From the IMG/VR virus record IMGVR_UViG_3300042860_001108, positions 1 to 64,000 of that record: a DNA stretch of 64,000 nt; one strand, given 5' to 3'. The DNA comes from a virus. Under the pieces are notes generated by a model. It was not told where the DNA came from and did no database searches. It worked only from the letters and a program-made list of their open reading frames with translations. Position numbers and translations under genes: made by a program. Shown here in pieces: positions 1 through 64,000 of this stretch (the stretch's first letter is position 1; each line of letters opens with the position of its first letter).

Positions 1-372
1 CAAAACACAACCGTGTTGCCGCAAACTGATGAGGAAAAGGCCCGACAAGTGCCTGATCCGGTGACCTACCACTTGCTCTGCGTTCTGCCCAAAGCGGAAA
101 AAGAGTACGAAAGTGGGCTGGTCAAAGCAGGGCAGACCATGCACTTTGAAGAGGTAATGAGCCCGGTGCTGTATGTCGCCAAGATGGGACCAGACTGCTA
201 CAAAGATCCACTGCGCTTCCCCAGTGGGCCTTCGTGCAAAGTCGGTGACTTTGTGCTGGTTCGTCCCAATTCTGGTACGCGGCTAAAGATCCACGGTACT
301 GAGTGGCGAATCATCAACGACGATAGCGTTGAGGCAGTCGTCCAAGATCCACGCGGCATCAAGCGGGCATAA
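1..372 (+). CDS. GroES-like co-chaperonin homologue, 5' end possibly off window
   Basis: The frame is open to the left edge. The first usable start inside the window is a GTG at 13 (119 aa), so the true N-terminus may be missing. The second half reads GPDCYKDPLRFPSGP, then VGDFVLVRPNSG and a final RIINDDSVEAVVQDP. This layout matches the short GroES-type proteins carried beside the head genes of many T7-like aquatic podoviruses. In that family the protein is thought to help host GroEL fold capsid protein; here that role is inferred. It lies 10 nt before the scaffold gene and, if the genome is circular, downstream of the portal. Confidence 0.6.
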   Translation, partial: QNTTVLPQTDEEKARQVPDPVTYHLLCVLPKAEKEYESGLVKAGQTMHFEEVMSPVLYVAKMGPDCYKDPLRFPSGPSCKVGDFVLVRPNSGTRLKIHGTEWRIINDDSVEAVVQDPRGIKRA

Positions 373-382
373 GGAGTAGCAC

Positions 383-1300
383 ATGACAGAATTCAAATTT
401 CCGGACGAAGTTGCAGCGGAAAAGCCTGAAGAACTTCAGATTGAGATTGAGGGGGAACCCGAGATTGAGGTCGTAGACGACACGCCTGAGGAGGACCGTG
501 GGCGCAAGCCCATGAAGGAAGCTCCTGCGGAGGTCACGGACGACGAACTGGCGCAGTACTCCGAAGGGGTAAAGAAGCGCATCCAGCACTTCTCCAAGGG
601 ATATCACGAAGAGCGTAGGGCCAAAGAATTGGCTTTGCGTGAGCGTGAAGAAGCAGTGCGCCTTGCTCAGAACCTCGTGGAAGAGAACAAACGCCTACAG
701 GGTAGTTTGGGCCAGGGGCAGCAGGCTTTGCTTGAACAAGCCAAGAAAGTTGTTCAAAACGAGTTGGATCAAGCCAAGCAGAAGTTCAAAGCCGCATATG
801 AAGCGGGTGATTCTGATGCTTTGGTTGAGGCTCAAGAGGCGCTTGCCTCTGCCAAGTACAAAGCAGAGCGAGTAAACAATTTCAAGCCAGCAGTTGCACA
901 ACCACAAAATACTGTGGTACAACCCGATCCGCGACCGGAGCAAACTGTCCGAGTTGATTCCAAAGCCAAAGCGTGGCAAGACGCCAATTCTTGGTTTGGG
1001 GCCGATAAGGAAATGACTGCACTTGCTCTGGCAGTTCATCAAGACCTTGTGGAAAGCGGTGAAGACACAAACAGCGATGAGTACTACGAGAAGATCAATG
1101 CTCGTGTACGCAAGCGTTTCCCAGAAGCGTTTACCTCTGAGAAGCGTAAGTCGTCGGTTGTGGCTCCTGCCACGCGAAGCACAGCGCCCAGAAAGATCGT
1201 GTTGACGCAATCACAAGTTCAAATCGCCAAGCGGCTCGGACTGACCAATGAGCAGTACGCCCGTGCGGTAGCGGAAGAAATGAGGAAACAAAATGGCTGA
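383..1300 (+). CDS. Head scaffolding protein
   Basis: 305 aa, starting at an ATG preceded by AAGGAGTAGC. The N-terminal 60 residues are very acidic. Residues about 65-170 are a long charged helix (KRIQHFSKGYHEERRAKEL, then Glu/Lys/Gln heptads) expected to form a coiled coil, and the C-terminus is basic (SEKRKSSVV, KRLGLTNEQYARAVAEE). Acidic head, coiled coil and basic tail just upstream of the major capsid gene is the usual form of a tailed-phage scaffold, which nucleates procapsid assembly and then leaves. The call rests on composition and position, since scaffolds share little sequence. It overlaps the next gene by 8 nt. Confidence 0.7.
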   Translation: MTEFKFPDEVAAEKPEELQIEIEGEPEIEVVDDTPEEDRGRKPMKEAPAEVTDDELAQYSEGVKKRIQHFSKGYHEERRAKELALREREEAVRLAQNLVEENKRLQGSLGQGQQALLEQAKKVVQNELDQAKQKFKAAYEAGDSDALVEAQEALASAKYKAERVNNFKPAVAQPQNTVVQPDPRPEQTVRVDSKAKAWQDANSWFGADKEMTALALAVHQDLVESGEDTNSDEYYEKINARVRKRFPEAFTSEKRKSSVVAPATRSTAPRKIVLTQSQVQIAKRLGLTNEQYARAVAEEMRKQNG

Positions 1301-1739
1301 ACGTAATCCCCGTGAACTGGAAACCCGCGCTAAGGACGAAAGACCTAAGCAGTGGATGGTTCCTGATGTGCTTCCCCATGTAAATGAGGAGCCTGGATAT
1401 GCCATGCGCTGGATTCGTGTGAGTACCCTTGGTAACGCCGACCCGCGCAATGTTTCCATGAAACTTCAAGAGGGCTGGGAGCCCGTCAAGGCCAGTGATC
1501 ACCCAGAGACGTATGTTGCGGAGACCGGCGCGGGCCGCTTCCCGGACAGCATTCAGATCGGCGGGCTCATGCTTTGCAAAACACCGAAGGAGTTCACTGA
1601 ACAACGGAACGCCTTTTATCAGCGTCAAGCTGATGGGCAGATGGCGTCAGTGGACAACAACTACATGCGCGAGAGTGACCCCCGGATGCCTCTTTTCCGA
1701 GAGCGCAAGTCTGAGGTGTCGTTCGGACGCGGTGCTTAA
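1293..1739 (+). CDS. Conserved phage protein in head module, function unknown
   Basis: 148 aa, starting inside the end of the scaffold gene (8-nt overlap, so probably translationally coupled). It is hydrophilic, with a central stretch AMRWIRVSTLGNADPRNV and a basic C-terminus (RERKSEVSFGRGA). Proteins of this length and composition occur between scaffold and capsid genes in T7-like aquatic phages. A minor head or assembly role is inferred from position only. No catalytic motif or membrane segment is visible. Confidence 0.75.
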   Translation: MAERNPRELETRAKDERPKQWMVPDVLPHVNEEPGYAMRWIRVSTLGNADPRNVSMKLQEGWEPVKASDHPETYVAETGAGRFPDSIQIGGLMLCKTPKEFTEQRNAFYQRQADGQMASVDNNYMRESDPRMPLFRERKSEVSFGRGA

Positions 1740-1755
1740 ACTTTAGGAGTCTCAC

Positions 1756-2598
1756 ATGGCCTACCCCTCGGTAGACGCCCCCTACGGGCTAAAGCCGATC
1801 AATTTGATCGGTGGGCAGGTGTTTGCGGGTTCTACCCGTTCCCTGCCGATTCAGTACGGCTACGCTACGGACATCTTCTACGGTGAATTCGTGGTGCTCA
1901 GTCGTGGTTTCATCACTCGCGCTTCGGTCACGACCGGCACGGGTTCCAACCAAGTCACCGGGATTTTCCTCGGTTGTTCGTACACCGACCCGGTGACGAA
2001 GCAGAAGCGTTTCTCGCAATACTGGCCCGCGTCTACGCTGGCTGGCGATGCGGCAGCGGTTGTTGCTGACGATCCTGACACGGTGTTCAAGGCTGTGGTT
2101 TGCTCTGCTACCACGGCGATTGCCTCTGGCGCTCTGGCGATGGTAGGCACGAACCTGAGCATGATCAACAACACTGGCAACGTGAACACGGGCAACTCGG
2201 CAAACGCCGTGCTGGCCCCGACCGCTACGCCTGTGTCTACGATCCTGCCGGTTCGCTGTGTTGGCGTGGTTGAAGATACGGCCTTCAGCGTGTCGGCAAC
2301 GGGTTCGTCGTCTAGTACAACCATCACCCTCACGGGTTCTGGCTTGCCTGCGGCGATCCCGATTGGCACCAGCGTGGCGTATGTTGCTTCTAACGGGCAA
2401 CTGATCCAAACGTCGTCCTTCGTGACGGCAGCGGCTTCGGCTGGCGCGACCTCGGTCACGCTGAACTCAGCCATCGCAGTTCCTGGCAGCGTCGTTGCCA
2501 TTCCCTCGGCCTCTACCATCGTGTTCACTCAGTACCCAGAAATTCTGGTGAAGATGAACCTGCTGGTGCATGGCTACTACAGCAGCACAACCGCCTAA
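1756..2598 (+). CDS. Head decoration-like structural protein
   Basis: 280 aa, TTAGGAGTCTCAC before ATG. It begins MAYPSVDAPYGLKPINLIGG, an opening seen in capsid-accessory proteins next to phage capsid genes. The rest is rich in Ser, Thr, Ala, Gly and Val with alternating beta-type patterns. Residues about 185-255 (SATGSSSSTTITLTGSGLPAA and following) look like an Ig-like or beta-sandwich insert before the C-terminal TQYPEILVKMNLLVHGYY. It lies directly upstream of the major capsid gene. Decoration or cement function is inferred from position and composition. Confidence 0.65.
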   Translation: MAYPSVDAPYGLKPINLIGGQVFAGSTRSLPIQYGYATDIFYGEFVVLSRGFITRASVTTGTGSNQVTGIFLGCSYTDPVTKQKRFSQYWPASTLAGDAAAVVADDPDTVFKAVVCSATTAIASGALAMVGTNLSMINNTGNVNTGNSANAVLAPTATPVSTILPVRCVGVVEDTAFSVSATGSSSSTTITLTGSGLPAAIPIGTSVAYVASNGQLIQTSSFVTAAASAGATSVTLNSAIAVPGSVVAIPSASTIVFTQYPEILVKMNLLVHGYYSSTTA

Positions 2599-2608
2599 GG
2601 AGTGAATC

Positions 2609-3517
2609 ATGGCAATTTCACGTGCCCAACTACTGAAGGAACTCCTGCCCGGGCTGAACGCTCTGTTTGGCATGGAGTACAAGACCTACGGTGAAGAGCA
2701 TAAGGAGATCTACGAAACGGAGACCTCCGAGCGCTCGTTTGAAGAAGAGACCAAGCTTGCTGGTTTCTCTGCCGCCCCGGTGAAGAACGAAGGTGCAGCC
2801 ATCGCGTATGACAATGCGCAGGAAGCCTGGACCGCTCGTTACAACCACGAGACCATCGCTATGGGCTTTTCCATCACCGAAGAGGCGATGGAAGACAACC
2901 TGTACGACAGTCTGGCTGCTCGGTACACCAAGTCCCTCGCACGGGCTATGGCTTTCACCAAGCAGGTCAAGGCGGCGTCCATCCTGAACAACGGCTTCAA
3001 CTCGGCATTCACCTACGGTGACGGCCAAGCCCTGTTCTCGACGGCCCACCCGCTGATCTCTGGCGGCACCAACAGCAACCGTCCCGCGACGGCGGCTGAC
3101 CTGAACGAAACGTCCCTCGAAGCGGCTGTGATCCAGATCGCTGGTTGGACCGACGAGCGTGGTCTGCTGATCGCTGCCAAGCCCCGCAAGCTGATCGTTC
3201 CTCCGCAACTCCAGTTCGTTGCTACTCGTCTGTTGGAAACCAGCCTGCGCGTTGGCACCACCGACAACGACATCAACGCGCTGAAGAACAACGGTTCGAT
3301 CCCGGAAGGCTACACGAAAAACCACTTCTTGACCGACACCAATGCGTGGTTCCTGACCACCGATGTGCCCAACGGTCTGAAGCACTTCGTCCGCGTGCCT
3401 TTGGCTACTTCAATGGACCAAGATTTCGACACCGGGAACAACAGGTACAAGGCGCGAGAGCGGTATTCGTTCGGCGTCTCTGATCCCCTGGGAATGTTTG
3501 CAAGTCCTGGGGCTTGA
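2609..3517 (+). CDS. Major capsid protein
   Basis: 302 aa, GGAGTGAATC before ATG. The features of an HK97-fold Mu-F/T7-group-like capsid protein are present: an N-terminal helical ISRAQLLKELLPGLNALFG, a FEEETKLAGF strand region, the helix NLYDSLAARYTKSLARAMAF, FSTAHPLISGGTNSNRP, KPRKLIVPPQLQFVATRLLE, and a closing RARERYSFGVSDP-type strand (KARERYSFGVSDP here). Position after scaffold and decoration genes agrees. The stop codon lies in a short sequence repeated at the end of the endonuclease ORF downstream. No intron is needed to complete the protein. Confidence 0.9.
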   Translation: MAISRAQLLKELLPGLNALFGMEYKTYGEEHKEIYETETSERSFEEETKLAGFSAAPVKNEGAAIAYDNAQEAWTARYNHETIAMGFSITEEAMEDNLYDSLAARYTKSLARAMAFTKQVKAASILNNGFNSAFTYGDGQALFSTAHPLISGGTNSNRPATAADLNETSLEAAVIQIAGWTDERGLLIAAKPRKLIVPPQLQFVATRLLETSLRVGTTDNDINALKNNGSIPEGYTKNHFLTDTNAWFLTTDVPNGLKHFVRVPLATSMDQDFDTGNNRYKARERYSFGVSDPLGMFASPGA

Positions 3518-3536
3518 CACCTCACGGATTCCAGAC

Positions 3537-3566
3537 TACGATACCTCCTTCACTGGGGGTGTCGTA
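3537..3566 (+). promoter_or_regulatory. Hairpin sequestering the endonuclease ribosome-binding site
   Basis: TACGATACCTCC (3537-3548) pairs over 12 positions, with two G-U pairs, with GGGGGTGTCGTA (3555-3566) around a 6-nt loop. The right arm contains the only Shine-Dalgarno-like purine run (GGGGG) and the A of the ATG at 3566. The left arm contains CCTCC, the anti-Shine-Dalgarno sequence itself. Translation should be low when the hairpin forms. Phage homing endonucleases such as T4 I-TevI are known to be held down by comparable 5' hairpins. No T-run follows, so a terminator is less likely. Confidence 0.6.
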
Positions 3567-4399
3567 TGGAATGCAAATCGGCGGGGTGCGGCAACAAGAT
3601 TTTTTCTAGATTGTTGTGCCGTAAGCACTATGAAAGGGAGCGGCTGGAGACGGCTGCTCCCTGTTCTGTTTCTGGATGTGACAAAAAAACGTACCGTGGA
3701 GACTTGTGCATTACGCACTATCGTCTTTACATACTTTCACAACGCAAAGAATGTGTCGTGCCTGGATGTACAAACCCGCAAAAAAACGTCACATTGGGTC
3801 TGTGCGGCAAGCATGAATCTAGAACAAGGTCGCATGCATCGTTAGATGCCCTACGCCCAAATGATTGGGGCGCAAGAGAAAAGCATCCGCTTTACAAAAT
3901 TTGGACATGGCACAAGCGCGTAAAAGACGGTTTATGCTCAGAGTGGAAAGCGGACTTTTGGGCTTTTGTTGAAGCTGTTGGTGAACGACCAGATGGGTAT
4001 ACGCTACGACGCGAAGATACCTCTAGACCTCTTGGTAACGGTAATTGGTATTGGAAACAGCCCATTAAGTCTGAAAGTGCTGCAGATTACCAACGTCAAT
4101 GGCGCAATAACAATCCAGACAAAGCCAAAAGTAACGAGCTAAAAAAGATGTTTGGCATAACGCTTGAGGAGTACGAAGCGTTATTGACCGCGCAAAACGG
4201 GGTTTGTGCAATATGTAGTGGAAAAGAAACTACCAAAAACAAAGATGGTGCTCCAAGACGTATGCCGGTAGATCATTGCCACAAAACCGGGCGCATCCGA
4301 GGTTTGTTGTGTACACAATGCAACCGTGGTTTAGGGATGTTTGGTGATGCGCGTGATCGGCTTCTGTCCGCCGCAAAATACTTGGAGAAGTGGGCTTGA
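3566..4399 (+). CDS. Recombination endonuclease VII-type (HNH/His-Me) homing endonuclease
   Basis: 277 aa. The N-terminal 90 residues hold repeated Cys/His zinc-finger-like units (CKSAGCGNKIFSRLLCRKHY; SGCDKKTYRGDLCITHY; PGCTNPQKNVTLGLCGKH). The C-terminal about 90 residues are an endonuclease VII domain: FGITLEEYEALLTAQNGVCAIC, then PVDHCHKTGRIRGLLCTQCN and a terminal LGMFGDARDRLLSAAKYL. The DHCH core and the paired CxxC motifs are intact. Base composition is more AT-rich than flanking virion genes, a sign of transfer. Its likely role is a free-standing homing nuclease cutting genomes that lack the cassette, not a structural gene. Confidence 0.85.
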   Translation: MECKSAGCGNKIFSRLLCRKHYERERLETAAPCSVSGCDKKTYRGDLCITHYRLYILSQRKECVVPGCTNPQKNVTLGLCGKHESRTRSHASLDALRPNDWGAREKHPLYKIWTWHKRVKDGLCSEWKADFWAFVEAVGERPDGYTLRREDTSRPLGNGNWYWKQPIKSESAADYQRQWRNNNPDKAKSNELKKMFGITLEEYEALLTAQNGVCAICSGKETTKNKDGAPRRMPVDHCHKTGRIRGLLCTQCNRGLGMFGDARDRLLSAAKYLEKWA

Positions 4400-4424
4400 C
4401 CCCGCCCCGACTCTATGCTACCCT
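4396..4424 (+). promoter_or_regulatory. Candidate promoter restarting transcription after the homing cassette
   Basis: TTGACC (4396-4401), a 17-nt spacer and TACCCT (4419-4424) preceded by TGC, giving an extended -10. The 112-nt spacer 4400-4511 before the next gene holds nothing else I can name. The -10 hexamer is weak, so the call depends on the good -35, the exact spacing and the TGN extension. Confidence 0.3.
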
Positions 4425-4511
4425 CTTGTAAACCGAGCTTCACCACAGCCCGCCGACTGACTCGGCAGACTTCTCCTCAGAGACGACGGGCGCAGATTTG
4501 AGGAATAAGCC

Positions 4512-5006
4512 ATGAGCTTCTCGACCTTCTCTGGCCCTGTACGCATGGGCACTCAGCGCTACGGCTCCGCGACCAACACCGGCCTGCCGGTTCTGACGCA
4601 ATCAGCCAACGTCGCCTCCTCGGTGATGCTCCAGACCCCTGCGGCGCAGAATCTGTTTACGCTGCCTGCTGGGTCCAAGATCCTGCGTTTCACGGTTGAG
4701 AAGACCACCGCCATCTCTGGCGGTTCGGTTTCTGCTGTGGCCGTGACGTTCGGCAATTCATCGTCTGCCACCGCATACCAGACTTCTGCTGCAATTGGTC
4801 TGACGACTGCTCAAGCAGTTCGCGCTACGCTGGACGCTGCGCTGGTTTCCTCGGCTACCAACAACATTGGCACTTCTGATGTGGTTGTGACGGGTACGTT
4901 TACCGCTACGGGCGGTGACCCTACCGCTGGTGCTGCTGTGGTGACGATTGAGTACATCCAGCGTGCTGACAACGGCGCACAAGCTCCGACCGTGTTCCAG
5001 AACTGA
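4512..5006 (+). CDS. Virion structural protein, unknown role
   Basis: 164 aa. Ser/Thr/Ala/Val-rich beta-type sequence opening MSFSTFSGPVRMGTQRYGS and containing SKILRFTVEKTTAISGGSV and VVTIEYIQRADNG. Composition and place in the head module suggest a small all-beta virion protein. It is separated from the capsid gene by the homing cassette and is followed by a UUCG hairpin. No enzymatic motif seen. Confidence 0.7.
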   Translation: MSFSTFSGPVRMGTQRYGSATNTGLPVLTQSANVASSVMLQTPAAQNLFTLPAGSKILRFTVEKTTAISGGSVSAVAVTFGNSSSATAYQTSAAIGLTTAQAVRATLDAALVSSATNNIGTSDVVVTGTFTATGGDPTAGAAVVTIEYIQRADNGAQAPTVFQN

Positions 5007-5010
5007 TGAC

Positions 5011-5026
5011 GGGGGCTTCGGCCCCC
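5011..5026 (+). terminator. UUCG-tetraloop hairpin after a virion gene
   Basis: GGGGGC-TTCG-GCCCCC, a perfect 6-bp stem 4 nt after the stop at 5006. The downstream sequence AGTAAGGAG lacks a T-run, so it may attenuate or stabilise the 3' end more than terminate. The same stem-loop recurs at 40491 and 53277. Confidence 0.45.
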
Positions 5027-5040
5027 AGTAAGGAGTCGGC

Positions 5041-5376
5041 ATGCGTCCAGTAGTTGTAAGCGTAGGTGCAGCGGGATCATCTACGGTGGTCCCACTGGAT
5101 CACTATAAGCAGCCGTTCAATGTGGGTGTGGGCGTAGTTTTGTCTGCGGGCGCTACGATGACCTACACGGTAGAGCACACTTTCAGTGATCCGTTTGACA
5201 GTGGCTTTTCTGCAGCGACGGCAACGTGGTTCCCCAATACGGGCTTGAGCGCCAAGACGGCATCGTCTGACGGAAACTATGCGTATCCTGTCAGGGCGGT
5301 GCGCCTGACGATCACCGCGTATACGTCGGGTACTGCAACCATGACGCTGATTCAAGCAGGTATGCCTGGAAGGTAA
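5041..5376 (+). CDS. Small virion protein, unknown
   Basis: 111 aa, AAGGAGTCGGC before ATG. It is beta-rich throughout (MRPVVVSVGAAGSSTVVPLD; GATMTYTVEHTFSDPF; VRAVRLTITAYTSGTATM). Proteins of this type, with a tyrosine-containing VEHTFSDPF-like strand, are common between the capsid and tail genes of aquatic podoviruses, and a head-surface or neck role is possible. No motif decides between them. Confidence 0.7.
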   Translation: MRPVVVSVGAAGSSTVVPLDHYKQPFNVGVGVVLSAGATMTYTVEHTFSDPFDSGFSAATATWFPNTGLSAKTASSDGNYAYPVRAVRLTITAYTSGTATMTLIQAGMPGR

Positions 5377-5379
5377 ACT

Positions 5380-5898
5380 ATGACCATTAGCATTGGTGAA
5401 CTGCGAAAGTTCCAAGATACGTGGGGGCCGGTCATTGCGACTATCCCTGCGGTCATCAACATGGTTGAGAAGGAAGCAGACCTTAACCGTGCTTTGGTGA
5501 CGAAGCGGCAAGAGTTTGAGGCTGCTGAGAAAAGCATTGCCTCGGCTTTTGAAGAAGCGGACAAGCGGCTTGAGAAAATCAATCAAGAACTTGAAGCGGT
5601 TTCCAAAGAGAAGCAGGCTTTGAGGGAAGAGATTGAAGCGTCTCGCACAAAATTTGCCGAGCAAGCAAGGCAGATTGAGGCTGACCGTGATGCTTCGCTG
5701 AGTCGCATTCAGGCGGCTATTGCAGACGCCCAAGAAAAAGCAACGCAAGCCATCCAAGAAGCAGAGGCAAGTGTTGCGAAGGCACAAGCCGATGCGGCGG
5801 CTCAGAAGGCCGAGATGGAAGCGGAGATCAAAGACCTTGAGAAGCGCAAGGTTGCAGCGGAAAAGGCGTTGGATACGCTGCGTGCAAGGCTGGGGTAA
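5380..5898 (+). CDS. Coiled-coil protein of the virion module
   Basis: 172 aa, ATG 4 nt after the previous stop. After an N-terminal hydrophobic helix (WGPVIATIPAVINMVEKEA), residues 40-172 are almost pure charged heptad repeats rich in Ala, Glu, Gln, Lys and Arg, predicting a long parallel coiled coil. It resembles a scaffold or tail-length determinant in form, but it is separate from the scaffold upstream. Function unknown. Confidence 0.75.
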   Translation: MTISIGELRKFQDTWGPVIATIPAVINMVEKEADLNRALVTKRQEFEAAEKSIASAFEEADKRLEKINQELEAVSKEKQALREEIEASRTKFAEQARQIEADRDASLSRIQAAIADAQEKATQAIQEAEASVAKAQADAAAQKAEMEAEIKDLEKRKVAAEKALDTLRARLG

Positions 5899-5901
5899 AC
5901 C

Positions 5902-6159
5902 GTGTCGGTTTCTGGAGTAGCGCATCTATTCCCGGCAAACAGTTATTACCTCAACAATTTTGTTGATGGCGATCCGCTGTATGTTGGGAAAGTGACTGAC
6001 TCCGGTGGGCGCTGGTTGGTTCAGAGGTTTAGCACGAGCACAGGTGTGATGGGGTGGGCTAACGTGTCCAACAATCCTAGTTACACAACGTATACATCCG
6101 CATGGGCGAACAGGTTGACGCTGACATATTCGCCGTTCCAAGAACTGAGTAATGTCTAG
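5902..6159 (+). CDS. Conserved small phage structural protein
   Basis: 85 aa with a GTG start 4 nt after the preceding stop. The sequence has the recognisable pattern YVGKVTDSGGRWLVQRFSTS then ANVSNNPSYTTYTSAW and LTLTYSPFQEL, which recurs in many phages next to tail-fibre or head genes, without assigned function. The tight spacing suggests coupling to the coiled-coil gene. Confidence 0.8.
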   Translation: MSVSGVAHLFPANSYYLNNFVDGDPLYVGKVTDSGGRWLVQRFSTSTGVMGWANVSNNPSYTTYTSAWANRLTLTYSPFQELSNV

Positions 6160-6168
6160 AGGTAACCA

Positions 6169-6600
6169 ATGGCAAAGTCAATAACCACTTGCAACAACCT
6201 GTTGAGGCTGATCTTCAACGCCACGGCTTGGGCGAACATGGCGGACAACGCCGCTTCGTCGCCGTACACAAATCTGTACGTTGGCTTGTATACGGCTGAT
6301 CCGGGCACCGGCAACAACCAGACCACCAACGAAACCAGCTACACAAACTACACCCGGATTGCGGTGTTGCGAACGTCGGCAGGTTGGACGGTTTCAACCA
6401 ATACGGCGGTCAACGCTGCGCTGATCCAGTTCCCCCAGTGCGGTGCTACGGGCGCTACGCTGACCCATGTGGCAATTGGGACGGCTGCAAGTGGTGCGGG
6501 TAACGTGCTGTACGCTGGCGCGTTGAACAGTTCGCTGGCGGTTGCGTCAGGCATTCAACCGCAGTTCAATGCTTCGGCTCTGACCGTCACGGAGACTTGA
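6169..6600 (+). CDS. Virion/tail-fibre-associated structural protein
   Basis: 143 aa, AGAGGTAACCA before ATG. The pattern NLYVGLYTADPGTGNNQTTNETSY followed by YTRIAVLRTSAGWTV and LTHVAIGTAASGAGNVLYAG matches phage fibre-type proteins with a beta-sandwich core. A related arrangement (ALYTSAASL and TGYTAGGEVL) appears in the gene at 13694, suggesting paralogy. Exact placement in the virion is unknown. Confidence 0.7.
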   Translation: MAKSITTCNNLLRLIFNATAWANMADNAASSPYTNLYVGLYTADPGTGNNQTTNETSYTNYTRIAVLRTSAGWTVSTNTAVNAALIQFPQCGATGATLTHVAIGTAASGAGNVLYAGALNSSLAVASGIQPQFNASALTVTET

Positions 6601-6771
6601 ATGGACCAGCCCAATCTTGCCAAGGGCGAGTTGCCCAAGTATTTGTGCGCTCAGTGCAATGAGCCGGTGTTTCTTGTGCAGCACATCGTCTACAAGCCCT
6701 GCGGGCACAAGGACGCGCCGGTCTTGGCTAACATGGAAGCTGCTTTGCGTGGCACCAGCGCGGTAACGTAA
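6601..6771 (+). CDS. Small zinc-ribbon-like protein
   Basis: 56 aa, ATG directly after the preceding TGA, and its TAA abuts the next ATG. It reads MDQPNLAKGELPKYLCAQC, then HIVYKPCGHKDAP. C-x2-C followed by C-x-H gives a plausible single zinc site. It is conserved in form with short zinc-ribbon proteins found among phage structural genes. Function unknown. Confidence 0.65.
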   Translation: MDQPNLAKGELPKYLCAQCNEPVFLVQHIVYKPCGHKDAPVLANMEAALRGTSAVT

Positions 6772-7653
6772 ATGGCTATCAACTCGTTCAAAGATTTGGT
6801 TGACGCCGAACAGAACGGGCAGACGTTTTTTGGCGGCTTTCGTAAGGCAATCAACCAGACCACAGGTGCTGGCGCTTGGTTTGATGTGACTTTGAGCCCT
6901 GGTAATCCGCTTCCTTTTTACTACGCCTCTACGCCACTTGTTGGCGCTCCAATTGGGCAAGCAGCAAATGGCGGGATACCGCACAACCCTCCTGTAGCAA
7001 GTTTGGGGTACAAGACATACTTAAAAACACTGACAGTAGTCCCAATATCAATAACAGGTGTGGCAACGGGTCCGATGATCCTGATGGATTACCTGTTCTA
7101 TTACCCGTTTGTAGACACAGGTATTACTGACGAACAGGTGCTTGACAACACGGCAAGTTTGACACGCTATACGGATGGGCAAGGCGTGAGTGTCATGGCG
7201 GTTCAGTTGGCAGGTATGCTGGGTATTGGGGGTCCAACATTCCGGTTTACATACATCAATCAGAGCGGTGTGCTTCAAACATCGCCCACACAAACTTGTG
7301 GGTCAGCGACCATTACTGGCGCATTGGTAACCGGCAACAACTCATCGGCTGCACGACTAAACAGTAACTACCCATTTCTTACTCTGGCTCCAGGGGATAC
7401 AGGGATCAGAAGTGTTCAGAGCGTAACATTTGATGCCCCTGACATTGGCCTGCTCGCTTTTGTGCTGGTCAAGCCGCTAGAGCAGATCATTTTGCGTGAG
7501 GTTGCGCAAGCAGGTGAGCGCACCCCCGCCATAGATTTTTTTGATTTGCCAGTGATTGCAGACAATGCTTATCTGTCAATATTGCTGAACACTGGGCAAT
7601 CCGCTTCAAGCCAAGCCTCATACATAGGCACAATTCAAACCGTTTGGGGGTAA
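6772..7653 (+). CDS. Virion structural protein, paralogue of the next gene
   Basis: 293 aa. It opens with a helix (INSFKDLVDAEQNGQTFFGG) and then GAWFDVTLSPGNPLPFYY, has mixed beta sequence with TGPMILMDYLFYYPFVDTG, and ends SYIGTIQTVWG. The next gene shows the same order: helical start, [25 protein letters not shown] and the end [10 protein letters not shown]. The two are therefore diverged copies of one virion protein. No signal peptide or enzyme motif. Confidence 0.75.
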   Translation: MAINSFKDLVDAEQNGQTFFGGFRKAINQTTGAGAWFDVTLSPGNPLPFYYASTPLVGAPIGQAANGGIPHNPPVASLGYKTYLKTLTVVPISITGVATGPMILMDYLFYYPFVDTGITDEQVLDNTASLTRYTDGQGVSVMAVQLAGMLGIGGPTFRFTYINQSGVLQTSPTQTCGSATITGALVTGNNSSAARLNSNYPFLTLAPGDTGIRSVQSVTFDAPDIGLLAFVLVKPLEQIILREVAQAGERTPAIDFFDLPVIADNAYLSILLNTGQSASSQASYIGTIQTVWG

Positions 7654-7656
7654 AGC

Positions 7657-8778
7657 ATGCCGCTGCAGTCAATGGATCAAATCATCTCTGCGATCACCGC
7701 AGGGCAGTTCAACCGCACGGATTGGAACAAAAACGCGCTGCCAACAACCGCGCAAACGGCAGGTGTTTGGTATGACCTCTCAGTCGGCGCAGGCAATCCG
7801 TTTCAGAACTCGACGCACGGGTCTACGACGAACCTAGCGTTCCAATCGCTGTCTGATACCACGACCACAACTGCCACAACGGCGGCGACAAGCGGCAGCA
7901 TCTCGGGCACCACGTTCACCGACACCACGCACGGCACGGGTCGATTCACAATTGGCATGCGGTTGACCGGCACAGGTGTTTCGGCGGGCACGTTTATCAC
8001 CGCGCTGGGTACGGGCACAGGCGCAAACAACGGCGGTACTTACACCGTCAGCGTTTCTCAGACGGTTACTTCGCAGACCATCACAGGCACCTCTGCCACC
8101 AACGGTTTGTACACGGGGGGCGATGTCTCGCCGTCTGTCAAGAACATCCTGAACATATCGGCCTACTCAGCCGCAGCGACCAGCTCACCCGCCGTTCTGA
8201 TGCTGATAGATCAGGTGGCGATGTTTACCATTTCTTCTGTCACTACAACAGGCGCTCAGTCGTTTACGGGTACACAGACGCTGCCACGTTATGCAACGGG
8301 TGCGGGCCTACAGGCGTATATCGTGCCCTCTGTTGTGATGGGTGCTGGCACGCCGACAATCCAGCTTAACTACACAAACGTGGGGAGTACATCAGGTCGA
8401 TTGACTCCTGCAAGCCCGGTTTTGCCAACTGCCACCACCACATCTCCGGTGGGGTCGGTCATCTATTCCGGTACGGGCGCGGGCAAGTACGGACCGTTCC
8501 TCCCCCTTGCGGCGGGTGACACGGGCATTTTGTCAGTCCAGTCTATCAACCTGTCCGCCACAATGACGTCGGGTTGTTTGGTTCTTGTACTGTGTAAACC
8601 TTTGTTGACGATACCGTTGACGACGGTTGGTGTGGCGTCGGAGCGCGACTTAGTGAATCAGTTGCCGTCAATGCCGAGAATTTTTGACGGTGCAAATTTG
8701 CAGTGGTTGATGTACGCAGGCGCAGCTACTCCTGTCAACACCGCCTACTACGGCAGCATTGATGTAGCCTGGGGCTAA
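7657..8778 (+). CDS. Virion structural protein with inserted beta domain
   Basis: 373 aa. It is a paralogue of the preceding 293-aa protein. The extra length comes mainly from a Thr/Gly/Ser-rich insert at about residues 65-150 ([38 protein letters not shown]-like pattern), which resembles the beta-helical or Ig-like modules found in fibres. The C-terminal half ([36 protein letters not shown]) aligns with GDTGIRSVQSVTFDAP and FVLVKPLEQIILRE of the neighbour. A receptor-facing or head-surface role is possible. Confidence 0.75.
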
Positions 8779-8779
8779 C

Positions 8780-9571
8780 ATGGCTCTGATCGGCAATTAC
8801 TCCGTCTACGACAAGCTGCCGCTGAAGTACGGCGGCGGGTCCAGCGCTATCACGGCTATTCAGTCAGGTAACCGGGGTAATTTTTCTCAATCAGGTCGTG
8901 TGCGTAGCCGCATGATGCAGGACCAGACCACCACGGCGCTGGAGTACTACGCGCTGCCGAACGGGGCCTACCCCAGCCTGACATGGTTTATCCCACAACA
9001 AGCTGGTCAGATCGGAGCAAGCAACCAGATCTATGGCTTGGGAAGCATCGTCGCCGATCTGGCGGGGGGCAGAAACGCTACTGCGGATCTGACGGGATCA
9101 GGCACGGTCACCAATGCGTTCCTGTCGCTGATTGCCGACCTGATTGCGTCGTTGACTGGCGCGGGCGACATTTCGCCCCCACCAAATTTGCTGGCGCTGC
9201 TAAATCTATCTGGCGATCTGACGGGCGCTGGTGCCATCACCGCCGTGCTGAATGCGTTTGCTTCTGTACAAGCAGATCTGTCAGGCACAGGCACGCTAAC
9301 GCTCGTCCCCTACGCCACTGGAGAGTTGTCGGCTGACATCACGGGCGAGTCTGTGCTGTCCCCGCAAAATTTGGCAGCGGCAGTGTGGCAAGCCCTGGCA
9401 GCGCAGTACAACGACAGTGGCACGATGGGCAACAAGTTGAACCTTGCAGCATCTGGCGGAGTAGACTACGATACGCTTGCGCAAGCTGTGTGGACCTATG
9501 TGAGCCGCACGCTAACCTCGGGCAGCAATGACTGCCTGACCCTCCCCCAGTTCCTGGCTCTGAAGGACTGA
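8780..9571 (+). CDS. Repeat-containing tail/virion protein
   Basis: 263 aa, ATG 2 nt after the previous stop. Residues about 90-190 consist of imperfect repeats of the form ADLTGSGTVT / GDLTGAGAIT / ADLSGTGTLT / ADITGESVLS, spaced by Ala/Leu-rich linkers, predicting stacked beta turns. The C-terminal segment (LAAAVWQALAAQYNDSGTMG, then YDTLAQAVWTYVSRTLTSG) is a short helical motif shared by many phage tail proteins. It shares one base with the next gene (TGATG). Confidence 0.7.
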   Translation: MALIGNYSVYDKLPLKYGGGSSAITAIQSGNRGNFSQSGRVRSRMMQDQTTTALEYYALPNGAYPSLTWFIPQQAGQIGASNQIYGLGSIVADLAGGRNATADLTGSGTVTNAFLSLIADLIASLTGAGDISPPPNLLALLNLSGDLTGAGAITAVLNAFASVQADLSGTGTLTLVPYATGELSADITGESVLSPQNLAAAVWQALAAQYNDSGTMGNKLNLAASGGVDYDTLAQAVWTYVSRTLTSGSNDCLTLPQFLALKD

Positions 9572-9828
9572 TGATGGCTAAGTCGCCTGCTTGGACCCGC
9601 AAAGAAGGCAAAGCCGAGGCTGGCGGCCTCAACGCCAAAGGCCGAGCCTCCTACAACAAGGCTAACCCCGGCAAGCCTGGGCTCAAAGCCCCGCAGCCCG
9701 AAGGTGGCCCGCGCAAGAAGTCATTCTGCGCCCGGATGTCAGGGATGAAGGCCAAACTTACCAGCGAGAAGACGGCCAAAGATCCGAACTCTCGTATCAA
9801 TAAAAGCCTGAGGGCGTGGAACTGTTAA
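9571..9828 (+). CDS. Small basic phage protein (DUF6321-like)
   Basis: 85 aa, start ATGATG overlapping the upstream stop (a second ATG at 9574 is equally possible). It is very basic, with the pattern TRKEGKAEAGGLNAKGRASY, then PQPEGGPRKKSFCARMSGM and a final PNSRINKSLRAWNC. I recall this pattern as a family of unknown function widespread in phages (DUF6321); the family number is from memory. It sits directly before the holin-like gene. Confidence 0.75.
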   Translation: MMAKSPAWTRKEGKAEAGGLNAKGRASYNKANPGKPGLKAPQPEGGPRKKSFCARMSGMKAKLTSEKTAKDPNSRINKSLRAWNC

Positions 9829-9829
9829 C

Positions 9830-10006
9830 ATGAAACACGAAGTTTCTGAAAGCACAAAACATGCTGTTGACGCCCTATCAGTCGTTACAGTGGTTGGCAC
9901 GCTCGTGGAATTTTTACCTGCTGTTGCAGCAATCTTTACGATTGTGTGGACCGCAATTCGCATCTGGGAGACAGAAACAGTTCGCGGATGGCGAGGAAAG
10001 AAGTAA
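9830..10006 (+). CDS. Holin-like small membrane protein
   Basis: 58 aa. MKHEVSESTKHAVDALSVVT, then a hydrophobic stretch (residues about 15-45, ending TIVWTAIRIW) and a basic tail RGWRGKK. One long or two short membrane segments with a charged tail is a holin layout, and similar proteins are annotated as holins in podoviruses of freshwater bacteria. A second 3-TM holin-like gene lies 6 kb downstream next to the lysozyme. Its stop overlaps the next start (TAATG). Confidence 0.6.
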   Translation: MKHEVSESTKHAVDALSVVTVVGTLVEFLPAVAAIFTIVWTAIRIWETETVRGWRGKK

Positions 10007-10311
10007 TGCCTGTCCAGTCTGAAAAACAGCGCAGGTTTATGTATGCTTCACTTGCAGGCAAGACAGATGTCTCACCCAGCGTAGCGAAGAAGTTTGTTGG
10101 TCCCAAAGCACATGCCGAAGGAGGCAGTATGAAAGAGTCCAAGGAAATGATGAAGAAGGAAGTGGCCTTCATGAAGAAGAAGGGCGCTCCGAAGTCCATG
10201 ATCAAGCACGAGATGAAGGAAGCCAAGGGTTACGCCAAGGGCGGCGGCATTGAGTCCAAGGGTAAAAAACCCGCCAAGATAGTCAAGATGATGGGCGGCG
10301 GTAAGTGCTGA
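10006..10311 (+). CDS. Small Lys/Gly-rich virion-module protein
   Basis: 101 aa. The start ATG at 10006 overlaps the holin stop, and an upstream extension of the frame is unnecessary. It opens MPVQSEKQRRFMYASLAGK, a common start of short basic phage proteins, and continues with Lys-rich helices (MMKKEVAFMKKKGAPKSMIK). It carries two A-x-GG motifs (HAEGGSMK, YAKGGGIE) shared with several neighbours. Function unknown. Confidence 0.7.
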   Translation: MPVQSEKQRRFMYASLAGKTDVSPSVAKKFVGPKAHAEGGSMKESKEMMKKEVAFMKKKGAPKSMIKHEMKEAKGYAKGGGIESKGKKPAKIVKMMGGGKC

Positions 10312-10321
10312 GGAGCCTGAG

Positions 10322-10675
10322 ATGCCATTACCAGTAATTGCTCGGGCAGTAGCTTCTAAACTTGCCAAAGATGCCGCAAAAAACACGGCAAAACAGACCG
10401 CGAAAGAAGCGGCAGAAACATCTGCTCAGCAAGCAGCAAAAGAAACTGCAAAATTTCCGGGGCAGCGTTTAACGGGAACGCGAGCAGCAAAAGACACAAA
10501 AGAGCCAACGGAATACACGCCAGAATTGTCTGGTCGTATGCGTTATCGTCAACCAAGGGAAGATGAGTTTTTTGAAACTCGCACTCCTCGCATGAGTGAT
10601 GATTACAAAAAAGGCGGCAAAGTTCGTGGCGGCGGCTGTGAGCGGCAGGGCAAGACTAGGGGAAAATTTGTATGA
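10322..10675 (+). CDS. Small Ala/Lys-rich protein, unknown
   Basis: 117 aa. The N-terminal half is an alanine/lysine/glutamate helix (AVASKLAKDAAKNTAKQTAK and on). The C-terminal half is basic and ends DDYKKGGKVRGGGCERQGKTR, again with the GG motif of this gene group. It overlaps the next gene by 4 nt (ATGA). Somewhat AT-richer than neighbours. Confidence 0.65.
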   Translation: MPLPVIARAVASKLAKDAAKNTAKQTAKEAAETSAQQAAKETAKFPGQRLTGTRAAKDTKEPTEYTPELSGRMRYRQPREDEFFETRTPRMSDDYKKGGKVRGGGCERQGKTRGKFV

Positions 10676-10899
10676 GGCCGAGCCGTGGCATGGGTGACAT
10701 TCGACCTGAACTGAAGAAGCGCCGTGACAACACCAACTTTAAGCAGTACGCCGAAGGTGGTGAGGTCGGGCTCTATGCCAACATCAACGCCAAGCGCAAG
10801 CGGATTGCCGCTGGATCGGGTGAAACCATGCGCAAGCCGGGTTCTCCCGGCGCTCCTACTGCCAAAGCCTTCAAGCGTTCTGCGCTGACAGCAAAGTAA
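10672..10899 (+). CDS. Small basic protein, unknown
   Basis: 75 aa, 4-nt overlap with the previous gene. It contains FKQYAEGGEVGLYANINAKR, so it shares the A-x-GG motif, and has a very basic composition. The closing SPGAPTAKAFKRSALTAK is low-complexity. Likely a virion-module accessory protein; no recognisable domain. Confidence 0.65.
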   Translation: MRPSRGMGDIRPELKKRRDNTNFKQYAEGGEVGLYANINAKRKRIAAGSGETMRKPGSPGAPTAKAFKRSALTAK

Positions 10900-10902
10900 G
10901 CC

Positions 10903-11598
10903 ATGACAACATCCGGCACCGCTACGTTTAATTTAGATTTGGCAGAGTACGTTGAAGAAGCCTTTGAGCGCTGTGGTGCTGAGTTGCGCACGGGCTATGA
11001 CCTGAAGACTGCACGGCGTAGCCTAAATCTGCTGTTTGCAGATTGGTCGAATCGCGGCATAAACATGTGGACCATTGAGCAGGGTACACAAGTCCTGACC
11101 GCTGGCACCAATACCTACACGCTGCCCGCCGATACGGTGGATCTGATTGAGCATGTGATTCGTACGGGCGCGGGAAATGTTTCCACACAGACTGATCTGA
11201 CCATCACGCGCATCAGCGTTTCTACCTACTCGTCCATCCCGAACAAGCTGCAGCAGGCAAGGCCGATCCAAATCTGGATCAACCGCCAAGCAGCAGCGCC
11301 GCAGTTCACCGTGTGGCCCACGCCTGACAATTCTCAGACGTACACGCTCGTCTACTGGCGCTTGCGCAGGATTCAAGACGCTGGTGCGGGCGGGACGTAC
11401 ACACAAGATGTACCGTTTAGGTTCATCCCCGCTTTGGTGTCCGGCCTTGCCTACTATCTGTCCATGAAGATCCCCGGTGCGATGGAGCGTATGCAGGTGC
11501 TAAAGGCGCAATATGATGAGGACTGGGATCTTGCCTCGACGGAAGACAGAGACCGCAGTGCAGTACGTTTTGTCCCAAGGCAGATGTTCATAAGTTGA
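10903..11598 (+). CDS. Head-tail adaptor, P22 gp4 / T7 gp11-like
   Basis: 231 aa. It begins NLDLAEYVEEAFERCGAELR, then TARRSLNLLFADWSNRGINM, LTAGTNTYTLPADTVDLIEH, and ends with the helical PFRFIPALVSGLAYYLSMKI. These match the packaged-DNA stabilisation / tail-tube-A type adaptor that binds the portal and completes podoviral heads. The length is typical. The neighbour at 13046 shares the layout, so two adaptor-type proteins may be present. Confidence 0.75.
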   Translation: MTTSGTATFNLDLAEYVEEAFERCGAELRTGYDLKTARRSLNLLFADWSNRGINMWTIEQGTQVLTAGTNTYTLPADTVDLIEHVIRTGAGNVSTQTDLTITRISVSTYSSIPNKLQQARPIQIWINRQAAAPQFTVWPTPDNSQTYTLVYWRLRRIQDAGAGGTYTQDVPFRFIPALVSGLAYYLSMKIPGAMERMQVLKAQYDEDWDLASTEDRDRSAVRFVPRQMFIS

Positions 11599-11613
11599 TC
11601 ATGGAGGTTTAAA

Positions 11614-12282
11614 ATGGCAGGGCCGTTGTTTGCTGTGGGGCGGGCGCTGCTGGGCAGCCAGCTCACCCAGCCGATAATGAATGAGATGGCGATTCGCGGG
11701 TTGGGTAGCGGAACGCTGAGTCCGGAAGTGGCGCGGTTGCTGTACAGCAACCGCACTCTGGGCGAGCAGCTTGCCAGCAGCGTTGAGCCGCTGGGGCGGC
11801 TGCTGGGGTTCCTGCCCGAGGAGCGACCCAACTACAACCTGCCCGACGACTACAGCGTGGGTCCGCAGGGCGAGATTTACAACTTGGCCGGTGACCGCAT
11901 GGTTACGGGCGAAGGCGTGACGGGGTTCCAGCCCGTAGCGCAATACGGGGAGTACGGGTTTCAAGAGCCTTTGCCGCCCCGTCCTGAAGGCTATCCGTCC
12001 GACGCACCGTGGCCGCCGCCTGGGGCGGGGGGCGGCTTTATGCCTGCTGCGGAGGGGCTGCTCAGCCTACAGCAACCGTCGCAGGAAGATGAACAAGAAC
12101 GGCGCCGCAGGGAATGGCAGGATGCAACCGGAGGTGCTCATGGAGGTGTTGTTGCAAATGGCGTGATAGCGCAACGCAAGCGCCAGCAGGAAGAAGCAGC
12201 CAAAATGAAGGCACAAGCAATGCTTCGTGCTGTTCCAATGCCCAATGAGTACCGCCAAGGCGGGCGGGTGCGAATGATATGA
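11614..12282 (+). CDS. Hypothetical virion-module protein
   Basis: 222 aa, GGAGGTTTAAA before ATG. The N-terminal 50 residues are hydrophobic/alanine-rich (FAVGRALLGSQLTQPIMNEM). The middle is Pro/Gly-rich (LPPRPEGYPSDAPWPPPGAG). The C-terminal region is a charged Gln/Glu/Arg helix ending EYRQGGRVRMI with the GG motif shared in this region. Function not recognised. Overlaps the next gene by 4 nt. Confidence 0.65.
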   Translation: MAGPLFAVGRALLGSQLTQPIMNEMAIRGLGSGTLSPEVARLLYSNRTLGEQLASSVEPLGRLLGFLPEERPNYNLPDDYSVGPQGEIYNLAGDRMVTGEGVTGFQPVAQYGEYGFQEPLPPRPEGYPSDAPWPPPGAGGGFMPAAEGLLSLQQPSQEDEQERRRREWQDATGGAHGGVVANGVIAQRKRQQEEAAKMKAQAMLRAVPMPNEYRQGGRVRMI

Positions 12283-12671
12283 GCAATCGCTTTGCAAACG
12301 GCGCAAAGGCATTTGGTTTCTGCGATGTCTGTGGGTTCCGTTTCGACCTCAAAAAGCTCAAGAATCTCGTAGTCAAAACCAAGCAAACACAGATCAAAGC
12401 GTGTCCTCAATGCTGGACCCCAGATCATCCTCAGTTGCAACTCGGGATGTACCCTGTAAGTGACCCCCAGGCCATCCGTGATCCCCGTCCAGATACGAAC
12501 ACTTGGTACTCTTCAGGTCAGACGGTTATTGACACCATCGGTATTGGTAGCCGGGTGATTGAGTGGGGCTGGGCTCCGATAGGTGGGTCCAGTGGTTTTG
12601 ATGCGCCCCTGACGCCAAACAGCTTGGTCGGGCAGGGATATGTTGGTACAGTCCAAATTGTCACGACCTAA
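12279..12671 (+). CDS. Zinc-ribbon virion-module protein
   Basis: 130 aa, 4-nt overlap with the upstream gene. The N-terminus carries a four-cysteine ribbon (FCDVCGFRF ... KACPQCW, about 28 residues apart). The C-terminal half is a neutral, Gly/Thr-rich beta segment (STWYSSGQTV-type; VIEWGWAPIGG). Similar two-part proteins occur near phage head-completion genes. Metal binding is inferred from the cysteines, function unknown. Confidence 0.7.
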   Translation: MSNRFANGAKAFGFCDVCGFRFDLKKLKNLVVKTKQTQIKACPQCWTPDHPQLQLGMYPVSDPQAIRDPRPDTNTWYSSGQTVIDTIGIGSRVIEWGWAPIGGSSGFDAPLTPNSLVGQGYVGTVQIVTT

Positions 12672-12677
12672 GGAGCG

Positions 12678-12842
12678 ATGATGAAAGATGTTCACAAGCA
12701 CGAACGTGCGATGCACCCAGGCAAGCCGCTGACCAAGCTTGCCAAGGGAGGGAAAGCCTTCAAGAAGGGTGGTCCCACCTCTGAGGACCGTATGCGCTTG
12801 GGCAAGAATCTGTCCCGCGCTGCCAACCAGAAGACGGGGTGA
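12678..12842 (+). CDS. Short Lys-rich protein
   Basis: 54 aa, AAGGAGCG before tandem ATGATG. MMKDVHKHERAMHPGKPLTK is followed by LAKGGKAFKKGGPTSEDRM, so it has two GG motifs. Highly basic. It belongs with the other small GG-containing proteins of this module. Too short for domain assignment. Confidence 0.6.
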   Translation: MMKDVHKHERAMHPGKPLTKLAKGGKAFKKGGPTSEDRMRLGKNLSRAANQKTG

Positions 12843-12845
12843 GCT

Positions 12846-13037
12846 ATGAGCAAGATCACAAAACTGCCGCCTGCCAAGCAGGCATACCCGCAAGGCCCTG
12901 TCAATCCGCGTGACCTGTGCATGGTGGTGGGCAGCATCTCCAAAGAGTCCGCTCCGGGGCCGAAGACCTCCGGGATCAAGCAGCGTGGATCTGGTGCCGC
13001 TACTCGCGGCTTCATGTCTCGTGGGCCGATGGCGTGA
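12846..13037 (+). CDS. Short basic protein, unknown
   Basis: 63 aa, starting 4 nt after the previous stop. It opens MSKITKLPPAKQAYPQGPVN and ends GAATRGFMSRGPMA. Small, basic and proline-rich. Conserved spacing and a ribosome-binding site inside the upstream stop region support expression. No recognised function. Confidence 0.55.
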   Translation: MSKITKLPPAKQAYPQGPVNPRDLCMVVGSISKESAPGPKTSGIKQRGSGAATRGFMSRGPMA

Positions 13038-13045
13038 GGTGAAAC

Positions 13046-13693
13046 TTGAACTACACCGAGTTGCAGACTGCCGTTGAGGACAGCACGGAAAATACGTTTT
13101 CCGCGACAGACTTTGCGCTTCTGACGAAGCTAGCAGAGCAGCGCATCTACAACTCGGTGCAGCTTCCCAATTTGCGGAAGACATCAAACCTCACGCTGAC
13201 CATTGGTAATCCGTTACTTGTAGTGCCGACAGACTTCTTGTCTGCGTTTTCCTTTGGGGTTACATCGGGCACTACGTTCAGCTACCTGCTGAACAAAGAT
13301 GTGAACTTCATGCGGGAGGCTTTCCCGAGTTCAACTACAACGGGGACGCCGCAGTACTACGCCCTGTACGGGACGCAGACCGGAACTCCGCTGGTGCAGT
13401 CTTTCCTGTTGGGGCCCACGCCCAACGCTGCGCTGACGGCTGAACTGAACTACTTCTACTACCCGGAGAGCATCGTCACTGCATCGACCACATGGCTGGG
13501 CAACAACTTTGACTCGGTGCTGTTCAACGCAGTGATGCTGGAAGCTGCCCGGTTCATGAAGCAGGAGCAGGACATCGTTGCGCTGATGGACAAAGAGTAC
13601 ATGCAGTCCTTGGCGCTGTTGAAGAACCTGGGTGACGGGCGCGACAGGCAGGACAGTTATCGCTCGGGGCAGGTACGAACACAGGTGAACTAA
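13046..13693 (+). CDS. Adaptor/head-tail connector protein (SU10-adaptor-like)
   Basis: 215 aa with a TTG start (MNYTELQTAVEDSTENTFSA) and GAGGTGAAAC upstream. The pattern DFALLTKLAEQRIYNSVQLP, LTIGNPLLVVPTDFLSAFSF, AELNYFYYPESIV and LFNAVMLEAARFMKQEQDIV matches the family of phage adaptor proteins that sit under the portal, comparable to phage SU10 (family recalled from memory). With the gp4-like gene at 10903 it suggests a two-ring neck. Confidence 0.65.
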   Translation: MNYTELQTAVEDSTENTFSATDFALLTKLAEQRIYNSVQLPNLRKTSNLTLTIGNPLLVVPTDFLSAFSFGVTSGTTFSYLLNKDVNFMREAFPSSTTTGTPQYYALYGTQTGTPLVQSFLLGPTPNAALTAELNYFYYPESIVTASTTWLGNNFDSVLFNAVMLEAARFMKQEQDIVALMDKEYMQSLALLKNLGDGRDRQDSYRSGQVRTQVN

Positions 13694-14110
13694 ATGGCTC
13701 TGGTACAAACGCTATGCTCTTCGTTCAAACAGGAGTCATGGCTGGGTATCCATGATCTGGATACCGATGTTTTGAAGATGGCGCTCTACACGAGCGCCGC
13801 TTCTCTTGGTGCGGACACCACGGCCTACACCCTCACAGGTGAAACGTCTGGCACAGGCTACACCGCAGGCGGGGAGGTTCTTGTCAACGTTCAAGTCCTT
13901 CTTTCTGGTACCACGGCGTATTGCACGTTTGATAACCCTGCGTGGCCGGGGTCTAGTTTTGTCACCCGTGGTGCGTTGATCTACAACACTTCCAAAGCCG
14001 ACCGTGCTATTGCCGTTTTGGACTTCGGTTCTGACAAAACTGCTGGGCCAAATTTTACGGTACAGCTTCCGGTTGCTTCTGCCACCACGGCAGTCATTCG
14101 ATTTGCTTGA
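13694..14110 (+). CDS. Virion structural protein
   Basis: 138 aa, ATG immediately after the previous TAA. It contains DTDVLKMALYTSAASLGADT, GTGYTAGGEVLVNVQVLLSG and a terminal TVQLPVASATTAVIRFA, a small beta-sandwich pattern found in phage head or tail proteins. It resembles the 6169 gene in layout. No finer assignment possible. Confidence 0.7.
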   Translation: MALVQTLCSSFKQESWLGIHDLDTDVLKMALYTSAASLGADTTAYTLTGETSGTGYTAGGEVLVNVQVLLSGTTAYCTFDNPAWPGSSFVTRGALIYNTSKADRAIAVLDFGSDKTAGPNFTVQLPVASATTAVIRFA

Positions 14111-14118
14111 GGTAAAAA

Positions 14119-15543
14119 ATGCCATCTTCATACACCACCTCGCTGCGTCTCACGCTTCCTGCTACTGGGGAGTTGAGTGGCACTTGGGGCAGCACTGTAA
14201 ACACCGGCATTACTGAACTGCTTGATGCTGCGGTTGCAGGTACGGCGTCGATCTCTACGTGGGGTGGAGCGGGGGTTGCGTACACGCTGAGCAACAATTC
14301 TGGCACTGCGGACGAAGCACGCCGGATGTTCATTGTGGCGACGGGCACTCCGGGTGAGGCCAAGAACGTCATCTGCCCTGCGGTCAGCAAAATGTACGTG
14401 TTCAGGAACGACACGACGGGTGGCTTTGCACTGACTCTGAAGACCTCTGGGGGCACAGGTATTTCTGTCCCAGCGGGCCAGTACAAGTTCCTGTACTGCG
14501 ATGGGACCAATGTAGTTGAAACGTTCAACTCTGCCGGGGCACTGACCCTGAGCGGAGCTTTGTCTGTGGGGGGCACGGCAACATTTGCAGCCAACCCGAC
14601 GCTGTCTGCGGGCACAGCCAATCAGGTCCAGTACCTGAACGCTTCCAAGGTGCTGGTGGGCTCTGCGAACCTGACGTTTGACGGTACGGCGTTGACGCTC
14701 GGAGGGAATCCGACGCTTTCCGCAGGCACCGCCAACGGCGTGACCTACCTCAACGGCAGCAAGATGCTGACGAGCGGGAGTGCGCTGACGTTTAATGGGA
14801 CTTCGCTTGGTGTTGCTTCTGTCGCATCAACAGCCGCTTTGTCTTTGTCAAGCGCCACTAGCACTGCAATCAACCTCAACATTGGAGGTACTGAGCTTGC
14901 GCGTCTTTCTGCAAACGTAAACGGTATTTTTACTGTTGGTACAGAAGGAAGCGTTGCAGGGCTTGGTACGGGGTACGCAACGCTAGGAGCTTACAGTACT
15001 AATGGTGGTGGTTTTCGCATTTATCGGGGTACAGGCGCAGGAACCTCATCTGCCTTTTTTTATGCAGATAGCACCGGCACATTTCTTGGTTCAGCCGAAA
15101 ACACTTCTTTACTTTTTTACCAAAACAACACCGAACGCGCCCGCATCACGAGCGGGGGTAACCTGCTGGTGGGGACGACAACTGATCCCGGTAGCACTAA
15201 CAGCCGACTGGCTGTAGACCACACTGGTTCTGATTATGGTTTGACGCTCAACACAGCAACTTCTGCTGGCCCAAATCTTCTTCAATTTAGAAACAGCAAT
15301 AGCAACGGCGAAGCGCGGTTGTTGAACAACACTGGCGGGCCACTCACGTTCTATCGCAACCCTACCACCGAAGCTGCCCGCATCACGAGCGTGGGTGATT
15401 TCATACCAATAGTGCAGACAGCGGCACCTACGCTTACCAGCAACCAGCAGATGGTGTTTACGCTCACCAGCAACACAAACTTGCGCATATCTGTTCGCGG
15501 AACGGACGGGACAACTCGCGTGGCAAACATTACTTTGGCATAA
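14119..15543 (+). CDS. Tail fibre/spike-like structural protein
   Basis: 474 aa, TTGAGGTAAAAA before ATG. The N-terminal about 150 residues (MPSSYTTSLRLTLPATGELS; GTWGSTVNTGITELLDAAVA) match the virion-anchoring start of many fibre proteins. The remainder consists of Gly/Ser/Thr/Ala repeats with TLSAGTANQVQYLNASKVLV / TLSAGTANGVTYLNGSKMLT duplicated about 36 residues apart, then ERARITSGGNLLVGTT and EAARITSVGDFIP strands typical of fibre shafts. The second half is more AT-rich, as expected for host-range modules that recombine. No intramolecular chaperone domain seen. Confidence 0.7.
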   Translation: MPSSYTTSLRLTLPATGELSGTWGSTVNTGITELLDAAVAGTASISTWGGAGVAYTLSNNSGTADEARRMFIVATGTPGEAKNVICPAVSKMYVFRNDTTGGFALTLKTSGGTGISVPAGQYKFLYCDGTNVVETFNSAGALTLSGALSVGGTATFAANPTLSAGTANQVQYLNASKVLVGSANLTFDGTALTLGGNPTLSAGTANGVTYLNGSKMLTSGSALTFNGTSLGVASVASTAALSLSSATSTAINLNIGGTELARLSANVNGIFTVGTEGSVAGLGTGYATLGAYSTNGGGFRIYRGTGAGTSSAFFYADSTGTFLGSAENTSLLFYQNNTERARITSGGNLLVGTTTDPGSTNSRLAVDHTGSDYGLTLNTATSAGPNLLQFRNSNSNGEARLLNNTGGPLTFYRNPTTEAARITSVGDFIPIVQTAAPTLTSNQQMVFTLTSNTNLRISVRGTDGTTRVANITLA

Positions 15544-15553
15544 GGATCCAACC

Positions 15554-15862
15554 ATGAACTGGACCATCTCTTCCCTCGACCACACTCTTCCCGAGTGCTG
15601 CGTAACCACCGCCCACTGGCGTGTTTCAAAGACCGACGGCACTGCTTCTGGCAGCGTCTACGGCACGATCTCGTTGCCGCACAAGGATCACGACGCCCCC
15701 GACTTCATCCCTTACGAAGACCTGACCGAAGAAATTGTTATCGGCTGGGTCAAGGACCAGATGGGCGCCAACCAAGTCGCTGCGTATGAGGCCGCAGTGC
15801 AAGGGCAGATCGATGCCCAAGTCAATCCCACAACCGCCTCTGGAACTCCTTGGAGCAACTGA
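15554..15862 (+). CDS. Fibre-associated small protein
   Basis: 102 aa. MNWTISSLDHTLPECCVTTA, then TAHWRVSKTDGTASGSVYGT and FIPYEDLTEEIVIGWVKDQM with a short C-terminal helix. Proteins of this pattern commonly follow fibre genes in tailed phages and end with a Gln/Ile-rich helix plus low-complexity tail. An assembly or adaptor role is inferred only from position. Confidence 0.7.
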   Translation: MNWTISSLDHTLPECCVTTAHWRVSKTDGTASGSVYGTISLPHKDHDAPDFIPYEDLTEEIVIGWVKDQMGANQVAAYEAAVQGQIDAQVNPTTASGTPWSN

Positions 15863-16038
15863 TGAAAACCGATACCCCCATCTCCTTGACACTGGGCCTC
15901 GTCAACGGCATCCTGCAGTACCTCGGTACGCGCCCCTACGCGGAAGTCTTCCCGCTGGTGCAGGAGATCCAAGCGCAAGCCATGCCGCAGGTGCCTGTAC
16001 CTGCTCCGACGCCCGAGTCCGCTGGTCTGAGCGACTGA
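15862..16038 (+). CDS. Small protein after fibre gene
   Basis: 58 aa, start ATG at 15862 overlapping the previous stop (TGATG). MKTDTPISLTLGLVNGILQY is followed by RPYAEVFPLVQEIQAQAMPQ and a Pro-rich end. Short amphipathic helices, no TM segment. The pattern is recurrent downstream of phage fibre genes. Function unknown. Confidence 0.65.
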   Translation: MKTDTPISLTLGLVNGILQYLGTRPYAEVFPLVQEIQAQAMPQVPVPAPTPESAGLSD

Positions 16039-16042
16039 CATC

Positions 16043-16540
16043 ATGCTCGACATCCTCGGCGGGGGCCTGCTGGGCTCAATTTTTGGGGGCTTGTTCCGCC
16101 TCGCCCCGGAGGTGCTGAAGTTCTTGGATCGCAAGAACGAACGCCTGCACGAACTCAAGATGTTTGAGCAGCAGTGCCAACTGGAGCAGATGCGCGGGGC
16201 GCAGAAGTTGCAGGAGATCGGCGCTCAGCACGGCATGGCCGTAGATGTCGGCGTGTTGGATGCGTTCAAGAGCGCGCTGGATCAGCAGACCGAGATGGTC
16301 AAGGCCGCAGGCGGCTGGGTTGCTTCGCTCAGCGCTTCGGTACGCCCGGTGGTCACCTACTGGATTCTGTTCATCTGGTCGTTCGTGCACATCTGGTTTG
16401 CCTGGAACGCTTGGCTGCAAGGCATGCCGCCAGTGGAAGTGTTCAAGACCGCCATGTCGCCTGACTTCGCAGCATTGGTGGCGGGTACGATCAACTACTA
16501 CTTCATGAACCGCACGTTAGAAAAGAGAGGGCTTGCGTGA
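16043..16540 (+). CDS. Holin of 3-TM type (GTA-holin-like)
   Basis: 165 aa. Amphipathic N-terminus (MLDILGGGLLGSIFGGLFRL), a charged helical middle (residues about 25-90), then ASLSASVRPVVTYWILFIW, FVHIWFAWNAWL and DFAALVAGTINYYFMNRTLE as membrane segments near the C-terminus. This order (helical cytoplasmic part, SVRPVVTYW motif, C-terminal membrane pair) matches the holin family found in gene-transfer agents and many proteobacterial phages. It overlaps the lysozyme gene by 4 nt, which supports a lysis role. Confidence 0.7.
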   Translation: MLDILGGGLLGSIFGGLFRLAPEVLKFLDRKNERLHELKMFEQQCQLEQMRGAQKLQEIGAQHGMAVDVGVLDAFKSALDQQTEMVKAAGGWVASLSASVRPVVTYWILFIWSFVHIWFAWNAWLQGMPPVEVFKTAMSPDFAALVAGTINYYFMNRTLEKRGLA

Positions 16541-17019
16541 ACCTTGACGTAGCGGTCGCGCTGTGCAAGCAGTTTGAGGGGCTGCACCGGCTCGGCAAGG
16601 ACGGGCTGATCTACCCCTACATCTGCCCCGCAGGCTACCCTACCATCGGTTGGGGAACGGTCTACAAGCCTTCAGGCAAAAAGGTCACGATGGATGACCC
16701 GCCGATTACCCGCGACATTGCAGACGCTTGGCTCATGGACGAGCTTCAGCGGGTCTGCGCTTCGGCGGTGATCAGGCAGTGTCCTGAGCTTTTTGCTTGG
16801 AGCGTGACCAACGGGAACTGGCGGGCCTTCTGCGCCATTGCAGACTTCACCTACAACCTGGGGTCAGGTAGACTCCAGACCTCCACCCTGCGGCGCAAAC
16901 TCCGTGCGCTTGACTGGGAAGGTGCCAAAGAGCAACTGGCCCTGTGGGTTCGCGGTGGCGGCAAAATATTGCCCGGTCTGGTGAAACGCAGAGCCGCAGA
17001 AATCGCTTTGCTGGGGTAA
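16537..17019 (+). CDS. Endolysin, phage lysozyme (GH24) muramidase
   Basis: 160 aa with a GTG start overlapping the holin-like gene. Glycosidase hallmarks: CKQFEG with E14, ICPAGYPTIGWG with C30 and T36 (the E...C-x5-T triad of P1/R21-type endolysins), AFCAIADFTYNLGSGRLQTS, and a terminal WVRGGGKILPGLVKRRAAE. It hydrolyses the beta-1,4 MurNAc-GlcNAc bond. The E-to-C interval is 15 residues instead of the usual 8, owing to an insertion around RLGKDGLI. No signal peptide is evident, so it presumably depends on a holin. Confidence 0.85.
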   Translation: MNLDVAVALCKQFEGLHRLGKDGLIYPYICPAGYPTIGWGTVYKPSGKKVTMDDPPITRDIADAWLMDELQRVCASAVIRQCPELFAWSVTNGNWRAFCAIADFTYNLGSGRLQTSTLRRKLRALDWEGAKEQLALWVRGGGKILPGLVKRRAAEIALLG

Positions 17020-17021
17020 AT

Positions 17022-18884
17022 ATGCCACTCAAAAAGATACAGCTAAAGCCCGGTGTTAATAGAGAAAATACCCGCTACACCACGGAGGGTGGGTGGTTTG
17101 AGTGCGACAAAGTACGCTTTCGTTACGGCACACCAGAGAAAATTGGTGGCTGGAGTCAGGTATCTAACGTAAACACATTTGAAGGTACAGCACGTTCGCT
17201 GTGGCCTTGGTCTTCTCTGCTGGGCATGGGTACGAACGAGAAGTTCTACATCATGTATGGTGGTGCGTATTTTGACATCACGCCGATAAGAGAGACTACA
17301 CCTGCAGGAGCAATCACATTTGCTGCTACAAACGGTTCTTCAACAATTACTGCAACGGACACCGCTCACGGAGCAATAACTGGAGACTACGTTACTTTTA
17401 GCGGCGCAGTATCTTTAGGCGGCAACATCACAGCTACGGTCCTAAACCAAGAATACCAAATCACTGTACTGACGGTTAACACGTACACGTTCACCGCCAC
17501 TGCTACAGCCAATGCGTCAGACTCAGGTAATGGTGGAGCCTCCGTAGTCGGCGCTTACCAAGTCAACGTAGGTCCATCTATTCAAACACCTCTGTCTGGA
17601 TGGGGCGCGGGGCCTTGGGGTGGTGGCACGTGGGGTATCGGGAGCACATCACTTGAGTCCCTGCGGGTGTGGAACCAGCAGAATTTTGGTGAGGATCTGA
17701 TCTTTGGCCCCAAGGACGGGCCGATGTACTACTGGGACAATTCTTCCGGTCTTTCCACCCGTGGTGTCAATCTGACCTCACTTACCGGCGCGTCGGACGT
17801 CCCGACGGTGCAGCGCCTCATGATGGTCTCGGACGCCTCGCGTTTTGTGCTGGCCTTCGGGTGCAACGACTACGGCACCGCTGATCAAAATTTAATGCTG
17901 ATCCGCTGGTCTGATCAGGAAAGCGCGGTCAGTTGGACGCCTGCCGCGACAAACCAAGCGGGTAGTTTGACGCTTTCACACGGTTCAGAAATCGTAGGCG
18001 TTGCCCAGGTTCGCCAAGAAATTTTGATCTGGACAGACATCGCTCTGTACTCGTTGCAGTACCTTGGCCCGCCTATCGTGTGGGGTTCTCAGATGCTGGC
18101 CGACAACGTGTCGCTCATCAGCGACCGGGCCATGATCACCGCAGGCGGTGTGACCTACTGGATGGGTGAAGAGAAGTTCTACGTCTACGACGGTCGTGTG
18201 CAGACACTCCCCTGCGATCTGCGGCAGTATGTGTTCAGTGACTTCAACCTCAACCAAGCCGAGCAGGTCTTTTGTTCAACGGTAGAGCGCTTCAACGAGG
18301 TCTGGTGGTTCTACTGCTCGGCAGACAACAACACCGCTTCTCCTGACAAATACGTGGTGTACAACTACTTGGAAAAGATCTGGTACTACGGCACGATGGA
18401 CCGCACCACTTGGATTGATGCCAGCATCATCAGCGACTTCCCCATCGCAGCCTACGGTAACCAACTCCTGTACCAAGAGTCCGGTGTGGATGACAACTCC
18501 ACAGGTATTGCGGCGGCTATTGAGTCCTACATCACATCGTCTGAGTTCGACATTGACGACGGGCACAACTTCTCGTTTGTCTGGCGGGTGCTGCCTGACA
18601 TCACCTTCCGAGGCTCTACGGCGGGCTCACCCACAGCCACGCTGACGCTCCTGCCCCTGCAGAACTCAGGTTCAGGCTACAACAACCCGGCGTCCCTCGG
18701 CGGCTCAGACAACGGGGCCATCACGCGCTCAGCCGTGGTTCCAGTTGAGCAGTTCACGGGGCAGGTAAACATCCGAGTTCGTGGTCGTCAGATGGCGATG
18801 AAGATTGAATCCGACGGTGTAGGTGTGATGTGGCAGCTTGGTTCTCCTAGAATCGATCTCAAGCCTGATGGCCGTAAAAGCTGA
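17022..18884 (+). CDS. Tail hub / P22 gp10-like structural protein
   Basis: 620 aa from the ATG at 17022 (an earlier in-frame start lies inside the lysozyme gene and is unlikely). It opens MPLKKIQLKPGVNRENTRYT, continues GGWFECDKVRFRYGTPEKIG, and has beta-propeller-like sections, with LSHGSEIVGVAQVRQEILIW, ALYSLQYLGPPIVWGSQML and MGEEKFYVYDGRVQTLPCDL. This pattern is common in P22-type podoviral tail hubs (packaged-DNA stabilisation protein gp10). A Thr/Ala-rich Ig-like insert occupies roughly residues 95-185. Confidence 0.7.
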   Translation: MPLKKIQLKPGVNRENTRYTTEGGWFECDKVRFRYGTPEKIGGWSQVSNVNTFEGTARSLWPWSSLLGMGTNEKFYIMYGGAYFDITPIRETTPAGAITFAATNGSSTITATDTAHGAITGDYVTFSGAVSLGGNITATVLNQEYQITVLTVNTYTFTATATANASDSGNGGASVVGAYQVNVGPSIQTPLSGWGAGPWGGGTWGIGSTSLESLRVWNQQNFGEDLIFGPKDGPMYYWDNSSGLSTRGVNLTSLTGASDVPTVQRLMMVSDASRFVLAFGCNDYGTADQNLMLIRWSDQESAVSWTPAATNQAGSLTLSHGSEIVGVAQVRQEILIWTDIALYSLQYLGPPIVWGSQMLADNVSLISDRAMITAGGVTYWMGEEKFYVYDGRVQTLPCDLRQYVFSDFNLNQAEQVFCSTVERFNEVWWFYCSADNNTASPDKYVVYNYLEKIWYYGTMDRTTWIDASIISDFPIAAYGNQLLYQESGVDDNSTGIAAAIESYITSSEFDIDDGHNFSFVWRVLPDITFRGSTAGSPTATLTLLPLQNSGSGYNNPASLGGSDNGAITRSAVVPVEQFTGQVNIRVRGRQMAMKIESDGVGVMWQLGSPRIDLKPDGRKS

Positions 18885-18886
18885 CT

Positions 18887-20254
18887 ATGCCGCTGATCTA
18901 CAACGTCATCAAGCGCTTCGTTGCACCGGCTCTTCCACAGGCATCGCAAGAGTACGACCAGAAGTACTTCGACAAATTTAACAGCGTCCTGCGCCTGTAC
19001 TTCAACCAACTAGACCAACTTCTGGGGCAACTTGTGAGCACATCTGCAACCGTTCCAGTCTCCATCGGCGGGACCAACGTCGATGCCTTTGGTCGGCTAA
19101 GAACCAGCGCTCCTTACACGCTGTTTGACTCTCAGAACCGCTACGCTATTGACAATCAGTTTGACACCAGCACAGCCACTGGGGGGTCAACCACGTACCT
19201 GCCCAACGAATCATCGGTACGGATGGATGTCACTACCTCCAGTGGTTCTGAAGTTGTAAGGCAGTCTTACAGGTGCATGCCGTACCAACCCGGCAAGGGT
19301 TTGTTGTGTTTGGCTACGTTCGTGATGAACACCGCCAAGACGGGGCTTCGCCAGCGGGTGGGGTACTTTGGGACCCAGAACGGCGTGTTTATCCAACAGA
19401 ACGACAGTACTGTTTCATTCGTCCTGCGGTCTTACATCTCAGGATCTGTCAGTGATGCGCGGATCGTGACGCAAAACAACTGGAACGGCGACAAACTTGA
19501 CGGCACGGGAGACTCCGGGTTTACCCTTGACCTGACCAAAGCACAAATTTTGTGGATGGACTTTGAATGGCTTGGTGTCGGGTCTGTTCGATGCGGGTTC
19601 ATCATTGACGGTCAGTACATTGTCTGCCACACGTTTGAGAATGCAAACGACATCACTTCTGTTTACATGACCACGGCAATTTTGCCGGTCAGGTATGAGA
19701 TTACCAACACCGCAGCAACTGCAAGCGCTTCGTCCTTGAAGCAAATTTGCTCCTCGGTGGTTTCAGAAGGCGGCTACGAGCAGACATCCATCGAGCACGT
19801 GGCTCGCAGGACAACGACCAAGACTTCAATTGGCACGACATTTCTTCCTCTGGTGTCCATCCGGCTGGCTTCCACCGCGCTGAACGCAGTGGTGCTGCCC
19901 GTAAAATTTAACGTGATGCCGACCTCGACGGGGGACGATTTTGAGGTTATTCTGGCAAAGAACAGCACAGGGCTGACTGGGGCCTCTTGGGCTGCGGTCT
20001 CAAGCGATGCCAATGTGGAGCAGGACACTTCTGCCACGGCCATGACGGTAGGCACTATCGTAGACCTGCAGTACGTGAAGTCCACCAACCAGTCCAGCGG
20101 GACGATCAATCAGCCTGCGGCGTACAACTGGGATCTTCAGTTGGGCTCCTCCTTGACGGGGACGAGTGATATCTATACGCTGGGCATCCGGGTGCTGTCG
20201 GGCTCTTCCGGTGCGGCCATCGGGTCTTTGACCTTCTACGATTTGACGCAGTGA
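18887..20254 (+). CDS. Virion structural protein (tail/neck)
   Basis: 455 aa, 2 nt after the previous stop. A short helical N-terminus (VIKRFVAPALPQASQEYDQK, then FNSVLRLYFNQLDQLLGQLV) is followed by NVDAFGRLRTSAPYTLFDSQ and beta-rich sequence with a jelly-roll-like pattern. The DAFGRLRTS...LFDSQNRY motif recurs in large phage structural proteins near the tail hub, sometimes in fibre-like or tailspike-like proteins. Function inferred as tail component. Confidence 0.7.
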   Translation: MPLIYNVIKRFVAPALPQASQEYDQKYFDKFNSVLRLYFNQLDQLLGQLVSTSATVPVSIGGTNVDAFGRLRTSAPYTLFDSQNRYAIDNQFDTSTATGGSTTYLPNESSVRMDVTTSSGSEVVRQSYRCMPYQPGKGLLCLATFVMNTAKTGLRQRVGYFGTQNGVFIQQNDSTVSFVLRSYISGSVSDARIVTQNNWNGDKLDGTGDSGFTLDLTKAQILWMDFEWLGVGSVRCGFIIDGQYIVCHTFENANDITSVYMTTAILPVRYEITNTAATASASSLKQICSSVVSEGGYEQTSIEHVARRTTTKTSIGTTFLPLVSIRLASTALNAVVLPVKFNVMPTSTGDDFEVILAKNSTGLTGASWAAVSSDANVEQDTSATAMTVGTIVDLQYVKSTNQSSGTINQPAAYNWDLQLGSSLTGTSDIYTLGIRVLSGSSGAAIGSLTFYDLTQ

Positions 20255-20265
20255 TAGGGTAAACC

Positions 20266-23022
20266 ATGAGCCTTGACGTTCTTGCTCACCACCTTGCCAC
20301 CAAGGGTCGCAACGGCGACTCCATGCTGGTCCACATGACCCCCGGCGAGGTCCACGGGCTGCACGCCCTGGCTCTGGCGCATGGTGGGCGGCTGACCATC
20401 AATCCCGAAACGGGTCTGCCCGAGGCGAACTTCCTGAAGAAGATCCTGCCGATGGTGGCAGGCTTTGCGCTTGGCCCTGCCGGGTTTGGTTTGATGTCCT
20501 CGCTGGGCGCTGCAGCCACCGTTGGTGGTGTGACTGCGCTGGCTACAGGCAGTTTGCAGAAAGGTCTGATGGCGGGCCTGGGCGCTTATGGCGGGTCAAG
20601 CCTTGGTGCGGGCTTCATGGGTGCGGGCGAAGGGGCTATTGGCGCTAGCGCAGCGGCCTCTGAAGCAGGCAGAGAAGCGATTGCTCGCAACATCATGGAA
20701 CAGGGTATGACTGAAGAGGCCGCTCGGGCTGCAGTCATGAAAAACGCAGTGTCTGGTTCCGGCTTTCTGGACAAGCTTGTCGCAGGCGGTAAAGAGGTGT
20801 TTGCTCCGGGCGGGCTGAAAGCGCTGTCTGCTGGCCTGCCTGCAGGTAGCTTCTCGCCTAAGGTACTTGCTGCTATGGCCGCAGCACCCATCGCGGCAGA
20901 CGCGATGGTGCCCACAGTCACCCCTAGAGAAAGCAAACCAGGAGAAACCGGCTACATCCGCCCCCGCGTTATTGACATGAGCAGCTTTGGGCAAGCTCCG
21001 GGATCATTTACAACACTAGACCCTATCGCTGCAAACCAAATCAACTACGGACCGCCTCCAGGCGGTGCGGCTGGTGGCATCGTGGCTTTGGCCGGAGGTG
21101 GCTGGACAGGAGACATCCCCGCTCCAGGGGATTCTCGGCGTGCTGAGTTCGAGCGTTATCTAGCATCGCAGATGTCTCCTGCAGAGTTTGAGCAAATGCG
21201 CGTTAATCCCAACAGCGTATTAAGCCCCACTTTTAGTAGGGATCTGGCGGCAAATCTGCAAGGCCAAAAAGACTTGGCTGCGCGAGGGTTGCAGTCTGTT
21301 TTTGGCGGCTCTTTCACAGGATTAGGCGGGCACTACCACCACGCAATACAAGATGCAAGTAGTCCGACAGACGCTGTGTCACGGTATTTGAACGCACTGA
21401 CAATAGAAAAGCCAATGGGCGGAGGCATGGCAGGCGAGCAAGACCTTAATACGCTTCTTAACCAGTATGTTGGAACCGCATTAACCGATGCTAATAGTGC
21501 AGCAGATACGCTTGCCAGAATGCGAGCATTGGGTTTTGATCCGTACGCGCCTAATCAAGCCGGAATGCTGGAAGCACTAGACCCTGAGTTCCGCGACAAG
21601 ATGTACTACAAGTACTCTGATCCAAACAGGGCGGATAAAAGCGCAGTTGACCCCAATCAAATTCTCTACAACCGGATGGTTGCAGGAGTGCGAAATCCGT
21701 GGGAAATGGCTCCATCGCCGTTAGCCGTTGCTCCTGCCGCACCCGCACCCGAAGAGATTATTCAAGGGGGCATAGGCGCATTGCCTAGAGCAGACACAAC
21801 GCAAGCACAGCCAACCACAACCGCCGCTGCTCCCGGCACAAGCACAGAATCCGCCTTTGTGTTGCCCAGGACCGGGCAAGCAGTGCAAGATTCCGGCACC
21901 GGCACCGTCACAGGTGGTGGGGTGACAACAAACACCACATCAACTACTCCGACCTTCCAATTGCCCCCCGCAGAGCAGATCACGCGCGTGCCTTCGGGCA
22001 CCATCACAGGCGGCACTGTAACGGGCGCAATAGACACGAAGAAAGCGCTGGAAGAGTACGAAAAGACGGCACCCACAGGCCGTGCGCCGACAATCACCAG
22101 CACCAACAAGTTTGACGGCTATGTAGGCGACGACAAGACGTATGGGGACAAGACGTCGTTTGCCCCACTCACGCAGCCTGGATTGGGCACCGCTGGCAGC
22201 GTTTCTCGTGGCACCGAGACCGCGCAAGACGTGTACAGGGAAGTGGGCAACCGCTACGCTCCGCCCACCTTCAATTACAACGTGTCCAATACAGGCGCTT
22301 CAAAGTCCGCGTACGACTACCTCATGGGCCAGGGCGCGTATCCCACGAACCAGACCATGCCTGGGGGCGCTCCGTTGTGGAAGCCATATGTAGAAGCCGT
22401 GGGCGCAACTGCTCCCAATGCTTTCAAGCCCATCAAACGGCCTTCGGCCACAGGCACCACAGGCACTACCGGAACGGCTTCCGGCATACAAACTTGGGTC
22501 AATACGCAAACCGGACATAGATATTACGCCCCGGCAGGGTTCAAGCCTCCGGGTGAAGGGTGGGTGCTGGAGGAAGCAGCAAGCTCCAACCCGAGTACGG
22601 ATGGTGGCGGTGAGGGTATTGGTGGCCTTGGTGATGCCGGCGATGGCGGTGGCGGTGGTGGGTTTGGTGGGGGCGAAACTGCAAAAGCCGGAGGCCTGAT
22701 GCACCTTGCTATGGGCGGTGCTACCGGAGGCCAGTACAACCTCGGCTCCTACTCTGACGGCGGCAGGCTCTTGCGCGGCCCGGGTGATGGCGTCTCCGAC
22801 AGCATCCCGGCAACCATTGGGAATCGTCAACCCGCACGCCTTGCCGATGGTGAGTTCGTGGTCCCTGCCCGCATCGTCTCGGAGCTTGGCAACGGCTCGA
22901 CCGAGGCTGGAGCACGCAAGCTGTATGCAATGATGGACCGAGTGCAACGCGCACGTCGCAAAACCACTGGCAAGAAAAAGGTCGCAGTCAATACGCGAAC
23001 CGAGCGCCTCCTCCCAGCTTAA
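20266..23022 (+). CDS. Large virion protein with SDSIPA-type C-terminal motif
   Basis: 918 aa. Residues about 60-125 are Gly/Ala-rich and hydrophobic (MVAGFALGPAGFGLMSSLGA and on), as in internal virion or tape-measure proteins. The middle is Pro/Thr-rich and low complexity. The C-terminus has HLAMGGATGGQYNLGSYSDG, then GPGDGVSDSIPATIG and LADGEFVVPARIVSELGNGS, a motif found at the ends of many large phage structural proteins, followed by a basic tail (MMDRVQRARRKTTGKKK). Likely an internal or ejection protein. The 20.9-22.3 kb stretch is AT-richer than the ends. Confidence 0.65.
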   Translation: MSLDVLAHHLATKGRNGDSMLVHMTPGEVHGLHALALAHGGRLTINPETGLPEANFLKKILPMVAGFALGPAGFGLMSSLGAAATVGGVTALATGSLQKGLMAGLGAYGGSSLGAGFMGAGEGAIGASAAASEAGREAIARNIMEQGMTEEAARAAVMKNAVSGSGFLDKLVAGGKEVFAPGGLKALSAGLPAGSFSPKVLAAMAAAPIAADAMVPTVTPRESKPGETGYIRPRVIDMSSFGQAPGSFTTLDPIAANQINYGPPPGGAAGGIVALAGGGWTGDIPAPGDSRRAEFERYLASQMSPAEFEQMRVNPNSVLSPTFSRDLAANLQGQKDLAARGLQSVFGGSFTGLGGHYHHAIQDASSPTDAVSRYLNALTIEKPMGGGMAGEQDLNTLLNQYVGTALTDANSAADTLARMRALGFDPYAPNQAGMLEALDPEFRDKMYYKYSDPNRADKSAVDPNQILYNRMVAGVRNPWEMAPSPLAVAPAAPAPEEIIQGGIGALPRADTTQAQPTTTAAAPGTSTESAFVLPRTGQAVQDSGTGTVTGGGVTTNTTSTTPTFQLPPAEQITRVPSGTITGGTVTGAIDTKKALEEYEKTAPTGRAPTITSTNKFDGYVGDDKTYGDKTSFAPLTQPGLGTAGSVSRGTETAQDVYREVGNRYAPPTFNYNVSNTGASKSAYDYLMGQGAYPTNQTMPGGAPLWKPYVEAVGATAPNAFKPIKRPSATGTTGTTGTASGIQTWVNTQTGHRYYAPAGFKPPGEGWVLEEAASSNPSTDGGGEGIGGLGDAGDGGGGGGFGGGETAKAGGLMHLAMGGATGGQYNLGSYSDGGRLLRGPGDGVSDSIPATIGNRQPARLADGEFVVPARIVSELGNGSTEAGARKLYAMMDRVQRARRKTTGKKKVAVNTRTERLLPA

Positions 23023-23031
23023 GGACCGATC

Positions 23032-25044
23032 ATGGCTGAACCACAGATCCAAGAAATCAGGCAGACGCAGACCACAATCCCTGACTATGCACGTCCGTAT
23101 GTCGAGCAGTTGCTGGGCGACGTAGCGGGGACAATGTATAAGTACAAGGCCGATCCGTCGAAGCCAGACGGCATCGCCCGTGATGCGGCAGGTCTGCCTA
23201 TCCCGGAGTCTTTTCAGCCGTACCAGCAGTACCAGGGCGATCGCTTCGCGCAGTTCAGTCCACTGCAACAGAAGGCTTTTGCTCAAGCAGAGCAGATGGG
23301 ACAGCCCAAGGCGATGGAGGACGCAGCGTCTCTCGCCGGTCTTGCAGGTCTTCGCGCACTGAACTACGGTTACACGCCTGGGAAGGCTACGAACCAGTTT
23401 GCTGCGCCTACCGCGTATCAGCCGTCACAGTTCACCGCTCCAGGCGTGGACTCGTCTGACCTCAAGTACTACCAGATGGGCGACCCTGAGCGCGTGCGCT
23501 CGATGGCGGTGCAGTCACCGACCATCAACGCTGCGCAAGCACAGTACGCGCCGGATCTTCGAGCCTATCAGATGGGTCCTGCCCAGGAGGTTAGGGGGAG
23601 CACCGTCACGGCACCAACGGCTACTGCAGCACAGATGCAGTACGCGCCGGATCTTCGAGCCTATCAGATGGGGCCTGCGGAACGTGTCTTCACGCAGTCT
23701 TTTGCGCAGCCCGGGTCTGCGTCGGCCTACATGTCGCCCTACATGCAGAATGTGGTGGACATCGAGAAGCGCGAAGCACAAAGACAGGCGGACATTGCAT
23801 CTACTTCCCGAGGGGCTAAGTTTGCCCAGGCCGGGGCGTTTGGTGGTGCGCGGCAGGCCATCGAGAACGCAGAAGCGGCACGCAACCTTGCGATGCAGCA
23901 GGGAGACATCCAGACGCGGGGTACGCAGTCTGCTTACCAGCAGGCCCAGCAACAGTTCAACGCAGAGCAACAGGCTCGGTTGGCTGCGCAGCAAGCAAAC
24001 CAGCAAGCAGGTCTCACTGTAGGGCAGCAAAACTTGCAGTCCCAGCTTGGTACGCAACAGTTGGGTGCGCAGACAGGTCTGCAAGCGGGCATGGCGAATC
24101 TCAACGCTGCGCAGCAGACAGCAGTTCAGAACCAAGCGGCGCAGTTGCAAGCTAGTGGCATGACTGCTCAGCAGGCACTGCAGGCTGCACTTGCCAATCA
24201 GCAAGCAGGTCTCACCGTGGGCCAGCAGAACCTGCAGTCAGCACTGGGCACTCAGCAACTAGGCACGCAGACAGGGTTGCAGACAACGCTGGCAAACTTG
24301 AGCGCTTCGCAGCAGGCAGCGGTGCAGAACGCGGCCAACAACCTCCAGGCGCAGGGGCTGACGGCGCAACAGGCACTGCAGGCGGCGCTGGCGAACCAGC
24401 AGATGGGGTTCAATACCGGGCAGCAGAACTTGTCCGCAATGTTGGGCGTGCAGCAGCTAGGTTCAGGGCAGAGTCTGCAGGCGCAGATGGCGAACCAGCA
24501 AGCAGGGATGAACGCGCAGCAGATGGCTGAGCAGTCCCGGCAGTTTGGTTACGGTCAGCTTATGCAGGGCGCAGGGCTAGGCGCTCAGTACGGGCAAGCT
24601 GCGCAGCAGCTTAACGAGCAGTCTGGGCAGTTTGGCGCAGGCTTGGGGCTCCAAGGGTTGCAGACTGCCATGCAAGGTGCAGGGCAGCTTGGGCAGATCG
24701 GGCAGCAGCAGTTCGGCCAGAACATGGGTATGAACCAGTTGATGAGCCAGTACGGCGTTCAGCAACAACAGCAAGCGCAGAACATCCTTGGCGGGCAGTA
24801 CCAAGACTTCTTGAATGCGCAGAATCAGCCGTACAAGCAGTTGGGCTTCATGTCCGACATGCTGCGCGGCTTGCCGATGTCGCAGAGCGCGACTACGATG
24901 TACCAGCAACCACCTTCTATGGGCTCTCAGTTGGTGGGTTTGGGCACAGCAGCAGCAGGCTTTGGTAAGCTGTTCGCCAAAGGTGGCGCAGTAAACAGTC
25001 GTCCCGCCGGGTTGGCAGAACTGGCTATCAGCAGAATGGGTTAA
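23032..25044 (+). CDS. Gln-rich repeat virion protein
   Basis: 670 aa. N-terminus IQEIRQTQTTIPDYARPYVE, then tandem QYAPDLRAYQMGP units at about residues 171-215. Residues about 320-475 are made of 66-residue Gln/Ala/Leu repeats starting ANQQ-G-T-GQQNL and ending MTAQQALQAAL. Composition predicts long amphipathic or polar helices. The end has LFAKGGAVNSRPAGLAELA, the GG motif shared with neighbours. Position between two large virion proteins suggests an internal/ejection component; the glutamine content is extreme. Confidence 0.7.
   Translation: MAEPQIQEIRQTQTTIPDYARPYVEQLLGDVAGTMYKYKADPSKPDGIARDAAGLPIPESFQPYQQYQGDRFAQFSPLQQKAFAQAEQMGQPKAMEDAASLAGLAGLRALNYGYTPGKATNQFAAPTAYQPSQFTAPGVDSSDLKYYQMGDPERVRSMAVQSPTINAAQAQYAPDLRAYQMGPAQEVRGSTVTAPTATAAQMQYAPDLRAYQMGPAERVFTQSFAQPGSASAYMSPYMQNVVDIEKREAQRQADIASTSRGAKFAQAGAFGGARQAIENAEAARNLAMQQGDIQTRGTQSAYQQAQQQFNAEQQARLAAQQANQQAGLTVGQQNLQSQLGTQQLGAQTGLQAGMANLNAAQQTAVQNQAAQLQASGMTAQQALQAALANQQAGLTVGQQNLQSALGTQQLGTQTGLQTTLANLSASQQAAVQNAANNLQAQGLTAQQALQAALANQQMGFNTGQQNLSAMLGVQQLGSGQSLQAQMANQQAGMNAQQMAEQSRQFGYGQLMQGAGLGAQYGQAAQQLNEQSGQFGAGLGLQGLQTAMQGAGQLGQIGQQQFGQNMGMNQLMSQYGVQQQQQAQNILGGQYQDFLNAQNQPYKQLGFMSDMLRGLPMSQSATTMYQQPPSMGSQLVGLGTAAAGFGKLFAKGGAVNSRPAGLAELAISRMG
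23542..23673 (+). repeat. Duplicated 36-bp coding repeat, 96-bp period
   Basis: The sequence encoding QYAPDLRAYQMG occurs at 23542-23577 and again at 23638-23673, essentially identical over 36 bp. Nucleotide identity above what protein constraint requires implies a recent duplication inside the 670-aa virion gene. Confidence 0.85.
23995..24450 (+). repeat. 198-bp tandem repeats encoding 66-aa Gln-rich units
   Basis: Unit 1 spans 23995-24192 and unit 2 spans 24193-24390, each beginning with ANQQAGLTVGQQNLQS. A third, diverged partial unit starts at 24391 with ANQQMGFNTGQQNL. Exact 66-codon periodicity keeps the frame, so copy number could vary between relatives. Confidence 0.85.
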
Positions 25045-25047
25045 GTC

Positions 25048-26814
25048 ATGGAATTCGGAAACATAGCAAGTATCCTTTCCACGCTGCGGCAGTTGCCCGA
25101 TCCGCAATTGCAGCAGTTCGCTGCAATGCACAAGAACGACCCCTTCTTGTTGCCGCTAGCCATACAAGAAGACACTGCGCGTAAACAGATGCGCATGGCG
25201 GCACAAGCGCGGGCGATGGGTGGGGAACCGCCCAAGGTCGTAGACCAAGCAGTGGCTTCAATAGGCCAGATGCCGCAGATGCCGATGCCCCCACAAGGCC
25301 AAGGCGGGCCGATGCCGCAAGGTGGGCCGATGCCGCAAGGCGGGCCGATGCCGCCGCAACGCGGACCGCAGATCAATATGCCACCGCAAGATCCGCGTCT
25401 TGCAGGACTGCCTACGCTCAAAACCGGCATGGCTAGGATGGCTGACGGCGGCATCGCTGGGTACCCCGACGAGGAAGAAGTTGTTGGCATGGCCGAGGGC
25501 GGCGTGGCTCGGTATAACGGGGCGACGGGCAGCGTGACTGAAGACATGCAAGACGACCCCAGTCTTCCCGTCATGGAACGCATTCGCAGGGCGCGGCTGC
25601 GTCAGGCATCAGGGAGCACATCGCTTGTTGAACGTCCGCTGCTGGACGCGCTAGTAGCGCGTTTGCGCGGAGAATCTTCTTCGCCTGCTCTTGCGACTTC
25701 TGCCGCTGCTCCGTCCGCTCTCGCGGCTGCTGCCGCCCCCGTTGCTACACGCCAAGGCAAGACAGGGGTAGCAGATATCGATGTGGGCCCGTCTATGGCC
25801 CCTGCGGCTGCGCCACAGCCTGGACCAGGGCCAGGGCCAGGGCCAGGGAAACGCCCACAAGCAGGGCCAGGGCCCGTAGCGGCAGCACCGACTGCACCGG
25901 TAATGGCACAGCCCACGGTAGCAGGGGCAAAAGAGACGGCAGCGCAGTTCTTAGACAGTGAAGGCCTTGACCGGCGACTTTCTGAAAACCAAGCCGCCGA
26001 AGATGCACGCATAGCTGCAGATCTTGCGCGTGCAAAGACCTTGCTTAAGCGCGACGACAAGGCAGGCGCAGGCCTGGAAGCGCTACTCAAAAAAGAAGAA
26101 GCTGGTTCCGCAAAGGAAATAGAGCAGTCAAAGGCTTTTGCAATCATCAACGCGGGTCTTGCCATGATGGCGGGCGGTTCTCCTAATGCGCTTCAGAACA
26201 TCGCCCAAGGCGCAATGGTGGGTACCAAACAGTACCAAGAAGCGCTCAAAGATTTCAGTAAGGCTGCTAAGGAACGCCAAAAGGCGTTTGCAAGCATCGA
26301 AGAAGCCCGCCGTGCAGAAGCCAGAGATGATGCGAAGGCGATGCTTGCGGCTGAACAGCGTGCTTCTGATGCATTCGCTGCCTCCCGTAAGTTTGCTATA
26401 CAAGGCAGCATTGACTTGGGCGTAAAGCGTGCAGACATCGCAGGTAAAGCATATGACTCTGCGATGGCCCAATACGGAGCTACGCAACGTACGCAGATGG
26501 AAATTGATGCTCGTGCGGCTGAAGGTAAAGCAAACCGTGAAGTACAGCGTGAAGTTGACCGCACTCCCGCAGAAGTACGCTTGATGGAGTGGCTGCGCGA
26601 TCCTGAGAATCGCAAGCTGTTCTCAGAAGTGCAGGGTATTAAGCAAGCGCCTAAGACGCGTCAAGAGCTTATGGAGCAGTGGAGCAAAAACTTCATGTTG
26701 CAGCAAAAGTTCCCTGACTTTAACGACTTCGTGATGGTGATGAGCGCCGCAAGTTCGTCCGCGCCCGGTAGTGTTCCGCCCCCTGGAGCCGTTAAACTGA
26801 AGCCCGGTCAGTAA
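25048..26814 (+). CDS. Large virion protein with Pro/Gly-rich and coiled-coil parts
   Basis: 588 aa, 3 nt after the preceding stop. Residues about 70-110 are MPMPPQ/GGPMPQ repeats, followed by MARMADGGIAGY and GMAEGGVARYNG (two GG motifs), then Ala/Pro and PGPGPG low complexity. Residues about 300-500 are charged helices (FSKAAKERQKAFASIEEARR and onward). The hydrophobic AFAIINAGLAMMAGGSPNAL might touch membranes. Likely an internal virion protein acting with its neighbours; no enzyme motif. Confidence 0.65.
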   Translation: MEFGNIASILSTLRQLPDPQLQQFAAMHKNDPFLLPLAIQEDTARKQMRMAAQARAMGGEPPKVVDQAVASIGQMPQMPMPPQGQGGPMPQGGPMPQGGPMPPQRGPQINMPPQDPRLAGLPTLKTGMARMADGGIAGYPDEEEVVGMAEGGVARYNGATGSVTEDMQDDPSLPVMERIRRARLRQASGSTSLVERPLLDALVARLRGESSSPALATSAAAPSALAAAAAPVATRQGKTGVADIDVGPSMAPAAAPQPGPGPGPGPGKRPQAGPGPVAAAPTAPVMAQPTVAGAKETAAQFLDSEGLDRRLSENQAAEDARIAADLARAKTLLKRDDKAGAGLEALLKKEEAGSAKEIEQSKAFAIINAGLAMMAGGSPNALQNIAQGAMVGTKQYQEALKDFSKAAKERQKAFASIEEARRAEARDDAKAMLAAEQRASDAFAASRKFAIQGSIDLGVKRADIAGKAYDSAMAQYGATQRTQMEIDARAAEGKANREVQREVDRTPAEVRLMEWLRDPENRKLFSEVQGIKQAPKTRQELMEQWSKNFMLQQKFPDFNDFVMVMSAASSSAPGSVPPPGAVKLKPGQ

Positions 26815-26823
26815 GGAGTCGCA

Positions 26824-29800
26824 ATGCCCACGTATGACGTAACGGTCGAAGGTAAGACGTACGAAGTAAACGCTCCTGATGAGACCACCGCGTGGCAGTG
26901 GGCAAACTACACGCACCGACAACAGAAGCAACAAGCCCCAGCACCCAAAGAATCCACCATCGGCAGTGAGCTTGTTCGGGGAGGCAAGCAGCTTTTCTCC
27001 ACAAGTCGCACGGGTATCGGTGCACTGGCTACGCCTGAGGAATCAGCCAGGGCCGGTGTTGAGCGCAGTCAGCAGATAGCTGCTGAAGCCGGTGAAGGCC
27101 CGTCCTTTGCTGCACTGCGCAAAGCCTACGAGGAGCGGGGGCTGTTGCCTGCCGCAGGCGAGTTGTTGTCGCAGATCCCCCGGGCGGTCGCTGGGCAGGG
27201 TGCACAGCTTGCTGCGATGGCCGGTGGTGCCAAGCTGGGTGCGATGGCTGGTACTGCCGTTGCTCCGGGCGTGGGGACGATTGCGGGCGGCATCCTGGGT
27301 GCAGGCGCTACGCTGCTGCCGCAGTTTTTTGGCTCCAACGTCGAGCGCCAAGCTGCCGAGCAGATGGAGCGTGGTGAGCAGGTCAAGATCGACCGTGGCG
27401 CTGCCGCTGCTGCCGCCGCAGGTCAAGCCGGTATCGAGGCCGCAGGCACGGCGCTGGTCTTGGGCAAACGCGTGGTCAAGGGTATTCTGGGGGTCACCGA
27501 TGATGCGGCGCTGACTACAGCCAAGGCGCGTGAAGAGCTTGTCAAGGCTGCTGGACGGTCGCGTCTGGGTGCTGCGGGGCGTGGTGCTGCCGTAGGCTTG
27601 GCTGAGATCCCAGTCGAGGTGGCGCAGGCGGTTATCGAGCGCCGCCAAGCGGGGCTGGACGTGCTGTCTCCTGAGGCGCTCAGTGAGTATGGCGAGAACG
27701 CCTACCTTGCCGGTCTGGTCGGCCCGACCATCGGTGCAGCCACACGCGTGACTGAGCCCGGTGCTGCCCGCAGGAAGCTGGCAGTAGAAGAGCAAGCGAA
27801 AGCTGCTGAGGAGCGTGCAGCCGCAGCGAAGGCAGAGGCAGAAAAGAAGAAAGACCCGGGCTACGCGCTCAAGCTTGACGCTGACTACCAAGCGGCAGTG
27901 CAGCGCATGAAGGAGTTGCAGGCGGCGGTGCCCAAGCGCCCCGCCAAAGACGCACTACCCGAAGAGCAGATGGCCTACAGGCAAGCCGTCGATGCCCGCA
28001 ACGCGCACCTCAAGGATGTGCTGCAGCCCTTGGCTGCTGAGTACGTGCCACGCAAGGCAGAGATTGCTCAGTTGAAGGAGCAGCAACGCGTTGCCGGGAT
28101 GAGCCCACTGGAGTACCAGATGGAGCAGACCGAGACTGCGCCAATCAAAGGTATTGCGCCTGGAGAACGTGCGCGTACCACGGTTGAAGACGATGAAATT
28201 TTCCCGGCAATCAAGCCAACTGCCCCGACGCTTGCTTATGCAAAGCAGCGTATTGCGCTGGCAAACGAGCAAGCGCTGGCTGACAGTGCAGAGCCAAAAG
28301 AGCAAGCAGATATTTACGCACAGTATCTGCTACAAGACCCCGTAATAGCGCGGCAACTTGTAAACACAAAACCCAACATCCCCAACCTGACAGCTAAGCA
28401 GAACACTTCGCTGTATAAAAAGCTGTCAGAGTTACTAAGCACACAAGAGCAACAAGAAGCAGCAGCACTTGAAAAAACGCGGCCCGATCTGTACGGACCC
28501 GGTGAAACCGCAGACACGTTTGCGCCTTGGAAACAGTCCATTGAAGCGGAAGAGCGTCTGCGTGAAGAAGAGGCGATGGCGGTTGCGCCTGTCCGCAAGG
28601 AAGAGGCGGTCATTTCCCCGGAGCGGGAAGAACAGATCAAGGCGCTTGAGACGGCACGCCAACGCTACCGCGCTGCTGCAGACACGTACCTGAAAGCCAA
28701 GGGTACGCCCGATGGCCCCCGTGCGCTGCAGCAGCTTCTTGCTGCCCGTAAAGAGTACGAATCGTTTGCTCCTGCACCTCTGGTGGGGCAGGCTCCGGCC
28801 CCGGTACTGTCTCCTGAAACCGAAGCACAGCTTGACAAAGCGCTTACTGAAGTCGCTGGTGCAGCGCCTGCTTCGGCGGAGGAACTGGAGTCCCGTATCC
28901 AGCGTCTGGCCGACACGCGCAAGACGGCTATTGCCAAGGTGTCGGAGAACGCATCTGAGCTTGCCCAGTACGAAAAGCTGACCCAGTACATGGGTACTCC
29001 CCAGGGGTTGTCGGAAGTTGCCCGTACGCCGGAGATGGCAGAGGCAGCTAAGCGGCGCATGACCCCGATGCTGGAGCAGGCGCAAGCTTCGCGTAACGAG
29101 GCGATTGCTGCGGCCATCCAAGAGATTCGACTGCAGCGCGATGCGTCAGGGCTTGTGCCGCTGGACAAGAGTGATGCGGACCTGCAGAACGAGTTCAGAG
29201 CCAAGCTCAACGCGGATCTGCAACAGGCCAAGGGCAAAGCCAAGGTCGATGAGAAGAAGCGGCAGGAAGCGATTGCGCAGCAGCTTCAGCGTATCAACGC
29301 CCGCATACGTCAGATTGAGGGCGGCGACCGTGCAGGTCGTCTGCTGGGTTACGCGTCTGCGTTCAGGTCTGAGCCCGAGCGTGTTGGGGAACTGAACAAC
29401 CTGTACAAGGCATACAGGAGCTTGTCCACGCAGCAAGGGCTGACGCCCCAGGCAGCGCAGCTTAACCGTACGCTGCAGAACCTTGTGGACTTCTACACGG
29501 TGGGTGGTGGCGCAGCTAAGCCCCGGGTTGTTGCCAAGGGTCCGCGTGAAGCGCGGCGTGAGCTTGTGCTTGGCGAGCGTGCGTTCACTGGGTACGAACC
29601 CACGGTTGAAGGCACCGAGGTGCGGTACAACAAGCCGCGCAAGATGGCTGAGTACAAGGCCACGCCCGAAGAACAAGCGCTTGTCGAGGATATGCGGGCT
29701 CGGGAGCTTGCAGAACTGAACGAGGCTGCAGACCAGCAGTACACACCAGAGACTTCAGACCGGGGCAAGAAGCAGATCTTTGACGCGCTGCGTCAGCGCA

Positions 29801-32800
29801 TCGACAACATCAGTGCGCCCGCCACCCAGGAAGAAGTGGACGCCGCCAAGGCGCAGGCCGTTCCGCAGGATCAGGCTACGGGTGATTTGTTTGCTGCAGC
29901 CACGGAGCGTGCACAAGCCGAGTTGCAAACGGCAGGAGAGCGCCGTGCGGCAGCACGCAGTGAGGTTGGCAGGGCGATGGCAGGCATGCGCGGCAAGTCT
30001 GCCATCATGGATCAGGCGCAGCGTCTTGCAGAGAAGTTTGGCAAGGACCTTGGCATTGCGCCTGAAGGTACGTTTGCTGCAGCTAAGACCCGTTTGACCC
30101 AGGCACAGGCGGCAAAGCGCGGGGCAGAAACGGAGTTCAAGGAGAAGGAACAGGAAGCCCTTCGTGCCGCTGCCGATGACGCGCTGATTGCTCAACGCAA
30201 CGCCGAGGCCACCAGCCGCGCAGCGAACAACACGGTCGATGCGATTGAGGCCCGACTTGCTGCTGAGAAAGAGACGCCTGCCGTTGAGGTGCGTACGCCT
30301 CCGCGTGCGATGGTGTTGCTGCAGAAAATTGTCGAGTTGCAGGCGCTGATCGGTAGGCGCGGTGCGCAAGTACGCACGTCACAAGCCCCTACAAAGTACT
30401 CTCCTGCACAGTTTGTCTTCCGTCGTGCAGCGGCAGAAAAGACCGACGCGGACGTTGGTCCCGTACAAGATGCACTGAATCAAGCAGTCAGTGCCGCCAA
30501 GCAAGGCGAGGGCTGGGCATCTGACATCGAGCAGGTGCAGGCGCACATGGCTACGCTTGAGAAGTACCTGTCTCGCCGCGAGGCGCAGGGGCGGTTGCTG
30601 CCTGAAGCCGAACTGATGGCAAAGGAGTGGTATCGCAAGCTTGCCGCTCACGAAGCCGCGCTGCGTCGCCCCATGTACGGCGCTGGGCAGTTGACCCCGG
30701 CAGAAATCCGCGACTACACGCAGCGCCGCCTTGAACTGGCACAGGCTGAATACGACCGCATTCAGCTCCAGATTGATGGGCTGCATCGGCAGTTGCTGGA
30801 CACGGAAGTTGCGGTAGCCAAGCGTGAAGTGGACCGCATTACCGGCGACATCAACGCGCTGGTGTCGCGTATGGAGCGGCGTGAGGGTGCGGATCTTGCT
30901 GGTCAGGAATTGGCTGCACTGAGTGCGCAGTACAAGGACGCAGTAGCAAATCTCGAAGCTGCACAAAAGACTTTTGCGGAGCGCAAGAAAGCAGAGTCGG
31001 TTCCGTTCACACGCAAGAGCCCTGGATCTGCGCTTGAGCAGTGGATGAAGGGTGCGCAAGATCGCTTTGACGTTAGCGTGCAGCGGTTCAAAGACAAGCA
31101 AGCCGCGCTGGAGCGGCAAGCTACTGCGCCTGCGGCAACCCCTGCCATTACCGCTGCCGAACGTCGCGCTGAAGTTGAAAAGCAGCGCAGCGGCTTGTCG
31201 ATCCCTGAGTTGCAAGCGCAGCTTGAAGGGGCACTGAAAGCGCAGACTAAACTCAAGAAACGCGGATCTAAGAAACAGCGCGAGGCGCTTGCCGAGAAGA
31301 TCGCCGGTTTGCGTGCACAAATCGGGCGTCTAAAAGGCGAAAGCACATTTGGTACGGAATACTACGCGGAGTCTGAACAAGCCCAGGCTGCACAAGATGC
31401 GCGGGAAGAAGCAGAAGCACGCGAAGCAGGTAAGGAAGAAACCACCCGAGCAGGACGGCGTAAAGCCGCCAAGGAAATCTTTGGTGTACAACGCACAATC
31501 GCCGAAACAGGCGAGGTGCCGCAAGCAACCAAAGACGCTAACAAACTCGACGCCGTCATCAAGAACAACCGTCAAGCTTTTGAGATGGCGGTTGAGCAAG
31601 GGTTCAAGTCCACTGCGATTCGGCCTCAGAAACGCGGTAAGAGTGCTACGCCCGAGCGGCTGATGCGCACTCCGCTTGAAGGCATTGCGTATCGGTTGCG
31701 CCAAGAGATCGTAGAGAAGCTTGCGGCACCGCGCACCAAGAAGCAGAACCAAGAACTCAACAGGCTTCGTGAGCAACTGTACGGACTTGAGCAGGCTATC
31801 AACACTGCGCCAGTCACGGTTGAAGAACGGCGCAGAACTGCGCGTGCTATCTGGGCAAAGCTGCCCAAGGATATGCGACAAGACACGGTGGACAAGCTCG
31901 GTGGCCGCCTGCCTAGCGGCGGCATCAGCATGTCGTTCTTTGATCGGTTTGCGGATGCGCTTGAGACCACGGTAATTCGTGAGCGCCTGGGCCAGCCGAT
32001 CAGTCAAGCGCCGGTCACAACTATGACCAAAGCGGAGCTTGCACCCATCCAGGCGGAGACCGAGAAGCGCGTGGCAGCAACGATGGCTGCTACCGAAGAA
32101 CTGCGCACCAAGTACTACGAGCAGAAAGAGAAGGAGCTTTCAGACAAGGCTCGATTGAAGGGGACCATAGACGAGGCCACGCAGCGGCAGATTGAGAAGG
32201 AAGCCAACGAGTTTGCGGATCGTGTGGTGCAGCGCATCAAGGAGGAAGAGGCTCGGGAAGCAACCCAGCGCATGACGGAGCCGATGCGAGGCAAGCCGAG
32301 CGCGGAGGGAGACATTGAGTTCTCCCGTGGCAAGCCTGCCGAGGGGCTGACCAAAGAGGAACTGATTGCCGAACTTGAGCGTGCGCTTGGTCAGAAGGGT
32401 TTGCTGGATACGCAAAACGTACTGATCGTTGTAGAGAGCCTTGCAGAACTTAAAGAAGGGAACGTAACTACGCAAGTCGGTGCGCGTAAAATGGTCCCAG
32501 TTTCCGCGCTTAGAAAACGCCGTGTATCGCTCCCTCCCGCGCTTAGAGACAACCTTGACACTATTCCTGATGATGCCAAGGGTTTTGTCTACGACGGCAA
32601 AGCATACCTAATTGCCGAGAACATCGGCAAGGACCATGCGCTGGGCGTGCTGCTCCACGAGGTGGGCGCACACATCGGTTTCCGTAACTTTTTCAATACC
32701 GCGCAGTACAACGCGCTGGTTGAAACCGTTAAGCGCTGGAGCAATTCGAAAGCCAACACGCTTGAAGCCAAGATCGGTCGCGCCGCAAAGGAACGGGTAG

Positions 32801-35800
32801 AGGCTGCAAAAACACCAGAAGAGCAGGTCAATGACGAACTGCTTGCTTATGCCGTTGAAGAGGCCTTCAACGCTGGCGTGGAGCCCAGCGGGGTCAAGAG
32901 CGGCAACGCGGTCCAGAACTGGCTGCGGATTATTGTTGACGGCTTCAAGCGTGCGTTGGAGAAGTTTGGTCTTGCGCCTCAAAAACTGAAGGTCGGAGAC
33001 CTCGTCAATATGGCTTACGGTGCAGCCAACCTTGAGCTTCGCGGCACTTGGCACGGCACGGGCAAACCCTTTAAGGAGTTTGACTTTACGTACATGGGCA
33101 GTGGCGAAGGTGCCCAGGTATTCGGTTGGGGAACATACCGTGCAAGCGCACACAGCACTGCGAAATTTTACCAACGGCAGGAAGCAGAGAAGCAGCTTCG
33201 CCAGTGGCAAAACGACCCAAAGATAAAAGAGTGGCAAGCGTCGCTGACTGAAAACATTATGTTTGATGGGCGCAAGCTGTCTTCTGAAAGAGACCGGCTG
33301 CAAAAGCTCATACAGAGCAGCGATCCGGATACGAGCCGTAAGGCTTTTGCAGATGCGTACGTGTTTGATCTTTTGGCGCGAAGAGCTAGAGAAAACGACT
33401 TTAAGCTTTCGCCTGCAAAGATAGCGGAAAATATCACAAATAAAGGGGAGTTGATTGGGTTAGACAACGAAACCAAAGTTGCCGCACAAAAAACGGTAGA
33501 TAGCATAATTGCAGGCGATCTAAAGATCGTGATGCCATTTCAAGGCGATTTTCTCTTACAAGATAATGTTGCCTACTATAAAAATAAAGATTATTTAGAG
33601 AGCACTCTTCCCGTTGAAAGATGGATGGACATTGATGACCTTGTAGATGCGGCTGTAGATGAAGCAAAAGACAAAACGTATGCGGCGGTTGCGGAAGCGC
33701 TGTCTCGTGTCTACAAAGAAAAACTCGCATCTTATGAAAAGCTTGCAAAAGCTAGCGGGTATTTTGCCGCAAAAGCCGCAGATTTGCGGAAAATAGACGT
33801 TGATGCAATCGTGTATCACCCATTACCAGAACCGCCAATTCCTGAGCCTAAAGGTGCGTTTGCTCGTGTAATGTCAACGCGTCCCGACGAAGAGTATTTT
33901 GTACTAGACTTGCCATTAGATCAGCAGGCACCCAAAGTGCAAAACGCTATTTCTGAACTGCTGAACAGTACTGACGCGGTTAAGGACAAAGCGAGACTGC
34001 GTAGTGTGTTAAATGCAAAAATGGATGGTGATGACCGAGCAAGTGACTTAGCGGAGGCACTGCGTTGGATCCCCGCAAAACCAACGCAGGCACCCACGAG
34101 CAAAGCGCCGGCTATGAAGCGCCGTTCCGATAAAGCTATTTCGTATTTGCTTCGTGAGTACGGGATTGCGGGGTACAAGTACCTTGACGCGCCAAGTCGA
34201 GATCGGAACATTACAAGAGACAGCAAGTTCAACTACGTAGACTTCTACGACAAGGACGAAGGCTCTGCCATCGTGGCGTGGGACATCGACCGTGTTGGCC
34301 CCGCCGAAGGCATCCTCTTCTCCCGCAACCTCCCCACCGCATCACGCGTAGCTAACCAGATCATTGGCAAGCAGCCGACCGTTCTCGACAGCATCAAGAA
34401 GAGTCTTTTTGGGTTGGCATTCCGTACGCAAGTTATTGACGCCCTGGCTCCCCTAGAGCAAATTGCCTACACCAGCATGGACGCGCTCAAGGGATCGCAG
34501 ATGATGTACTACCTGCGCAAGTACGGCATGCGCAACAACATGACGCAGGAGGCTATCGAGAACGGAGTCGCCCAGGTCCAAGAGATAACGCGTCCTGACG
34601 GCCAGAAGGAGCGCATCATCGAGGCGGTCCAAGGGGCCAACATCAAGGACATCGTCAAGCGCCTTGCGGCAAAAGACGTGATCAAGGAAGCAGGCAGCGC
34701 CGACGCAGCCAACCGGTTGTTCACGCTGTACATGTCTGCGATCCGTGGCGAGAACAAGGGCTTTGACAAGCTGAACTTTGGCCGTGCCGCAGCGCTGAGT
34801 GAACTGCAGAAGATCGAGCGTGAGCTTGCCTCCCCCCGCCTGGAGCCGCAAGAGAAAACTCAACTGAACGCCCGCAAGGCGTACCTTGAGAAGAACCTCG
34901 ACAGCATGCCCACCGAGGCAGACTTCCGCGCTGCCAAGGCGGAGATCGACGCCAACCCGACGCTGAAGAAAGCGTTCGATGAGGCGCGGGAGATGTACAA
35001 CGAGTACAACACCGACCTGCTGAACTTCTTGGTGCAGACGGGTGCGATCAGCAAGGACGAAGCGGCCCGCCTGCTGCGTGCCAAGGACTACATCCCGTAC
35101 TACCGCATGCGCGGAGGCAACGCCGAGTTGATGATTGGCGGTGAGACGCCCATTCGCATCGGCAACCTGAAGGACAGCCCGCACCTCCAAGAGCTTGTCG
35201 GTGGTGAAGAGCCTATCTTTGACTTCCTCACCAGCAGCGTGCAGAACACGTCGATGCTGCTCGACATGGGGTTGCGCAACATCGCGGCCAAGAACGTGGC
35301 CTACGAGCTTGCCGATGCAGGGCTTGCCAGCAAGCCCGCCAGAGCGGGCAAGACGGGCGCTCCCAAGGGCACGCTGGAGTTCAAGCTCGACGGTGAGGAC
35401 TACTTCGTACGTGTAGACACCGACTACATCGGCGTGCCGTCTGACCTGTTGGTCAAGGGCATGGCGGGTATCCCGACGATGCTGCCCCAGGGCTTGCGTC
35501 TGATGGGCATCCCTGCGCAGATCCTGCGCCGTGCAGTGACCTCCACGCCGGTCTTTGCCGCCAAGCAGTTGTTCCGTGACTCGCTGGGTGCCTACATGCT
35601 CAGCGGCTCTGATGCGCCTCCATTGCTGAGCGCCGTCAACCAACTGCGCAAGGCATCGCCGCTGAAGGCCCGGGGCGTCACGGGCGGGCAGACTTTCACC
35701 GGCACCACCGAGGACATCAGCCGTCTGCTCAAGGAGATGCAGGAGGGGCGTCCAGGCTGGATGAAGGCGTTCACCAAGATGGAGGCGATGGCGCACAAGG

Positions 35801-37056
35801 CCGATGCCGCCACGCGGCAGTCCCAGTACGAGAGCTACCGTGCGCAGGGGCTGTCCGACATGGAAGCCGAACTCATGGCGCTGGAGTCGATGAACTTCAG
35901 CAAGCGCGGGTTGTCACCCACCATGCACATGGCAAGCATGTTGGTGCCTTTCCTGAATGCGCAGATCCAGGGCTTGGACGTGCTGTACAAGGCACTGACC
36001 GGCAATATGCCGTTCAACGACAAGCTTGATATCCAGCGCAAGCTGTTCACGCGTGGCGCGTCGATGTTCGCTCTCACGATGGCTTACGCCGCAGCCATGC
36101 AAGACGACGAGGAGTACAAGAACGCTCCGCCCGATGTGAAGTACGGCAATTGGTTTGTGCGCCTGCCCTTCCTTGACGAAATGGCTGGAGAAAAGGTCAC
36201 GCTGCGCGTACCGATCCCGTTTGAAGTCGGCTACATCTTCAAGGCGCTGCCCGAGATGCTGTACAACAGCATGAAGAGTGACCGAGGAGCAAAGGAAGCC
36301 TTTGAAGCGCTCAACCACATCCTGATCCAGATCGTTCCAGGCGGCAGCAGCATGGTGCCTATCGAGATTGGCGGAGCCAAGATCCCGGTGCCGGTGCCCA
36401 TCCCTGCAGCCATGAAGCCCGTCATCGAGGTGGGCTTGGGCAAGTCGTTCTTCACTGGGCGTGATCTTGAGTCGGCGCGAGAGCAGCAAGAGGTTCCGGG
36501 TATGCGTTACCGGGAGCGGACTTCTGAGATTGCCAAGTACATCGGTGAGTCGGTGAACTTTTCACCAATCAGGATCGAAGCACTTGTCAACGGGTACACA
36601 GGCGGGCTGGGGTTGCTGGCGCTCCAAGCACTGAGCTTGCCGCTGCCGAAAGCGGATGTGGTGGTGCCTGAGAAGCGCTGGTCTGAACTGCCGTTGGTGG
36701 GGCCGATGTTCCAGCCCGCAGACGCCAGCAACATCATCGATGGTGTGTATAAGGACTTCCAGAAAGTCACACAGGCTAAGACCACCTACGACAACCTGAT
36801 CGTGAAGGGTGAGACCGGCAAGGCGCAAGCGTTCTTGCAGGAGAACCTGCAGTTGATCATGATGAATCAAATGGCGGGGGAGTACCGACAGATGATGGGT
36901 GAGTTGACCAAGAACGAGCGCATCATCCGTGGATCGAAGCTCACCGAGGAAGAGAAGCGCAAGCTGGTGGATCAGATCAAGGCTGCGAAGATTCAGATTG
37001 CTGCTTCCGTACGGGCGGTACTCGAAAGAAAAGAACCCCAAGCCGCCCCTGCCTGA
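26824..37056 (+). CDS. Giant polyvalent ejection protein with metallopeptidase-like and ADP-ribosyltransferase-like modules
   Basis: 3410 aa. The N-terminus MPTYDVTVEGKTYEVNAPDE is the small domain that starts many such proteins. Residues about 118-168 are Gly/Ala-rich and hydrophobic. Residues 250-1830 are mostly coiled coil. Residues about 1840-2070 resemble the metallopeptidase of polyvalent proteins (LLHEVGAHIGF, H1945/E1946/H1950, with NDELLAYAVEEAF). Residues about 2075-2490 resemble ART-PolyVal (WHGTGKPFKEFDF at H2077, GSGEGAQVFGWGTY, ending YVDFYDKDEGSAIV). Residues 2500-3410 form the large helical C-terminal domain usual in this class. FSR tripeptides at 1833 and 2499 bracket the enzymatic part. 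It is probably packaged in the capsid and injected with the DNA to modify the host. Confidence 0.8.
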   Translation: MPTYDVTVEGKTYEVNAPDETTAWQWANYTHRQQKQQAPAPKESTIGSELVRGGKQLFSTSRTGIGALATPEESARAGVERSQQIAAEAGEGPSFAALRKAYEERGLLPAAGELLSQIPRAVAGQGAQLAAMAGGAKLGAMAGTAVAPGVGTIAGGILGAGATLLPQFFGSNVERQAAEQMERGEQVKIDRGAAAAAAAGQAGIEAAGTALVLGKRVVKGILGVTDDAALTTAKAREELVKAAGRSRLGAAGRGAAVGLAEIPVEVAQAVIERRQAGLDVLSPEALSEYGENAYLAGLVGPTIGAATRVTEPGAARRKLAVEEQAKAAEERAAAAKAEAEKKKDPGYALKLDADYQAAVQRMKELQAAVPKRPAKDALPEEQMAYRQAVDARNAHLKDVLQPLAAEYVPRKAEIAQLKEQQRVAGMSPLEYQMEQTETAPIKGIAPGERARTTVEDDEIFPAIKPTAPTLAYAKQRIALANEQALADSAEPKEQADIYAQYLLQDPVIARQLVNTKPNIPNLTAKQNTSLYKKLSELLSTQEQQEAAALEKTRPDLYGPGETADTFAPWKQSIEAEERLREEEAMAVAPVRKEEAVISPEREEQIKALETARQRYRAAADTYLKAKGTPDGPRALQQLLAARKEYESFAPAPLVGQAPAPVLSPETEAQLDKALTEVAGAAPASAEELESRIQRLADTRKTAIAKVSENASELAQYEKLTQYMGTPQGLSEVARTPEMAEAAKRRMTPMLEQAQASRNEAIAAAIQEIRLQRDASGLVPLDKSDADLQNEFRAKLNADLQQAKGKAKVDEKKRQEAIAQQLQRINARIRQIEGGDRAGRLLGYASAFRSEPERVGELNNLYKAYRSLSTQQGLTPQAAQLNRTLQNLVDFYTVGGGAAKPRVVAKGPREARRELVLGERAFTGYEPTVEGTEVRYNKPRKMAEYKATPEEQALVEDMRARELAELNEAADQQYTPETSDRGKKQIFDALRQRIDNISAPATQEEVDAAKAQAVPQDQATGDLFAAATERAQAELQTAGERRAAARSEVGRAMAGMRGKSAIMDQAQRLAEKFGKDLGIAPEGTFAAAKTRLTQAQAAKRGAETEFKEKEQEALRAAADDALIAQRNAEATSRAANNTVDAIEARLAAEKETPAVEVRTPPRAMVLLQKIVELQALIGRRGAQVRTSQAPTKYSPAQFVFRRAAAEKTDADVGPVQDALNQAVSAAKQGEGWASDIEQVQAHMATLEKYLSRREAQGRLLPEAELMAKEWYRKLAAHEAALRRPMYGAGQLTPAEIRDYTQRRLELAQAEYDRIQLQIDGLHRQLLDTEVAVAKREVDRITGDINALVSRMERREGADLAGQELAALSAQYKDAVANLEAAQKTFAERKKAESVPFTRKSPGSALEQWMKGAQDRFDVSVQRFKDKQAALERQATAPAATPAITAAERRAEVEKQRSGLSIPELQAQLEGALKAQTKLKKRGSKKQREALAEKIAGLRAQIGRLKGESTFGTEYYAESEQAQAAQDAREEAEAREAGKEETTRAGRRKAAKEIFGVQRTIAETGEVPQATKDANKLDAVIKNNRQAFEMAVEQGFKSTAIRPQKRGKSATPERLMRTPLEGIAYRLRQEIVEKLAAPRTKKQNQELNRLREQLYGLEQAINTAPVTVEERRRTARAIWAKLPKDMRQDTVDKLGGRLPSGGISMSFFDRFADALETTVIRERLGQPISQAPVTTMTKAELAPIQAETEKRVAATMAATEELRTKYYEQKEKELSDKARLKGTIDEATQRQIEKEANEFADRVVQRIKEEEAREATQRMTEPMRGKPSAEGDIEFSRGKPAEGLTKEELIAELERALGQKGLLDTQNVLIVVESLAELKEGNVTTQVGARKMVPVSALRKRRVSLPPALRDNLDTIPDDAKGFVYDGKAYLIAENIGKDHALGVLLHEVGAHIGFRNFFNTAQYNALVETVKRWSNSKANTLEAKIGRAAKERVEAAKTPEEQVNDELLAYAVEEAFNAGVEPSGVKSGNAVQNWLRIIVDGFKRALEKFGLAPQKLKVGDLVNMAYGAANLELRGTWHGTGKPFKEFDFTYMGSGEGAQVFGWGTYRASAHSTAKFYQRQEAEKQLRQWQNDPKIKEWQASLTENIMFDGRKLSSERDRLQKLIQSSDPDTSRKAFADAYVFDLLARRARENDFKLSPAKIAENITNKGELIGLDNETKVAAQKTVDSIIAGDLKIVMPFQGDFLLQDNVAYYKNKDYLESTLPVERWMDIDDLVDAAVDEAKDKTYAAVAEALSRVYKEKLASYEKLAKASGYFAAKAADLRKIDVDAIVYHPLPEPPIPEPKGAFARVMSTRPDEEYFVLDLPLDQQAPKVQNAISELLNSTDAVKDKARLRSVLNAKMDGDDRASDLAEALRWIPAKPTQAPTSKAPAMKRRSDKAISYLLREYGIAGYKYLDAPSRDRNITRDSKFNYVDFYDKDEGSAIVAWDIDRVGPAEGILFSRNLPTASRVANQIIGKQPTVLDSIKKSLFGLAFRTQVIDALAPLEQIAYTSMDALKGSQMMYYLRKYGMRNNMTQEAIENGVAQVQEITRPDGQKERIIEAVQGANIKDIVKRLAAKDVIKEAGSADAANRLFTLYMSAIRGENKGFDKLNFGRAAALSELQKIERELASPRLEPQEKTQLNARKAYLEKNLDSMPTEADFRAAKAEIDANPTLKKAFDEAREMYNEYNTDLLNFLVQTGAISKDEAARLLRAKDYIPYYRMRGGNAELMIGGETPIRIGNLKDSPHLQELVGGEEPIFDFLTSSVQNTSMLLDMGLRNIAAKNVAYELADAGLASKPARAGKTGAPKGTLEFKLDGEDYFVRVDTDYIGVPSDLLVKGMAGIPTMLPQGLRLMGIPAQILRRAVTSTPVFAAKQLFRDSLGAYMLSGSDAPPLLSAVNQLRKASPLKARGVTGGQTFTGTTEDISRLLKEMQEGRPGWMKAFTKMEAMAHKADAATRQSQYESYRAQGLSDMEAELMALESMNFSKRGLSPTMHMASMLVPFLNAQIQGLDVLYKALTGNMPFNDKLDIQRKLFTRGASMFALTMAYAAAMQDDEEYKNAPPDVKYGNWFVRLPFLDEMAGEKVTLRVPIPFEVGYIFKALPEMLYNSMKSDRGAKEAFEALNHILIQIVPGGSSMVPIEIGGAKIPVPVPIPAAMKPVIEVGLGKSFFTGRDLESAREQQEVPGMRYRERTSEIAKYIGESVNFSPIRIEALVNGYTGGLGLLALQALSLPLPKADVVVPEKRWSELPLVGPMFQPADASNIIDGVYKDFQKVTQAKTTYDNLIVKGETGKAQAFLQENLQLIMMNQMAGEYRQMMGELTKNERIIRGSKLTEEEKRKLVDQIKAAKIQIAASVRAVLERKEPQAAPA

Positions 37057-37198
37057 TACCGAACTGGGCCCGGGCATCCTTGATGTGAAGCGGGACTGCA
37101 GCCAGCAGTCCCGCCTGTCGCACGGCCTCTAGGTCAAGCGCAGGGACGAAGAACCCCTGCCCCTTCTCAAGCCGGTCCCACGGATAGTGCCGCAGCAT
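36977..37198 (-). CDS. Small conserved phage protein overlapping the giant gene
   Basis: 73 aa. MLRHYPWDRLEKGQGFFVPA, then AVRQAGLLAAVPLHIKDARA and GIRQGRLGVLFFR matches a recurrent short phage protein pattern (YP(W/F)DxLExGxxFFVP ... FG...G...FxR). It starts 32 nt inside the end of the primase-polymerase gene and its last 80 nt overlap the convergent giant gene. The recognisable pattern, not the open frame alone, is why I keep it. Function unknown. Confidence 0.65.
   Translation of the reverse strand: MLRHYPWDRLEKGQGFFVPALDLEAVRQAGLLAAVPLHIKDARAQFGIRQGRLGVLFFRVPPVRKQQSESSQP
37090..37114. terminator. Perfect hairpin at the convergent junction of the two arms
   Basis: GCGGGACTGC (37090-37099) and GCAGTCCCGC (37105-37114) are exact inverted repeats around AGCCA. 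They lie 34 nt past the stop of the giant gene and inside the small leftward ORF. There is no T-run on either side, so termination would be factor-dependent or assisted. It is placed where a bidirectional stop is needed. Confidence 0.45.
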
Positions 37199-40073
37199 TG
37201 TGAGGGTCTTCTTCTATCGGTCGGCCTATGCAGATCGTGCGCACGCGCATCTGCGGGCCTCGAGTCTTTGCCATCATGTCCTTGCGCTCGAAGCCGACCG
37301 TGTACCCGGGCATGGCCTGTATCTGCTTCTTGAACGCGTCGTAGCCGAAGGACATCGCCACGCAGTGCGACTTGAGCATCTGCTCCTCGATGAAGTACTC
37401 CACGTAGTTCTTCTTGTTGATGCCGTGCTCCACCCGGCCCATGACCTTGCTGCGCGTGACCGTCTGGTCGATCTCCTGCCCTGAGCCCAGCGCTGCCAAC
37501 AGAGCGCCGTTGCTCTGGCGGATCACCACGAACTGACCGTAGTTCTCCCGGGTGAAGGCGTTCAGCACATCCTCTGCCGTGCGCCCGCCCGTCTTGATCA
37601 CCTTGCGGGCTTTCTCCACCAAGCTCTTGAGGAACTCGATGATCTTGTCCACCGGCAGGTCGATGATGCCTGCGTACCTACTTGAAGCAAGAATCGCACC
37701 GGCAATGATTGCGCCGCAGCCAGCGGCCCAGTAGCGCTCATCGCCCGACATCTTCCACTCGACCTTGATCTTGCGGATGCACTCCTTGGTGATGCGCTCC
37801 GCCGTCTCTTGATTCTGCACCAGCCAGCGCACGTAGATGTCGCCAGCCACGCCGTGGTTGTGCATGGGGATCTTGAGAAGGTCTTCCTCCTCCGGCGTCC
37901 AGTTCAGCTTGACCTCAGGCGTCCACTCCAGCATGCGCAGCAACTCGCCCTGAGACGTGTGCTGCCGAGCCCCGGACATGTAGTCCTGCATGTGGGTGTT
38001 GGAGGTCAGGAAGACCAGCGTTGCCCACGACACGAGGTTCAGCCGCTCACGGTTGTGGTGCGCCTCGCTCTTCTCCTTGCCCTGGCCTTCCGAGGCGTCG
38101 AAGATGAAGCCGGGGAACCACTCCATGTCCTGACGAGACTTGTGCGTGATCTCATCCGATGTGAACGGCAGGCTGTTGAGGTTGCCCATGCGCTGCTGCA
38201 TGGTCACAGGCGAAGTGCTCTTGCCTGTGCGGTAGCGGATCGGGTGGCCCCAGATCGAGTTCAGCAAGCTCAGCGCCAACGACTTGCCCGTGCCGCTGTC
38301 GGTGGACCCGCCATGTATCGTCAGCGCCGCCATCTGCGTGAACTTCATCAGCGGCGCACCGAACCCGATGCTGGCGATGCCCAGCAGGTCGAACTGCTTC
38401 TTGCGCATGAGCATCTGTGGGAAGCGTCTCCACTCCTCCAGCGTGCCCTGTGACCGCGTGATGCGCGTGAGATTGACGAGGTCTGGCATCGGCACCGTGC
38501 GCGTGCTGCCGTCTTGGAAATACACCTTGCCGTTGTAGACGAACGTGCCATCCTCCTGCCAGCCGTACTGGCCTGGGATCTTGATGGCCTTCTTCGTGAC
38601 GCTGGCATCCTCGATGCAAGCGCGGATGTACTCGAACAGATTCTTGTCGTTGCCTGCGCCGAACGAGGCAATGATGTTCTGCTGTGCCAACGTCTTCAGG
38701 CACTCGTCCTTGGACACGGTGTAGCGCTGTGCCATCAGCACATCGATGGGAGCGCCGGGTCGGTTGGCGACCATGTGCACGGTGTGCTCACCGTCCTTGT
38801 TCAGCAGGTCCACGACGAACAGATCGTAGGGCACGATCATGATCTGGTGCTTGCGCTTGGTGCCGTCAGCCTCCTCCACCATACGCTCGACAAACACGCC
38901 GCCCTTGGCCCCGTAGGAGTAGCCCTTGGGTGGGATTGGGCGTGTGACTGTGACCGGTGGTGCCTCGGGGTCGTCCGGATCCACGGGCGTGATCTCGATC
39001 TGCTTCTCGGTGTTGTCAGCCAGGATCTCGCGCCCAAGCGCCAGGGGGTTGGTGATCTTGCCGAAGTGCTTGCAGCCTTCGCAGATGCCAGGGTTCTCGC
39101 TGTCGAACTTCAGGCACGGGTACGGGCCTTTGATCTCGCGCAGCTTGGTCTGCATGCGCTCAGGCTCGTAGGGGTGCAGGCTGCTCAACCAGACCGCAGC
39201 ACGCTCACCATCCGCACACTGCTTGGCCTGGGACAGCCAGCCACGCCACTGGGGCTCCATGCCGTCATCAGCGGCGTGCTCAACGAAGTGCGCAAGCTGT
39301 GCGCAACCATCGCCTGCCGCCGTGCGCTGCATGATCAGCTTGAACTTGGTGACGCTGTTCTCCACCAGCTTGACGTTGCTGGCTACGGGCGCTTCGATGC
39401 GTTTGCCGGGGATGTCGAGCGGTGCGCGAGACGGTGCCGGCGCATTGACACTGGTCGGCCCCAGCGCGGCAGTGATGGCCTCAGCGAAGTCCTCGAAGCT
39501 GCACGGGGTGCCCTCGGTCATGATCTTGACCGAGCGTGGGGTGGCGTACTTCTTCTTGAAGTTGAGCGTGCCCGGGATGCGCAACACGCGGGCCGCGTCG
39601 GCGGTGACCGTCATGTCGATAGACAGCGCTTGCTGCTTGCACAGGCGCTTGAACGCCTCAGCCACAGGCTTCCAGATACCCACAGCAACGGGATGCGTGA
39701 AGGCCCAGTAGCAGTGCAGCCCGCCGCCTGATGCGACGATCCACGGAGTAGCCAGCCCCTCAAGCCCTGTGGTCTCAAGGAAGCCACCCAGCGCTTGTGC
39801 CGCGTCTTTCTTCGTGGCGTAGCCATCCATGTCGATGAACATGGATCGCACGTACTCGGCGTTGTCTGCCGTGCGCTTGCCCGACTCTTCGAACGTCGCC
39901 AGCGCGAAATAGATGTCCTTGCTCTGTGTCAGCCATTGGTCAGCATGACGCTGTACCTCCTTCAGATCTTCAACAAAAACGTGTTGCTTCTTCTTGGAAG
40001 ACAACTCTGCTGCGCAGTAGTACCCAAAACCGGGTGGCGGAAGCACAGCCGCTAGAAACTCAAGCGGTTCCAT
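37167..40073 (-). CDS. Primase-polymerase fused to DUF927-type helicase
   Basis: 968 aa. The N-terminal 210 residues carry the archaeo-eukaryotic primase pattern: SMFIDMDGY (D81, D83), VASGGGLHCYW (S115 to H120) and SIDMTVTADAARVLRIPGTL (D153). A cysteine knot at about residues 330-345 (PCLKF ... GICEGCKHFG) may bind zinc. The C-terminal half is a DUF927-type P-loop ATPase with GGSTDSGTGKS (K597) and PFTSDEIT as Walker B. It should prime and unwind phage DNA. No separate primase or DnaB-type helicase is present, so this protein is likely the replisome motor. Confidence 0.85.
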   Translation of the reverse strand: MEPLEFLAAVLPPPGFGYYCAAELSSKKKQHVFVEDLKEVQRHADQWLTQSKDIYFALATFEESGKRTADNAEYVRSMFIDMDGYATKKDAAQALGGFLETTGLEGLATPWIVASGGGLHCYWAFTHPVAVGIWKPVAEAFKRLCKQQALSIDMTVTADAARVLRIPGTLNFKKKYATPRSVKIMTEGTPCSFEDFAEAITAALGPTSVNAPAPSRAPLDIPGKRIEAPVASNVKLVENSVTKFKLIMQRTAAGDGCAQLAHFVEHAADDGMEPQWRGWLSQAKQCADGERAAVWLSSLHPYEPERMQTKLREIKGPYPCLKFDSENPGICEGCKHFGKITNPLALGREILADNTEKQIEITPVDPDDPEAPPVTVTRPIPPKGYSYGAKGGVFVERMVEEADGTKRKHQIMIVPYDLFVVDLLNKDGEHTVHMVANRPGAPIDVLMAQRYTVSKDECLKTLAQQNIIASFGAGNDKNLFEYIRACIEDASVTKKAIKIPGQYGWQEDGTFVYNGKVYFQDGSTRTVPMPDLVNLTRITRSQGTLEEWRRFPQMLMRKKQFDLLGIASIGFGAPLMKFTQMAALTIHGGSTDSGTGKSLALSLLNSIWGHPIRYRTGKSTSPVTMQQRMGNLNSLPFTSDEITHKSRQDMEWFPGFIFDASEGQGKEKSEAHHNRERLNLVSWATLVFLTSNTHMQDYMSGARQHTSQGELLRMLEWTPEVKLNWTPEEEDLLKIPMHNHGVAGDIYVRWLVQNQETAERITKECIRKIKVEWKMSGDERYWAAGCGAIIAGAILASSRYAGIIDLPVDKIIEFLKSLVEKARKVIKTGGRTAEDVLNAFTRENYGQFVVIRQSNGALLAALGSGQEIDQTVTRSKVMGRVEHGINKKNYVEYFIEEQMLKSHCVAMSFGYDAFKKQIQAMPGYTVGFERKDMMAKTRGPQMRVRTICIGRPIEEDPHNAAALSVGPA

Positions 40074-40088
40074 GAAGCTCCCGGGGGG

Positions 40089-40241
40089 TTACTTGAGGTC
40101 GTCCAGCAGCGTCTCTACCGCCTTGATCAGCGCATCGCACCAGTCCTTAGGCAAGCCGTTGTCGTTCTTGAGGTAGGCATACCGGACCAGTTCCTCTGGC
40201 GTCAGGCTTGAAGGTTGAATTCCTTGCATATTTGCACCCAT
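40089..40241 (-). CDS. Small helical protein, unknown
   Basis: 50 aa from ATG 40241 (ATG 40229, giving 46 aa, is an alternative with a nearer GGGTG). Its sequence continues SSLTPEELVRYAYLKNDNGL and DWCDALIKAVETLLDDLK. It overlaps the end of the HTH gene by 40 nt and ends 15 nt before the primase-polymerase start. A longer open frame extends upstream, but only this part looks protein-like. Function unknown. Confidence 0.55.
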   Translation of the reverse strand: MGANMQGIQPSSLTPEELVRYAYLKNDNGLPKDWCDALIKAVETLLDDLK

Positions 40242-40480
40242 GCGGTTTCTGCGTTCTTGGCGGCTCTGAGGATCTCGATCAGGCGCTCGACGCGGGGTTG
40301 ATACGGATTGAGAACATCGCCGCCCAGCATCCAGTTGTAGACGGTTTGGCGTGATGCCCCAGTGGCTTTGGCGAGGCGCAAGACGCTGAAGTCCAAGCTC
40401 ACAGCAAGACGCCCGAGCGTGTTGCCCAGGCTCTTGGGAGCGTCCTTCACCGCCAGCACGGTTTTGACAGAGTAGGTCAT
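40202..40480 (-). CDS. XRE-like helix-turn-helix regulator
   Basis: 92 aa. Residues about 30-57 read DFSVLRLAKATGASRQTVYN and WMLGGDV, a clear helix-turn-helix with the XRE spacing, followed by a short C-terminal helix (VERLIEILRAAKNAETAWVQ). It lies directly downstream of the terminator that ends the SSB transcript. It could control the primase-polymerase operon that follows; the TTGACA-containing palindromes in the early region are possible targets, but this is not shown. Confidence 0.8.
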   Translation of the reverse strand: MTYSVKTVLAVKDAPKSLGNTLGRLAVSLDFSVLRLAKATGASRQTVYNWMLGGDVLNPYQPRVERLIEILRAAKNAETAWVQICKEFNLQA

Positions 40481-40486
40481 GGTGAT

Positions 40487-40506
40487 AAAAGGGGGCCGAA
40501 GCCCCC
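40487..40506 (-). terminator. Rho-independent terminator after the SSB-like gene
   Basis: On the minus strand GGGGGC-TTCG-GCCCCC followed by TTTTATC, 8 nt after the SSB stop. A 6-bp GC stem, UUCG tetraloop and T-run make a textbook intrinsic terminator, separating the SSB transcript from the HTH gene. Confidence 0.85.
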
Positions 40507-40513
40507 ATCAAAG

Positions 40514-41494
40514 TCACTCATCATCCCAATCAGCCGCCAGCTTGGCAAGAGACGACTTGGGTGCAGCGGGTGCAGCCTTCTCTTCCTTGCGTACGGTTGG
40601 CTCGACGGTCTCCTCAGCCTCTTCCACAGGCTCAGCCTTGGCCTTGGGAGGACGGCCACGCCGGGGTGCAGGCGGCGGTGCCTCTTCCTCTTCTTCCTCA
40701 GCCGCAGGAGCGGGTGCGGGCTTGGCAGCAGCCTTGGGGGTGGGCTTGGTGCCCTCCAGCTTCATCGGCTCGACCTTGTCGGTCTGCGCCACGGTCATGG
40801 TGATCGCACGCTTGGCGTCCTCAGACTGACCCTGCTCCGCAGCCGAGGCGTACTCGTCCTCGCTCAACCAGCGCATCGGCTTGAAGAACAGCTTGGGGCT
40901 CTCCGACTTCGTGTCGAACTTCATGCGCGTGACCAAGGTCTCGGGAGAGACGCCCTGCGCAGCCAGATACCGGGCGTACGCTTGCAGCGGACGGTTGTCG
41001 CCTTCCTCCTTGCCGAAGATGGACGTGGCAGGCAACTGAAGCTGCATGACGTCACCGTCCACATCGTTCGCCAGCACCACTGCCAGACGCTGGCTGTAGC
41101 GGCAGGCACGGCTATCACCCTGACCGGAGCCCTTCACATTCTGCGGGCACGAGGCGCAGTTGGTGGCCTGGGGGGTGGCTGCGCTGGCGTCTGGCTTCTC
41201 GCCGTCAGCCGACCAGCAGTCAGGGCCGCTGGGCGTGTCGCCGTCGTACGCCTTCATGTAGAAGGTGCGCCCGATCTTGGGAGCGGCGTTGACGACAACC
41301 ACATCGAGGAAGCGCTCATCGACAGCGGCAACTTCCTTGCCGTCCACCATCAAGCGGAACACGCCGCCCTTGATCGAGATGCGCTTGCCGCCACCACCGG
41401 CACCCCCTGCGAGGGACTTGGCGAGGGCAGACAGTTCGCCCTTCTTGGCGAACGCGGGAACGGCAGAGCCGGAGAAAAGTGCAATGTTGCTCAT
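40514..41494 (-). CDS. Single-stranded DNA-binding protein-like
   Basis: 326 aa. The N-terminal 210 residues form the folded part (ISIKGGVFRLMVDGKEVAAV; FLDVVVVNAAPKIGRTFYMK) with cysteines at DCWSADG and NCASCPQNVKGSG...RACRYSQ that could bind zinc. The last 100 residues are Ala/Pro/Glu-rich, with an AT-hook-like RRGRPPKAK, and end in the acidic LAADWDDE. An acidic C-terminal tip is typical of phage and bacterial SSBs. Placement beside helicase and polymerase genes supports a replication role. Confidence 0.7.
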   Translation of the reverse strand: MSNIALFSGSAVPAFAKKGELSALAKSLAGGAGGGGKRISIKGGVFRLMVDGKEVAAVDERFLDVVVVNAAPKIGRTFYMKAYDGDTPSGPDCWSADGEKPDASAATPQATNCASCPQNVKGSGQGDSRACRYSQRLAVVLANDVDGDVMQLQLPATSIFGKEEGDNRPLQAYARYLAAQGVSPETLVTRMKFDTKSESPKLFFKPMRWLSEDEYASAAEQGQSEDAKRAITMTVAQTDKVEPMKLEGTKPTPKAAAKPAPAPAAEEEEEEAPPPAPRRGRPPKAKAEPVEEAEETVEPTVRKEEKAAPAAPKSSLAKLAADWDDE

Positions 41495-41504
41495 GTGTAG
41501 CCTT

Positions 41505-41897
41505 TCACTTGGTTGACGGTTTTCTTACAGAGATGTCGAACTCGGTGTCCGAGTTCAAACCTGGGGGAATGGACCCAGGGTTTTCTTCCAAGAACAACTT
41601 CATGTTGGACTGGGCGATGCGCTTCTCCAGCAGGTCGAGCGCGTCGTGTTCCACCATGAACTTCTTGAAGCTGTCCCAGTCGTTGGTGTAGTACCGGGTC
41701 TTCTCCATCAGCGAGACGGTGCCGTGGTCGGTGCGCAGGGACTTGACCCCCGTGCCCCGCATGCGGTCCTTGATCTCGTTCTTGACGGACTGTTGCTGCT
41801 CCTTGATCGCCTCGATCTGGGCGTCGAGGTCTTGGATGGCCGAGCGCATCTTCATGTAGATGCGGACCAGCCTGTCTACGGGCAATTCGTCTTCCAT
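41505..41897 (-). CDS. Phage replication-module protein, unknown
   Basis: 130 aa. An N-terminal coiled coil (YMKMRSAIQDLDAQIEAIKE, then QQQSVKNEIKDRMRGTGVKS) is followed by LRTDHGTVSLMEKTRYYTND and a helical FKKFMVEHDALDLLEKRIAQ. The order (helix pair, then a short beta meander with DHGTVS) occurs in phage proteins next to SSB genes. It starts right after a candidate promoter. No catalytic residues recognised. Confidence 0.75.
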   Translation of the reverse strand: MEDELPVDRLVRIYMKMRSAIQDLDAQIEAIKEQQQSVKNEIKDRMRGTGVKSLRTDHGTVSLMEKTRYYTNDWDSFKKFMVEHDALDLLEKRIAQSNMKLFLEENPGSIPPGLNSDTEFDISVRKPSTK

Positions 41898-41916
41898 GCT
41901 TTCTCCTTTTTTGAGT

Positions 41917-41942
41917 TAGTGTCCAACACTGTACATTGTCAA
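41917..41942 (-). promoter_or_regulatory. Candidate promoter/operator upstream of the SSB operon
   Basis: Minus strand: TTGACA at 41942-41937 overlapping the helicase stop, then an inverted repeat AGTGT-TGG-ACACT at 41929-41917, 20 nt before the start at 41897. No good -10 lies 16-18 nt away, so the TTGACA may be part of an operator. The call is weak. Confidence 0.3.
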
Positions 41943-44383
41943 ACTGGCTTCGGCAACCCCCTTCCTGAAATTTCTTCTTCGAACAGCTTGACCAGCAGGG
42001 CGTTGTCGTCCACCTTGCTGGACAGGGCCTTGAACATGCGCTTCTCGACCGGCGACCCCTCGATGTGGATCACGGTGACCTTGTCGGAGTTCTGCCCCTT
42101 GCGGTCGGCCCGGGCGATGCACTGCACGTACTGCTCCACGCTCATCAGCGGGCCGTAGAAGATCACGGTGTCCGCAGCAGTCAGCGTGATGCCGTGTGCT
42201 GTGGCCTGGGGCTGCATGACCAGCACCCTCGGGTTGGGCTGCGTCTGGAAGCGCTTGATGATGTCGCCTCGCTTGGTCGCCGTGACCCCGCCGTGGATCT
42301 CCTCGCAGGCCACACCGTTCTTGGTGAGGAAGGCGCTGATGGTGCTGATGGCAGCGCGGAAGAGCGCGAACACGATGACCTTGCGGTCTGTCTGCTCCAG
42401 CGCCTCGAGCAGGACGTTCAGCCTTGGCGTGGCGTCGAACTCGACCACCTCTTGGTTGTCGGTGTAGGACACCCCGGTGCTGATCTGCAGGAGCTTGTTG
42501 AGCACGCCTGCTGCGTTCACGGCAGTGATCGTCTCGCCCGCAGCCATCGCCACCATCTGGTCGCGCAGCAGGTTGTAGTACTTGGCCTGCTGTGGGGTGA
42601 GCGGCACCTCACGTGTGGTCGTGAGCACAGGCGGCAGGTCCAGGCACTGCGCCTTGGTGAAGCGTATGGCGGGCTGCAGCGCAGCGTAGACCCGGTCAGC
42701 AGCGTCGGGCTTGGGAGCCCACTTGAACATGGTGATCTTCTGCATCACCTGATCGCGCCACGCCGTGTAGAACTTGGGCACGTTGGTCGGGTTGACCAGC
42801 CGAGCAAGACCGTACGCATCCACAGGAGACTGCGCAGCAGGCGTACCCGTCATCATCCACAAATACGTCTCTGGCTTGATGATCGAGTTCAATGCTTTCC
42901 AACGTCTTGTTTGTGGGTTCTTATATGCGTTGCAGTTGTGTACTACCCAGTGATCCCCAACAAGGTAGTTAGGTGTCCCTTCAACTTCGAGGTTGAAGAC
43001 ATCGACGCCGCCTGGGCATTCGATATACGAAACACTTTCCACCCAAGCGTCGCCAGTTTCGCTTCCTTCTTGCGATCCTGTTCTTGACGTGCCCGTGACG
43101 TGTGGCTGCTGCCATCCACTTCCAACCCCACCATCCGGTCGGGCCACGCGAAGTCGAGCTTGTAGTTCGTAGGAAAGCCGGGTTGCCTCCCGCCCAACGC
43201 TACTGGGTAGTTCCATACCCACCCCGCAGGCAAGACCTCGGAAATCAACCGCTCGGCTGGTGTCATACCCTGGCCGTTCCCGCCCCGTACTTTCGGCTTG
43301 TGACCGATGGCCTTCAGCGTTGCGGACAGCTTCGCTCGATGCTCCGCCGTTTTCGGACCCGTAGACCTGCCGCGTTGCTCGGGCAACATTTTGTTGAAGT
43401 AGCTGGCTCCGGGATTCTGAGAGTGGTATCTCTTCCGTGCGCAGGATTTCGAGCAAGTCAACCCAATCGGATGGTTGTTTGCCATACCCCACAACACTCG
43501 GTGCCGCAGATGGCGAAATTCCTGCCCGCAGGCAAGACAACTCAACACCAGACACGAGCCTTCTTCCCGCAAGATTCTTGGCGCAGATCCACCCTGCGTC
43601 GGTGAAGAAGGGGTGCTCAGGGGTGCACCGGATGACTTTTCCGTTTCCAAGTTTGACCTCCACCAATCGCGTAGCAGTATTGCGTACAAGACGGTTTATA
43701 GGCGCTATTCCGTCAGAAGTCAACACCCTGTCCCCGGGCTGAAGCTGCTCAATTGGGCGTCGTCCCAGGGGCGTAGCCACGAACGTGCCCGCCACAAAAC
43801 ACTCATCAACAATTACGAGGTCGAAACGCCCGTCGTTGTTCACCTCATTGGCAATCAAGTTCAGGCCCTCGTAGTTCGTGATGACGAACTCGTAGTCCTC
43901 CTGTATCAACTCGATGCGTCGCGCAGCCTGTGCGTGGTGGGCCACCACTGCGCTCCTGTGGATGACGGAGTTACCCAAGTCCTGCATCCATGCGCTGTGC
44001 ATGATCGACAGGGGGCACAGGATCAGGCACCGCCTGACCTCTCCGCGCTTCATCAGGTAGTCAGCCGCCCACAGGGCGCTGAGGGTCTTGCCCGTCCCGG
44101 GTTCTGACAGCACGAACGCACGCCGGTTGAACGTGAGGAAGGAGGAGGTCTCCTTCTGGTGGTCCATCGGGCGGTAGCGCCCAGGCCACTCATACCTCCC
44201 CTGGATGGGAGAGGGGACGTTCTTCACGCCCAGATTGCGCAGCACTCGAGCCTCATCTAACGACCAATAGACAGCGACTTGGTAGCCACCCTCGATGGGC
44301 AGCACCTTGTGCTTGGGGATGATGCTGTAGCGGTGCGGGTGTCGGGTGTTGAAGAGCAGTATGCGGTTGTCGAATATCTCCAC
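41939..44383 (-). CDS. SNF2-type DEAD-like helicase interrupted by an intein
   Basis: 814 aa before splicing. Exteins (residues 1-194 and 484-814, 525 aa joined) form an SNF2-like helicase: motif I SEPGTGKT (K99), motif II IVDE|CNAYKN, motif III MMTGTPAAQ, and motif VI QCIARADRKGQ. The intein (C195-N483) sits exactly between E194 and C484 in the Walker B motif, so unspliced protein cannot hydrolyse ATP. The spliced protein would remodel or unwind DNA during replication or recombination, as in other phage SNF2 proteins. It lies between SSB and HNH genes. Confidence 0.85.
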   Translation of the reverse strand: MEIFDNRILLFNTRHPHRYSIIPKHKVLPIEGGYQVAVYWSLDEARVLRNLGVKNVPSPIQGRYEWPGRYRPMDHQKETSSFLTFNRRAFVLSEPGTGKTLSALWAADYLMKRGEVRRCLILCPLSIMHSAWMQDLGNSVIHRSAVVAHHAQAARRIELIQEDYEFVITNYEGLNLIANEVNNDGRFDLVIVDECFVAGTFVATPLGRRPIEQLQPGDRVLTSDGIAPINRLVRNTATRLVEVKLGNGKVIRCTPEHPFFTDAGWICAKNLAGRRLVSGVELSCLRAGISPSAAPSVVGYGKQPSDWVDLLEILRTEEIPLSESRSQLLQQNVARATRQVYGSENGGASSEAVRNAEGHRSQAESTGRERPGYDTSRAVDFRGLACGVGMELPSSVGREATRLSYELQARLRVARPDGGVGSGWQQPHVTGTSRTGSQEGSETGDAWVESVSYIECPGGVDVFNLEVEGTPNYLVGDHWVVHNCNAYKNPQTRRWKALNSIIKPETYLWMMTGTPAAQSPVDAYGLARLVNPTNVPKFYTAWRDQVMQKITMFKWAPKPDAADRVYAALQPAIRFTKAQCLDLPPVLTTTREVPLTPQQAKYYNLLRDQMVAMAAGETITAVNAAGVLNKLLQISTGVSYTDNQEVVEFDATPRLNVLLEALEQTDRKVIVFALFRAAISTISAFLTKNGVACEEIHGGVTATKRGDIIKRFQTQPNPRVLVMQPQATAHGITLTAADTVIFYGPLMSVEQYVQCIARADRKGQNSDKVTVIHIEGSPVEKRMFKALSSKVDDNALLVKLFEEEISGRGLPKPV
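42935..43801 (-). mobile_element. Intein with out-of-frame nested homing endonuclease
   Basis: 289 codons. Block A CFVAGTFVATPLGRRPIEQL begins with the nucleophile Cys. Block B has VIRCTPEHPFFTDAGW (TxxH). Block F is VDVFNLEVEGTPNYLVG. Block G is DHWVVHN followed by Cys+1 of the extein. All splicing residues are present: C1, TxxH, penultimate His, terminal Asn, C+1. About 190 residues between B and F match no endonuclease in this frame. In the +1 frame the same DNA encodes a Vsr-like nuclease. Confidence 0.85.
42943..43548 (-). CDS. Vsr-like (EDxHD-type) homing endonuclease encoded inside the intein in another frame
   Basis: 201 aa from GTG 43548, preceded by AAGAAGG; the open frame reaches back to a TTG at 43689, and an ATG further in is also possible. 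Zinc finger CLACGQEF...LTCSKSCARKRYH, then a NUMOD3-like KTAEHRAKLSATLKAIGHKP. The nuclease core is NYKLDFAWPDRMVGLEVDGS, SSHTSRARQEQDRKKEAKLA and LGWKVFRISN. This is the Vsr/DUF559 fold of the EDxHD homing nucleases known from phage introns and from genes fractured by split inteins. Codons start 1 nt downstream of the intein's frame. The stop lies 8 nt before the intein end, so its last 33 codons overlap splicing blocks F and G. Confidence 0.75.
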   Translation of the reverse strand: MLSCLACGQEFRHLRHRVLWGMANNHPIGLTCSKSCARKRYHSQNPGASYFNKMLPEQRGRSTGPKTAEHRAKLSATLKAIGHKPKVRGGNGQGMTPAERLISEVLPAGWVWNYPVALGGRQPGFPTNYKLDFAWPDRMVGLEVDGSSHTSRARQEQDRKKEAKLATLGWKVFRISNAQAASMSSTSKLKGHLTTLLGITG

Positions 44384-44400
44384 TTGCTTTCTCCGTTGTT

Positions 44401-44640
44401 TTACTTGCCGTTGTCCGCTTGGTTTGCTTTGCGGCTTCTCAGGCGTGTGTTCCCCGGGGTGCTCTTGCCACCCTTGCGCAGCGGTGTGACGTGGTCGATG
44501 TCCTTGCCTGCGCGGTCCACACCAGCCTTGTCGTAGGCCCTGCGTGCGCGTTGGCGCTCGATCTGATCGGCGGTCTCTCCGGTCGCCTTCTGCAGCTTGT
44601 ACGCGTGCTTGTAGTCACGCTTGCCGTTGACTTGAGTCAT
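44401..44640 (-). CDS. HNH endonuclease, small
   Basis: 79 aa. Basic helix (MTQVNGKRDYKHAYKLQKAT, then IERQRARRAYDKAG) followed by GKDIDHVTPLRKGGKSTPGN and TRLRSRKANQADNGK: the D-H ... N ... N pattern of a compact HNH nuclease without structural cysteines. Such proteins in replication modules may nick DNA in recombination or packaging. It overlaps the gene upstream by 26 nt. Confidence 0.75.
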   Translation of the reverse strand: MTQVNGKRDYKHAYKLQKATGETADQIERQRARRAYDKAGVDRAGKDIDHVTPLRKGGKSTPGNTRLRSRKANQADNGK

Positions 44641-44782
44641 TTAATCGCTCCTCTGCTAGTCGCACTAGTCCCGCCGCCATTTCTGGAAAAGCGTCGTTTA
44701 GCTTCCGCATAAACAGACGTACCCAGTCATCGTCGTCCAAGGGGATACTTTTCATTATGTCCACTAGCTCCTGTCGTGTCAT
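44615..44782 (-). CDS. Small acidic/helical protein, unknown
   Basis: 55 aa, AAGGAGAAGCATC before ATG. It reads MTRQELVDIMKSIPLDDDDW, then VRLFMRKLNDAFPEMAAGLV and a charged helix. It overlaps the HNH start downstream by 26 nt and the HTH gene upstream by 4 nt, so it is embedded in a coupled string. AT-richer than nearby replication genes. Function unknown. Confidence 0.65.
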   Translation of the reverse strand: MTRQELVDIMKSIPLDDDDWVRLFMRKLNDAFPEMAAGLVRLAEERLNDSSQRQA

Positions 44783-45102
44783 GATGCTTCTCCTTCCGCC
44801 ATCTGCTTAAGCAGACAAAGTATTGCGTTGGTTTCCTCGACGTTGCTACTTTCATAGCCAGGGGCCCATTTGTCCCAGTTATACGCGCTTCTTGCACCGA
44901 CGCTTAGTAAGGCTGTGGCACGCATCACACGTCGGTGCTTTCTAACGAGCTGCTGTATGCGAGTTGCAGACAGGTCGTATCTTTTGGCTATCGCTTTATA
45001 CGTATCGCCGCGTTCCCTGTAAAACGCTACCTGACTACAGCGTAGTGCCACAGGAGAGATAACGCTTTGGCGACACCCAACGAGGGGACGGTCTTTTTCC
45101 AT
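44779..45102 (-). CDS. Helix-turn-helix DNA-binding protein
   Basis: 107 aa from ATG 45102 (AGGAGTTGAT upstream); the frame runs farther back, but that part is antisense-like. Residues about 30-55 read FYRERGDTYKAIAKRYDLSA then TRIQQLVRKHRRVM, a sigma-region-4-like or resolvase-like helix-turn-helix. C-terminal sequence is a short helix. It may regulate early or middle phage genes. It overlaps the next small gene by 4 nt. Confidence 0.7.
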   Translation of the reverse strand: MEKDRPLVGCRQSVISPVALRCSQVAFYRERGDTYKAIAKRYDLSATRIQQLVRKHRRVMRATALLSVGARSAYNWDKWAPGYESSNVEETNAILCLLKQMAEGEAS

Positions 45103-45103
45103 A

Positions 45104-45775
45104 TCAACTCCTCTTCGTATTGAACGTACAGTCTTTGACGGGGCACCATCCGCACAGCGGGCTCTGTGAGGGGTTCCACACGTCGAACTCGTGCGCTGCC
45201 TCGAGCTTGGCAACGCGCTCCCGGTAGTCCCACCACGCAGCCTCTGCGTCTTCGTAGGACATCTTGTGCTTGACCATGCTGCCCTTGACGATGAAGAACA
45301 GGGCAGACGAGACAGAGCGGATGTGGGGGAAGTGGGCAAACACCATTAGGGACATCAGCGTTAGCTGGTCCCTGTCTGGATACTTGTCATTGCCCGTCTT
45401 CCAGTCCACCACCCGGGCCGTCAGGTTGTCGTCATCCACGATGAGCAGGTCCGCGATGCCGCGCACCCACCTGTCGTCAGACTTGAAGTCACAGGGTCGC
45501 AAGTCCTTGGTCAGCGCCATCTCATGCTCGAACAGCTTCCTCCCGGGCTTGGCAAGGAGAACATCTACCACAGGCTGGAAGATCACGAACTCTGGCGGCA
45601 GCGGTGTGCCGTCACGCCCGTAGTCCTCGATGGCCTTGTGAACATCCTTGCCGTAGATGGTGTGCTTGGTGTCTGTGAACGGGAAGCGCTTCAGCACCGT
45701 CACTTCGTGATACTGCCGCGCACACTGCTCAAACTTCTTCAGGCCTGAATGGCTCCAAGTGACTGCGTTACCCAT
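45104..45775 (-). CDS. PD-(D/E)xK exonuclease, Cas4/RecB-like with Fe-S cysteines
   Basis: 223 aa from ATG 45775 (GGAGATCTA upstream). SHSGLKKFEQCARQYH supplies the first cysteine. GIADLLIVDDDN then ARVVDWKTG is the catalytic D...DxK. The C-terminus PLCGWCPVKDCTF supplies three more cysteines, the 4Fe-4S arrangement of Cas4/AddB-type nucleases. It likely processes DNA ends with the SSB and helicase encoded downstream. Start overlaps the upstream stop (TAATG). Confidence 0.85.
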   Translation of the reverse strand: MGNAVTWSHSGLKKFEQCARQYHEVTVLKRFPFTDTKHTIYGKDVHKAIEDYGRDGTPLPPEFVIFQPVVDVLLAKPGRKLFEHEMALTKDLRPCDFKSDDRWVRGIADLLIVDDDNLTARVVDWKTGNDKYPDRDQLTLMSLMVFAHFPHIRSVSSALFFIVKGSMVKHKMSYEDAEAAWWDYRERVAKLEAAHEFDVWNPSQSPLCGWCPVKDCTFNTKRS

Positions 45776-46074
45776 TAGATCTCCGATGTGTTGATGACCT
45801 CGTTGAGCCGGTTGGCAAAGCGTGTGACGAACTTCTCGTTGTTCCACAGCCGGTGGTTCATGTCCTGCAAGATGGCGTGAGTGACCTCGTGCCAGAAGGT
45901 GTCGGACACCTCCTCGGTCTTGAACGACCGGCCCGTCAGGTTGCTGGTGGTGGCGATGGTGACCACACGCGTGTCGTGGTCCACCTCACCCATGTGCCCC
46001 CGGCAGGGCATCGTGTCCACCATGCGCACGGTGAACGTCTTGTTACTGAGTTTGAACTTCTTGGGGGTTTGCAA
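45775..46074 (-). CDS. Small zincin-type (HExxH) metalloprotein
   Basis: 99 aa from a TTG start at 46074 preceded by AAGGAGAAAGCC; the longer frame lacks a better start and overlaps the upstream gene out of frame. After FKLSNKTFTVRMVDTMPCRG comes EVSDTFWHEVTHAILQDMNH, a canonical HExxH, then a helix NEKFVTRFANRLNEVI carrying a possible third ligand. It may be a protease or a metal-binding remnant of one. It sits between nuclease and polymerase genes, an unusual place for a protease. Confidence 0.7.
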   Translation of the reverse strand: MQTPKKFKLSNKTFTVRMVDTMPCRGHMGEVDHDTRVVTIATTSNLTGRSFKTEEVSDTFWHEVTHAILQDMNHRLWNNEKFVTRFANRLNEVINTSEI

Positions 46075-46255
46075 AGGCTTTCTCCTTTTCTTCGAGTAAC
46101 GCAAGCGTGGCTTGCAGGATGCGGTTCTCAACACCCAGGTGAGTGGTGAGTTCACGCGCTTGTCCATACTTGCGCTCAAGGCACAGGTCGTGGATTGCTC
46201 GGGCCATGCGCTCGATCTCCATGAGCGGCATGGCGTAGTCGGTGATGGTGCTCAT
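46043..46255 (-). CDS. Small helical protein, unknown
   Basis: 70 aa. MSTITDYAMPLMEIERMARA, then IHDLCLERKYGQARELTTHL and a C-terminal coiled coil (ATLALLEEKEKAFANPQE). It overlaps the polymerase stop by 4 nt (ATGA), and its 3' end covers the ribosome-binding site of the zincin gene, implying coupling. Function unknown. Confidence 0.7.
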   Translation of the reverse strand: MSTITDYAMPLMEIERMARAIHDLCLERKYGQARELTTHLGVENRILQATLALLEEKEKAFANPQEVQTQ

Positions 46256-48231
46256 CCTTTTGCCAGTCCATATCGTCTGTTAGCACCGCCGTCTGCCGCC
46301 AGGGGAATCCCCGGCATGTAGCTCGGCTGCACGGTCATGCAGGCCAGAAGGTAGTCTTTGGCCTCATCTGCTTCACTCTCCGGCGCGATACACAACGCCT
46401 CGTCGTGCACGGTTCCACAGACCGGATACCGCTTTCCTATGCGCAGCATCCCATCAGTCATCACACAACGCGCCGTGCCCTGCACCACGTTGTTCGTGAC
46501 CTTGCCCGCGTAGAGCTTGCTTCGCTTGCCGTCCTTGCCGTCAGCGTAGCTCCACTGGACTCGGCCCTTCTCGTCTTGGTCAGGGCGGAGGTCAGGATAC
46601 CGCACAGACATGCCGCTTGGCAAGACGATTTCGCCCTTGCGGAAGGTCAGGCACTTGTGCGTGTACTCCTTGCCCTTGTACAGGCTGTGCTCGATGAGTT
46701 GCCCCATCAGTTCCCAGAAGTCCACGACCGGGGCCGAGGCCGTGCGGTACTTGTCGATGATGGCCTTGGCTGCGAGGCAGTGGATGGCAAGCTCGAGGTC
46801 GGTGCAGGTGTGGGGGATCTCCTCCATCTTCTTGAGGTTCTCGTCCCAGGACAAGAACTTCTGCACGTCAGCGCCGACAACGCCAAGCTGCTTCGCCTCT
46901 TCCCTTGAGTACCGCTTGGGTGGTGCACCGAGGAACCCAGTAAGCAACTGGGCCGCGAAGCTGGCCCAGCCTAGCTGGTAGCCCGCGCCCAGCAGGGCTG
47001 ACTTGGCCGACTGCCGCTCCACCGGGTGACTGTCCTTGGTCATGCCTGGGATACTGAACATCTGCGAACCGAACTGCGCGTAGGGATCACCACCAGCGCG
47101 GAAGATGTCGAGCAGCGCGTCGTAGTCCGCCAGCCACGCCAGCACACGCGGCTCGATCTGCGAGAGGTCACCGACCACGATGACATGTCCCTCAGGGGCC
47201 ATGATCGCCTTACGCAGAAAAGAGCCCCTCTTCAAATTCTGCATGTTGATCGCGCTGCCCTTGGCTGCAGTCCACCGGCCTGTGGCTGCACCGTAGTAAC
47301 TCAGGGGCACCGGCAGGTTGCCCCGGTCAGCAATGTCGAGGAAGCGCTGCGCTCGTGTGCGTTCGCTAGTGCTCTTGACCTTCAGTCTTGCTTCGCAGAG
47401 AAGAGCCACATCCTCATTCTCATGATTGAGCAGGGCCTGGAACAGTGCATCATTCTTAGCGAGAGCAAGCGTCTCTTCGCCTGTTGTCTTGCTGATCTTA
47501 GTCGGCGGATCGACCCCAAGTGCTTTGAGCGCTTGCGCAAATTGCGGGTTCGAAGCGAGAGTAGCTTCCACCATGCCGAGCTTTGCAAGGAGTCCTTCAC
47601 GTGCAGTCCTTTCTTCTTCAATCGCCTGCGCCAACATCTCCTTGTCAAGCTGCAGCAGCGGGCGGGTGTACATCTTCAGCGTCATGTCGATGAGCTTCAA
47701 CTCCTTGGTCGGGTAGCCCTCGATCAAGCGCAGGAAGATCTGCTCACACAGGTAGGTGTCGTGCTTGCAGTAGTCGGCAAGCTCTTGCTCGATGTGGAAC
47801 GGAATGCTCTCCAGCAGACCATCGGTGCTGTGCACCGCCTTGCCCTTGGGGGGAAGCTCGAACGCCTCGGCCAGCGTAGCCAGACTGTTGCCCACCTCCA
47901 CGCCACGCAGGGCGCGGCCCATGCTGAGCGTGTCGAAGATGAACGCGGGCTGGATGCCATAGACCCAGGAGAGGATCGTCACGTCGAACTGCGCGTTGTG
48001 GGCCAGCACAGCGGTGCGGGACCAGTCGATGCTGGACTTCCAGCGACCGATGCGGTCGCCCCTCACCCACACCGGGATCTCGTCGGTGCCGACGACCTTC
48101 CAGCACAGCCCCCACGCCTTGAAGCGCGGGTCGCGGACGTACTCTTCAGTAGTCATTTTGCTGAGCGTGTACTCTGCCCGAGACCATGCGGTCTCGAAGT
48201 CCAAGACGACGATCTTGTCGTAGGGTTTCAA
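46252..48231 (-). CDS. polA: DNA polymerase A family with 3'-5' exonuclease
   Basis: 659 aa. Proofreading exonuclease: VLDFETA (D11, E13), VLAHNAQFDVTI (D83), YCKHDTYLC (Y154, D158). Polymerase: motif A GDLSQIEPRVLAWL (D355), motif B RQSAKSALLGAGYQLGW (K410, Y418), motif C GTVHDEAL (D610). No 5'-nuclease domain. The residue equivalent to E. coli F762 is Leu414, and the following YG is YQ. It replicates the phage genome together with the primase-polymerase. Start overlaps the previous gene by 4 nt. Confidence 0.95.
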   Translation of the reverse strand: MKPYDKIVVLDFETAWSRAEYTLSKMTTEEYVRDPRFKAWGLCWKVVGTDEIPVWVRGDRIGRWKSSIDWSRTAVLAHNAQFDVTILSWVYGIQPAFIFDTLSMGRALRGVEVGNSLATLAEAFELPPKGKAVHSTDGLLESIPFHIEQELADYCKHDTYLCEQIFLRLIEGYPTKELKLIDMTLKMYTRPLLQLDKEMLAQAIEEERTAREGLLAKLGMVEATLASNPQFAQALKALGVDPPTKISKTTGEETLALAKNDALFQALLNHENEDVALLCEARLKVKSTSERTRAQRFLDIADRGNLPVPLSYYGAATGRWTAAKGSAINMQNLKRGSFLRKAIMAPEGHVIVVGDLSQIEPRVLAWLADYDALLDIFRAGGDPYAQFGSQMFSIPGMTKDSHPVERQSAKSALLGAGYQLGWASFAAQLLTGFLGAPPKRYSREEAKQLGVVGADVQKFLSWDENLKKMEEIPHTCTDLELAIHCLAAKAIIDKYRTASAPVVDFWELMGQLIEHSLYKGKEYTHKCLTFRKGEIVLPSGMSVRYPDLRPDQDEKGRVQWSYADGKDGKRSKLYAGKVTNNVVQGTARCVMTDGMLRIGKRYPVCGTVHDEALCIAPESEADEAKDYLLACMTVQPSYMPGIPLAADGGANRRYGLAKG

Positions 48232-48533
48232 TGCGTTTCTCCTTTGCGTTGCAGGTCGTTGGCGACCATGTTGGTGATGAACATCTCAGCGGCCTGCGTG
48301 ACGATGTGGCCCGTGTCGTTTGCCGAGGAGTTGACACCCATGACCTTGAGCGTCTCCTCGTTCTCGACCAGCAGAAACACGCCGTGGTTCTTCTCATGCA
48401 AGAAGCAGCTACCCACCATGAGTATGGCCCGCACGAACTGGTCCGCCTCATCTGCAGGAAGCGCAGCGATGCGCTCCATCATCGCTACCATCTCGATGCG
48501 TTGCTTTAAGCTGTCTGTGTCTACTGTGCCCAT
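48228..48533 (-). CDS. Hypothetical protein upstream of polymerase
   Basis: 101 aa from ATG 48533 (MGTVDTDSLKQRIEMVAMME), which gives a short overlap with the nuclease gene. It continues LPADEADQFVRAILMVGSCF and LHEKNHGVFLLVENEETLKV, mixed alpha/beta. No catalytic signature. The 4-nt overlap with polA indicates co-translation. Confidence 0.7.
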   Translation of the reverse strand: MGTVDTDSLKQRIEMVAMMERIAALPADEADQFVRAILMVGSCFLHEKNHGVFLLVENEETLKVMGVNSSANDTGHIVTQAAEMFITNMVANDLQRKGETH

Positions 48534-48823
48534 GATTGCCTTTCTGCGAACCACTCTTCGAGCAGTTCAAGTGTATCTTCCCTGACCACCATCGCGGACC
48601 CACCGGCACGGTGGATGTCTGCCATCTCACGCTCTTGCAGGGCAGTGGGCTTGTTAAAGCCTGCCTTACATTCTACACCAAGGAACATGCCTCGGTAGCA
48701 GACGATGATGTCTGGTATGCCTGCTCGACCGTAGCCGTTCTGTGCAGGAAAGAAGTAGTAAGCGCGGTACTTCTTGATGATCTCGACGCACTTGGCTTTG
48801 ACTTTACTTTCCGGGGTTGCCAT
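48521..48823 (-). CDS. VRR-NUC domain nuclease
   Basis: 100 aa from ATG 48823. MATPESKVKAKCVEIIKKYR, then FPAQNGYGRAGIPDIIVCYR and GMFLGVECKAGFNKPTALQ: the PD...ExK core of the stand-alone phage VRR-NUC family, complete in length. Expected to act as a structure-specific (Holliday junction or flap) nuclease in replication or recombination. Its start codon overlaps the previous gene's TAA. Confidence 0.85.
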   Translation of the reverse strand: MATPESKVKAKCVEIIKKYRAYYFFPAQNGYGRAGIPDIIVCYRGMFLGVECKAGFNKPTALQEREMADIHRAGGSAMVVREDTLELLEEWFAERQSWAQ

Positions 48824-49101
48824 TAGCGCACCTTTCCTTCCAGGCGATCTGCAACTAGCTTGGCGTACCCGGCGATGTCTATCCATGAATCTGCGTAGTC
48901 GGGATCACCGTTCACGATGCGGCCAATCTTGTGACAGATCATATCCAAGGCCTCCTGCTGATCCTCGACCAAACTCTTGTCCCGTTCGACCAGTGCGTAT
49001 TGAATGACTGTCTTAAGCTGCTGCGTTACCTTGGCGTGACCGACGAAAGTACCGTAGCGGGAACCGCGTTCGTTCAGGGTTTGATTGATGTCTGTTGTCA
49101 T
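48823..49101 (-). CDS. DUF6378-like phage protein
   Basis: 92 aa. RYGTFVGHAKVTQQLKTVIQ, then EDQQEALDMICHKIGRIVNG and DYADSWIDIAGYAKLVADRL. This pattern matches a small family common in phage replication modules (number recalled from memory). Helical; its fold may resemble MazG/NTP-pyrophosphatase helices, which I cannot test here. The leader has no Shine-Dalgarno, only tandem 18-bp repeats. Confidence 0.75.
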   Translation of the reverse strand: MTTDINQTLNERGSRYGTFVGHAKVTQQLKTVIQYALVERDKSLVEDQQEALDMICHKIGRIVNGDPDYADSWIDIAGYAKLVADRLEGKVR

Positions 49102-49104
49102 GAT

Positions 49105-49147
49105 GTTGAGGTGTTGTTGGGGGTTGAGGTGTTGTTGGGGGTTGAGG
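49105..49147. repeat. 18-bp tandem repeat, 2.4 copies, in a gene leader
   Basis: GTTGAGGTGTTGTTGGGG occurs exactly twice (49105-49122, 49123-49140) and begins a third time. On the minus strand it forms the leader directly before the ATG at 49101, where a ribosome-binding site would be expected. Confidence 0.85.
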
Positions 49148-49192
49148 GGGAGACACAGATTCCTAGCCCCCTCGGTCTAGGTTCAGGGAGAT

Positions 49193-49292
49193 GCACCATA
49201 CGCATCAAAATCAGCGGGCACGTATGGTGCGCAAGAAATGGCTTCACATCTGTGAGGCTAGAACCACGCTTGCAGCTATGCAACGCCCGCTA
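49193..49292. other. Structured non-coding segment with nested inverted repeats
   Basis: GCACCATACG (49193) and CGTATGGTGC (to 49230) are perfect 10-bp inverted repeats. AGCGGGC (49212-49218) pairs with GCCCGCT (49286-49292), and TTGCA-GCTA-TGCAA lies near 49270. The region 49148-49300 has no convincing gene on either strand. It could be a structured leader or small RNA; a tRNA was considered and rejected. Confidence 0.4.
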
Positions 49293-49300
49293 AAAATCTG

Positions 49301-49519
49301 CTACGCCGACTTCTTCGGCGCTTTTGTATTTGGATTTGTGGGGTGCTCGGTTGACGACGAGGGTGTCACCTCGGTAGCTGTAGAGGAAAGGCCAACAATT
49401 CTTTCCTCCGTGTTGAACCTGTGCAGGTTCGCGCACTGGTAGCGACGGCGGCGCGATCCATCTCTCCTGAGAACTGACTCCAGAACTTCTGTCCAGGCGT
49501 TGCATGTCGGACATTTCAT
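49301..49519 (-). CDS. Zinc-ribbon protein
   Basis: 72 aa from ATG 49519 (MKCPTCNAWTEVLESVLRRD), overlapping the upstream stop (ATGA). C-x2-C, then RRRRYQCANLHRF, resembles the N-terminal ribbon of NrdR-type proteins and is found as a stand-alone in many phages. The C-terminal third is Thr/Pro/Lys-rich and probably disordered. A terminator-like hairpin lies in its last codons. Confidence 0.75.
   Translation of the reverse strand: MKCPTCNAWTEVLESVLRRDGSRRRRYQCANLHRFNTEERIVGLSSTATEVTPSSSTEHPTNPNTKAPKKSA
49304..49325. terminator. Possible bidirectional intrinsic terminator in the gene end
   Basis: CGCCGA-CTTCT-TCGGCG with CTTTTGTATTT following on the plus strand, and TAGCAGATTTTT following on the minus strand. 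It overlaps the last codons of the leftward zinc-ribbon gene. A plus-strand terminator would only matter if something is transcribed rightward from 49.1-49.3 kb. Confidence 0.45.
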
Positions 49520-49704
49520 TCCTCCACCCAAGCATCTACTGAAAACTCATGTGCATGTGCTGCCGCGAACATCATCAGATTCTTGATGACGTACGGCGGG
49601 ATCTTTACCAAAGCCCCTTCGCCGTCACGAAATCTAAGCCAGTCGCCGTAAACTTGCATGCCCACGGCATCGTCAATTTCAGCGCCATCGGATTTCATCT
49701 GCAT
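49516..49704 (-). CDS. Small protein, unknown
   Basis: 62 aa. MQMKSDGAEIDDAVGMQVYG, then DWLRFRDGEGALVKIPPYVI and NLMMFAAAHAHEFSVDAWVE. Compact alpha/beta with a 4-nt overlap to the zinc-ribbon gene. Not recognised; the coupled spacing supports a real gene. Confidence 0.65.
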   Translation of the reverse strand: MQMKSDGAEIDDAVGMQVYGDWLRFRDGEGALVKIPPYVIKNLMMFAAAHAHEFSVDAWVEE

Positions 49705-49725
49705 TTCATTCTCCTTTCCTTTGAG

Positions 49726-49938
49726 TCATCCTTCAATAATTCTTGTAAGCATAGCCATCCGATCAATTAGCTCTTGTTCTCGGCACCACAAATACGACCA
49801 ATGGTGTTCTCGTTGCATAAAGATGTCAGGGTGGTTGTTTGCGTATAACTCGTCAAGCATTCTTTTAGCTTGATCGTATGAGTAACGGGCACGTTCTTCA
49901 ACAGACATCGTGCTCCAAAGTTTTTTTGGTTCACTCAT
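49726..49938 (-). CDS. Small helical protein, unknown
   Basis: 70 aa from ATG 49938 (GGAGAAAGAAA upstream). MSEPKKLWSTMSVEERARYS, then AKRMLDELYANNHPDIFMQR and an Ile/Met-rich end. Overlaps the previous small gene by 8 nt. AT-richer than average. Function unknown. Confidence 0.65.
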   Translation of the reverse strand: MSEPKKLWSTMSVEERARYSYDQAKRMLDELYANNHPDIFMQREHHWSYLWCREQELIDRMAMLTRIIEG

Positions 49939-50119
49939 TTTCTTTCTCCACAAAATCCCCATTAGGACACGGACCATGCCCGGTCCACGGGCCGATCCAC
50001 ATTTGGTGCTCTGCGGCGGGATGCACAGGATTTATGTGCACGTTCCGTGCGCATTGTTTGCACTGCTCAAGCAAGGGGTTGCTCATGCAGCGGGCGAAGT
50101 CTTGGGGTAAGTAGTTCAT
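49931..50119 (-). CDS. Small Cys/His protein, unknown
   Basis: 62 aa, AAGGAGTTGAC before ATG. MNYLPQDFARCMSNPLLEQC, then CKQCARNVHINPVHPAAEHQ and WTGHGPCPNGDF: the cysteines and histidines suggest one zinc site. The pattern (CxxC ... MWIxP ... CP) recurs in phages of betaproteobacteria. Function unknown. Confidence 0.65.
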   Translation of the reverse strand: MNYLPQDFARCMSNPLLEQCKQCARNVHINPVHPAAEHQMWIGPWTGHGPCPNGDFVEKENE

Positions 50120-50120
50120 G

Positions 50121-50342
50121 TCAACTCCTTATAAGACTGACATCTGGTTGAAGAGCGTACATCTCTACTTCATCCATGCCTTTCACGAAACGTCCTGCGC
50201 TGGTTACCCAGCAATCTCCTTGAGGAAGACCCTCGTACCAGCAAGCGGTATGGATTCTGTCTAGCCCTTTCCACAGAACAATGCACTTTGATCCGTGTGG
50301 GGGCGCAGCCCCAGACAGCCATGTAAGCACGGTTTCGGTCAT
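50121..50342 (-). CDS. Small protein (DUF551-like pattern), unknown
   Basis: 73 aa from ATG 50342. VLTWLSGAAPPHGSKCIVLW, then ACWYEGLPQGDCWVTSAGRF and a final VEMYALQPDV. The order W-x-P, VLW, CWVT and Y-x-P is that of short phage proteins of the DUF551 type. Start overlaps the upstream stop by 4 nt. Confidence 0.6.
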   Translation of the reverse strand: MTETVLTWLSGAAPPHGSKCIVLWKGLDRIHTACWYEGLPQGDCWVTSAGRFVKGMDEVEMYALQPDVSLIRS

Positions 50343-50560
50343 GGTTTCCCCCTTGCTCTGATGGCGGCGGCGCATTCATCTGCATAACACCCCTCCCATC
50401 CATCTGCAATGCATCTTGCGTCACACACCTTAGCGCAGGCCTCGCGCTCGGCAGCAGCGACAAGGGCGGCGAAGCGTTCAAGCCCCGCCATTAGCGTCAA
50501 CTCGGTATGCGCGGCGTACACACCAGCCTCCCGCGCCATGCGGATGATGTCGTCTTTCAT
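50339..50560 (-). CDS. Conserved small phage protein with Cys-rich centre
   Basis: 73 aa. MKDDIIRMAREAGVYAAHTE, then LERFAALVAAAEREACAKVC and a final AAAIRARGKP. This is a very widespread pattern in phages and prophages of Burkholderiales and related bacteria, function unknown. It supports the host inference. Four-nt overlaps on both sides. Confidence 0.75.
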   Translation of the reverse strand: MKDDIIRMAREAGVYAAHTELTLMAGLERFAALVAAAEREACAKVCDARCIADGWEGCYADECAAAIRARGKP

Positions 50561-50823
50561 ACCTTCCCCTCCACCTTAGCCCACGCTTCCTTTGCTTCTT
50601 GCATCGCAGGGTGTTCACCGTCTGCTTCCATCAAACGGTTTTCCAGCGTGTTGCAATAGCTAATGAGGCGGCGCAATGCAGCGCCCAGTTCCGTATTGAC
50701 GCTGTGCAGCCGGCGAAGTTCTGCAGCGGTTTCAGCGAGGGTACTCCAATGCTCTGAATCAGAGTATTTGGAAACATAAATCAAATCATCAGCCAGCCGC
50801 AGGGCGGTAGGTTGTTTACTCAT
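50557..50823 (-). CDS. Small phage protein, unknown
   Basis: 88 aa from ATG 50823, which overlaps the upstream stop. SKQPTALRLADDLIYVSKYS, then LAETAAELRRLHSVNTELGA and a C-terminal helix with MEADGEHPAMQEAKEAW. The ALRLAD...AAELRRLH pattern is common in early regions of proteobacterial phages. Helical; no motif. Confidence 0.7.
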   Translation of the reverse strand: MSKQPTALRLADDLIYVSKYSDSEHWSTLAETAAELRRLHSVNTELGAALRRLISYCNTLENRLMEADGEHPAMQEAKEAWAKVEGKV

Positions 50824-51092
50824 GTGTTCTCCTTGATCCCATGCGCGGCCTCGACCGCTCGGGCGTATTCCCGGTGCTCCCAATCTGCGCTCATTGGCTC
50901 ACGCCACAGGCGATCAAGCTCCTCGTCGCTCAGGGGCTCCTGCACCGGCTGCTCCAGCGCGGCCTTGAGCGAAGCAATGGCTTCCTCGGCGTCCTTAATG
51001 TCTGAACGGATGATGTTGCCCATTTCATACGTCTCAACCAAGCACTTCAGTGCCTCCAGCGCGTGCTGAGCGGCTTCGCGTAGCGTGGTCAT
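50820..51092 (-). CDS. Small phage protein, unknown
   Basis: 90 aa from ATG 51092, supported by the 4-nt overlap with the upstream gene's stop at 51089. MTTLREAAQHALEALKCLVE, then DAEEAIASLKAALEQPVQEP and LSDEELDRLWREPMSADWEH. Widespread helical family in Burkholderiales phages with no known role. Confidence 0.75.
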   Translation of the reverse strand: MTTLREAAQHALEALKCLVETYEMGNIIRSDIKDAEEAIASLKAALEQPVQEPLSDEELDRLWREPMSADWEHREYARAVEAAHGIKENT

Positions 51093-51277
51093 ACCTTGTT
51101 CCTTTCTTGCCATGCCGGATCTGCACGCATCTGTGCGTATGCTTGTGCCATTCCTGCGCCGAACTTGCGGCCTGCTGCGTTGACCTTGTTGATCAGATCG
51201 TCCAGCACTTGCCGAGCGCGAATGTCGTCAAGCATCACCCGCAGCACGCGGTGCTTGCGTTTGGATTGGCGTTTCAT
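51089..51277 (-). CDS. Small basic protein, unknown
   Basis: 62 aa. MKRQSKRKHRVLRVMLDDIR, then ARQVLDDLINKVNAAGRKFG. The strongly basic N-terminus might bind nucleic acid. Coupled by overlaps on both sides. Not recognised. Confidence 0.65.
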   Translation of the reverse strand: MKRQSKRKHRVLRVMLDDIRARQVLDDLINKVNAAGRKFGAGMAQAYAQMRADPAWQERNKV

Positions 51278-51636
51278 TTCATCTCCTTTCCTATGGCAGC
51301 CGCAGCCCTGACGACGGCGCGGCGGGTGGCGGCGTAGGGGTCGCCGTTGTGCATCTGTGCGATTCGGATCGGGAGCTTGCCGTCTTCAAAGTCGTCAGGG
51401 CACGGGGCGACCCCCGCGTAAGTTGCACCAAGATGCGGGCCGACCGTAAACCCCAACTTCACCGCCAACCGCAGCGCATCACCGTCGTCGGTGAGGGGGT
51501 TCCAACAGGTCTGACCTTCGCTTATCCAAAGCCCCACATCGCCAGCGCCGCAGGCATCGCGGTCAGCTTGGTTGCGTGTGTGTACTTTCTTCCCCGCCGC
51601 TTTCGCAGCGGCCTCAAGCAGTTCGCGGTCAGTCAT
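51274..51636 (-). CDS. Conserved phage protein, unknown (DUF2591-like neighbour type)
   Basis: 120 aa from ATG 51636. MTDRELLEAAAKAAGKKVHT, then WISEGQTCWNPLTDDGDALR, LAVKLGFTV and a closing YAATRRAVVRAAAAIGKEM. This form is common in proteobacterial phages and often annotated only as hypothetical. The WNPLTDDGDALRLAVKL core is highly characteristic. Overlaps neighbours by 4 nt. Confidence 0.75.
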   Translation of the reverse strand: MTDRELLEAAAKAAGKKVHTRNQADRDACGAGDVGLWISEGQTCWNPLTDDGDALRLAVKLGFTVGPHLGATYAGVAPCPDDFEDGKLPIRIAQMHNGDPYAATRRAVVRAAAAIGKEMK

Positions 51637-51809
51637 ACCAACACCCCCACAAGAAATGCAAGGACGCCGACAAGGACAACAACGCACAGCCCGAGCAGCA
51701 CCAGTTTGCCCAAGGATTCAGGGGCGTCATCAACGCCGATTTCAGTTGCCGCTTCAGCGGCTTCGGGGTAGCGGCCTTGTTGGTCAAGGCCTTTGGGTAG
51801 TTTCTTCAT
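51633..51809 (-). CDS. Small C-terminally anchored membrane protein
   Basis: 58 aa from ATG 51809. MKKLPKGLDQQGRYPEAAEA, then GKLVLLGLCVVVLVGVLAFL with a few residues after it: a soluble N-terminus and one C-terminal transmembrane helix. Tail-anchored small proteins in early regions can alter the host envelope; no evidence for a specific role here. Confidence 0.65.
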   Translation of the reverse strand: MKKLPKGLDQQGRYPEAAEAATEIGVDDAPESLGKLVLLGLCVVVLVGVLAFLVGVLV

Positions 51810-51967
51810 TGCCCTGCCCTCCTCACAGGCTGCGCCAGCAACCACTTGTCCCCCAGGCGCAGGACGCTGCGGACCCAGGCCTTGCGATTGTGGCGGTTGA
51901 CACTGGTCGGCACCAGTGGGGAGTTCCATAACTCCCGGGCGTGACGGACGAGATCTTTGGTGTTCAT
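51806..51967 (-). CDS. Small basic phage protein, unknown
   Basis: 53 aa from ATG 51967. MNTKDLVRHARELWNSPLVP, then HNRKAWVRSVLRLGDKWLLA. The RHxRxxWVRSVxxLGDKWL pattern is found in many short phage proteins of betaproteobacteria. Coupled with both neighbours. Role unknown. Confidence 0.7.
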   Translation of the reverse strand: MNTKDLVRHARELWNSPLVPTSVNRHNRKAWVRSVLRLGDKWLLAQPVRRAGQ

Positions 51968-52194
51968 CGCACGCCCCCCTGCCGCGCAGCGATCTCGTCG
52001 ATCTGCTTGGCAACTGCTTCTGCAAGTGCGCGATCCTGTGTCCGCGCCCCTCCCGGCAGAACCCACCCCTCAGGAAAGGTTTCACCTTGATACGGCGGGT
52101 GCTTGCCCTCGTATGTGAGCGCTTCTGCCCAGATGATGCGGCCCCGCCCAATGGTGATGTCATTGGGGTGCTTGAATTGGAAAAATTCTCTCAT
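51964..52194 (-). CDS. Small protein, unknown
   Basis: 76 aa. MREFFQFKHPNDITIGRGRI, then AEALTYEGKHPPYQGETFPE and a C-terminal helix. Preceded by GGAGAAGCAA. First gene of the tightly packed 49.7-52.2 kb string and directly downstream of a strong terminator, so it may need its own promoter, which I could not identify. Confidence 0.65.
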   Translation of the reverse strand: MREFFQFKHPNDITIGRGRIIWAEALTYEGKHPPYQGETFPEGWVLPGGARTQDRALAEAVAKQIDEIAARQGGVR

Positions 52195-52220
52195 TTGCTT
52201 CTCCTCAAAGTTAAACAGAC

Positions 52221-52250
52221 AACAAAAACGCCCTGCCTAAGCAGAGCGTT
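52221..52250 (-). terminator. Strong rho-independent terminator
   Basis: Minus strand ACGCTCTGC-TTAG-GCAGGGCGT (one G-U pair) followed by TTTTTGTT. It lies about 20 nt past the stop of the gene at 52271. Confidence 0.9.
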
Positions 52251-52270
52251 GAGTGCAGAGTCAGGGACTC

Positions 52271-52522
52271 TTAGGCCGTACGCCAGACACGAACGCCACC
52301 GTCCACCGTTGCGGTCTGGAACGCGCCCTCGTAGGACTCGAGGAAGACCTTCTTCGCCATCAGGAACTTGCGCCGCCAGTTGGTCAGCGCCTTCTTGTCC
52401 TTCGTGTCGCACTCGATCAGGAAGCTGTCGCCCACGTCCATCTCGGCCATCGGGAACGCAGTGGGCACACGGCCACGCGTACGCTTGGGGATGGGAACGC
52501 CTGCTTCTACAGTGAAAGTCAT
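52271..52522 (-). CDS. Small phage protein, unknown
   Basis: 83 aa from ATG 52522 (AGGAGTCAAC upstream). MTFTVEAGVPIPKRTRGRVP, then FPMAEMDVGDSFLIECDTKD and a terminal VDGGVRVWRTA. The pattern GVPIPxxxxGR ... MxVGDSFxI ... GxRVWR is a recurrent phage family, of unknown function. It has its own promoter and terminator, making it a monocistronic unit. Confidence 0.75.
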   Translation of the reverse strand: MTFTVEAGVPIPKRTRGRVPTAFPMAEMDVGDSFLIECDTKDKKALTNWRRKFLMAKKVFLESYEGAFQTATVDGGVRVWRTA

Positions 52523-52553
52523 GTTGACTCCTAAAAGGGTTGATGAGGTGGGG

Positions 52554-52593
52554 AGTATCCGCCCCCACCATCGGGTTGTCAAGCGCTTTACAA
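52554..52593 (-). promoter_or_regulatory. Sigma70-type promoter with overlapping palindromic operator
   Basis: Minus strand TTGACA (52582-52577), a 17-nt spacer and GATACT (52559-52554), in front of the 83-aa gene. The -35 lies inside the near-palindrome TTGTCAAGCGCTTTACAA (52576-52593), also found in perfect form at 57752. A GGTGGGG/CCCCACC hairpin lies at the -10 region. Confidence 0.65.
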
Positions 52594-53229
52594 CGCACGC
52601 AGGCGAATTACCTTGCCCATCTTCTTACCGTGGGCCACATAGGCAATGACCGGGATGCTGGCATCCCAGCATGCGCGGCACCCGCTGCACATACCGTCGT
52701 GCTCGTACGCTTCGCACACCTTGACGCCTTCCGGTGCCTCGGACTTGTGGCTGATGATAGTGCTGCCATGCAGCGCTGGCGTGAATTCACCCGCGACACT
52801 ATCGGATGAGAAGCGCACGCTGACGTTGGGCAGCGCACGCATGGCCTTGAACACCTCATCATACTTGGCGAACTTGTACATGCGCGTGGGCAACCAATGG
52901 TCAACCCAGGGCGTAGCCTCCATGACCTGATACACCTTCCACGCAAGGTCCAGGGAGTACAGATCGCCGGAGTCAAGCCAGCGGAAATAGTCCTCATTGA
53001 TGAGCGCGACGACCATGTCGGGCACCCAGTCGTCGCGCTGCCAGTCGGTCCGGTTGAACTCGCGTGGTGCCTTGACGTTGGCGAAGACGTAGTTCCCCGT
53101 GGTGGCGTAGCAACCCTTGCATGCGTCCACGAGCTCGTTCTTGTGCGACACGCTACCTGGGCAGGTGTCGAGCGCTTGCAGGCTCCACGAGAGGATACCG
53201 TCAAGCTTGCTGGTCTTGCTGAGTTTCAT
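52588..53229 (-). CDS. GP88-family phage protein
   Basis: 213 aa. WSLQALDTCPGSVSHKNELV, then DACKGCYATTGNYVFANVKA and a C-terminal cluster CEAYEHDGMCSGCRACWD. The sequence also includes LINEDYFRWLDSGDLYS. This Cys-rich layout (CPG ... CxxCYA ... CxxCxxC) is the phage/mycobacteriophage gene 88 family. The cysteines suggest metal or Fe-S binding; the biochemical role is not known. Stop overlaps the palindromic operator downstream. Confidence 0.8.
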   Translation of the reverse strand: MKLSKTSKLDGILSWSLQALDTCPGSVSHKNELVDACKGCYATTGNYVFANVKAPREFNRTDWQRDDWVPDMVVALINEDYFRWLDSGDLYSLDLAWKVYQVMEATPWVDHWLPTRMYKFAKYDEVFKAMRALPNVSVRFSSDSVAGEFTPALHGSTIISHKSEAPEGVKVCEAYEHDGMCSGCRACWDASIPVIAYVAHGKKMGKVIRLRAL

Positions 53230-53250
53230 TGCTTTCTCCTAAGTGAAAGA

Positions 53251-53264
53251 GGACAACGATGTCC
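53251..53264. repeat. GGAC-loop-GTCC hairpin (family B, degenerate copy)
   Basis: GGAC-AACGAT-GTCC within an AAGAGGAC context, in the leader of the GP88 gene. Degenerate member of the AAGAGGAC/GTCCTCTT hairpins at 55531, 57733, 58257 and 58945. Confidence 0.5.
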
Positions 53265-53271
53265 CCATTGA

Positions 53272-53292
53272 AAACAGGGGGCCGAAGCCCCC
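53272..53292 (-). terminator. UUCG-loop terminator after the DUF932 gene
   Basis: Minus strand GGGGGC-TTCG-GCCCCC followed by CTGTTTTC, 7 nt after the stop at 53299. Confidence 0.8.
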
Positions 53293-53298
53293 CACGAA

Positions 53299-54285
53299 TT
53301 ACGCTGCCAGCGCTATCTCGACTGCGCGTTGCTTGAGGTCAGCGCCTGGGCCCCAGGTGGCGGATGCCGTGCGGTTCTCGTCCGAGCGGGCACGGACATG
53401 GTGGTCCACGTACTCGGTGCACGCGTTCAGCCAGCCCCACGAAGTCTCGCGTGCAGTCTCGAGCGTGCTGCCCTTGCCCCCGCCTTGAAATAACCCCATG
53501 ATGCGGTGAAAGCCCGCACTATCTTTCGCGGCGTCGATGTTTCTGGTTGGAGTTGTCAACAGCAGGGCAGTCATGTCCTCGGCCAGCTTGGACTCGACCT
53601 TGATGGATGCAAGCTTGCGTGCCATCTCCATGAACGCGCCGAACTCCTCGTGGGCAGACTCGATGATGCCTCGGCACTCCTGCGCCTTGAACGTGGTGCG
53701 ATGGGAGATCTTGAAGGACGCCGCACCCTTGAGCGCTACGCTCAGCGTGTTGTTGCACACTGTGCGTACTTGAGTGAGCCTGCCCTCGGTGGCGAGTGAG
53801 CCATCGGCAGATGTGCTCAACAGGATGTAGGGCACAACAGTGTCCTTGCCTGTGTTCGCCACTGCCACTGCGTTCGCCATCTTCGCCGTGGCGAAGTAGC
53901 GCTTGCCTCCGAACAGCACGCCCGCTGACTCGATGGTGACCGAGTTGGCCTGCGCCCACTCACGGAAGAACTCGAGCACCTCACGGGGCTGCACTACCTT
54001 GTAGCTGTCAGAGACAACGCCCAGGGGTGCGCCCGTGTCGGAGCGAAAGAGGACAAGGCGGTCTTCAACCTTCTTAAGCTCTCCCACAGTAGCCAGCGCC
54101 TCGTCGAGGCGGGATGTAGCATACCGAAGGGTGGCACGCTGCACCTTGTACTCCATGCCTGCGGCTGTCGCCCAGGCCTCCACGTCCTGCCCGACGGGCA
54201 TGAGTTCACCCAGCCCGTGCCACTCACGCTGGGTGCTGGCGTAGGAAGCGCGGTTCAGGGAGGTGGTGTCGATTTGATGAGCCAT
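53299..54285 (-). CDS. DUF932 phage/plasmid-like protein
   Basis: 328 aa from ATG 54285 (AGGAGAAACCAA upstream). MAHQIDTTSLNRASYASTQR, then EWHGLGELM, SYKVVQPREVLEFFREWAQA, SAGVLFGGKRYFATAKMANA, VRTVCNNTLSVAL and FKISHRTTF. These are the signature segments of the DUF932 family (phage/plasmid-like protein, also seen in T4-like UvsX-neighbourhood genes), length normal. Role unproven. It has its own promoter and terminator. Confidence 0.85.
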   Translation of the reverse strand: MAHQIDTTSLNRASYASTQREWHGLGELMPVGQDVEAWATAAGMEYKVQRATLRYATSRLDEALATVGELKKVEDRLVLFRSDTGAPLGVVSDSYKVVQPREVLEFFREWAQANSVTIESAGVLFGGKRYFATAKMANAVAVANTGKDTVVPYILLSTSADGSLATEGRLTQVRTVCNNTLSVALKGAASFKISHRTTFKAQECRGIIESAHEEFGAFMEMARKLASIKVESKLAEDMTALLLTTPTRNIDAAKDSAGFHRIMGLFQGGGKGSTLETARETSWGWLNACTEYVDHHVRARSDENRTASATWGPGADLKQRAVEIALAA

Positions 54286-54331
54286 TTGGTTTCTCCTAGT
54301 TGATGTGCCGCTGAACCGCAGCGGCCACGGT

Positions 54332-54371
54332 GTCAAAGACTTGACTGTATCACACTCCTGTGGGCACAGGA
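54332..54371 (-). promoter_or_regulatory. Extended -10 promoter and operator-like repeats before DUF932
   Basis: Minus strand TGATACAGT (54352-54344), an extended -10 with TTCCTG 17 nt upstream. CCTGTG-CC-CACAGG (54371-54358) covers the -35 side. TGTCAA-N4-TTGAC (54332-54345) lies over the likely start site and resembles the palindromes at 52576 and 57752. Confidence 0.5.
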
Positions 54372-54375
54372 AGCT

Positions 54376-54690
54376 TTATTCAGTTGTAAGAACCCACTTC
54401 ATGTCGAAGACGGTGGGGAAGTACTCCCGTCCGTCAGCGGTCCACACGCGGCCTGTGCTGCCGGAGTGACGGGGTGCGCGGCCACCGATGATGGTGTCAA
54501 CCTCGCCACGGTGGGTAGCGGCCTTGGTGCCCTTGAGCACGGGCTCAGCGACGTCGCCGTCCCAGCACAGGTGCCACTCACGGCAGGGACCATCGGTGAT
54601 GTACGCGTCCAGTGCCTTCCACTGGCGGTATGCCTCTTGGTCAGCGTCAGCCTCAGCAAGGCTGAGGGGAGGGAGGGATTGGTAAGTCAT
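54376..54690 (-). CDS. Small acidic protein, unknown
   Basis: 104 aa, AAGGAGTACCCCA before ATG. LPPLSLAEADADQEAYRQWK, then DGPCREWHLCWDGDVAEPVL and EYFPTVFDMKWVLTTE. No motif recognised. It stands alone between short non-coding spacers. Confidence 0.65.
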   Translation of the reverse strand: MTYQSLPPLSLAEADADQEAYRQWKALDAYITDGPCREWHLCWDGDVAEPVLKGTKAATHRGEVDTIIGGRAPRHSGSTGRVWTADGREYFPTVFDMKWVLTTE

Positions 54691-54701
54691 TGGGGTACTC
54701 C

Positions 54702-54920
54702 TTACTTGGTCTTGGGGTGGATGGTGGTGAGGAACACAGCCCCCTCTACCATGGGCTTGTAAAACTCGATGTCGTAGTCCATGTCCATGCCGACAGGCAC
54801 GAGGTACAGACCGAAGGGGTGCCCTTCCTTCTTCATGGTGCGGATCAACCGCTCGATGTCAGTGTCAACTTTCCACCCCCAAATGGACGCGGCAAAGAAG
54901 TGTCGGTTGTTGGTTGTCAT
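54702..54920 (-). CDS. Small protein, unknown
   Basis: 72 aa, AGGAGTAATGCA before ATG. MTTNNRHFFAASIWGWKVDT, then DIERLIRTMKKEGHPFGLYL and YDIEFYKPMVEGAVFL. Compact alpha/beta pattern reminiscent of small phage regulators, but not recognised. Confidence 0.65.
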   Translation of the reverse strand: MTTNNRHFFAASIWGWKVDTDIERLIRTMKKEGHPFGLYLVPVGMDMDYDIEFYKPMVEGAVFLTTIHPKTK

Positions 54921-54931
54921 TGCATTACTCC

Positions 54932-54981
54932 TAAAAGAAAAGCCCCCGAAGGGGCGGGTGGCACGCCTGACGCAGTCAGGC
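54932..54981 (-). terminator. Tandem hairpins ending the 176-aa gene
   Basis: GCCTGAC-GCA-GTCAGGC (54965-54981) overlaps the stop codon. It is followed in the minus direction by GCCCC-TTCG-GGGGC (54955-54942) and TTTTCTTTT. The second is a good intrinsic terminator. Confidence 0.8.
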
Positions 54982-55506
54982 GCAGACGATGCGCTTCACT
55001 TCCTTGATCACGACCTCTTCAATCCTCTCAACTACTTCTATCCGACAAGAGTCGGAATCTTGTTTTACGTAAGCGCTGATGAAGATGTTGATCTCCACGG
55101 GCAGCGTGGTCTTGTCGTCGTGCCAGAAGTAAGCGTTCTTCTCCAGCCAGCGTGCCGCAGGGGTAGCTGGCATCGGGATGGGCAGCTTCTTGTTGAACCG
55201 ATAGTCCCGGTTGGGCTTGTCGTGGGTGTAGTCGCTGGATGAGGAGTCCCAGCCCGGGTCGGAGACGAACGCTTCGAGCACGCGCAGGAGGGGCTTAGCT
55301 TTGAGCGAGTCGAGGTCGCGCATGAACAGCGAGAACGTGATGTTGTTGCTGTAGTCAGAGCAGCTGACCCGCACATCCTTGCGGACGTTGCGTGGGAAGA
55401 GTTGCAGGATGGCCTGCACGGCAGGTGCCTCCAGTATGCGGACGCGCAGCGCGGCACGGTGCACGTTGGCGATGGCGTCTTGCTTGGCTTGTGTGAACTT
55501 CTTCAT
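54976..55506 (-). CDS. Hypothetical protein
   Basis: 176 aa, AGGAGAAAGCAACC before ATG. N-terminal helix MKKFTQAKQDAIANVHRAAL, then NVRKDVRVSCSDYSNNITFS, LPIPMPATPAARWLEKNAYF and a Val/Ile-rich C-terminal strand pair. Mixed alpha/beta protein, cytoplasmic. No family recognised. Confidence 0.7.
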   Translation of the reverse strand: MKKFTQAKQDAIANVHRAALRVRILEAPAVQAILQLFPRNVRKDVRVSCSDYSNNITFSLFMRDLDSLKAKPLLRVLEAFVSDPGWDSSSSDYTHDKPNRDYRFNKKLPIPMPATPAARWLEKNAYFWHDDKTTLPVEINIFISAYVKQDSDSCRIEVVERIEEVVIKEVKRIVCA

Positions 55507-55530
55507 GGTTGCTTTCTCCTAGAGTTGAAT

Positions 55531-55548
55531 GAGGACGGGGATGTCCTC
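55531..55548. repeat. GAGGAC/GTCCTC hairpin (family B)
   Basis: GAGGAC-GGGGAT-GTCCTC, perfect 6-bp stem, between two leftward genes and 9 nt from a family A hairpin. Confidence 0.75.
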
Positions 55549-55557
55549 TTTGGTGAT

Positions 55558-55575
55558 GGGGGAGAAATCTCCCCC
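55558..55575. repeat. GGGGGAGA palindrome (family A)
   Basis: GGGGGAGAAATCTCCCCC, 7 nt past the stop of the leftward gene at 55583. One of five near-identical copies between 55.5 and 59.9 kb. Confidence 0.85.
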
Positions 55576-55582
55576 GGGGAAC

Positions 55583-56038
55583 TTAGATGCTGATGCTGAA
55601 CGTGGCGTTACGCAGCGTCTCGTTGACGCGGTCGTCGATCTGGTCATGCAGATCGCCTTCACGCAGGAAGTCAGCCGGGTCTTCGTCGTTCCAGTTGCTG
55701 ACGACGCTGTCGTACTCGTCGTGGTCGTAGCTCTCGCAGTGGTTGTCCATTGCCTGCTCCGCAGCGGCTTCTGCGATCTCGCGGATACGCTGCTCACTGG
55801 CGTCAATGACGTGGTCCATGCGCTGCTCAAGCGCCACCACACGGTTGGTCAGCGTGGTGTCCACCCCGATGGCGGGGTTGTTCTCAAGCGCAGCAAGGCG
55901 CTCCCCAATCGCTACATGCTGCGAACTGAGCGTGTCGATACGCCGTTCCAGCACGGCAATCCGCTCCACCAGCGGAGCGATAGCCTGCTGCACAGCAGCG
56001 TTCAGGGCAGCGGACAGGATTTGGTTCAGATCAAACAT
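55583..56038 (-). CDS. Coiled-coil protein, unknown
   Basis: 151 aa from ATG 56038 (GGAGATTCAC upstream). FDLNQILSAALNAAVQQAIA, then residues about 20-90 with heptads (VERIAVLERRIDTLSSQHVA), and an acidic C-terminus (CESYDHDEYDSVVSNWNDED, then a helix). Similar acidic coiled-coil proteins occur in phage early regions. No known function. Confidence 0.7.
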   Translation of the reverse strand: MFDLNQILSAALNAAVQQAIAPLVERIAVLERRIDTLSSQHVAIGERLAALENNPAIGVDTTLTNRVVALEQRMDHVIDASEQRIREIAEAAAEQAMDNHCESYDHDEYDSVVSNWNDEDPADFLREGDLHDQIDDRVNETLRNATFSISI

Positions 56039-56055
56039 GTGAATCTCCTTTGAAT

Positions 56056-56127
56056 GGGGTGTTGACACCCCTTTGACACTGGTCGGGGCTGGGCCGCAGC
56101 CCCCACGGTTGGGGGAGAAACCTCCCC
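56056..56127. repeat. Three hairpins in the leader/spacer
   Basis: GGGGTGT-TG-ACACCCC (56056-56071), GGGGCTG-GGCCG-CAGCCCC (56085-56103) and the family A variant GGGGGAGAAACCTCCCC (56111-56127), the last 3 nt past the stop at 56131. None has a T-run. Confidence 0.75.
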
Positions 56128-56130
56128 TGG

Positions 56131-56484
56131 TTACTCACCCCGAAGTTCCTCCGGGATGTTGATGGTGTCGCCCAGGCGGGAGGCGACGTAGCATCGCATG
56201 GCTGCGATAAGAGGCGTGGGGCCAAAGAACAGGCAGTCAGTGCTGTCGTGCTGCACGCATTGCCACCGTAAATCTTCATCACTCTCGTTAGGCCACGGCG
56301 TTACGTCGAGCCACTCCCGCTCGATGATCGGCCCACCCTCCTGCCAGGAGGTGGAGGGACTGAAGATAGGCGCAACCAACGGAGGCGCCCCCTTGATATC
56401 GTCCAGCGTCACGCTGTACGGTCTGCCTTCACATGTCGCCACGGCCCAATCAAGGGCGGCTCCGGTCAGTTCATTTGTCTTCAT
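56131..56484 (-). CDS. DUF2591 phage protein (NinX-like)
   Basis: 117 aa from ATG 56484 (AGGAGTAATGCA upstream). MKTNELTGAALDWAVATCEG begins the family. It continues IFSPSTSWQEGGPIIEREWL and ends PTPLIAAMRCYVASRLGDTI with a GD-x-I/V-x-P tail. This is the complete DUF2591 signature, widespread in proteobacterial phages; function not established. Confidence 0.85.
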   Translation of the reverse strand: MKTNELTGAALDWAVATCEGRPYSVTLDDIKGAPPLVAPIFSPSTSWQEGGPIIEREWLDVTPWPNESDEDLRWQCVQHDSTDCLFFGPTPLIAAMRCYVASRLGDTINIPEELRGE

Positions 56485-56503
56485 TGCATTACTCCTCATG
56501 GGG

Positions 56504-56578
56504 TCAGATGACCCCGAACATCAGTAGCAACGCGGCTACCACGCACACAGCCAACAGGCCGATATCTTCACTCGACAT
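56504..56578 (-). CDS. Tiny membrane peptide
   Basis: 24 aa, MSSEDIGLLAVCVVAALLLM then FGVI, with GGAGAAACCG before ATG. A single transmembrane helix fills the peptide. It overlaps the end of the upstream gene by 11 nt. A palindrome GGGGTC-AGAT-GACCCC sits at its stop. Short, but the ribosome-binding site and clean hydrophobicity make it credible. Confidence 0.5.
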   Translation of the reverse strand: MSSEDIGLLAVCVVAALLLMFGVI

Positions 56579-56885
56579 CGGTTTCTCCTTTCTTACCAAG
56601 CTCGATGTACCACGCATCAAGCGCCAAGCGCCGGATGTGGAGCGCTTGCTTACGCACAGTGCGGAAGTGGCTGTTGACCATCTTCACGAGGGGCGCTTCG
56701 GTGGAGCCCGATGTGGTGGGCCTGTCCTCGCTCGGGTCCGTACGCAGCACGAACCACCCGCCGTTGTCCACCATACGCTTGTACAGCGTGTCGTAGTCAG
56801 GCAGGCTGCGCGTGGGACATGGCTGTGGTGCCAGCGCAGCGTGCGGCAGGGAGCCTAGCTTCAGGGGGTACTTAAGCCCGGGCAT
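56568..56885 (-). CDS. Hypothetical protein
   Basis: 105 aa. Pro/Leu-rich start MPGLKYPLKLGSLPHAALAP, then SLPDYDTLYKRMVDNGGWFV, VLRTDPSEDRPTTSG and a basic helix (MVNSHFRTVRKQALHIRRLA). Overlaps the upstream gene by 14 nt. Not recognised. Confidence 0.6.
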   Translation of the reverse strand: MPGLKYPLKLGSLPHAALAPQPCPTRSLPDYDTLYKRMVDNGGWFVLRTDPSEDRPTTSGSTEAPLVKMVNSHFRTVRKQALHIRRLALDAWYIELGKKGETDVE

Positions 56886-57069
56886 TAGCGTGCTCCTTCA
56901 TATCGCTCTCTTCCCACACAGACTTGTAGAAGATGCGGGCATAGCGCTCATCAGGGTCAGCGTGGGGGAACTCTTGCCGTGCGTACATCTCCGCCGCCAT
57001 CTTGGTGGCGAACAACACAGGCATCGGGGAATCAGGGTCAGCGCCCCGCACATACCAAACTTCTTTCAT
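56872..57069 (-). CDS. Small protein, unknown
   Basis: 65 aa from ATG 57069 (AGGAGAGAAGTG upstream). MKEVWYVRGADPDSPMPVLF, then ATKMAAEMYARQEFPHADPD and RYARIFYKSVWEESD. The pattern FATKxxAExYARxxFP is common in small phage proteins of unknown role. Confidence 0.7.
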   Translation of the reverse strand: MKEVWYVRGADPDSPMPVLFATKMAAEMYARQEFPHADPDERYARIFYKSVWEESDMKEHANARA

Positions 57070-57086
57070 CACTTCTCTCCTTTCAT

Positions 57087-57710
57087 TTACCAAGACAAAC
57101 ACAACGGGTCACGGTACAACCGACGACCTCGCACCACGGGGCACGATGCATACAGACGGCGCAGGGACTGCAGCGTCTCGGGATACAGCCAATGCATAGG
57201 CTCTTGCTCAGCAGGCGTGGGCTCGATCCTTGAGGTCTGCCCCTTGTGCTTGATCACCTTGCGTAGCGCATCGCTGAGCGCAGTCTCGTACGCCTCGAAG
57301 AACACGGCCCACTCCGGCGATGCTGGCGTGATCTGGTTACGCACACACCACGCCTTCTCCTGCCGCAACTCCCGCATCAAGGGGGCCCACGCCTGGATGC
57401 GCTTGGACTTCACACGCTTGTCCGCTTTGGCACGGGCACGGGCCTTCTTCGCCTCAATGTCGGCAGCGTTCTGGTTGCGCATCCTCATGGGCGTGGCGTA
57501 GGGGCGTTGGTTGTCCACCGCCTGCCGCCGCTCGGTCGGGGTCATGTCCTCGAAAGCCTTCTCGGGCTCACACACAGTGCACAGTGAGCGCAGGATGCGC
57601 TTCTTGCCCCACCACTTGTGGAACTCGTGCAAGCGCAGCGTTCGCCCGCAGCCAGGGCAGGTTGCCTGCACACCGAGGTGCAGGAATCGGTTGTAGTACG
57701 GCGTGGTCAT
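57087..57710 (-). CDS. Zinc-finger protein, unknown
   Basis: 207 aa from ATG 57710 (AAGGAGGCTCACGCCT upstream). YNRFLHLGVQATCPGCGRTL, then KRILRSLCTVCEPEKAFEDM gives a four-cysteine zinc finger in the first 50 residues. Residues 70-130 are strongly basic (KKARARAKADKRVKSKRIQA). The C-terminus has a helical part with LRKVIKHKGQTSRIEPTPAE. Likely nucleic-acid binding; it lacks a DHxH or HNH core, so I do not call it a nuclease. Confidence 0.65.
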   Translation of the reverse strand: MTTPYYNRFLHLGVQATCPGCGRTLRLHEFHKWWGKKRILRSLCTVCEPEKAFEDMTPTERRQAVDNQRPYATPMRMRNQNAADIEAKKARARAKADKRVKSKRIQAWAPLMRELRQEKAWCVRNQITPASPEWAVFFEAYETALSDALRKVIKHKGQTSRIEPTPAEQEPMHWLYPETLQSLRRLYASCPVVRGRRLYRDPLCLSW

Positions 57711-58021
57711 AGGCGTGAGCCTCCTTGGTTGAATGGGGACAATGCTGTCCTCTTTGTCAAGTGCTTGACAATTTGCGTCCAGTGCTACCCCAAACCGAAC
57801 GTCTACTGGACAGTAGTTTGGCAACGGCGGAGCGTTGTCAGCATTGAGGTTTTCCGAAAGCTGGCCAAGTGTAAAGCCAAAACGGAAAGTGTAGACAGGG
57901 AACCTGCAGAAAGGGAAAAATAAATCTGGATGGCGGTCGCCCTTGGATATGTACTCGTCCATCCAGACACATACATACATAACTATAACCTTAACCATTT
58001 ATTTATATTTATATAGAAGAA
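57711..58021. promoter_or_regulatory. Non-coding control region with palindrome and AT-rich tract
   Basis: Contains the family B hairpin GGGGAC-AATGCT-GTCCTC (57733-57750) and the perfect palindrome TTGTCAAGTGCTTGACAA (57752-57769), whose halves hold opposed TTGACA boxes. It ends in an AT-rich tract (about 57975-58020, with TTTATTTATATTTATATAG). No convincing gene on either strand. A regulated leftward promoter for the 57087 gene is likely, but I cannot place its -10. Confidence 0.5.
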
Positions 58022-58240
58022 TCAAGGACTTGGACGCGCCAACCTACTGTCCAACGCGGATTGGCTACGGGACTCGCGTCCATCGACCCTTTTGGCACGG
58101 TTCTTGCTTGGCTCGTTTGATTCAAGGATTGAATCGTGCGATTCATAGAAGTTATCAGCGCGCTTCGCAGCACGCGCAGCACGGCGCTGCTGGTCTGCAC
58201 GGGCTTGCGCCCGGGCTTCACCCTTGTAGGACTTGGACAT
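58022..58240 (-). CDS. Small basic protein, unknown
   Basis: 72 aa from ATG 58240 (AGGAGCAGAC upstream). SKSYKGEARAQARADQQRRA, then ARAAKRADNFYESHDSILES and a basic Ser/Arg tail. Probably disordered and nucleic-acid binding. It ends at the AT-rich control region. Confidence 0.6.
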   Translation of the reverse strand: MSKSYKGEARAQARADQQRRAARAAKRADNFYESHDSILESNEPSKNRAKRVDGRESRSQSALDSRLARPSP

Positions 58241-58256
58241 GTCTGCTCCTAGGTTG

Positions 58257-58279
58257 AAAGAGGACGGGTTGTCCTCTTT
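58257..58279. repeat. Perfect 9-bp hairpin (family B)
   Basis: AAAGAGGAC and GTCCTCTTT flank GGGTT, 5 nt from the stop of the gene at 58284. On the minus strand no T-run follows except the stem's own. Confidence 0.85.
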
Positions 58280-58283
58280 GAAG

Positions 58284-58514
58284 TCAGGCGCGTTCGCAAC
58301 GAACGCCACCACGCGGGCCGACTGACAGGACGTAGTCGGGGTACTCATCACACTCGCTGCGCTTGGCGGCGATGTGCACGCTGGCGTCGATGCGCTGGCC
58401 GTACCCCCACAGTTCGTGGGCTACCTCACGGAATGCCGCGACCGCGTCGCGCAGCGTGGTGTGTCGCTCTGCGCCAGTGAGGTAGTCGTTTCCCATGCGA
58501 AGGTAGTAGTTCAT
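58284..58514 (-). CDS. Small protein, unknown
   Basis: 76 aa from ATG 58514 (AAGGAGATGGT upstream). MNYYLRMGNDYLTGAERHTT, then LRDAVAAFREVAHELWGYGQ and a strand pair ending YVLSVGPRGGVRCERA. The order LRxAVAxFRxxAxELxxYGQ ... IxAS is common among phage hypothetical proteins. Overlaps the upstream gene by 4 nt. Confidence 0.7.
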   Translation of the reverse strand: MNYYLRMGNDYLTGAERHTTLRDAVAAFREVAHELWGYGQRIDASVHIAAKRSECDEYPDYVLSVGPRGGVRCERA

Positions 58515-58702
58515 ACCATCTCCTTGTAGGTGCGATAGTCGGCTTGCTCTTGCGGGCAGGGTGTGTGTCCGTGGGGCTGCATGTGGTTCTTCAGCATGCC
58601 TTCGCTGAGCCACTGAAGGCGCTGCTTGAACTCGATGAGGGGGCCGCACACCATCAGGGGTTGCGCGGACTCCAGCCACTTGCGGGCTTCTCGCTTTGTC
58701 AT
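58511..58702 (-). CDS. Small protein, unknown
   Basis: 63 aa from ATG 58702 (AAGGAGAGAGTG upstream). MTKREARKWLESAQPLMVCG, then LIEFKQRLQWLSEGMLKNHM. Helical, basic. Not recognised. Confidence 0.6.
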   Translation of the reverse strand: MTKREARKWLESAQPLMVCGPLIEFKQRLQWLSEGMLKNHMQPHGHTPCPQEQADYRTYKEMV

Positions 58703-58719
58703 CACTCTCTCCTTGAGGT

Positions 58720-58737
58720 GGGGGAGAAATCTCCCCC
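58720..58737. repeat. GGGGGAGA palindrome (family A)
   Basis: GGGGGAGAAATCTCCCCC, ending 5 nt from the stop of the gene at 58743. Identical to the copies at 55558 and 59356. Confidence 0.85.
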
Positions 58738-58742
58738 GGTGG

Positions 58743-58886
58743 TTACGCCTTCTTCGCCGCCTTCTTGGCAGCACGCGCAGGGTTGTGCCTCTGCGCCACA
58801 GGCTCGGCCTTGTGGCTGGCCTGCGGGAGCAGGCGCTTGATCTCACGCTGCACCCAGGCAGCACGGACTTCCTTGATGATGTTCAT
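58743..58886 (-). CDS. Short basic peptide
   Basis: 47 aa from ATG 58886 (AAGGAGAGAGTG upstream). MNIIKEVRAAWVQREIKRLL, then an Ala/Lys-rich tail (ARAAKKAAKKA). DNA-binding-like tail; function unknown. Real because it has the same leader type and flanking hairpins as its neighbours. Confidence 0.55.
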   Translation of the reverse strand: MNIIKEVRAAWVQREIKRLLPQASHKAEPVAQRHNPARAAKKAAKKA

Positions 58887-58906
58887 CACTCTCTCCTTCA
58901 AATGAA

Positions 58907-58967
58907 GCGCGGCCCATGCCGCGCCTAGTGCGAAGCGCACTGGCAAAGAGGACACGCAGTCCTCTTT
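58907..58967. repeat. Three tandem hairpins including a family B copy
   Basis: GCGCGGC-CCAT-GCCGCGC (58907-58924), AGTGCG-AAG-CGCACT (58927-58941), and AAAGAGGAC-ACGCA-GTCCTCTTT (58945-58967), all with perfect stems, filling the spacer between two leftward genes. Confidence 0.85.
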
Positions 58968-58978
58968 AGCCGCTACGC

Positions 58979-59269
58979 TTACCAGTTCTTTGCCAGCACC
59001 ACTGCCAACACTTGGGCCAGCGTCAGGTAAGCGTCAGGTTCGTCTTCCCCGCTGAACCACACCTCGTACTTGCCGACATGGTTGCCTGCGTGAAGCCTGC
59101 CCGTCACATCCCACAGGATGGAGTGCCCGTAGATGTGGCACTGCAACACGCCTTCCACAGCGCCTTTTACCCACTGCATCTCGCTCAGGAGTTGAGCCGC
59201 GTTCTCTGCCCGCAGGGCAACGTACGTGTTGGCAGCGGGTTCGTCGTGCACATATTCCATCGCGTTCAT
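58979..59269 (-). CDS. Small protein, unknown
   Basis: 96 aa from ATG 59269 (AGGAGAGATC upstream). MNAMEYVHDEPAANTYVALR, then WVKGAVEGVLQCHIYGHSIL and HVGKYEVWFSGEDEPDAYLT. Mixed alpha/beta. Unrecognised. Confidence 0.65.
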   Translation of the reverse strand: MNAMEYVHDEPAANTYVALRAENAAQLLSEMQWVKGAVEGVLQCHIYGHSILWDVTGRLHAGNHVGKYEVWFSGEDEPDAYLTLAQVLAVVLAKNW

Positions 59270-59355
59270 GATCTCTCTCCTAGCACGCCGCCCTCGACGA
59301 GGGCAACAAGCGCACTGGGCTGCGCGAACGCAGCCCGCTACGCTCGTAGCGGAAT

Positions 59356-59373
59356 GGGGGAGAAATCTCCCCC
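59356..59373. repeat. GGGGGAGA palindrome (family A)
   Basis: GGGGGAGAAATCTCCCCC, 6 nt past the stop of the gene at 59380. Confidence 0.85.
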
Positions 59374-59379
59374 GGTTGG

Positions 59380-59817
59380 TCACTCGAAGTCCAGCGTAGC
59401 CAGAGCACGCTCGTGTGCCGCGATGATCTGCTCACGGGTCAGGCCGACGTAGGCCTCAGCGACCCGCTCGACCGTGCCGTTCGGCAGGCGGATCTTGGCA
59501 GTCTTGGGCGCGACTTCGGCCTTGGCTGAGACACTGCGGACGATGTGGTAGGTGAAGTCACCACGCGCCTTGTCGTAGTCGCGCTGCTGCTCTGCGCTGC
59601 GGTCGTTGCGCGATGCGGCGCAGACACTCTCGGCTTGCTTGGGCGTGTAGCCCTGGCCGGTCAGGTGGTTAAGGAGCCACGAAACCCGCATCTCGCCCTG
59701 CTGCTCAGGCTCTGCGGCAACGTAGATGTTGTGCAAGGGCAGCGACGCGTCTCGTGTCAGGCGAACGTGTTGGCCGAGGTTGTGTGCGAACTCGTTCATG
59801 CTAATCAACTTCTTCAT
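59380..59817 (-). CDS. First leftward gene, hypothetical
   Basis: 145 aa from ATG 59817 (GGAGAGAGCATC upstream). MKKLISMNEFAHNLGQHVRL, then VSWLLNHLTGQGYTPKQAES and LPNGTVERVAEAYVGLTREQ. It is the promoter-proximal gene of the leftward arm and so probably expressed first after infection, which makes it a candidate host-takeover protein. No domain recognised. Confidence 0.7.
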   Translation of the reverse strand: MKKLISMNEFAHNLGQHVRLTRDASLPLHNIYVAAEPEQQGEMRVSWLLNHLTGQGYTPKQAESVCAASRNDRSAEQQRDYDKARGDFTYHIVRSVSAKAEVAPKTAKIRLPNGTVERVAEAYVGLTREQIIAAHERALATLDFE

Positions 59818-59834
59818 GATGCTCTCTCCGATGT

Positions 59835-59852
59835 GGGGGAGATTTCTCCCCC
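59835..59852. repeat. GGGGGAGA palindrome (family A) in the first leader
   Basis: GGGGGAGATTTCTCCCCC, a perfect palindrome lying in the 5' leader of the first leftward gene, not at a gene end as elsewhere. Confidence 0.85.
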
Positions 59853-59891
59853 GGTTGATGCGACTAGGGCGAATCCCCAACCGCTGATGCT

Positions 59892-59900
59892 ATTTTACCA
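59892..59900 (-). promoter_or_regulatory. Candidate leftward early promoter (extended -10)
   Basis: Minus strand TGGTAAAAT, an extended -10 with a TAAAAT hexamer and no matching -35. The transcript would begin near 59885 and enter the leader with the family A palindrome. Confidence 0.45.
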
Positions 59901-59923
59901 TATGGGGGTTCTTCTCCCCCCTT

Positions 59924-59951
59924 TTGACGTACCCTCGGACCCCACTATACC
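59924..59951 (+). promoter_or_regulatory. Candidate rightward promoter for the packaging genes
   Basis: TTGACG (59924-59929), 16-nt spacer, TATACC (59946-59951). It is preceded by GGGGG-loop-CCCCC and TTTT (59904-59925), a weak plus-strand terminator that would insulate it. It would give an approximately 400-nt leader to the first rightward gene at 60374. Confidence 0.5.
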
Positions 59952-60007
59952 CCCACCCCCTGGTTTGGTAGCGAGGGGGACGTTGTTGTATGAACACGAA
60001 TCCACAA

Positions 60008-60113
60008 CCATACTACACAAATTTTTACGTTTTAGCTGCACCCCACACTACACAAATTTTTCAAACTTCAGTTCCGTACTTTACTTTTCTCCCACCCCAT
60101 ACTACACAAAAAA
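60008..60113. repeat. Iteron-like direct repeats, CATACTACACAAATTTTT
   Basis: Three copies of C(A/C)(T/C)ACTACACAAA(T/A)TTTT-type sequence start near 60008, 60042 and 60095 (ACTACAC cores at 60012, 60047 and 60101), with weaker CTACAAA copies near 60172 and 60194. They lie in the AT-rich part of the 500-bp divergent non-coding region. Origin iterons or operator sites are the obvious readings. Confidence 0.7.
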
Positions 60114-60240
60114 TACAAAAATATTCCCGCCAGCTTATTTATGTGTATTAAACACGCCCCTAACACATCTTCTACAAACCGCAGCAAAAATTTCTACAAA
60201 ATCCCAGACTTTTTCTGTCCAACTCTTGACACTACCATAC

Positions 60241-60265
60241 AAAAAAATGCCCCGAACTTCGGGGC
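60241..60265 (-). terminator. Leftward intrinsic terminator in the divergent region
   Basis: Minus strand GCCCCGAA-G-TTCGGGGC followed by ATTTTTTTG. It would stop any leftward transcript coming out of the terminase region; no leftward gene lies immediately to its right. Confidence 0.8.
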
Positions 60266-60373
60266 GCTAAAAGGAGCCTTGCGGCTACCTCAGGGAGAAA
60301 GCAAGTAAGGACTTGCAAGGAGACAGACCCAACTGTACACTGCGCCAAACTCGGACGCAAGCCCCGCTTTGAA

Positions 60374-60955
60374 ATGCTTGACCACCTGATTGACTTTGAG
60401 CCGCCTGTCTGCAATATCGCAGACACACTCCCCCTGGAGAAGGCTGATCCGCAAGCGCTCATCAACGCGCAGCACGAGACGGCAAACTGGCTCGAGTCTA
60501 TGGGAGCGCCCACTGCCGACACGGCAGATGCCGCAGCAGCCTCCTCGCTGGCGCAGAGCGCGTTCCAGGCGCTCGTCAAGCCCGACACCGATCCCAAGCA
60601 GAAGGCAGCGCTGCTGGCGCTCAAGACACCCGCTGCGGTGCGCCACCTCACGGGCATGCTCACAGCCTATGACTGGGAGTTCGTCAATCAGGCCAAGGAG
60701 CTTCGGGGTTACGCGGTGTCGAAGATCCTCGAAGAGGTAGAGCACCCGGATGCCCGCATCCGCCTGCGTGCCTTGGAGTTGCTGGGCCGGGTCACTGAGG
60801 TGGCGCTCTTCACCGACAGAGTTGAGGTCAAAAAGACGGACATCACGGATCAGGAGCTTGAGAGCAAGCTCAAAGAGAAGCTGGCGCGGTTCATGAACGT
60901 CACCGACGTTACCCCGACAGACGTAACTCCCCTGCTCAGCAATGAAGCTGCCTGA
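60374..60955 (+). CDS. Small terminase subunit candidate
   Basis: 193 aa. Acidic N-terminus (MLDHLIDFEPPVCNIADTLP), Ala-rich helical middle (ADAAAASSLAQSAFQALVKP), then LRGYAVSKILEEVEHPDARI, LRALELLGRVTEVALFTDRV and an oligomerisation-type C-terminus. It overlaps the large terminase gene by 14 nt, the usual small-subunit position. Sequence alone does not prove DNA recognition. Begins at an ATG with weak ribosome-binding sequence. Confidence 0.65.
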   Translation: MLDHLIDFEPPVCNIADTLPLEKADPQALINAQHETANWLESMGAPTADTADAAAASSLAQSAFQALVKPDTDPKQKAALLALKTPAAVRHLTGMLTAYDWEFVNQAKELRGYAVSKILEEVEHPDARIRLRALELLGRVTEVALFTDRVEVKKTDITDQELESKLKEKLARFMNVTDVTPTDVTPLLSNEAA

Positions 60956-62495
60956 TTTCCTGACGCCCAAGCAGGCGCAGGCCATCCAGGCCGCGCTCCC
61001 CACTATGAGTGTGCGGGAGAAAATGGAGCTTTTTGACCTCCTAGAAGAGAAAGAGCGCCGACACCGCCTAACGGCTGCGCAAAACAGCCTCTTAGGCTTC
61101 GCTCATTTCAGCTATCCAGGCTTCAAAGAAGGCGCCCACCATAGAAAGCTTGCACAAATTTTCGAAGAAGTGATCTCCGGCGTTAAACGCCGGGTGATTA
61201 TCAACATCGCGCCTCGTATGGGCAAGTCGGAGTTCAGTTCTTACCTGTTTCCGGCCTACTTTTTGGGCAAATTCCCGCACAAAAAGATCATCATGGGGAC
61301 GCACACGTCGTCTCTGTCAGAAGACTTCGGTCGGCGCATCAGAAACCTCATCGAAACGCCCGAATACAACACCATTTTTCCCGATACGCAGGTCTCAGAG
61401 GACCAAAAAGCGTCAGGTAAATGGTCTACGAGTGCCGGAGGTCAGTATTACGCTGTTGGCGTCGGTGGTAGCATCGCCGGTCGGGGCGCTGACCTGTTCG
61501 TCATTGACGATCCGCACTCAGAACAGGACATCAAGGCAGGCACACGCACGCCGTTCGACGCTGCATGGGGTTGGTTCCAGACAGGGCCTCTGCAGCGCCT
61601 GATGCCAGGGGGCGCGATCATCGTGATCATGACCCGGTGGTCTCAGTTGGACCTCACGGGCATGCTGATCAGCCACCAGATCAAGAATCCCGACGCGGAC
61701 AAGTGGGAGATCGTGGAGCTTCCGGCCATCATGCACGAGCACACGCCGCAGGAGAAGTCTCTGTGGCCTGAGCAGTGGCCCCTGGAGCAGCTTCAGGCCA
61801 AGCGTGCGGGCATGGACCCGAGGTTCTGGCAGGCGCAGTACATGCAGAACCCCACCTCGGAGGTGGCAGCGGTCATCAAGCGCGAGATGTGGAAGATCTG
61901 GGAGCCAGAGCGCCCACCATCCTGTGAGTACATCATCCAGTCGTGGGATACCGCGCACGAGACCAAGACCAGCGCTGACTACAGCGCATGCACCACGTGG
62001 GGTGTGTGGTTCAACGAGGAAGACAACGATAACGCACATATCATTCTTTTAGACGCGATCAAAGGGCGGTGGGCATTCCCGGATCTCAAGAAACGTGCCA
62101 GTGAGTACTACAACGAGTGGGAGCCTGATGCGTGTCTGATCGAGAAGAAAGCTGCTGGAGCGCCGCTCATTCAGGAGCTTCGGGCGATGGGCATACCCAT
62201 CAGCGAGTTCAGCCCCAGCCGAGGCAAGAACGGCACCAGCAACGACAAGGTGGTGCGCCTGAACGCGGTGTCCGACATGTTCACCTCAGGCCGTGTGTGG
62301 GTGCCAGACACCCGCTGGGCACGAGAGCTTGTGGAGGAGGTCGCGGCCTTCCCCGCTGGTGAGCACGACGACTATGTTGATACGATGACCCAGGCGCTCA
62401 TGCGCATGCGCAACGGAGGCTTCATACGCCTGCCGTCCGATGAGCCCGAGGAGCCCCGACACTTCCGCAGCCTGAGACGGGCTGCGTACTACTGA
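60942..62495 (+). CDS. Large terminase subunit (ATPase/nuclease)
   Basis: 517 aa. ATPase: Walker A APRMGKS (K95, S96), Walker B LFVIDDP (D189, D190), coupling motif IMTRW. RNase H-like nuclease: SWDTAHETKTSADYS (D336), ACLIEKKAAG (E401), HDDYVD (D476, D477). Both domains are full length. It pumps DNA into the procapsid through the portal and cuts the concatemer. Confidence 0.95.
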   Translation: MKLPDFLTPKQAQAIQAALPTMSVREKMELFDLLEEKERRHRLTAAQNSLLGFAHFSYPGFKEGAHHRKLAQIFEEVISGVKRRVIINIAPRMGKSEFSSYLFPAYFLGKFPHKKIIMGTHTSSLSEDFGRRIRNLIETPEYNTIFPDTQVSEDQKASGKWSTSAGGQYYAVGVGGSIAGRGADLFVIDDPHSEQDIKAGTRTPFDAAWGWFQTGPLQRLMPGGAIIVIMTRWSQLDLTGMLISHQIKNPDADKWEIVELPAIMHEHTPQEKSLWPEQWPLEQLQAKRAGMDPRFWQAQYMQNPTSEVAAVIKREMWKIWEPERPPSCEYIIQSWDTAHETKTSADYSACTTWGVWFNEEDNDNAHIILLDAIKGRWAFPDLKKRASEYYNEWEPDACLIEKKAAGAPLIQELRAMGIPISEFSPSRGKNGTSNDKVVRLNAVSDMFTSGRVWVPDTRWARELVEEVAAFPAGEHDDYVDTMTQALMRMRNGGFIRLPSDEPEEPRHFRSLRRAAYY

Positions 62496-62503
62496 AAGCG
62501 CAC

Positions 62504-64000
62504 ATGGCAACGAATATCGACAAAGCGGTGTACAGCGACCCCTCTCTGCCCATAGGGGATTTTGACGCTGGACCAGCCATCGAGATTGAGATCGAAGACC
62601 CCAAAGGGGTCAGCATCGGCATTGACGGCTTGGAGATCGACCTCATGCCTACCAGCCAGGGCAGCGAGGACTTCACGGCCAACCTTGCCGATGAGCTTGA
62701 CGAGGGGGCGCTCAACACCATCGGCGGCGATATCGAGGGCGATATCGATCAGGACAAAAACTCCCGCAAGGACTGGGAGAAAGCCTACACCGAGGGCCTG
62801 AAGCTCTTGGGTCTGCAGATCGAAGAGCGCACCGAGCCGTGGAACGGCGCGTGTGGCGTGTTCCACCCCATGATCACCGAAGCGGTGGTGCGGTTCCAGT
62901 CCGAGATGATCACCGAAACCTTCCCCGCGCAGGGGCCGGTGCGGACCAAGATCATTGGCAAAGAGACGCCAGACGTCAAGGAAGCCGCGATTCGGGTTCA
63001 GGACGACATGAACTTCGAGTTGACCGAGACGATGAAGGAGTTCCGTCCAGAGCATGAGCGCATGCTGTGGAGCCTCCCGGCCACGGGCTCGGCGTTCAAG
63101 AAGGTGTACTACGACCCGAGCCTGGAGCGCCAAGTTTCCATGTTCGTGCCCGCAGAAGACATTCTCCTGCCCTATGGCACCACGGATCTCGACACCTGTA
63201 GACGCCTGACGCACGTCATGCGCAAGAGCAAGAACGAGATTCTCAAGCTGCAGGCAGCGGGGTTTTACCGCGATGTGGAACTAGGCGAGCCCGACAAACA
63301 CCTGACAGACATCCAGAAAGCCAAGGACAAAGAGACAGGCTTCAGTGACCTGAATGACGACAGGTTCACGCTGTACGAGGTGCACGTGGATCTGTGCATC
63401 AAGGAAGACCCGTACGGTGAAGGGGAAGACTCGGAGATTGCGCTGCCCTACGTGGTCACGCTGATCAAGGGCACCAACGACATCCTGGCTATACGGCGCA
63501 ACTGGAACGAGGATGACAAGCTCAAACTCAAGCGCCAGCACTTCGTTCACTACCAGTACATCCCTGGCTTCGGTGCGTACGGCTTCGGCTTGTTCCACCT
63601 GATTGGTGGTTTCGCCAAGAGTGCGACGAGCATCATGCGTCAGCTTGTGGACGCGGGCACGTTGAGCAATCTCCCTGGCGGTCTGAAGAGCCGTGGCCTG
63701 CGGATCAAGGGCGACGACACCCCCATCGCCCCGGGCGAGTTCCGGGACGTGGACATCCCCTCTGGTGCCCTGAGGGACAACATCCTGCCGCTGCCGTACA
63801 AGGAGCCCTCCACGGTCCTGTACCAGTTGCTCGGCAACATCGTGGACGAGGGCAGACGCTTCGCTGCCACTGCCGACATGAAGGTGTCGGACATGTCCGC
63901 CCAGACGCCTGTGGGCACCACCCTGGCGCTGCTCGAGCGCCAGCTTAAGGTCTTGACGGCAGTCCAGGCCCGCACGCACTACTCGCTCAAACAGGAGTTG
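62504..64000 (+). CDS. Portal protein, 3' end off window
   Basis: 499 codons, no stop before the right edge. Acidic N-terminus (residues 1-85), then TEPWNGACGVFHPMITEAVV, FQSEMITETFPAQGPVRTKI, FVPAEDILLPYGTTDLDTC, YQYIPGFGAYGFGLFHLIGG and TAVQARTHYSLKQEL. These match the P22-type podoviral portal that forms the dodecameric DNA gate. It lies 9 nt after the terminase. Roughly the last third is missing. Confidence 0.85.
   Translation, partial: MATNIDKAVYSDPSLPIGDFDAGPAIEIEIEDPKGVSIGIDGLEIDLMPTSQGSEDFTANLADELDEGALNTIGGDIEGDIDQDKNSRKDWEKAYTEGLKLLGLQIEERTEPWNGACGVFHPMITEAVVRFQSEMITETFPAQGPVRTKIIGKETPDVKEAAIRVQDDMNFELTETMKEFRPEHERMLWSLPATGSAFKKVYYDPSLERQVSMFVPAEDILLPYGTTDLDTCRRLTHVMRKSKNEILKLQAAGFYRDVELGEPDKHLTDIQKAKDKETGFSDLNDDRFTLYEVHVDLCIKEDPYGEGEDSEIALPYVVTLIKGTNDILAIRRNWNEDDKLKLKRQHFVHYQYIPGFGAYGFGLFHLIGGFAKSATSIMRQLVDAGTLSNLPGGLKSRGLRIKGDDTPIAPGEFRDVDIPSGALRDNILPLPYKEPSTVLYQLLGNIVDEGRRFAATADMKVSDMSAQTPVGTTLALLERQLKVLTAVQARTHYSLKQEL

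Follow-up and report, generated by a model that had tools for sequence, protein, structure and literature searches.

A phage helicase intein whose probable homing endonuclease is encoded in the overlapping +1 reading frame

Canonical inteins, such as PI-SceI, carry a homing endonuclease domain in frame with the splicing domain. Dassa and colleagues are said to have described, in 2009, fractured genes in which the halves of a split intein are separated by a freestanding EDxHD (Vsr-like) nuclease. Group I introns also carry EDxHD homing endonucleases, I-Bth0305I among them (PMC3943268). The closest precedent for the locus reported here is the ShiLan domain, or Pacc40 insertion, published in 2025, in which phage methylases harbour HNH endonucleases that are out of frame (Arsenault, Gosselin and Gogarten 2025, PMC11855218); as the host frame of ShiLan has neither splicing motifs nor an intein fold, its authors consider the insertion to be unspliced (PMC11855218). 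In the literature searched, out-of-frame nucleases within seamless phage insertions were represented only by ShiLan and a second methylase insertion (PMC11855218). No contiguous intein with a nuclease in an overlapping frame was found in the full-text literature searched, which covered few subscription journals, and this layout appears to be undescribed.

The window, a stretch of 64,000 nucleotides, was taken from a 67-kb IMG/VR virus record, and all the features described below lie on its minus strand. A first-pass annotation had placed a complete intein at 42935-43801 within an uninterrupted helicase frame, with a nuclease encoded over it in the +1 frame; the intein and its coordinates were found to be correct from its motifs and Pfam matches. 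The features of the locus were as follows:

41939-44383, minus strand: helicase open reading frame (44383-41939 in the coding direction), 814 amino acids, open through the intein
43802-44383, minus strand: N-extein of the SNF2/DEAD-like helicase (SNF2-rel_dom and ResIII in Pfam)
42935-43801, minus strand: the whole element, an in-frame intein of 289 codons (motifs, Pfam, empty sites)
43526-43801, minus strand: N-terminal Hint half (C1, block A and the TxxH block B), codons 1-92 (pLDDT, omega)
43559-43564, minus strand: AGAAGG, a possible, weak Shine-Dalgarno sequence 10 nt before the GTG at 43548
43545 (TTG) or 43548 (GTG), minus strand: candidate nuclease starts, the window's clade having an NTG two codons before the first zinc cysteine
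42943-43545, minus strand: EDxHD/DUF559-type nuclease in the +1 frame, 200 codons and a stop (Pfam, conserved residues, fold)
43441-43539, minus strand: nuclease zinc finger CxxC...CxxxC, residues 3-35 (four cysteines invariant in 27 relatives)
43015-43260, minus strand: nuclease catalytic core, residues 96-177, with E98, D131, E142, H148 and D157 (conservation, weak fold match to I-Bth0305I)
42943-43054, minus strand: shared tail, in which Hint blocks F and G and the nuclease C-terminus are read from the same bases
42935-43054, minus strand: C-terminal Hint half (blocks F and G, ending in HN), codons 250-289 (TIGR01443, intein_Cterm)
41939-42934, minus strand: C-extein of the helicase (Helicase_C), its first residue being the required C+1

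The 867-bp element interrupts motif II of the helicase, its DExx box, between DE and C. The minus strand upstream of the helicase carries a PD-(D/E)XK nuclease (45104-45847) and a family A DNA polymerase (46252-48231), which together with the helicase form a phage replication module. An open reading frame of 79 amino acids directly upstream of the helicase (44401-44640, minus strand) contains an HNH-like DHVTPLRKGG...N and had no Pfam match at an E-value of 0.001.

The element resembles ShiLan in being a mobile insertion with a stop-free host frame and an alternate-frame nuclease that ends near the end of the insertion, and in its zinc fingers and disjunct distribution. It differs in its host genes, in its site and in belonging to a family that spans many hosts; moreover, the out-of-frame nuclease of ShiLan is of the HNH type and has no splicing domains around it, whereas the nuclease here is of the EDxHD/DUF559 type and is surrounded and overlapped by a complete, conserved Hint intein. 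Fractured genes, found mainly in phages, likewise place a nuclease of this superfamily beside intein splicing domains; however, in those the host gene and the intein are split and the nuclease gene overlaps neither, whereas the helicase frame here is uninterrupted, the gene is whole, and the DNA is shared.

The intein frame begins with CFVAGT, continues through TPEHPFF (T60 and H63) and VFNLEVEGTPNYLVG, and ends in WVVHN, followed by C+1. Searched separately against profiles, the two frames gave different domains: Intein_splicing (5.6e-10) and Hint_2 (3e-9) in the host frame, and DUF559 (1.4e-6) and MTES_1575 (3.5e-7, under its curated cut-off) in the +1 frame. Pfam and NCBIfam placed intein splicing domains at both ends of the element in the host frame. 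C1, T60, H63, H288 and N289 were invariant in 27 aligned relatives, and C+1 was present in 38 of 38 aligned loci. The AlphaFold model of the intein frame, with pLDDT above 90 over codons 1-80, about 90 in the Hint halves and mostly below 50 in the linker, matched solved inteins and Hint domains in the PDB. A Hint fold with blocks A, B, F and G is thus in frame with the host protein; in the model, the stretch between the two halves looks like disordered filler.

DUF559 and MTES_1575, nuclease families related to Vsr, were matched by all 27 members of the family. The zinc ligands C3, C6, C31 and C35 were invariant among the 27 relatives, as were D131, E142, H148 and D157, and E98 was nearly so; the catalytic and zinc residues remained invariant across relatives as low as 31% identity. 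E98, D131, E142, H148 and D157 fit the EDxHD pattern in a Vsr/PD-(D/E)xK-like core, the letter-by-letter assignment being our own reading. I-Bth0305I (PDB 3r3p) was matched weakly by profile (E 0.013) and also by fold (E 0.009, probability 1.00, TM-score 0.30-0.56), the latter from a nuclease model of moderate confidence (pLDDT 69, pTM 0.43), and the fold matched viral DUF559/Vsr proteins as well. Sequence and fold therefore bear out the first-pass view that the +1 protein is a nuclease with a zinc finger and a Vsr/EDxHD-type core. Its claim of a NUMOD3-like stretch was only weakly supported, as NUMOD3 was matched by two of the 27 members (best E 0.012). The order of zinc finger, linker and nuclease is the typical layout of a homing enzyme.

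The nuclease stop codon ends at 42943, 8 nt short of the intein end at 42935, just as the first-pass annotation had read it. Its broader proposal that the nuclease lies over the splicing domain held for the C-terminal Hint half (blocks F and G) and the linker, which do overlap the nuclease, but not for the N-terminal half, which is clear of the conserved nuclease.

Both frames of the element were found to be conserved when relatives were compared. Stops expected in the host frame were estimated by shuffling synonymous nuclease codons; for 98 loci, 367 were expected and none was observed, whereas the unused third frame had 773 against 746 expected. For 29 relatives, the intein frame had no stops against 180 expected. 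No nuclease codon of the closer relatives ended in T where AA, AG or GA followed (0 of 1032), compared with 825 of 3298 elsewhere. Variability peaked at the third position of the intein frame over codons 1-80, at the third position of the nuclease frame over codons 101-260, and in the intein frame again over codons 261-289, and the exteins kept the helicase pattern throughout with no switch of frame. Omega, estimated by a four-class dN/dS count, was 0.16 [0.10-0.22] for the intein frame of the N-terminal Hint half and 0.92 for the nuclease-frame control there, which points to selection on the intein frame only in this part. In the middle segment, omega was 0.29 [0.23-0.37] for the nuclease frame and 0.75 [0.60-0.95] for the intein frame; we propose that here the intein frame mainly has to stay free of stops. 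The shared tail gave values with wide intervals (0.27 for the intein frame and 0.62 for the nuclease frame, 0.27-1.25, the latter not significant alone). By the counts of stops, the variability of codon positions and omega, both frames are maintained, and the second is under clear purifying selection, as the overlapping-frame proposal had anticipated.

These results bear on two other readings of the locus. One takes the element to be a group I intron, or another RNA-spliced element with a nuclease open reading frame, whose resemblance to an intein is incidental. Its attraction is that EDxHD nucleases occur in group I introns (PMC3943268). I-Bth0305I is carried by a self-splicing RNA, so its host frame need not stay open, yet none of the 367 expected stops is present here; in addition, the Hint motifs and fold and C1, TxxH, HN and C+1 are conserved, and the search for a group I ribozyme core gave no Rfam intron family match in 41939-44700. 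We regard an RNA-spliced element as extremely improbable. The other reading holds that the second frame is open by chance or survives as a decaying remnant. In GC-rich DNA, open frames often overlap, and nuclease loss does happen: L278 (3501 onwards) has lost the nuclease core and is now a mini-intein, yet it retains the nuclease tail that lies over the C-terminal Hint half, a consequence predicted from the sharing of bases. A remnant is nonetheless hardly credible in the face of the nuclease-frame omega of 0.29 and of residues that are invariant down to 31% identity, with no frame-broken copy having been found, and chance overlap was ruled out by the stop and selection tests.

The starts of the nuclease differed among clades. 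In the window's clade, an NTG codon (TTG, CTG or ATG) stands exactly two codons ahead of the first zinc cysteine; the start there is TTG, CTG or GTG with only a weak Shine-Dalgarno sequence, and so nuclease expression in this clade may be low or achieved by another route. The Pseudomonas and Vibrio phages have an ATG 2-5 codons before this cysteine and GAGG 6-9 nt upstream. A start with a Shine-Dalgarno sequence was found near the zinc finger in 24 of 78 loci, compared with 110 of 1260 internal control codons (p 1e-7, a value inflated by several candidates per locus). The nuclease could alternatively be made by a programmed +1 ribosomal frameshift as a fusion of N-extein, N-terminal Hint half and nuclease instead of as a separate protein. 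Such frameshifting would agree with the constant +1 position of the nuclease directly after the N-terminal Hint half, with a +1 frame that is open for 38-52 codons upstream of the zinc finger in many loci, and with the lack of a strong start codon in the window's clade. Against it, L118, L121, L128 and L136 have a strong Shine-Dalgarno sequence with ATG, L006 and L002 have TAA in the nuclease frame a few codons before their ATG, and in Vibrio phage Rostov M3 (L004) a nuclease-frame TAA stands two codons before the ATG, with GAGG upstream, so that scarcely any space is left for a frameshift. Because of these starts and the close upstream stops, we prefer internal initiation and consider frameshifting unlikely.

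When phage records were searched at the protein level, about 40 named phages proved to have the nuclease, mostly beneath coding sequences annotated as helicases or unnamed. Seven genomes were fetched (Pseudomonas phage MR14, Corynebacterium phage phi673 and five Vibrio phages), and the nuclease lay in the +1 frame of the helicase coding sequence; it was unannotated in all seven of the named phage records inspected. In 30 IMG/VR relatives with 47-100% identity, an open intein frame enters the DExx box after DE and before C and ends in HN before C, the nuclease is in the +1 frame, and the remaining frame has 9-35 stops. Nuclease-profile searches extended the family to very divergent relatives in viruses and in contigs from several bacterial phyla; a part of these contigs may be prophages or derived from viruses. 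Distant DUF559 matches ranking after L132, except L136, were not counted in the family; those examined were short matches with small open reading frames. The plasmid matches were likewise rejected, as they comprised distant DUF559-like proteins only.

After near-duplicates were removed, 100 nucleases from phages and from bacterial or archaeal contigs remained, 98 of which were in the +1 frame of a long host open reading frame. Like canonical inteins, these elements have the nuclease between Hint blocks B and F and would home into conserved motifs; however, the nuclease of a canonical intein is within the spliced polypeptide, and here it occupies a separate reading frame, L115 alone having it in frame. 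L115 (2322-5000) is an archaeal UvrD of Candidatus Methanosuratincola with the intein likewise between DE and C. Its in-frame form, the only one found, is possibly an ancestor or a derivative of the overlapping form, and the nuclease tree fits either. The second exception, L041 in a Leptolyngbya phage, is a freestanding nuclease; L041 and L042, the latter from a Rhizobium phage, are freestanding nucleases of the same superfamily located between tRNA genes.

The host genes included SF2, SNF2 and ResIII helicases, methylase-helicase fusions and DnaX, and the usual insertion point was directly after DE of the Walker-B/DExx motif. Contigs of Bacteroides (L128), Lachnospiraceae (L136) and Clostridia (L125) carry the same kind of element, and the hosts in L125 and L136 are DnaX-like (pol III gamma/tau) by Pfam. 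When the search was started from inteins instead of nucleases, 60 nuclease-bearing inteins were retrieved, and in all 60 the nuclease was in relative frame +1. No frame-broken nuclease beside an intact intein was found among the relatives searched, which agrees with the earlier proposal. Three candidates for broken nucleases (L286, L287 and L297) were dismissed, as the flagged stop is the nuclease C-terminus, where the profile overruns the stop. The Corynebacterium phages StAB and Stiles were rejected as fractured genes, since their helicase coding sequence is whole with the nuclease upstream, the nuclease coding sequence overlapping the helicase start. Also set aside were L301, L302, L308, L310 and L311, whose Hint-like N-termini occur in a different context and lack this nuclease, and L267, which is cut by the contig end. 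By sequence comparison, roughly a hundred divergent genes of phages and bacteria share the layout. The earlier reading of the locus is supported and understated: it had missed both the size of this conserved family, with its many host genes, and the look of disordered filler in the intein frame between the Hint halves.

Empty sites were abundant. The intein was absent from 59 of 61 close helicases, whose C-extein DNA had 73-100% identity in its first 300 nt. The residue at the +1 position of these 59 was Ala in 58 and Cys in one (L189), whereas invaded alleles have Cys after DE. L189 (around 1832) is thus an intein-free helicase with Cys where Ala is the residue in its relatives; this Cys may be a scar left by a lost intein. 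Between near-identical helicases with and without the insertion, mismatches tended to be higher in the 60 nt by the site than farther off, which is what co-conversion would give. The intein DNA of the window was 93% identical to that of L010, in helicases whose C-extein DNA was 61% identical, and so the element moves as a unit, as had been suggested; distances of the N-terminal Hint half and of the nuclease were correlated (Mantel r 0.68, 0 of 999 permutations, 94 loci), indicating that the splicing domain and the nuclease largely travel together. The raised flank mismatches and the unequal identities could also fit ordinary phage recombination.

The +1 nuclease might instead be expressed without homing, for example to attack competing phage or host DNA, with the intein kept passively. 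Such a role would suit a core that belongs to the broad DUF559/MTES_1575 nuclease superfamily and marginally matches Hhe, a defence protein. However, precise empty sites, changes in the flanks, the change of Ala to Cys at +1 and transfer between helicases of 61% identity are predictions of homing, and the arrangement of zinc finger, linker and nuclease is typical of homing enzymes; a non-homing role is, in our judgment, quite improbable.

By strong comparative evidence, the locus is very probably a mobile intein that combines in-frame splicing with an internally initiated homing endonuclease in the +1 frame. From the comparisons above, we infer protein splicing, nuclease translation, cleavage and homing in the following form. 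The intein would be two overlapping genes on one strand. The ends of the element, read in the host frame, would form a Hint domain that excises itself and rejoins the DExx box, preserving the host protein. The codons of the linker and the C-terminal Hint half, read in the +1 frame, would encode a zinc-finger homing endonuclease of the EDxHD type as a protein of its own, whose translation most likely begins internally, directly behind the N-terminal Hint half. This nuclease would cut the intein-free allele of the DExx box, leading to the copying in of the whole 867-bp element, with the +1 residue co-converted to Cys.

We also consider it likely that the family represents a class of inteins that is both large and ancient and has gone unrecognised. 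Such inteins would lie mostly at the DExx/Walker-B motif of phage and bacterial ATPases (helicases, DnaX and their relatives) and would use overlapping +1 frames of the same DNA to encode the splicing domain and the homing endonuclease as two separate proteins. As the C-terminal tail is common to both proteins and would couple them, the end of the nuclease could not be lost without destroying splicing. Such a layout would be new beside the in-frame intein domain, the intron open reading frame, the fractured gene and the freestanding homing endonuclease. It would explain the look of mini-inteins with odd disordered linkers and the absence of the nuclease from the annotation of the seven named phage records. 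As a natural example of dual coding, the family would pair a frame that mainly avoids stops with one that carries an enzyme, and its hundred or so divergent members could be used to test ideas about overlapping genes; the element would also supply nucleases aimed at conserved ATPase motifs.
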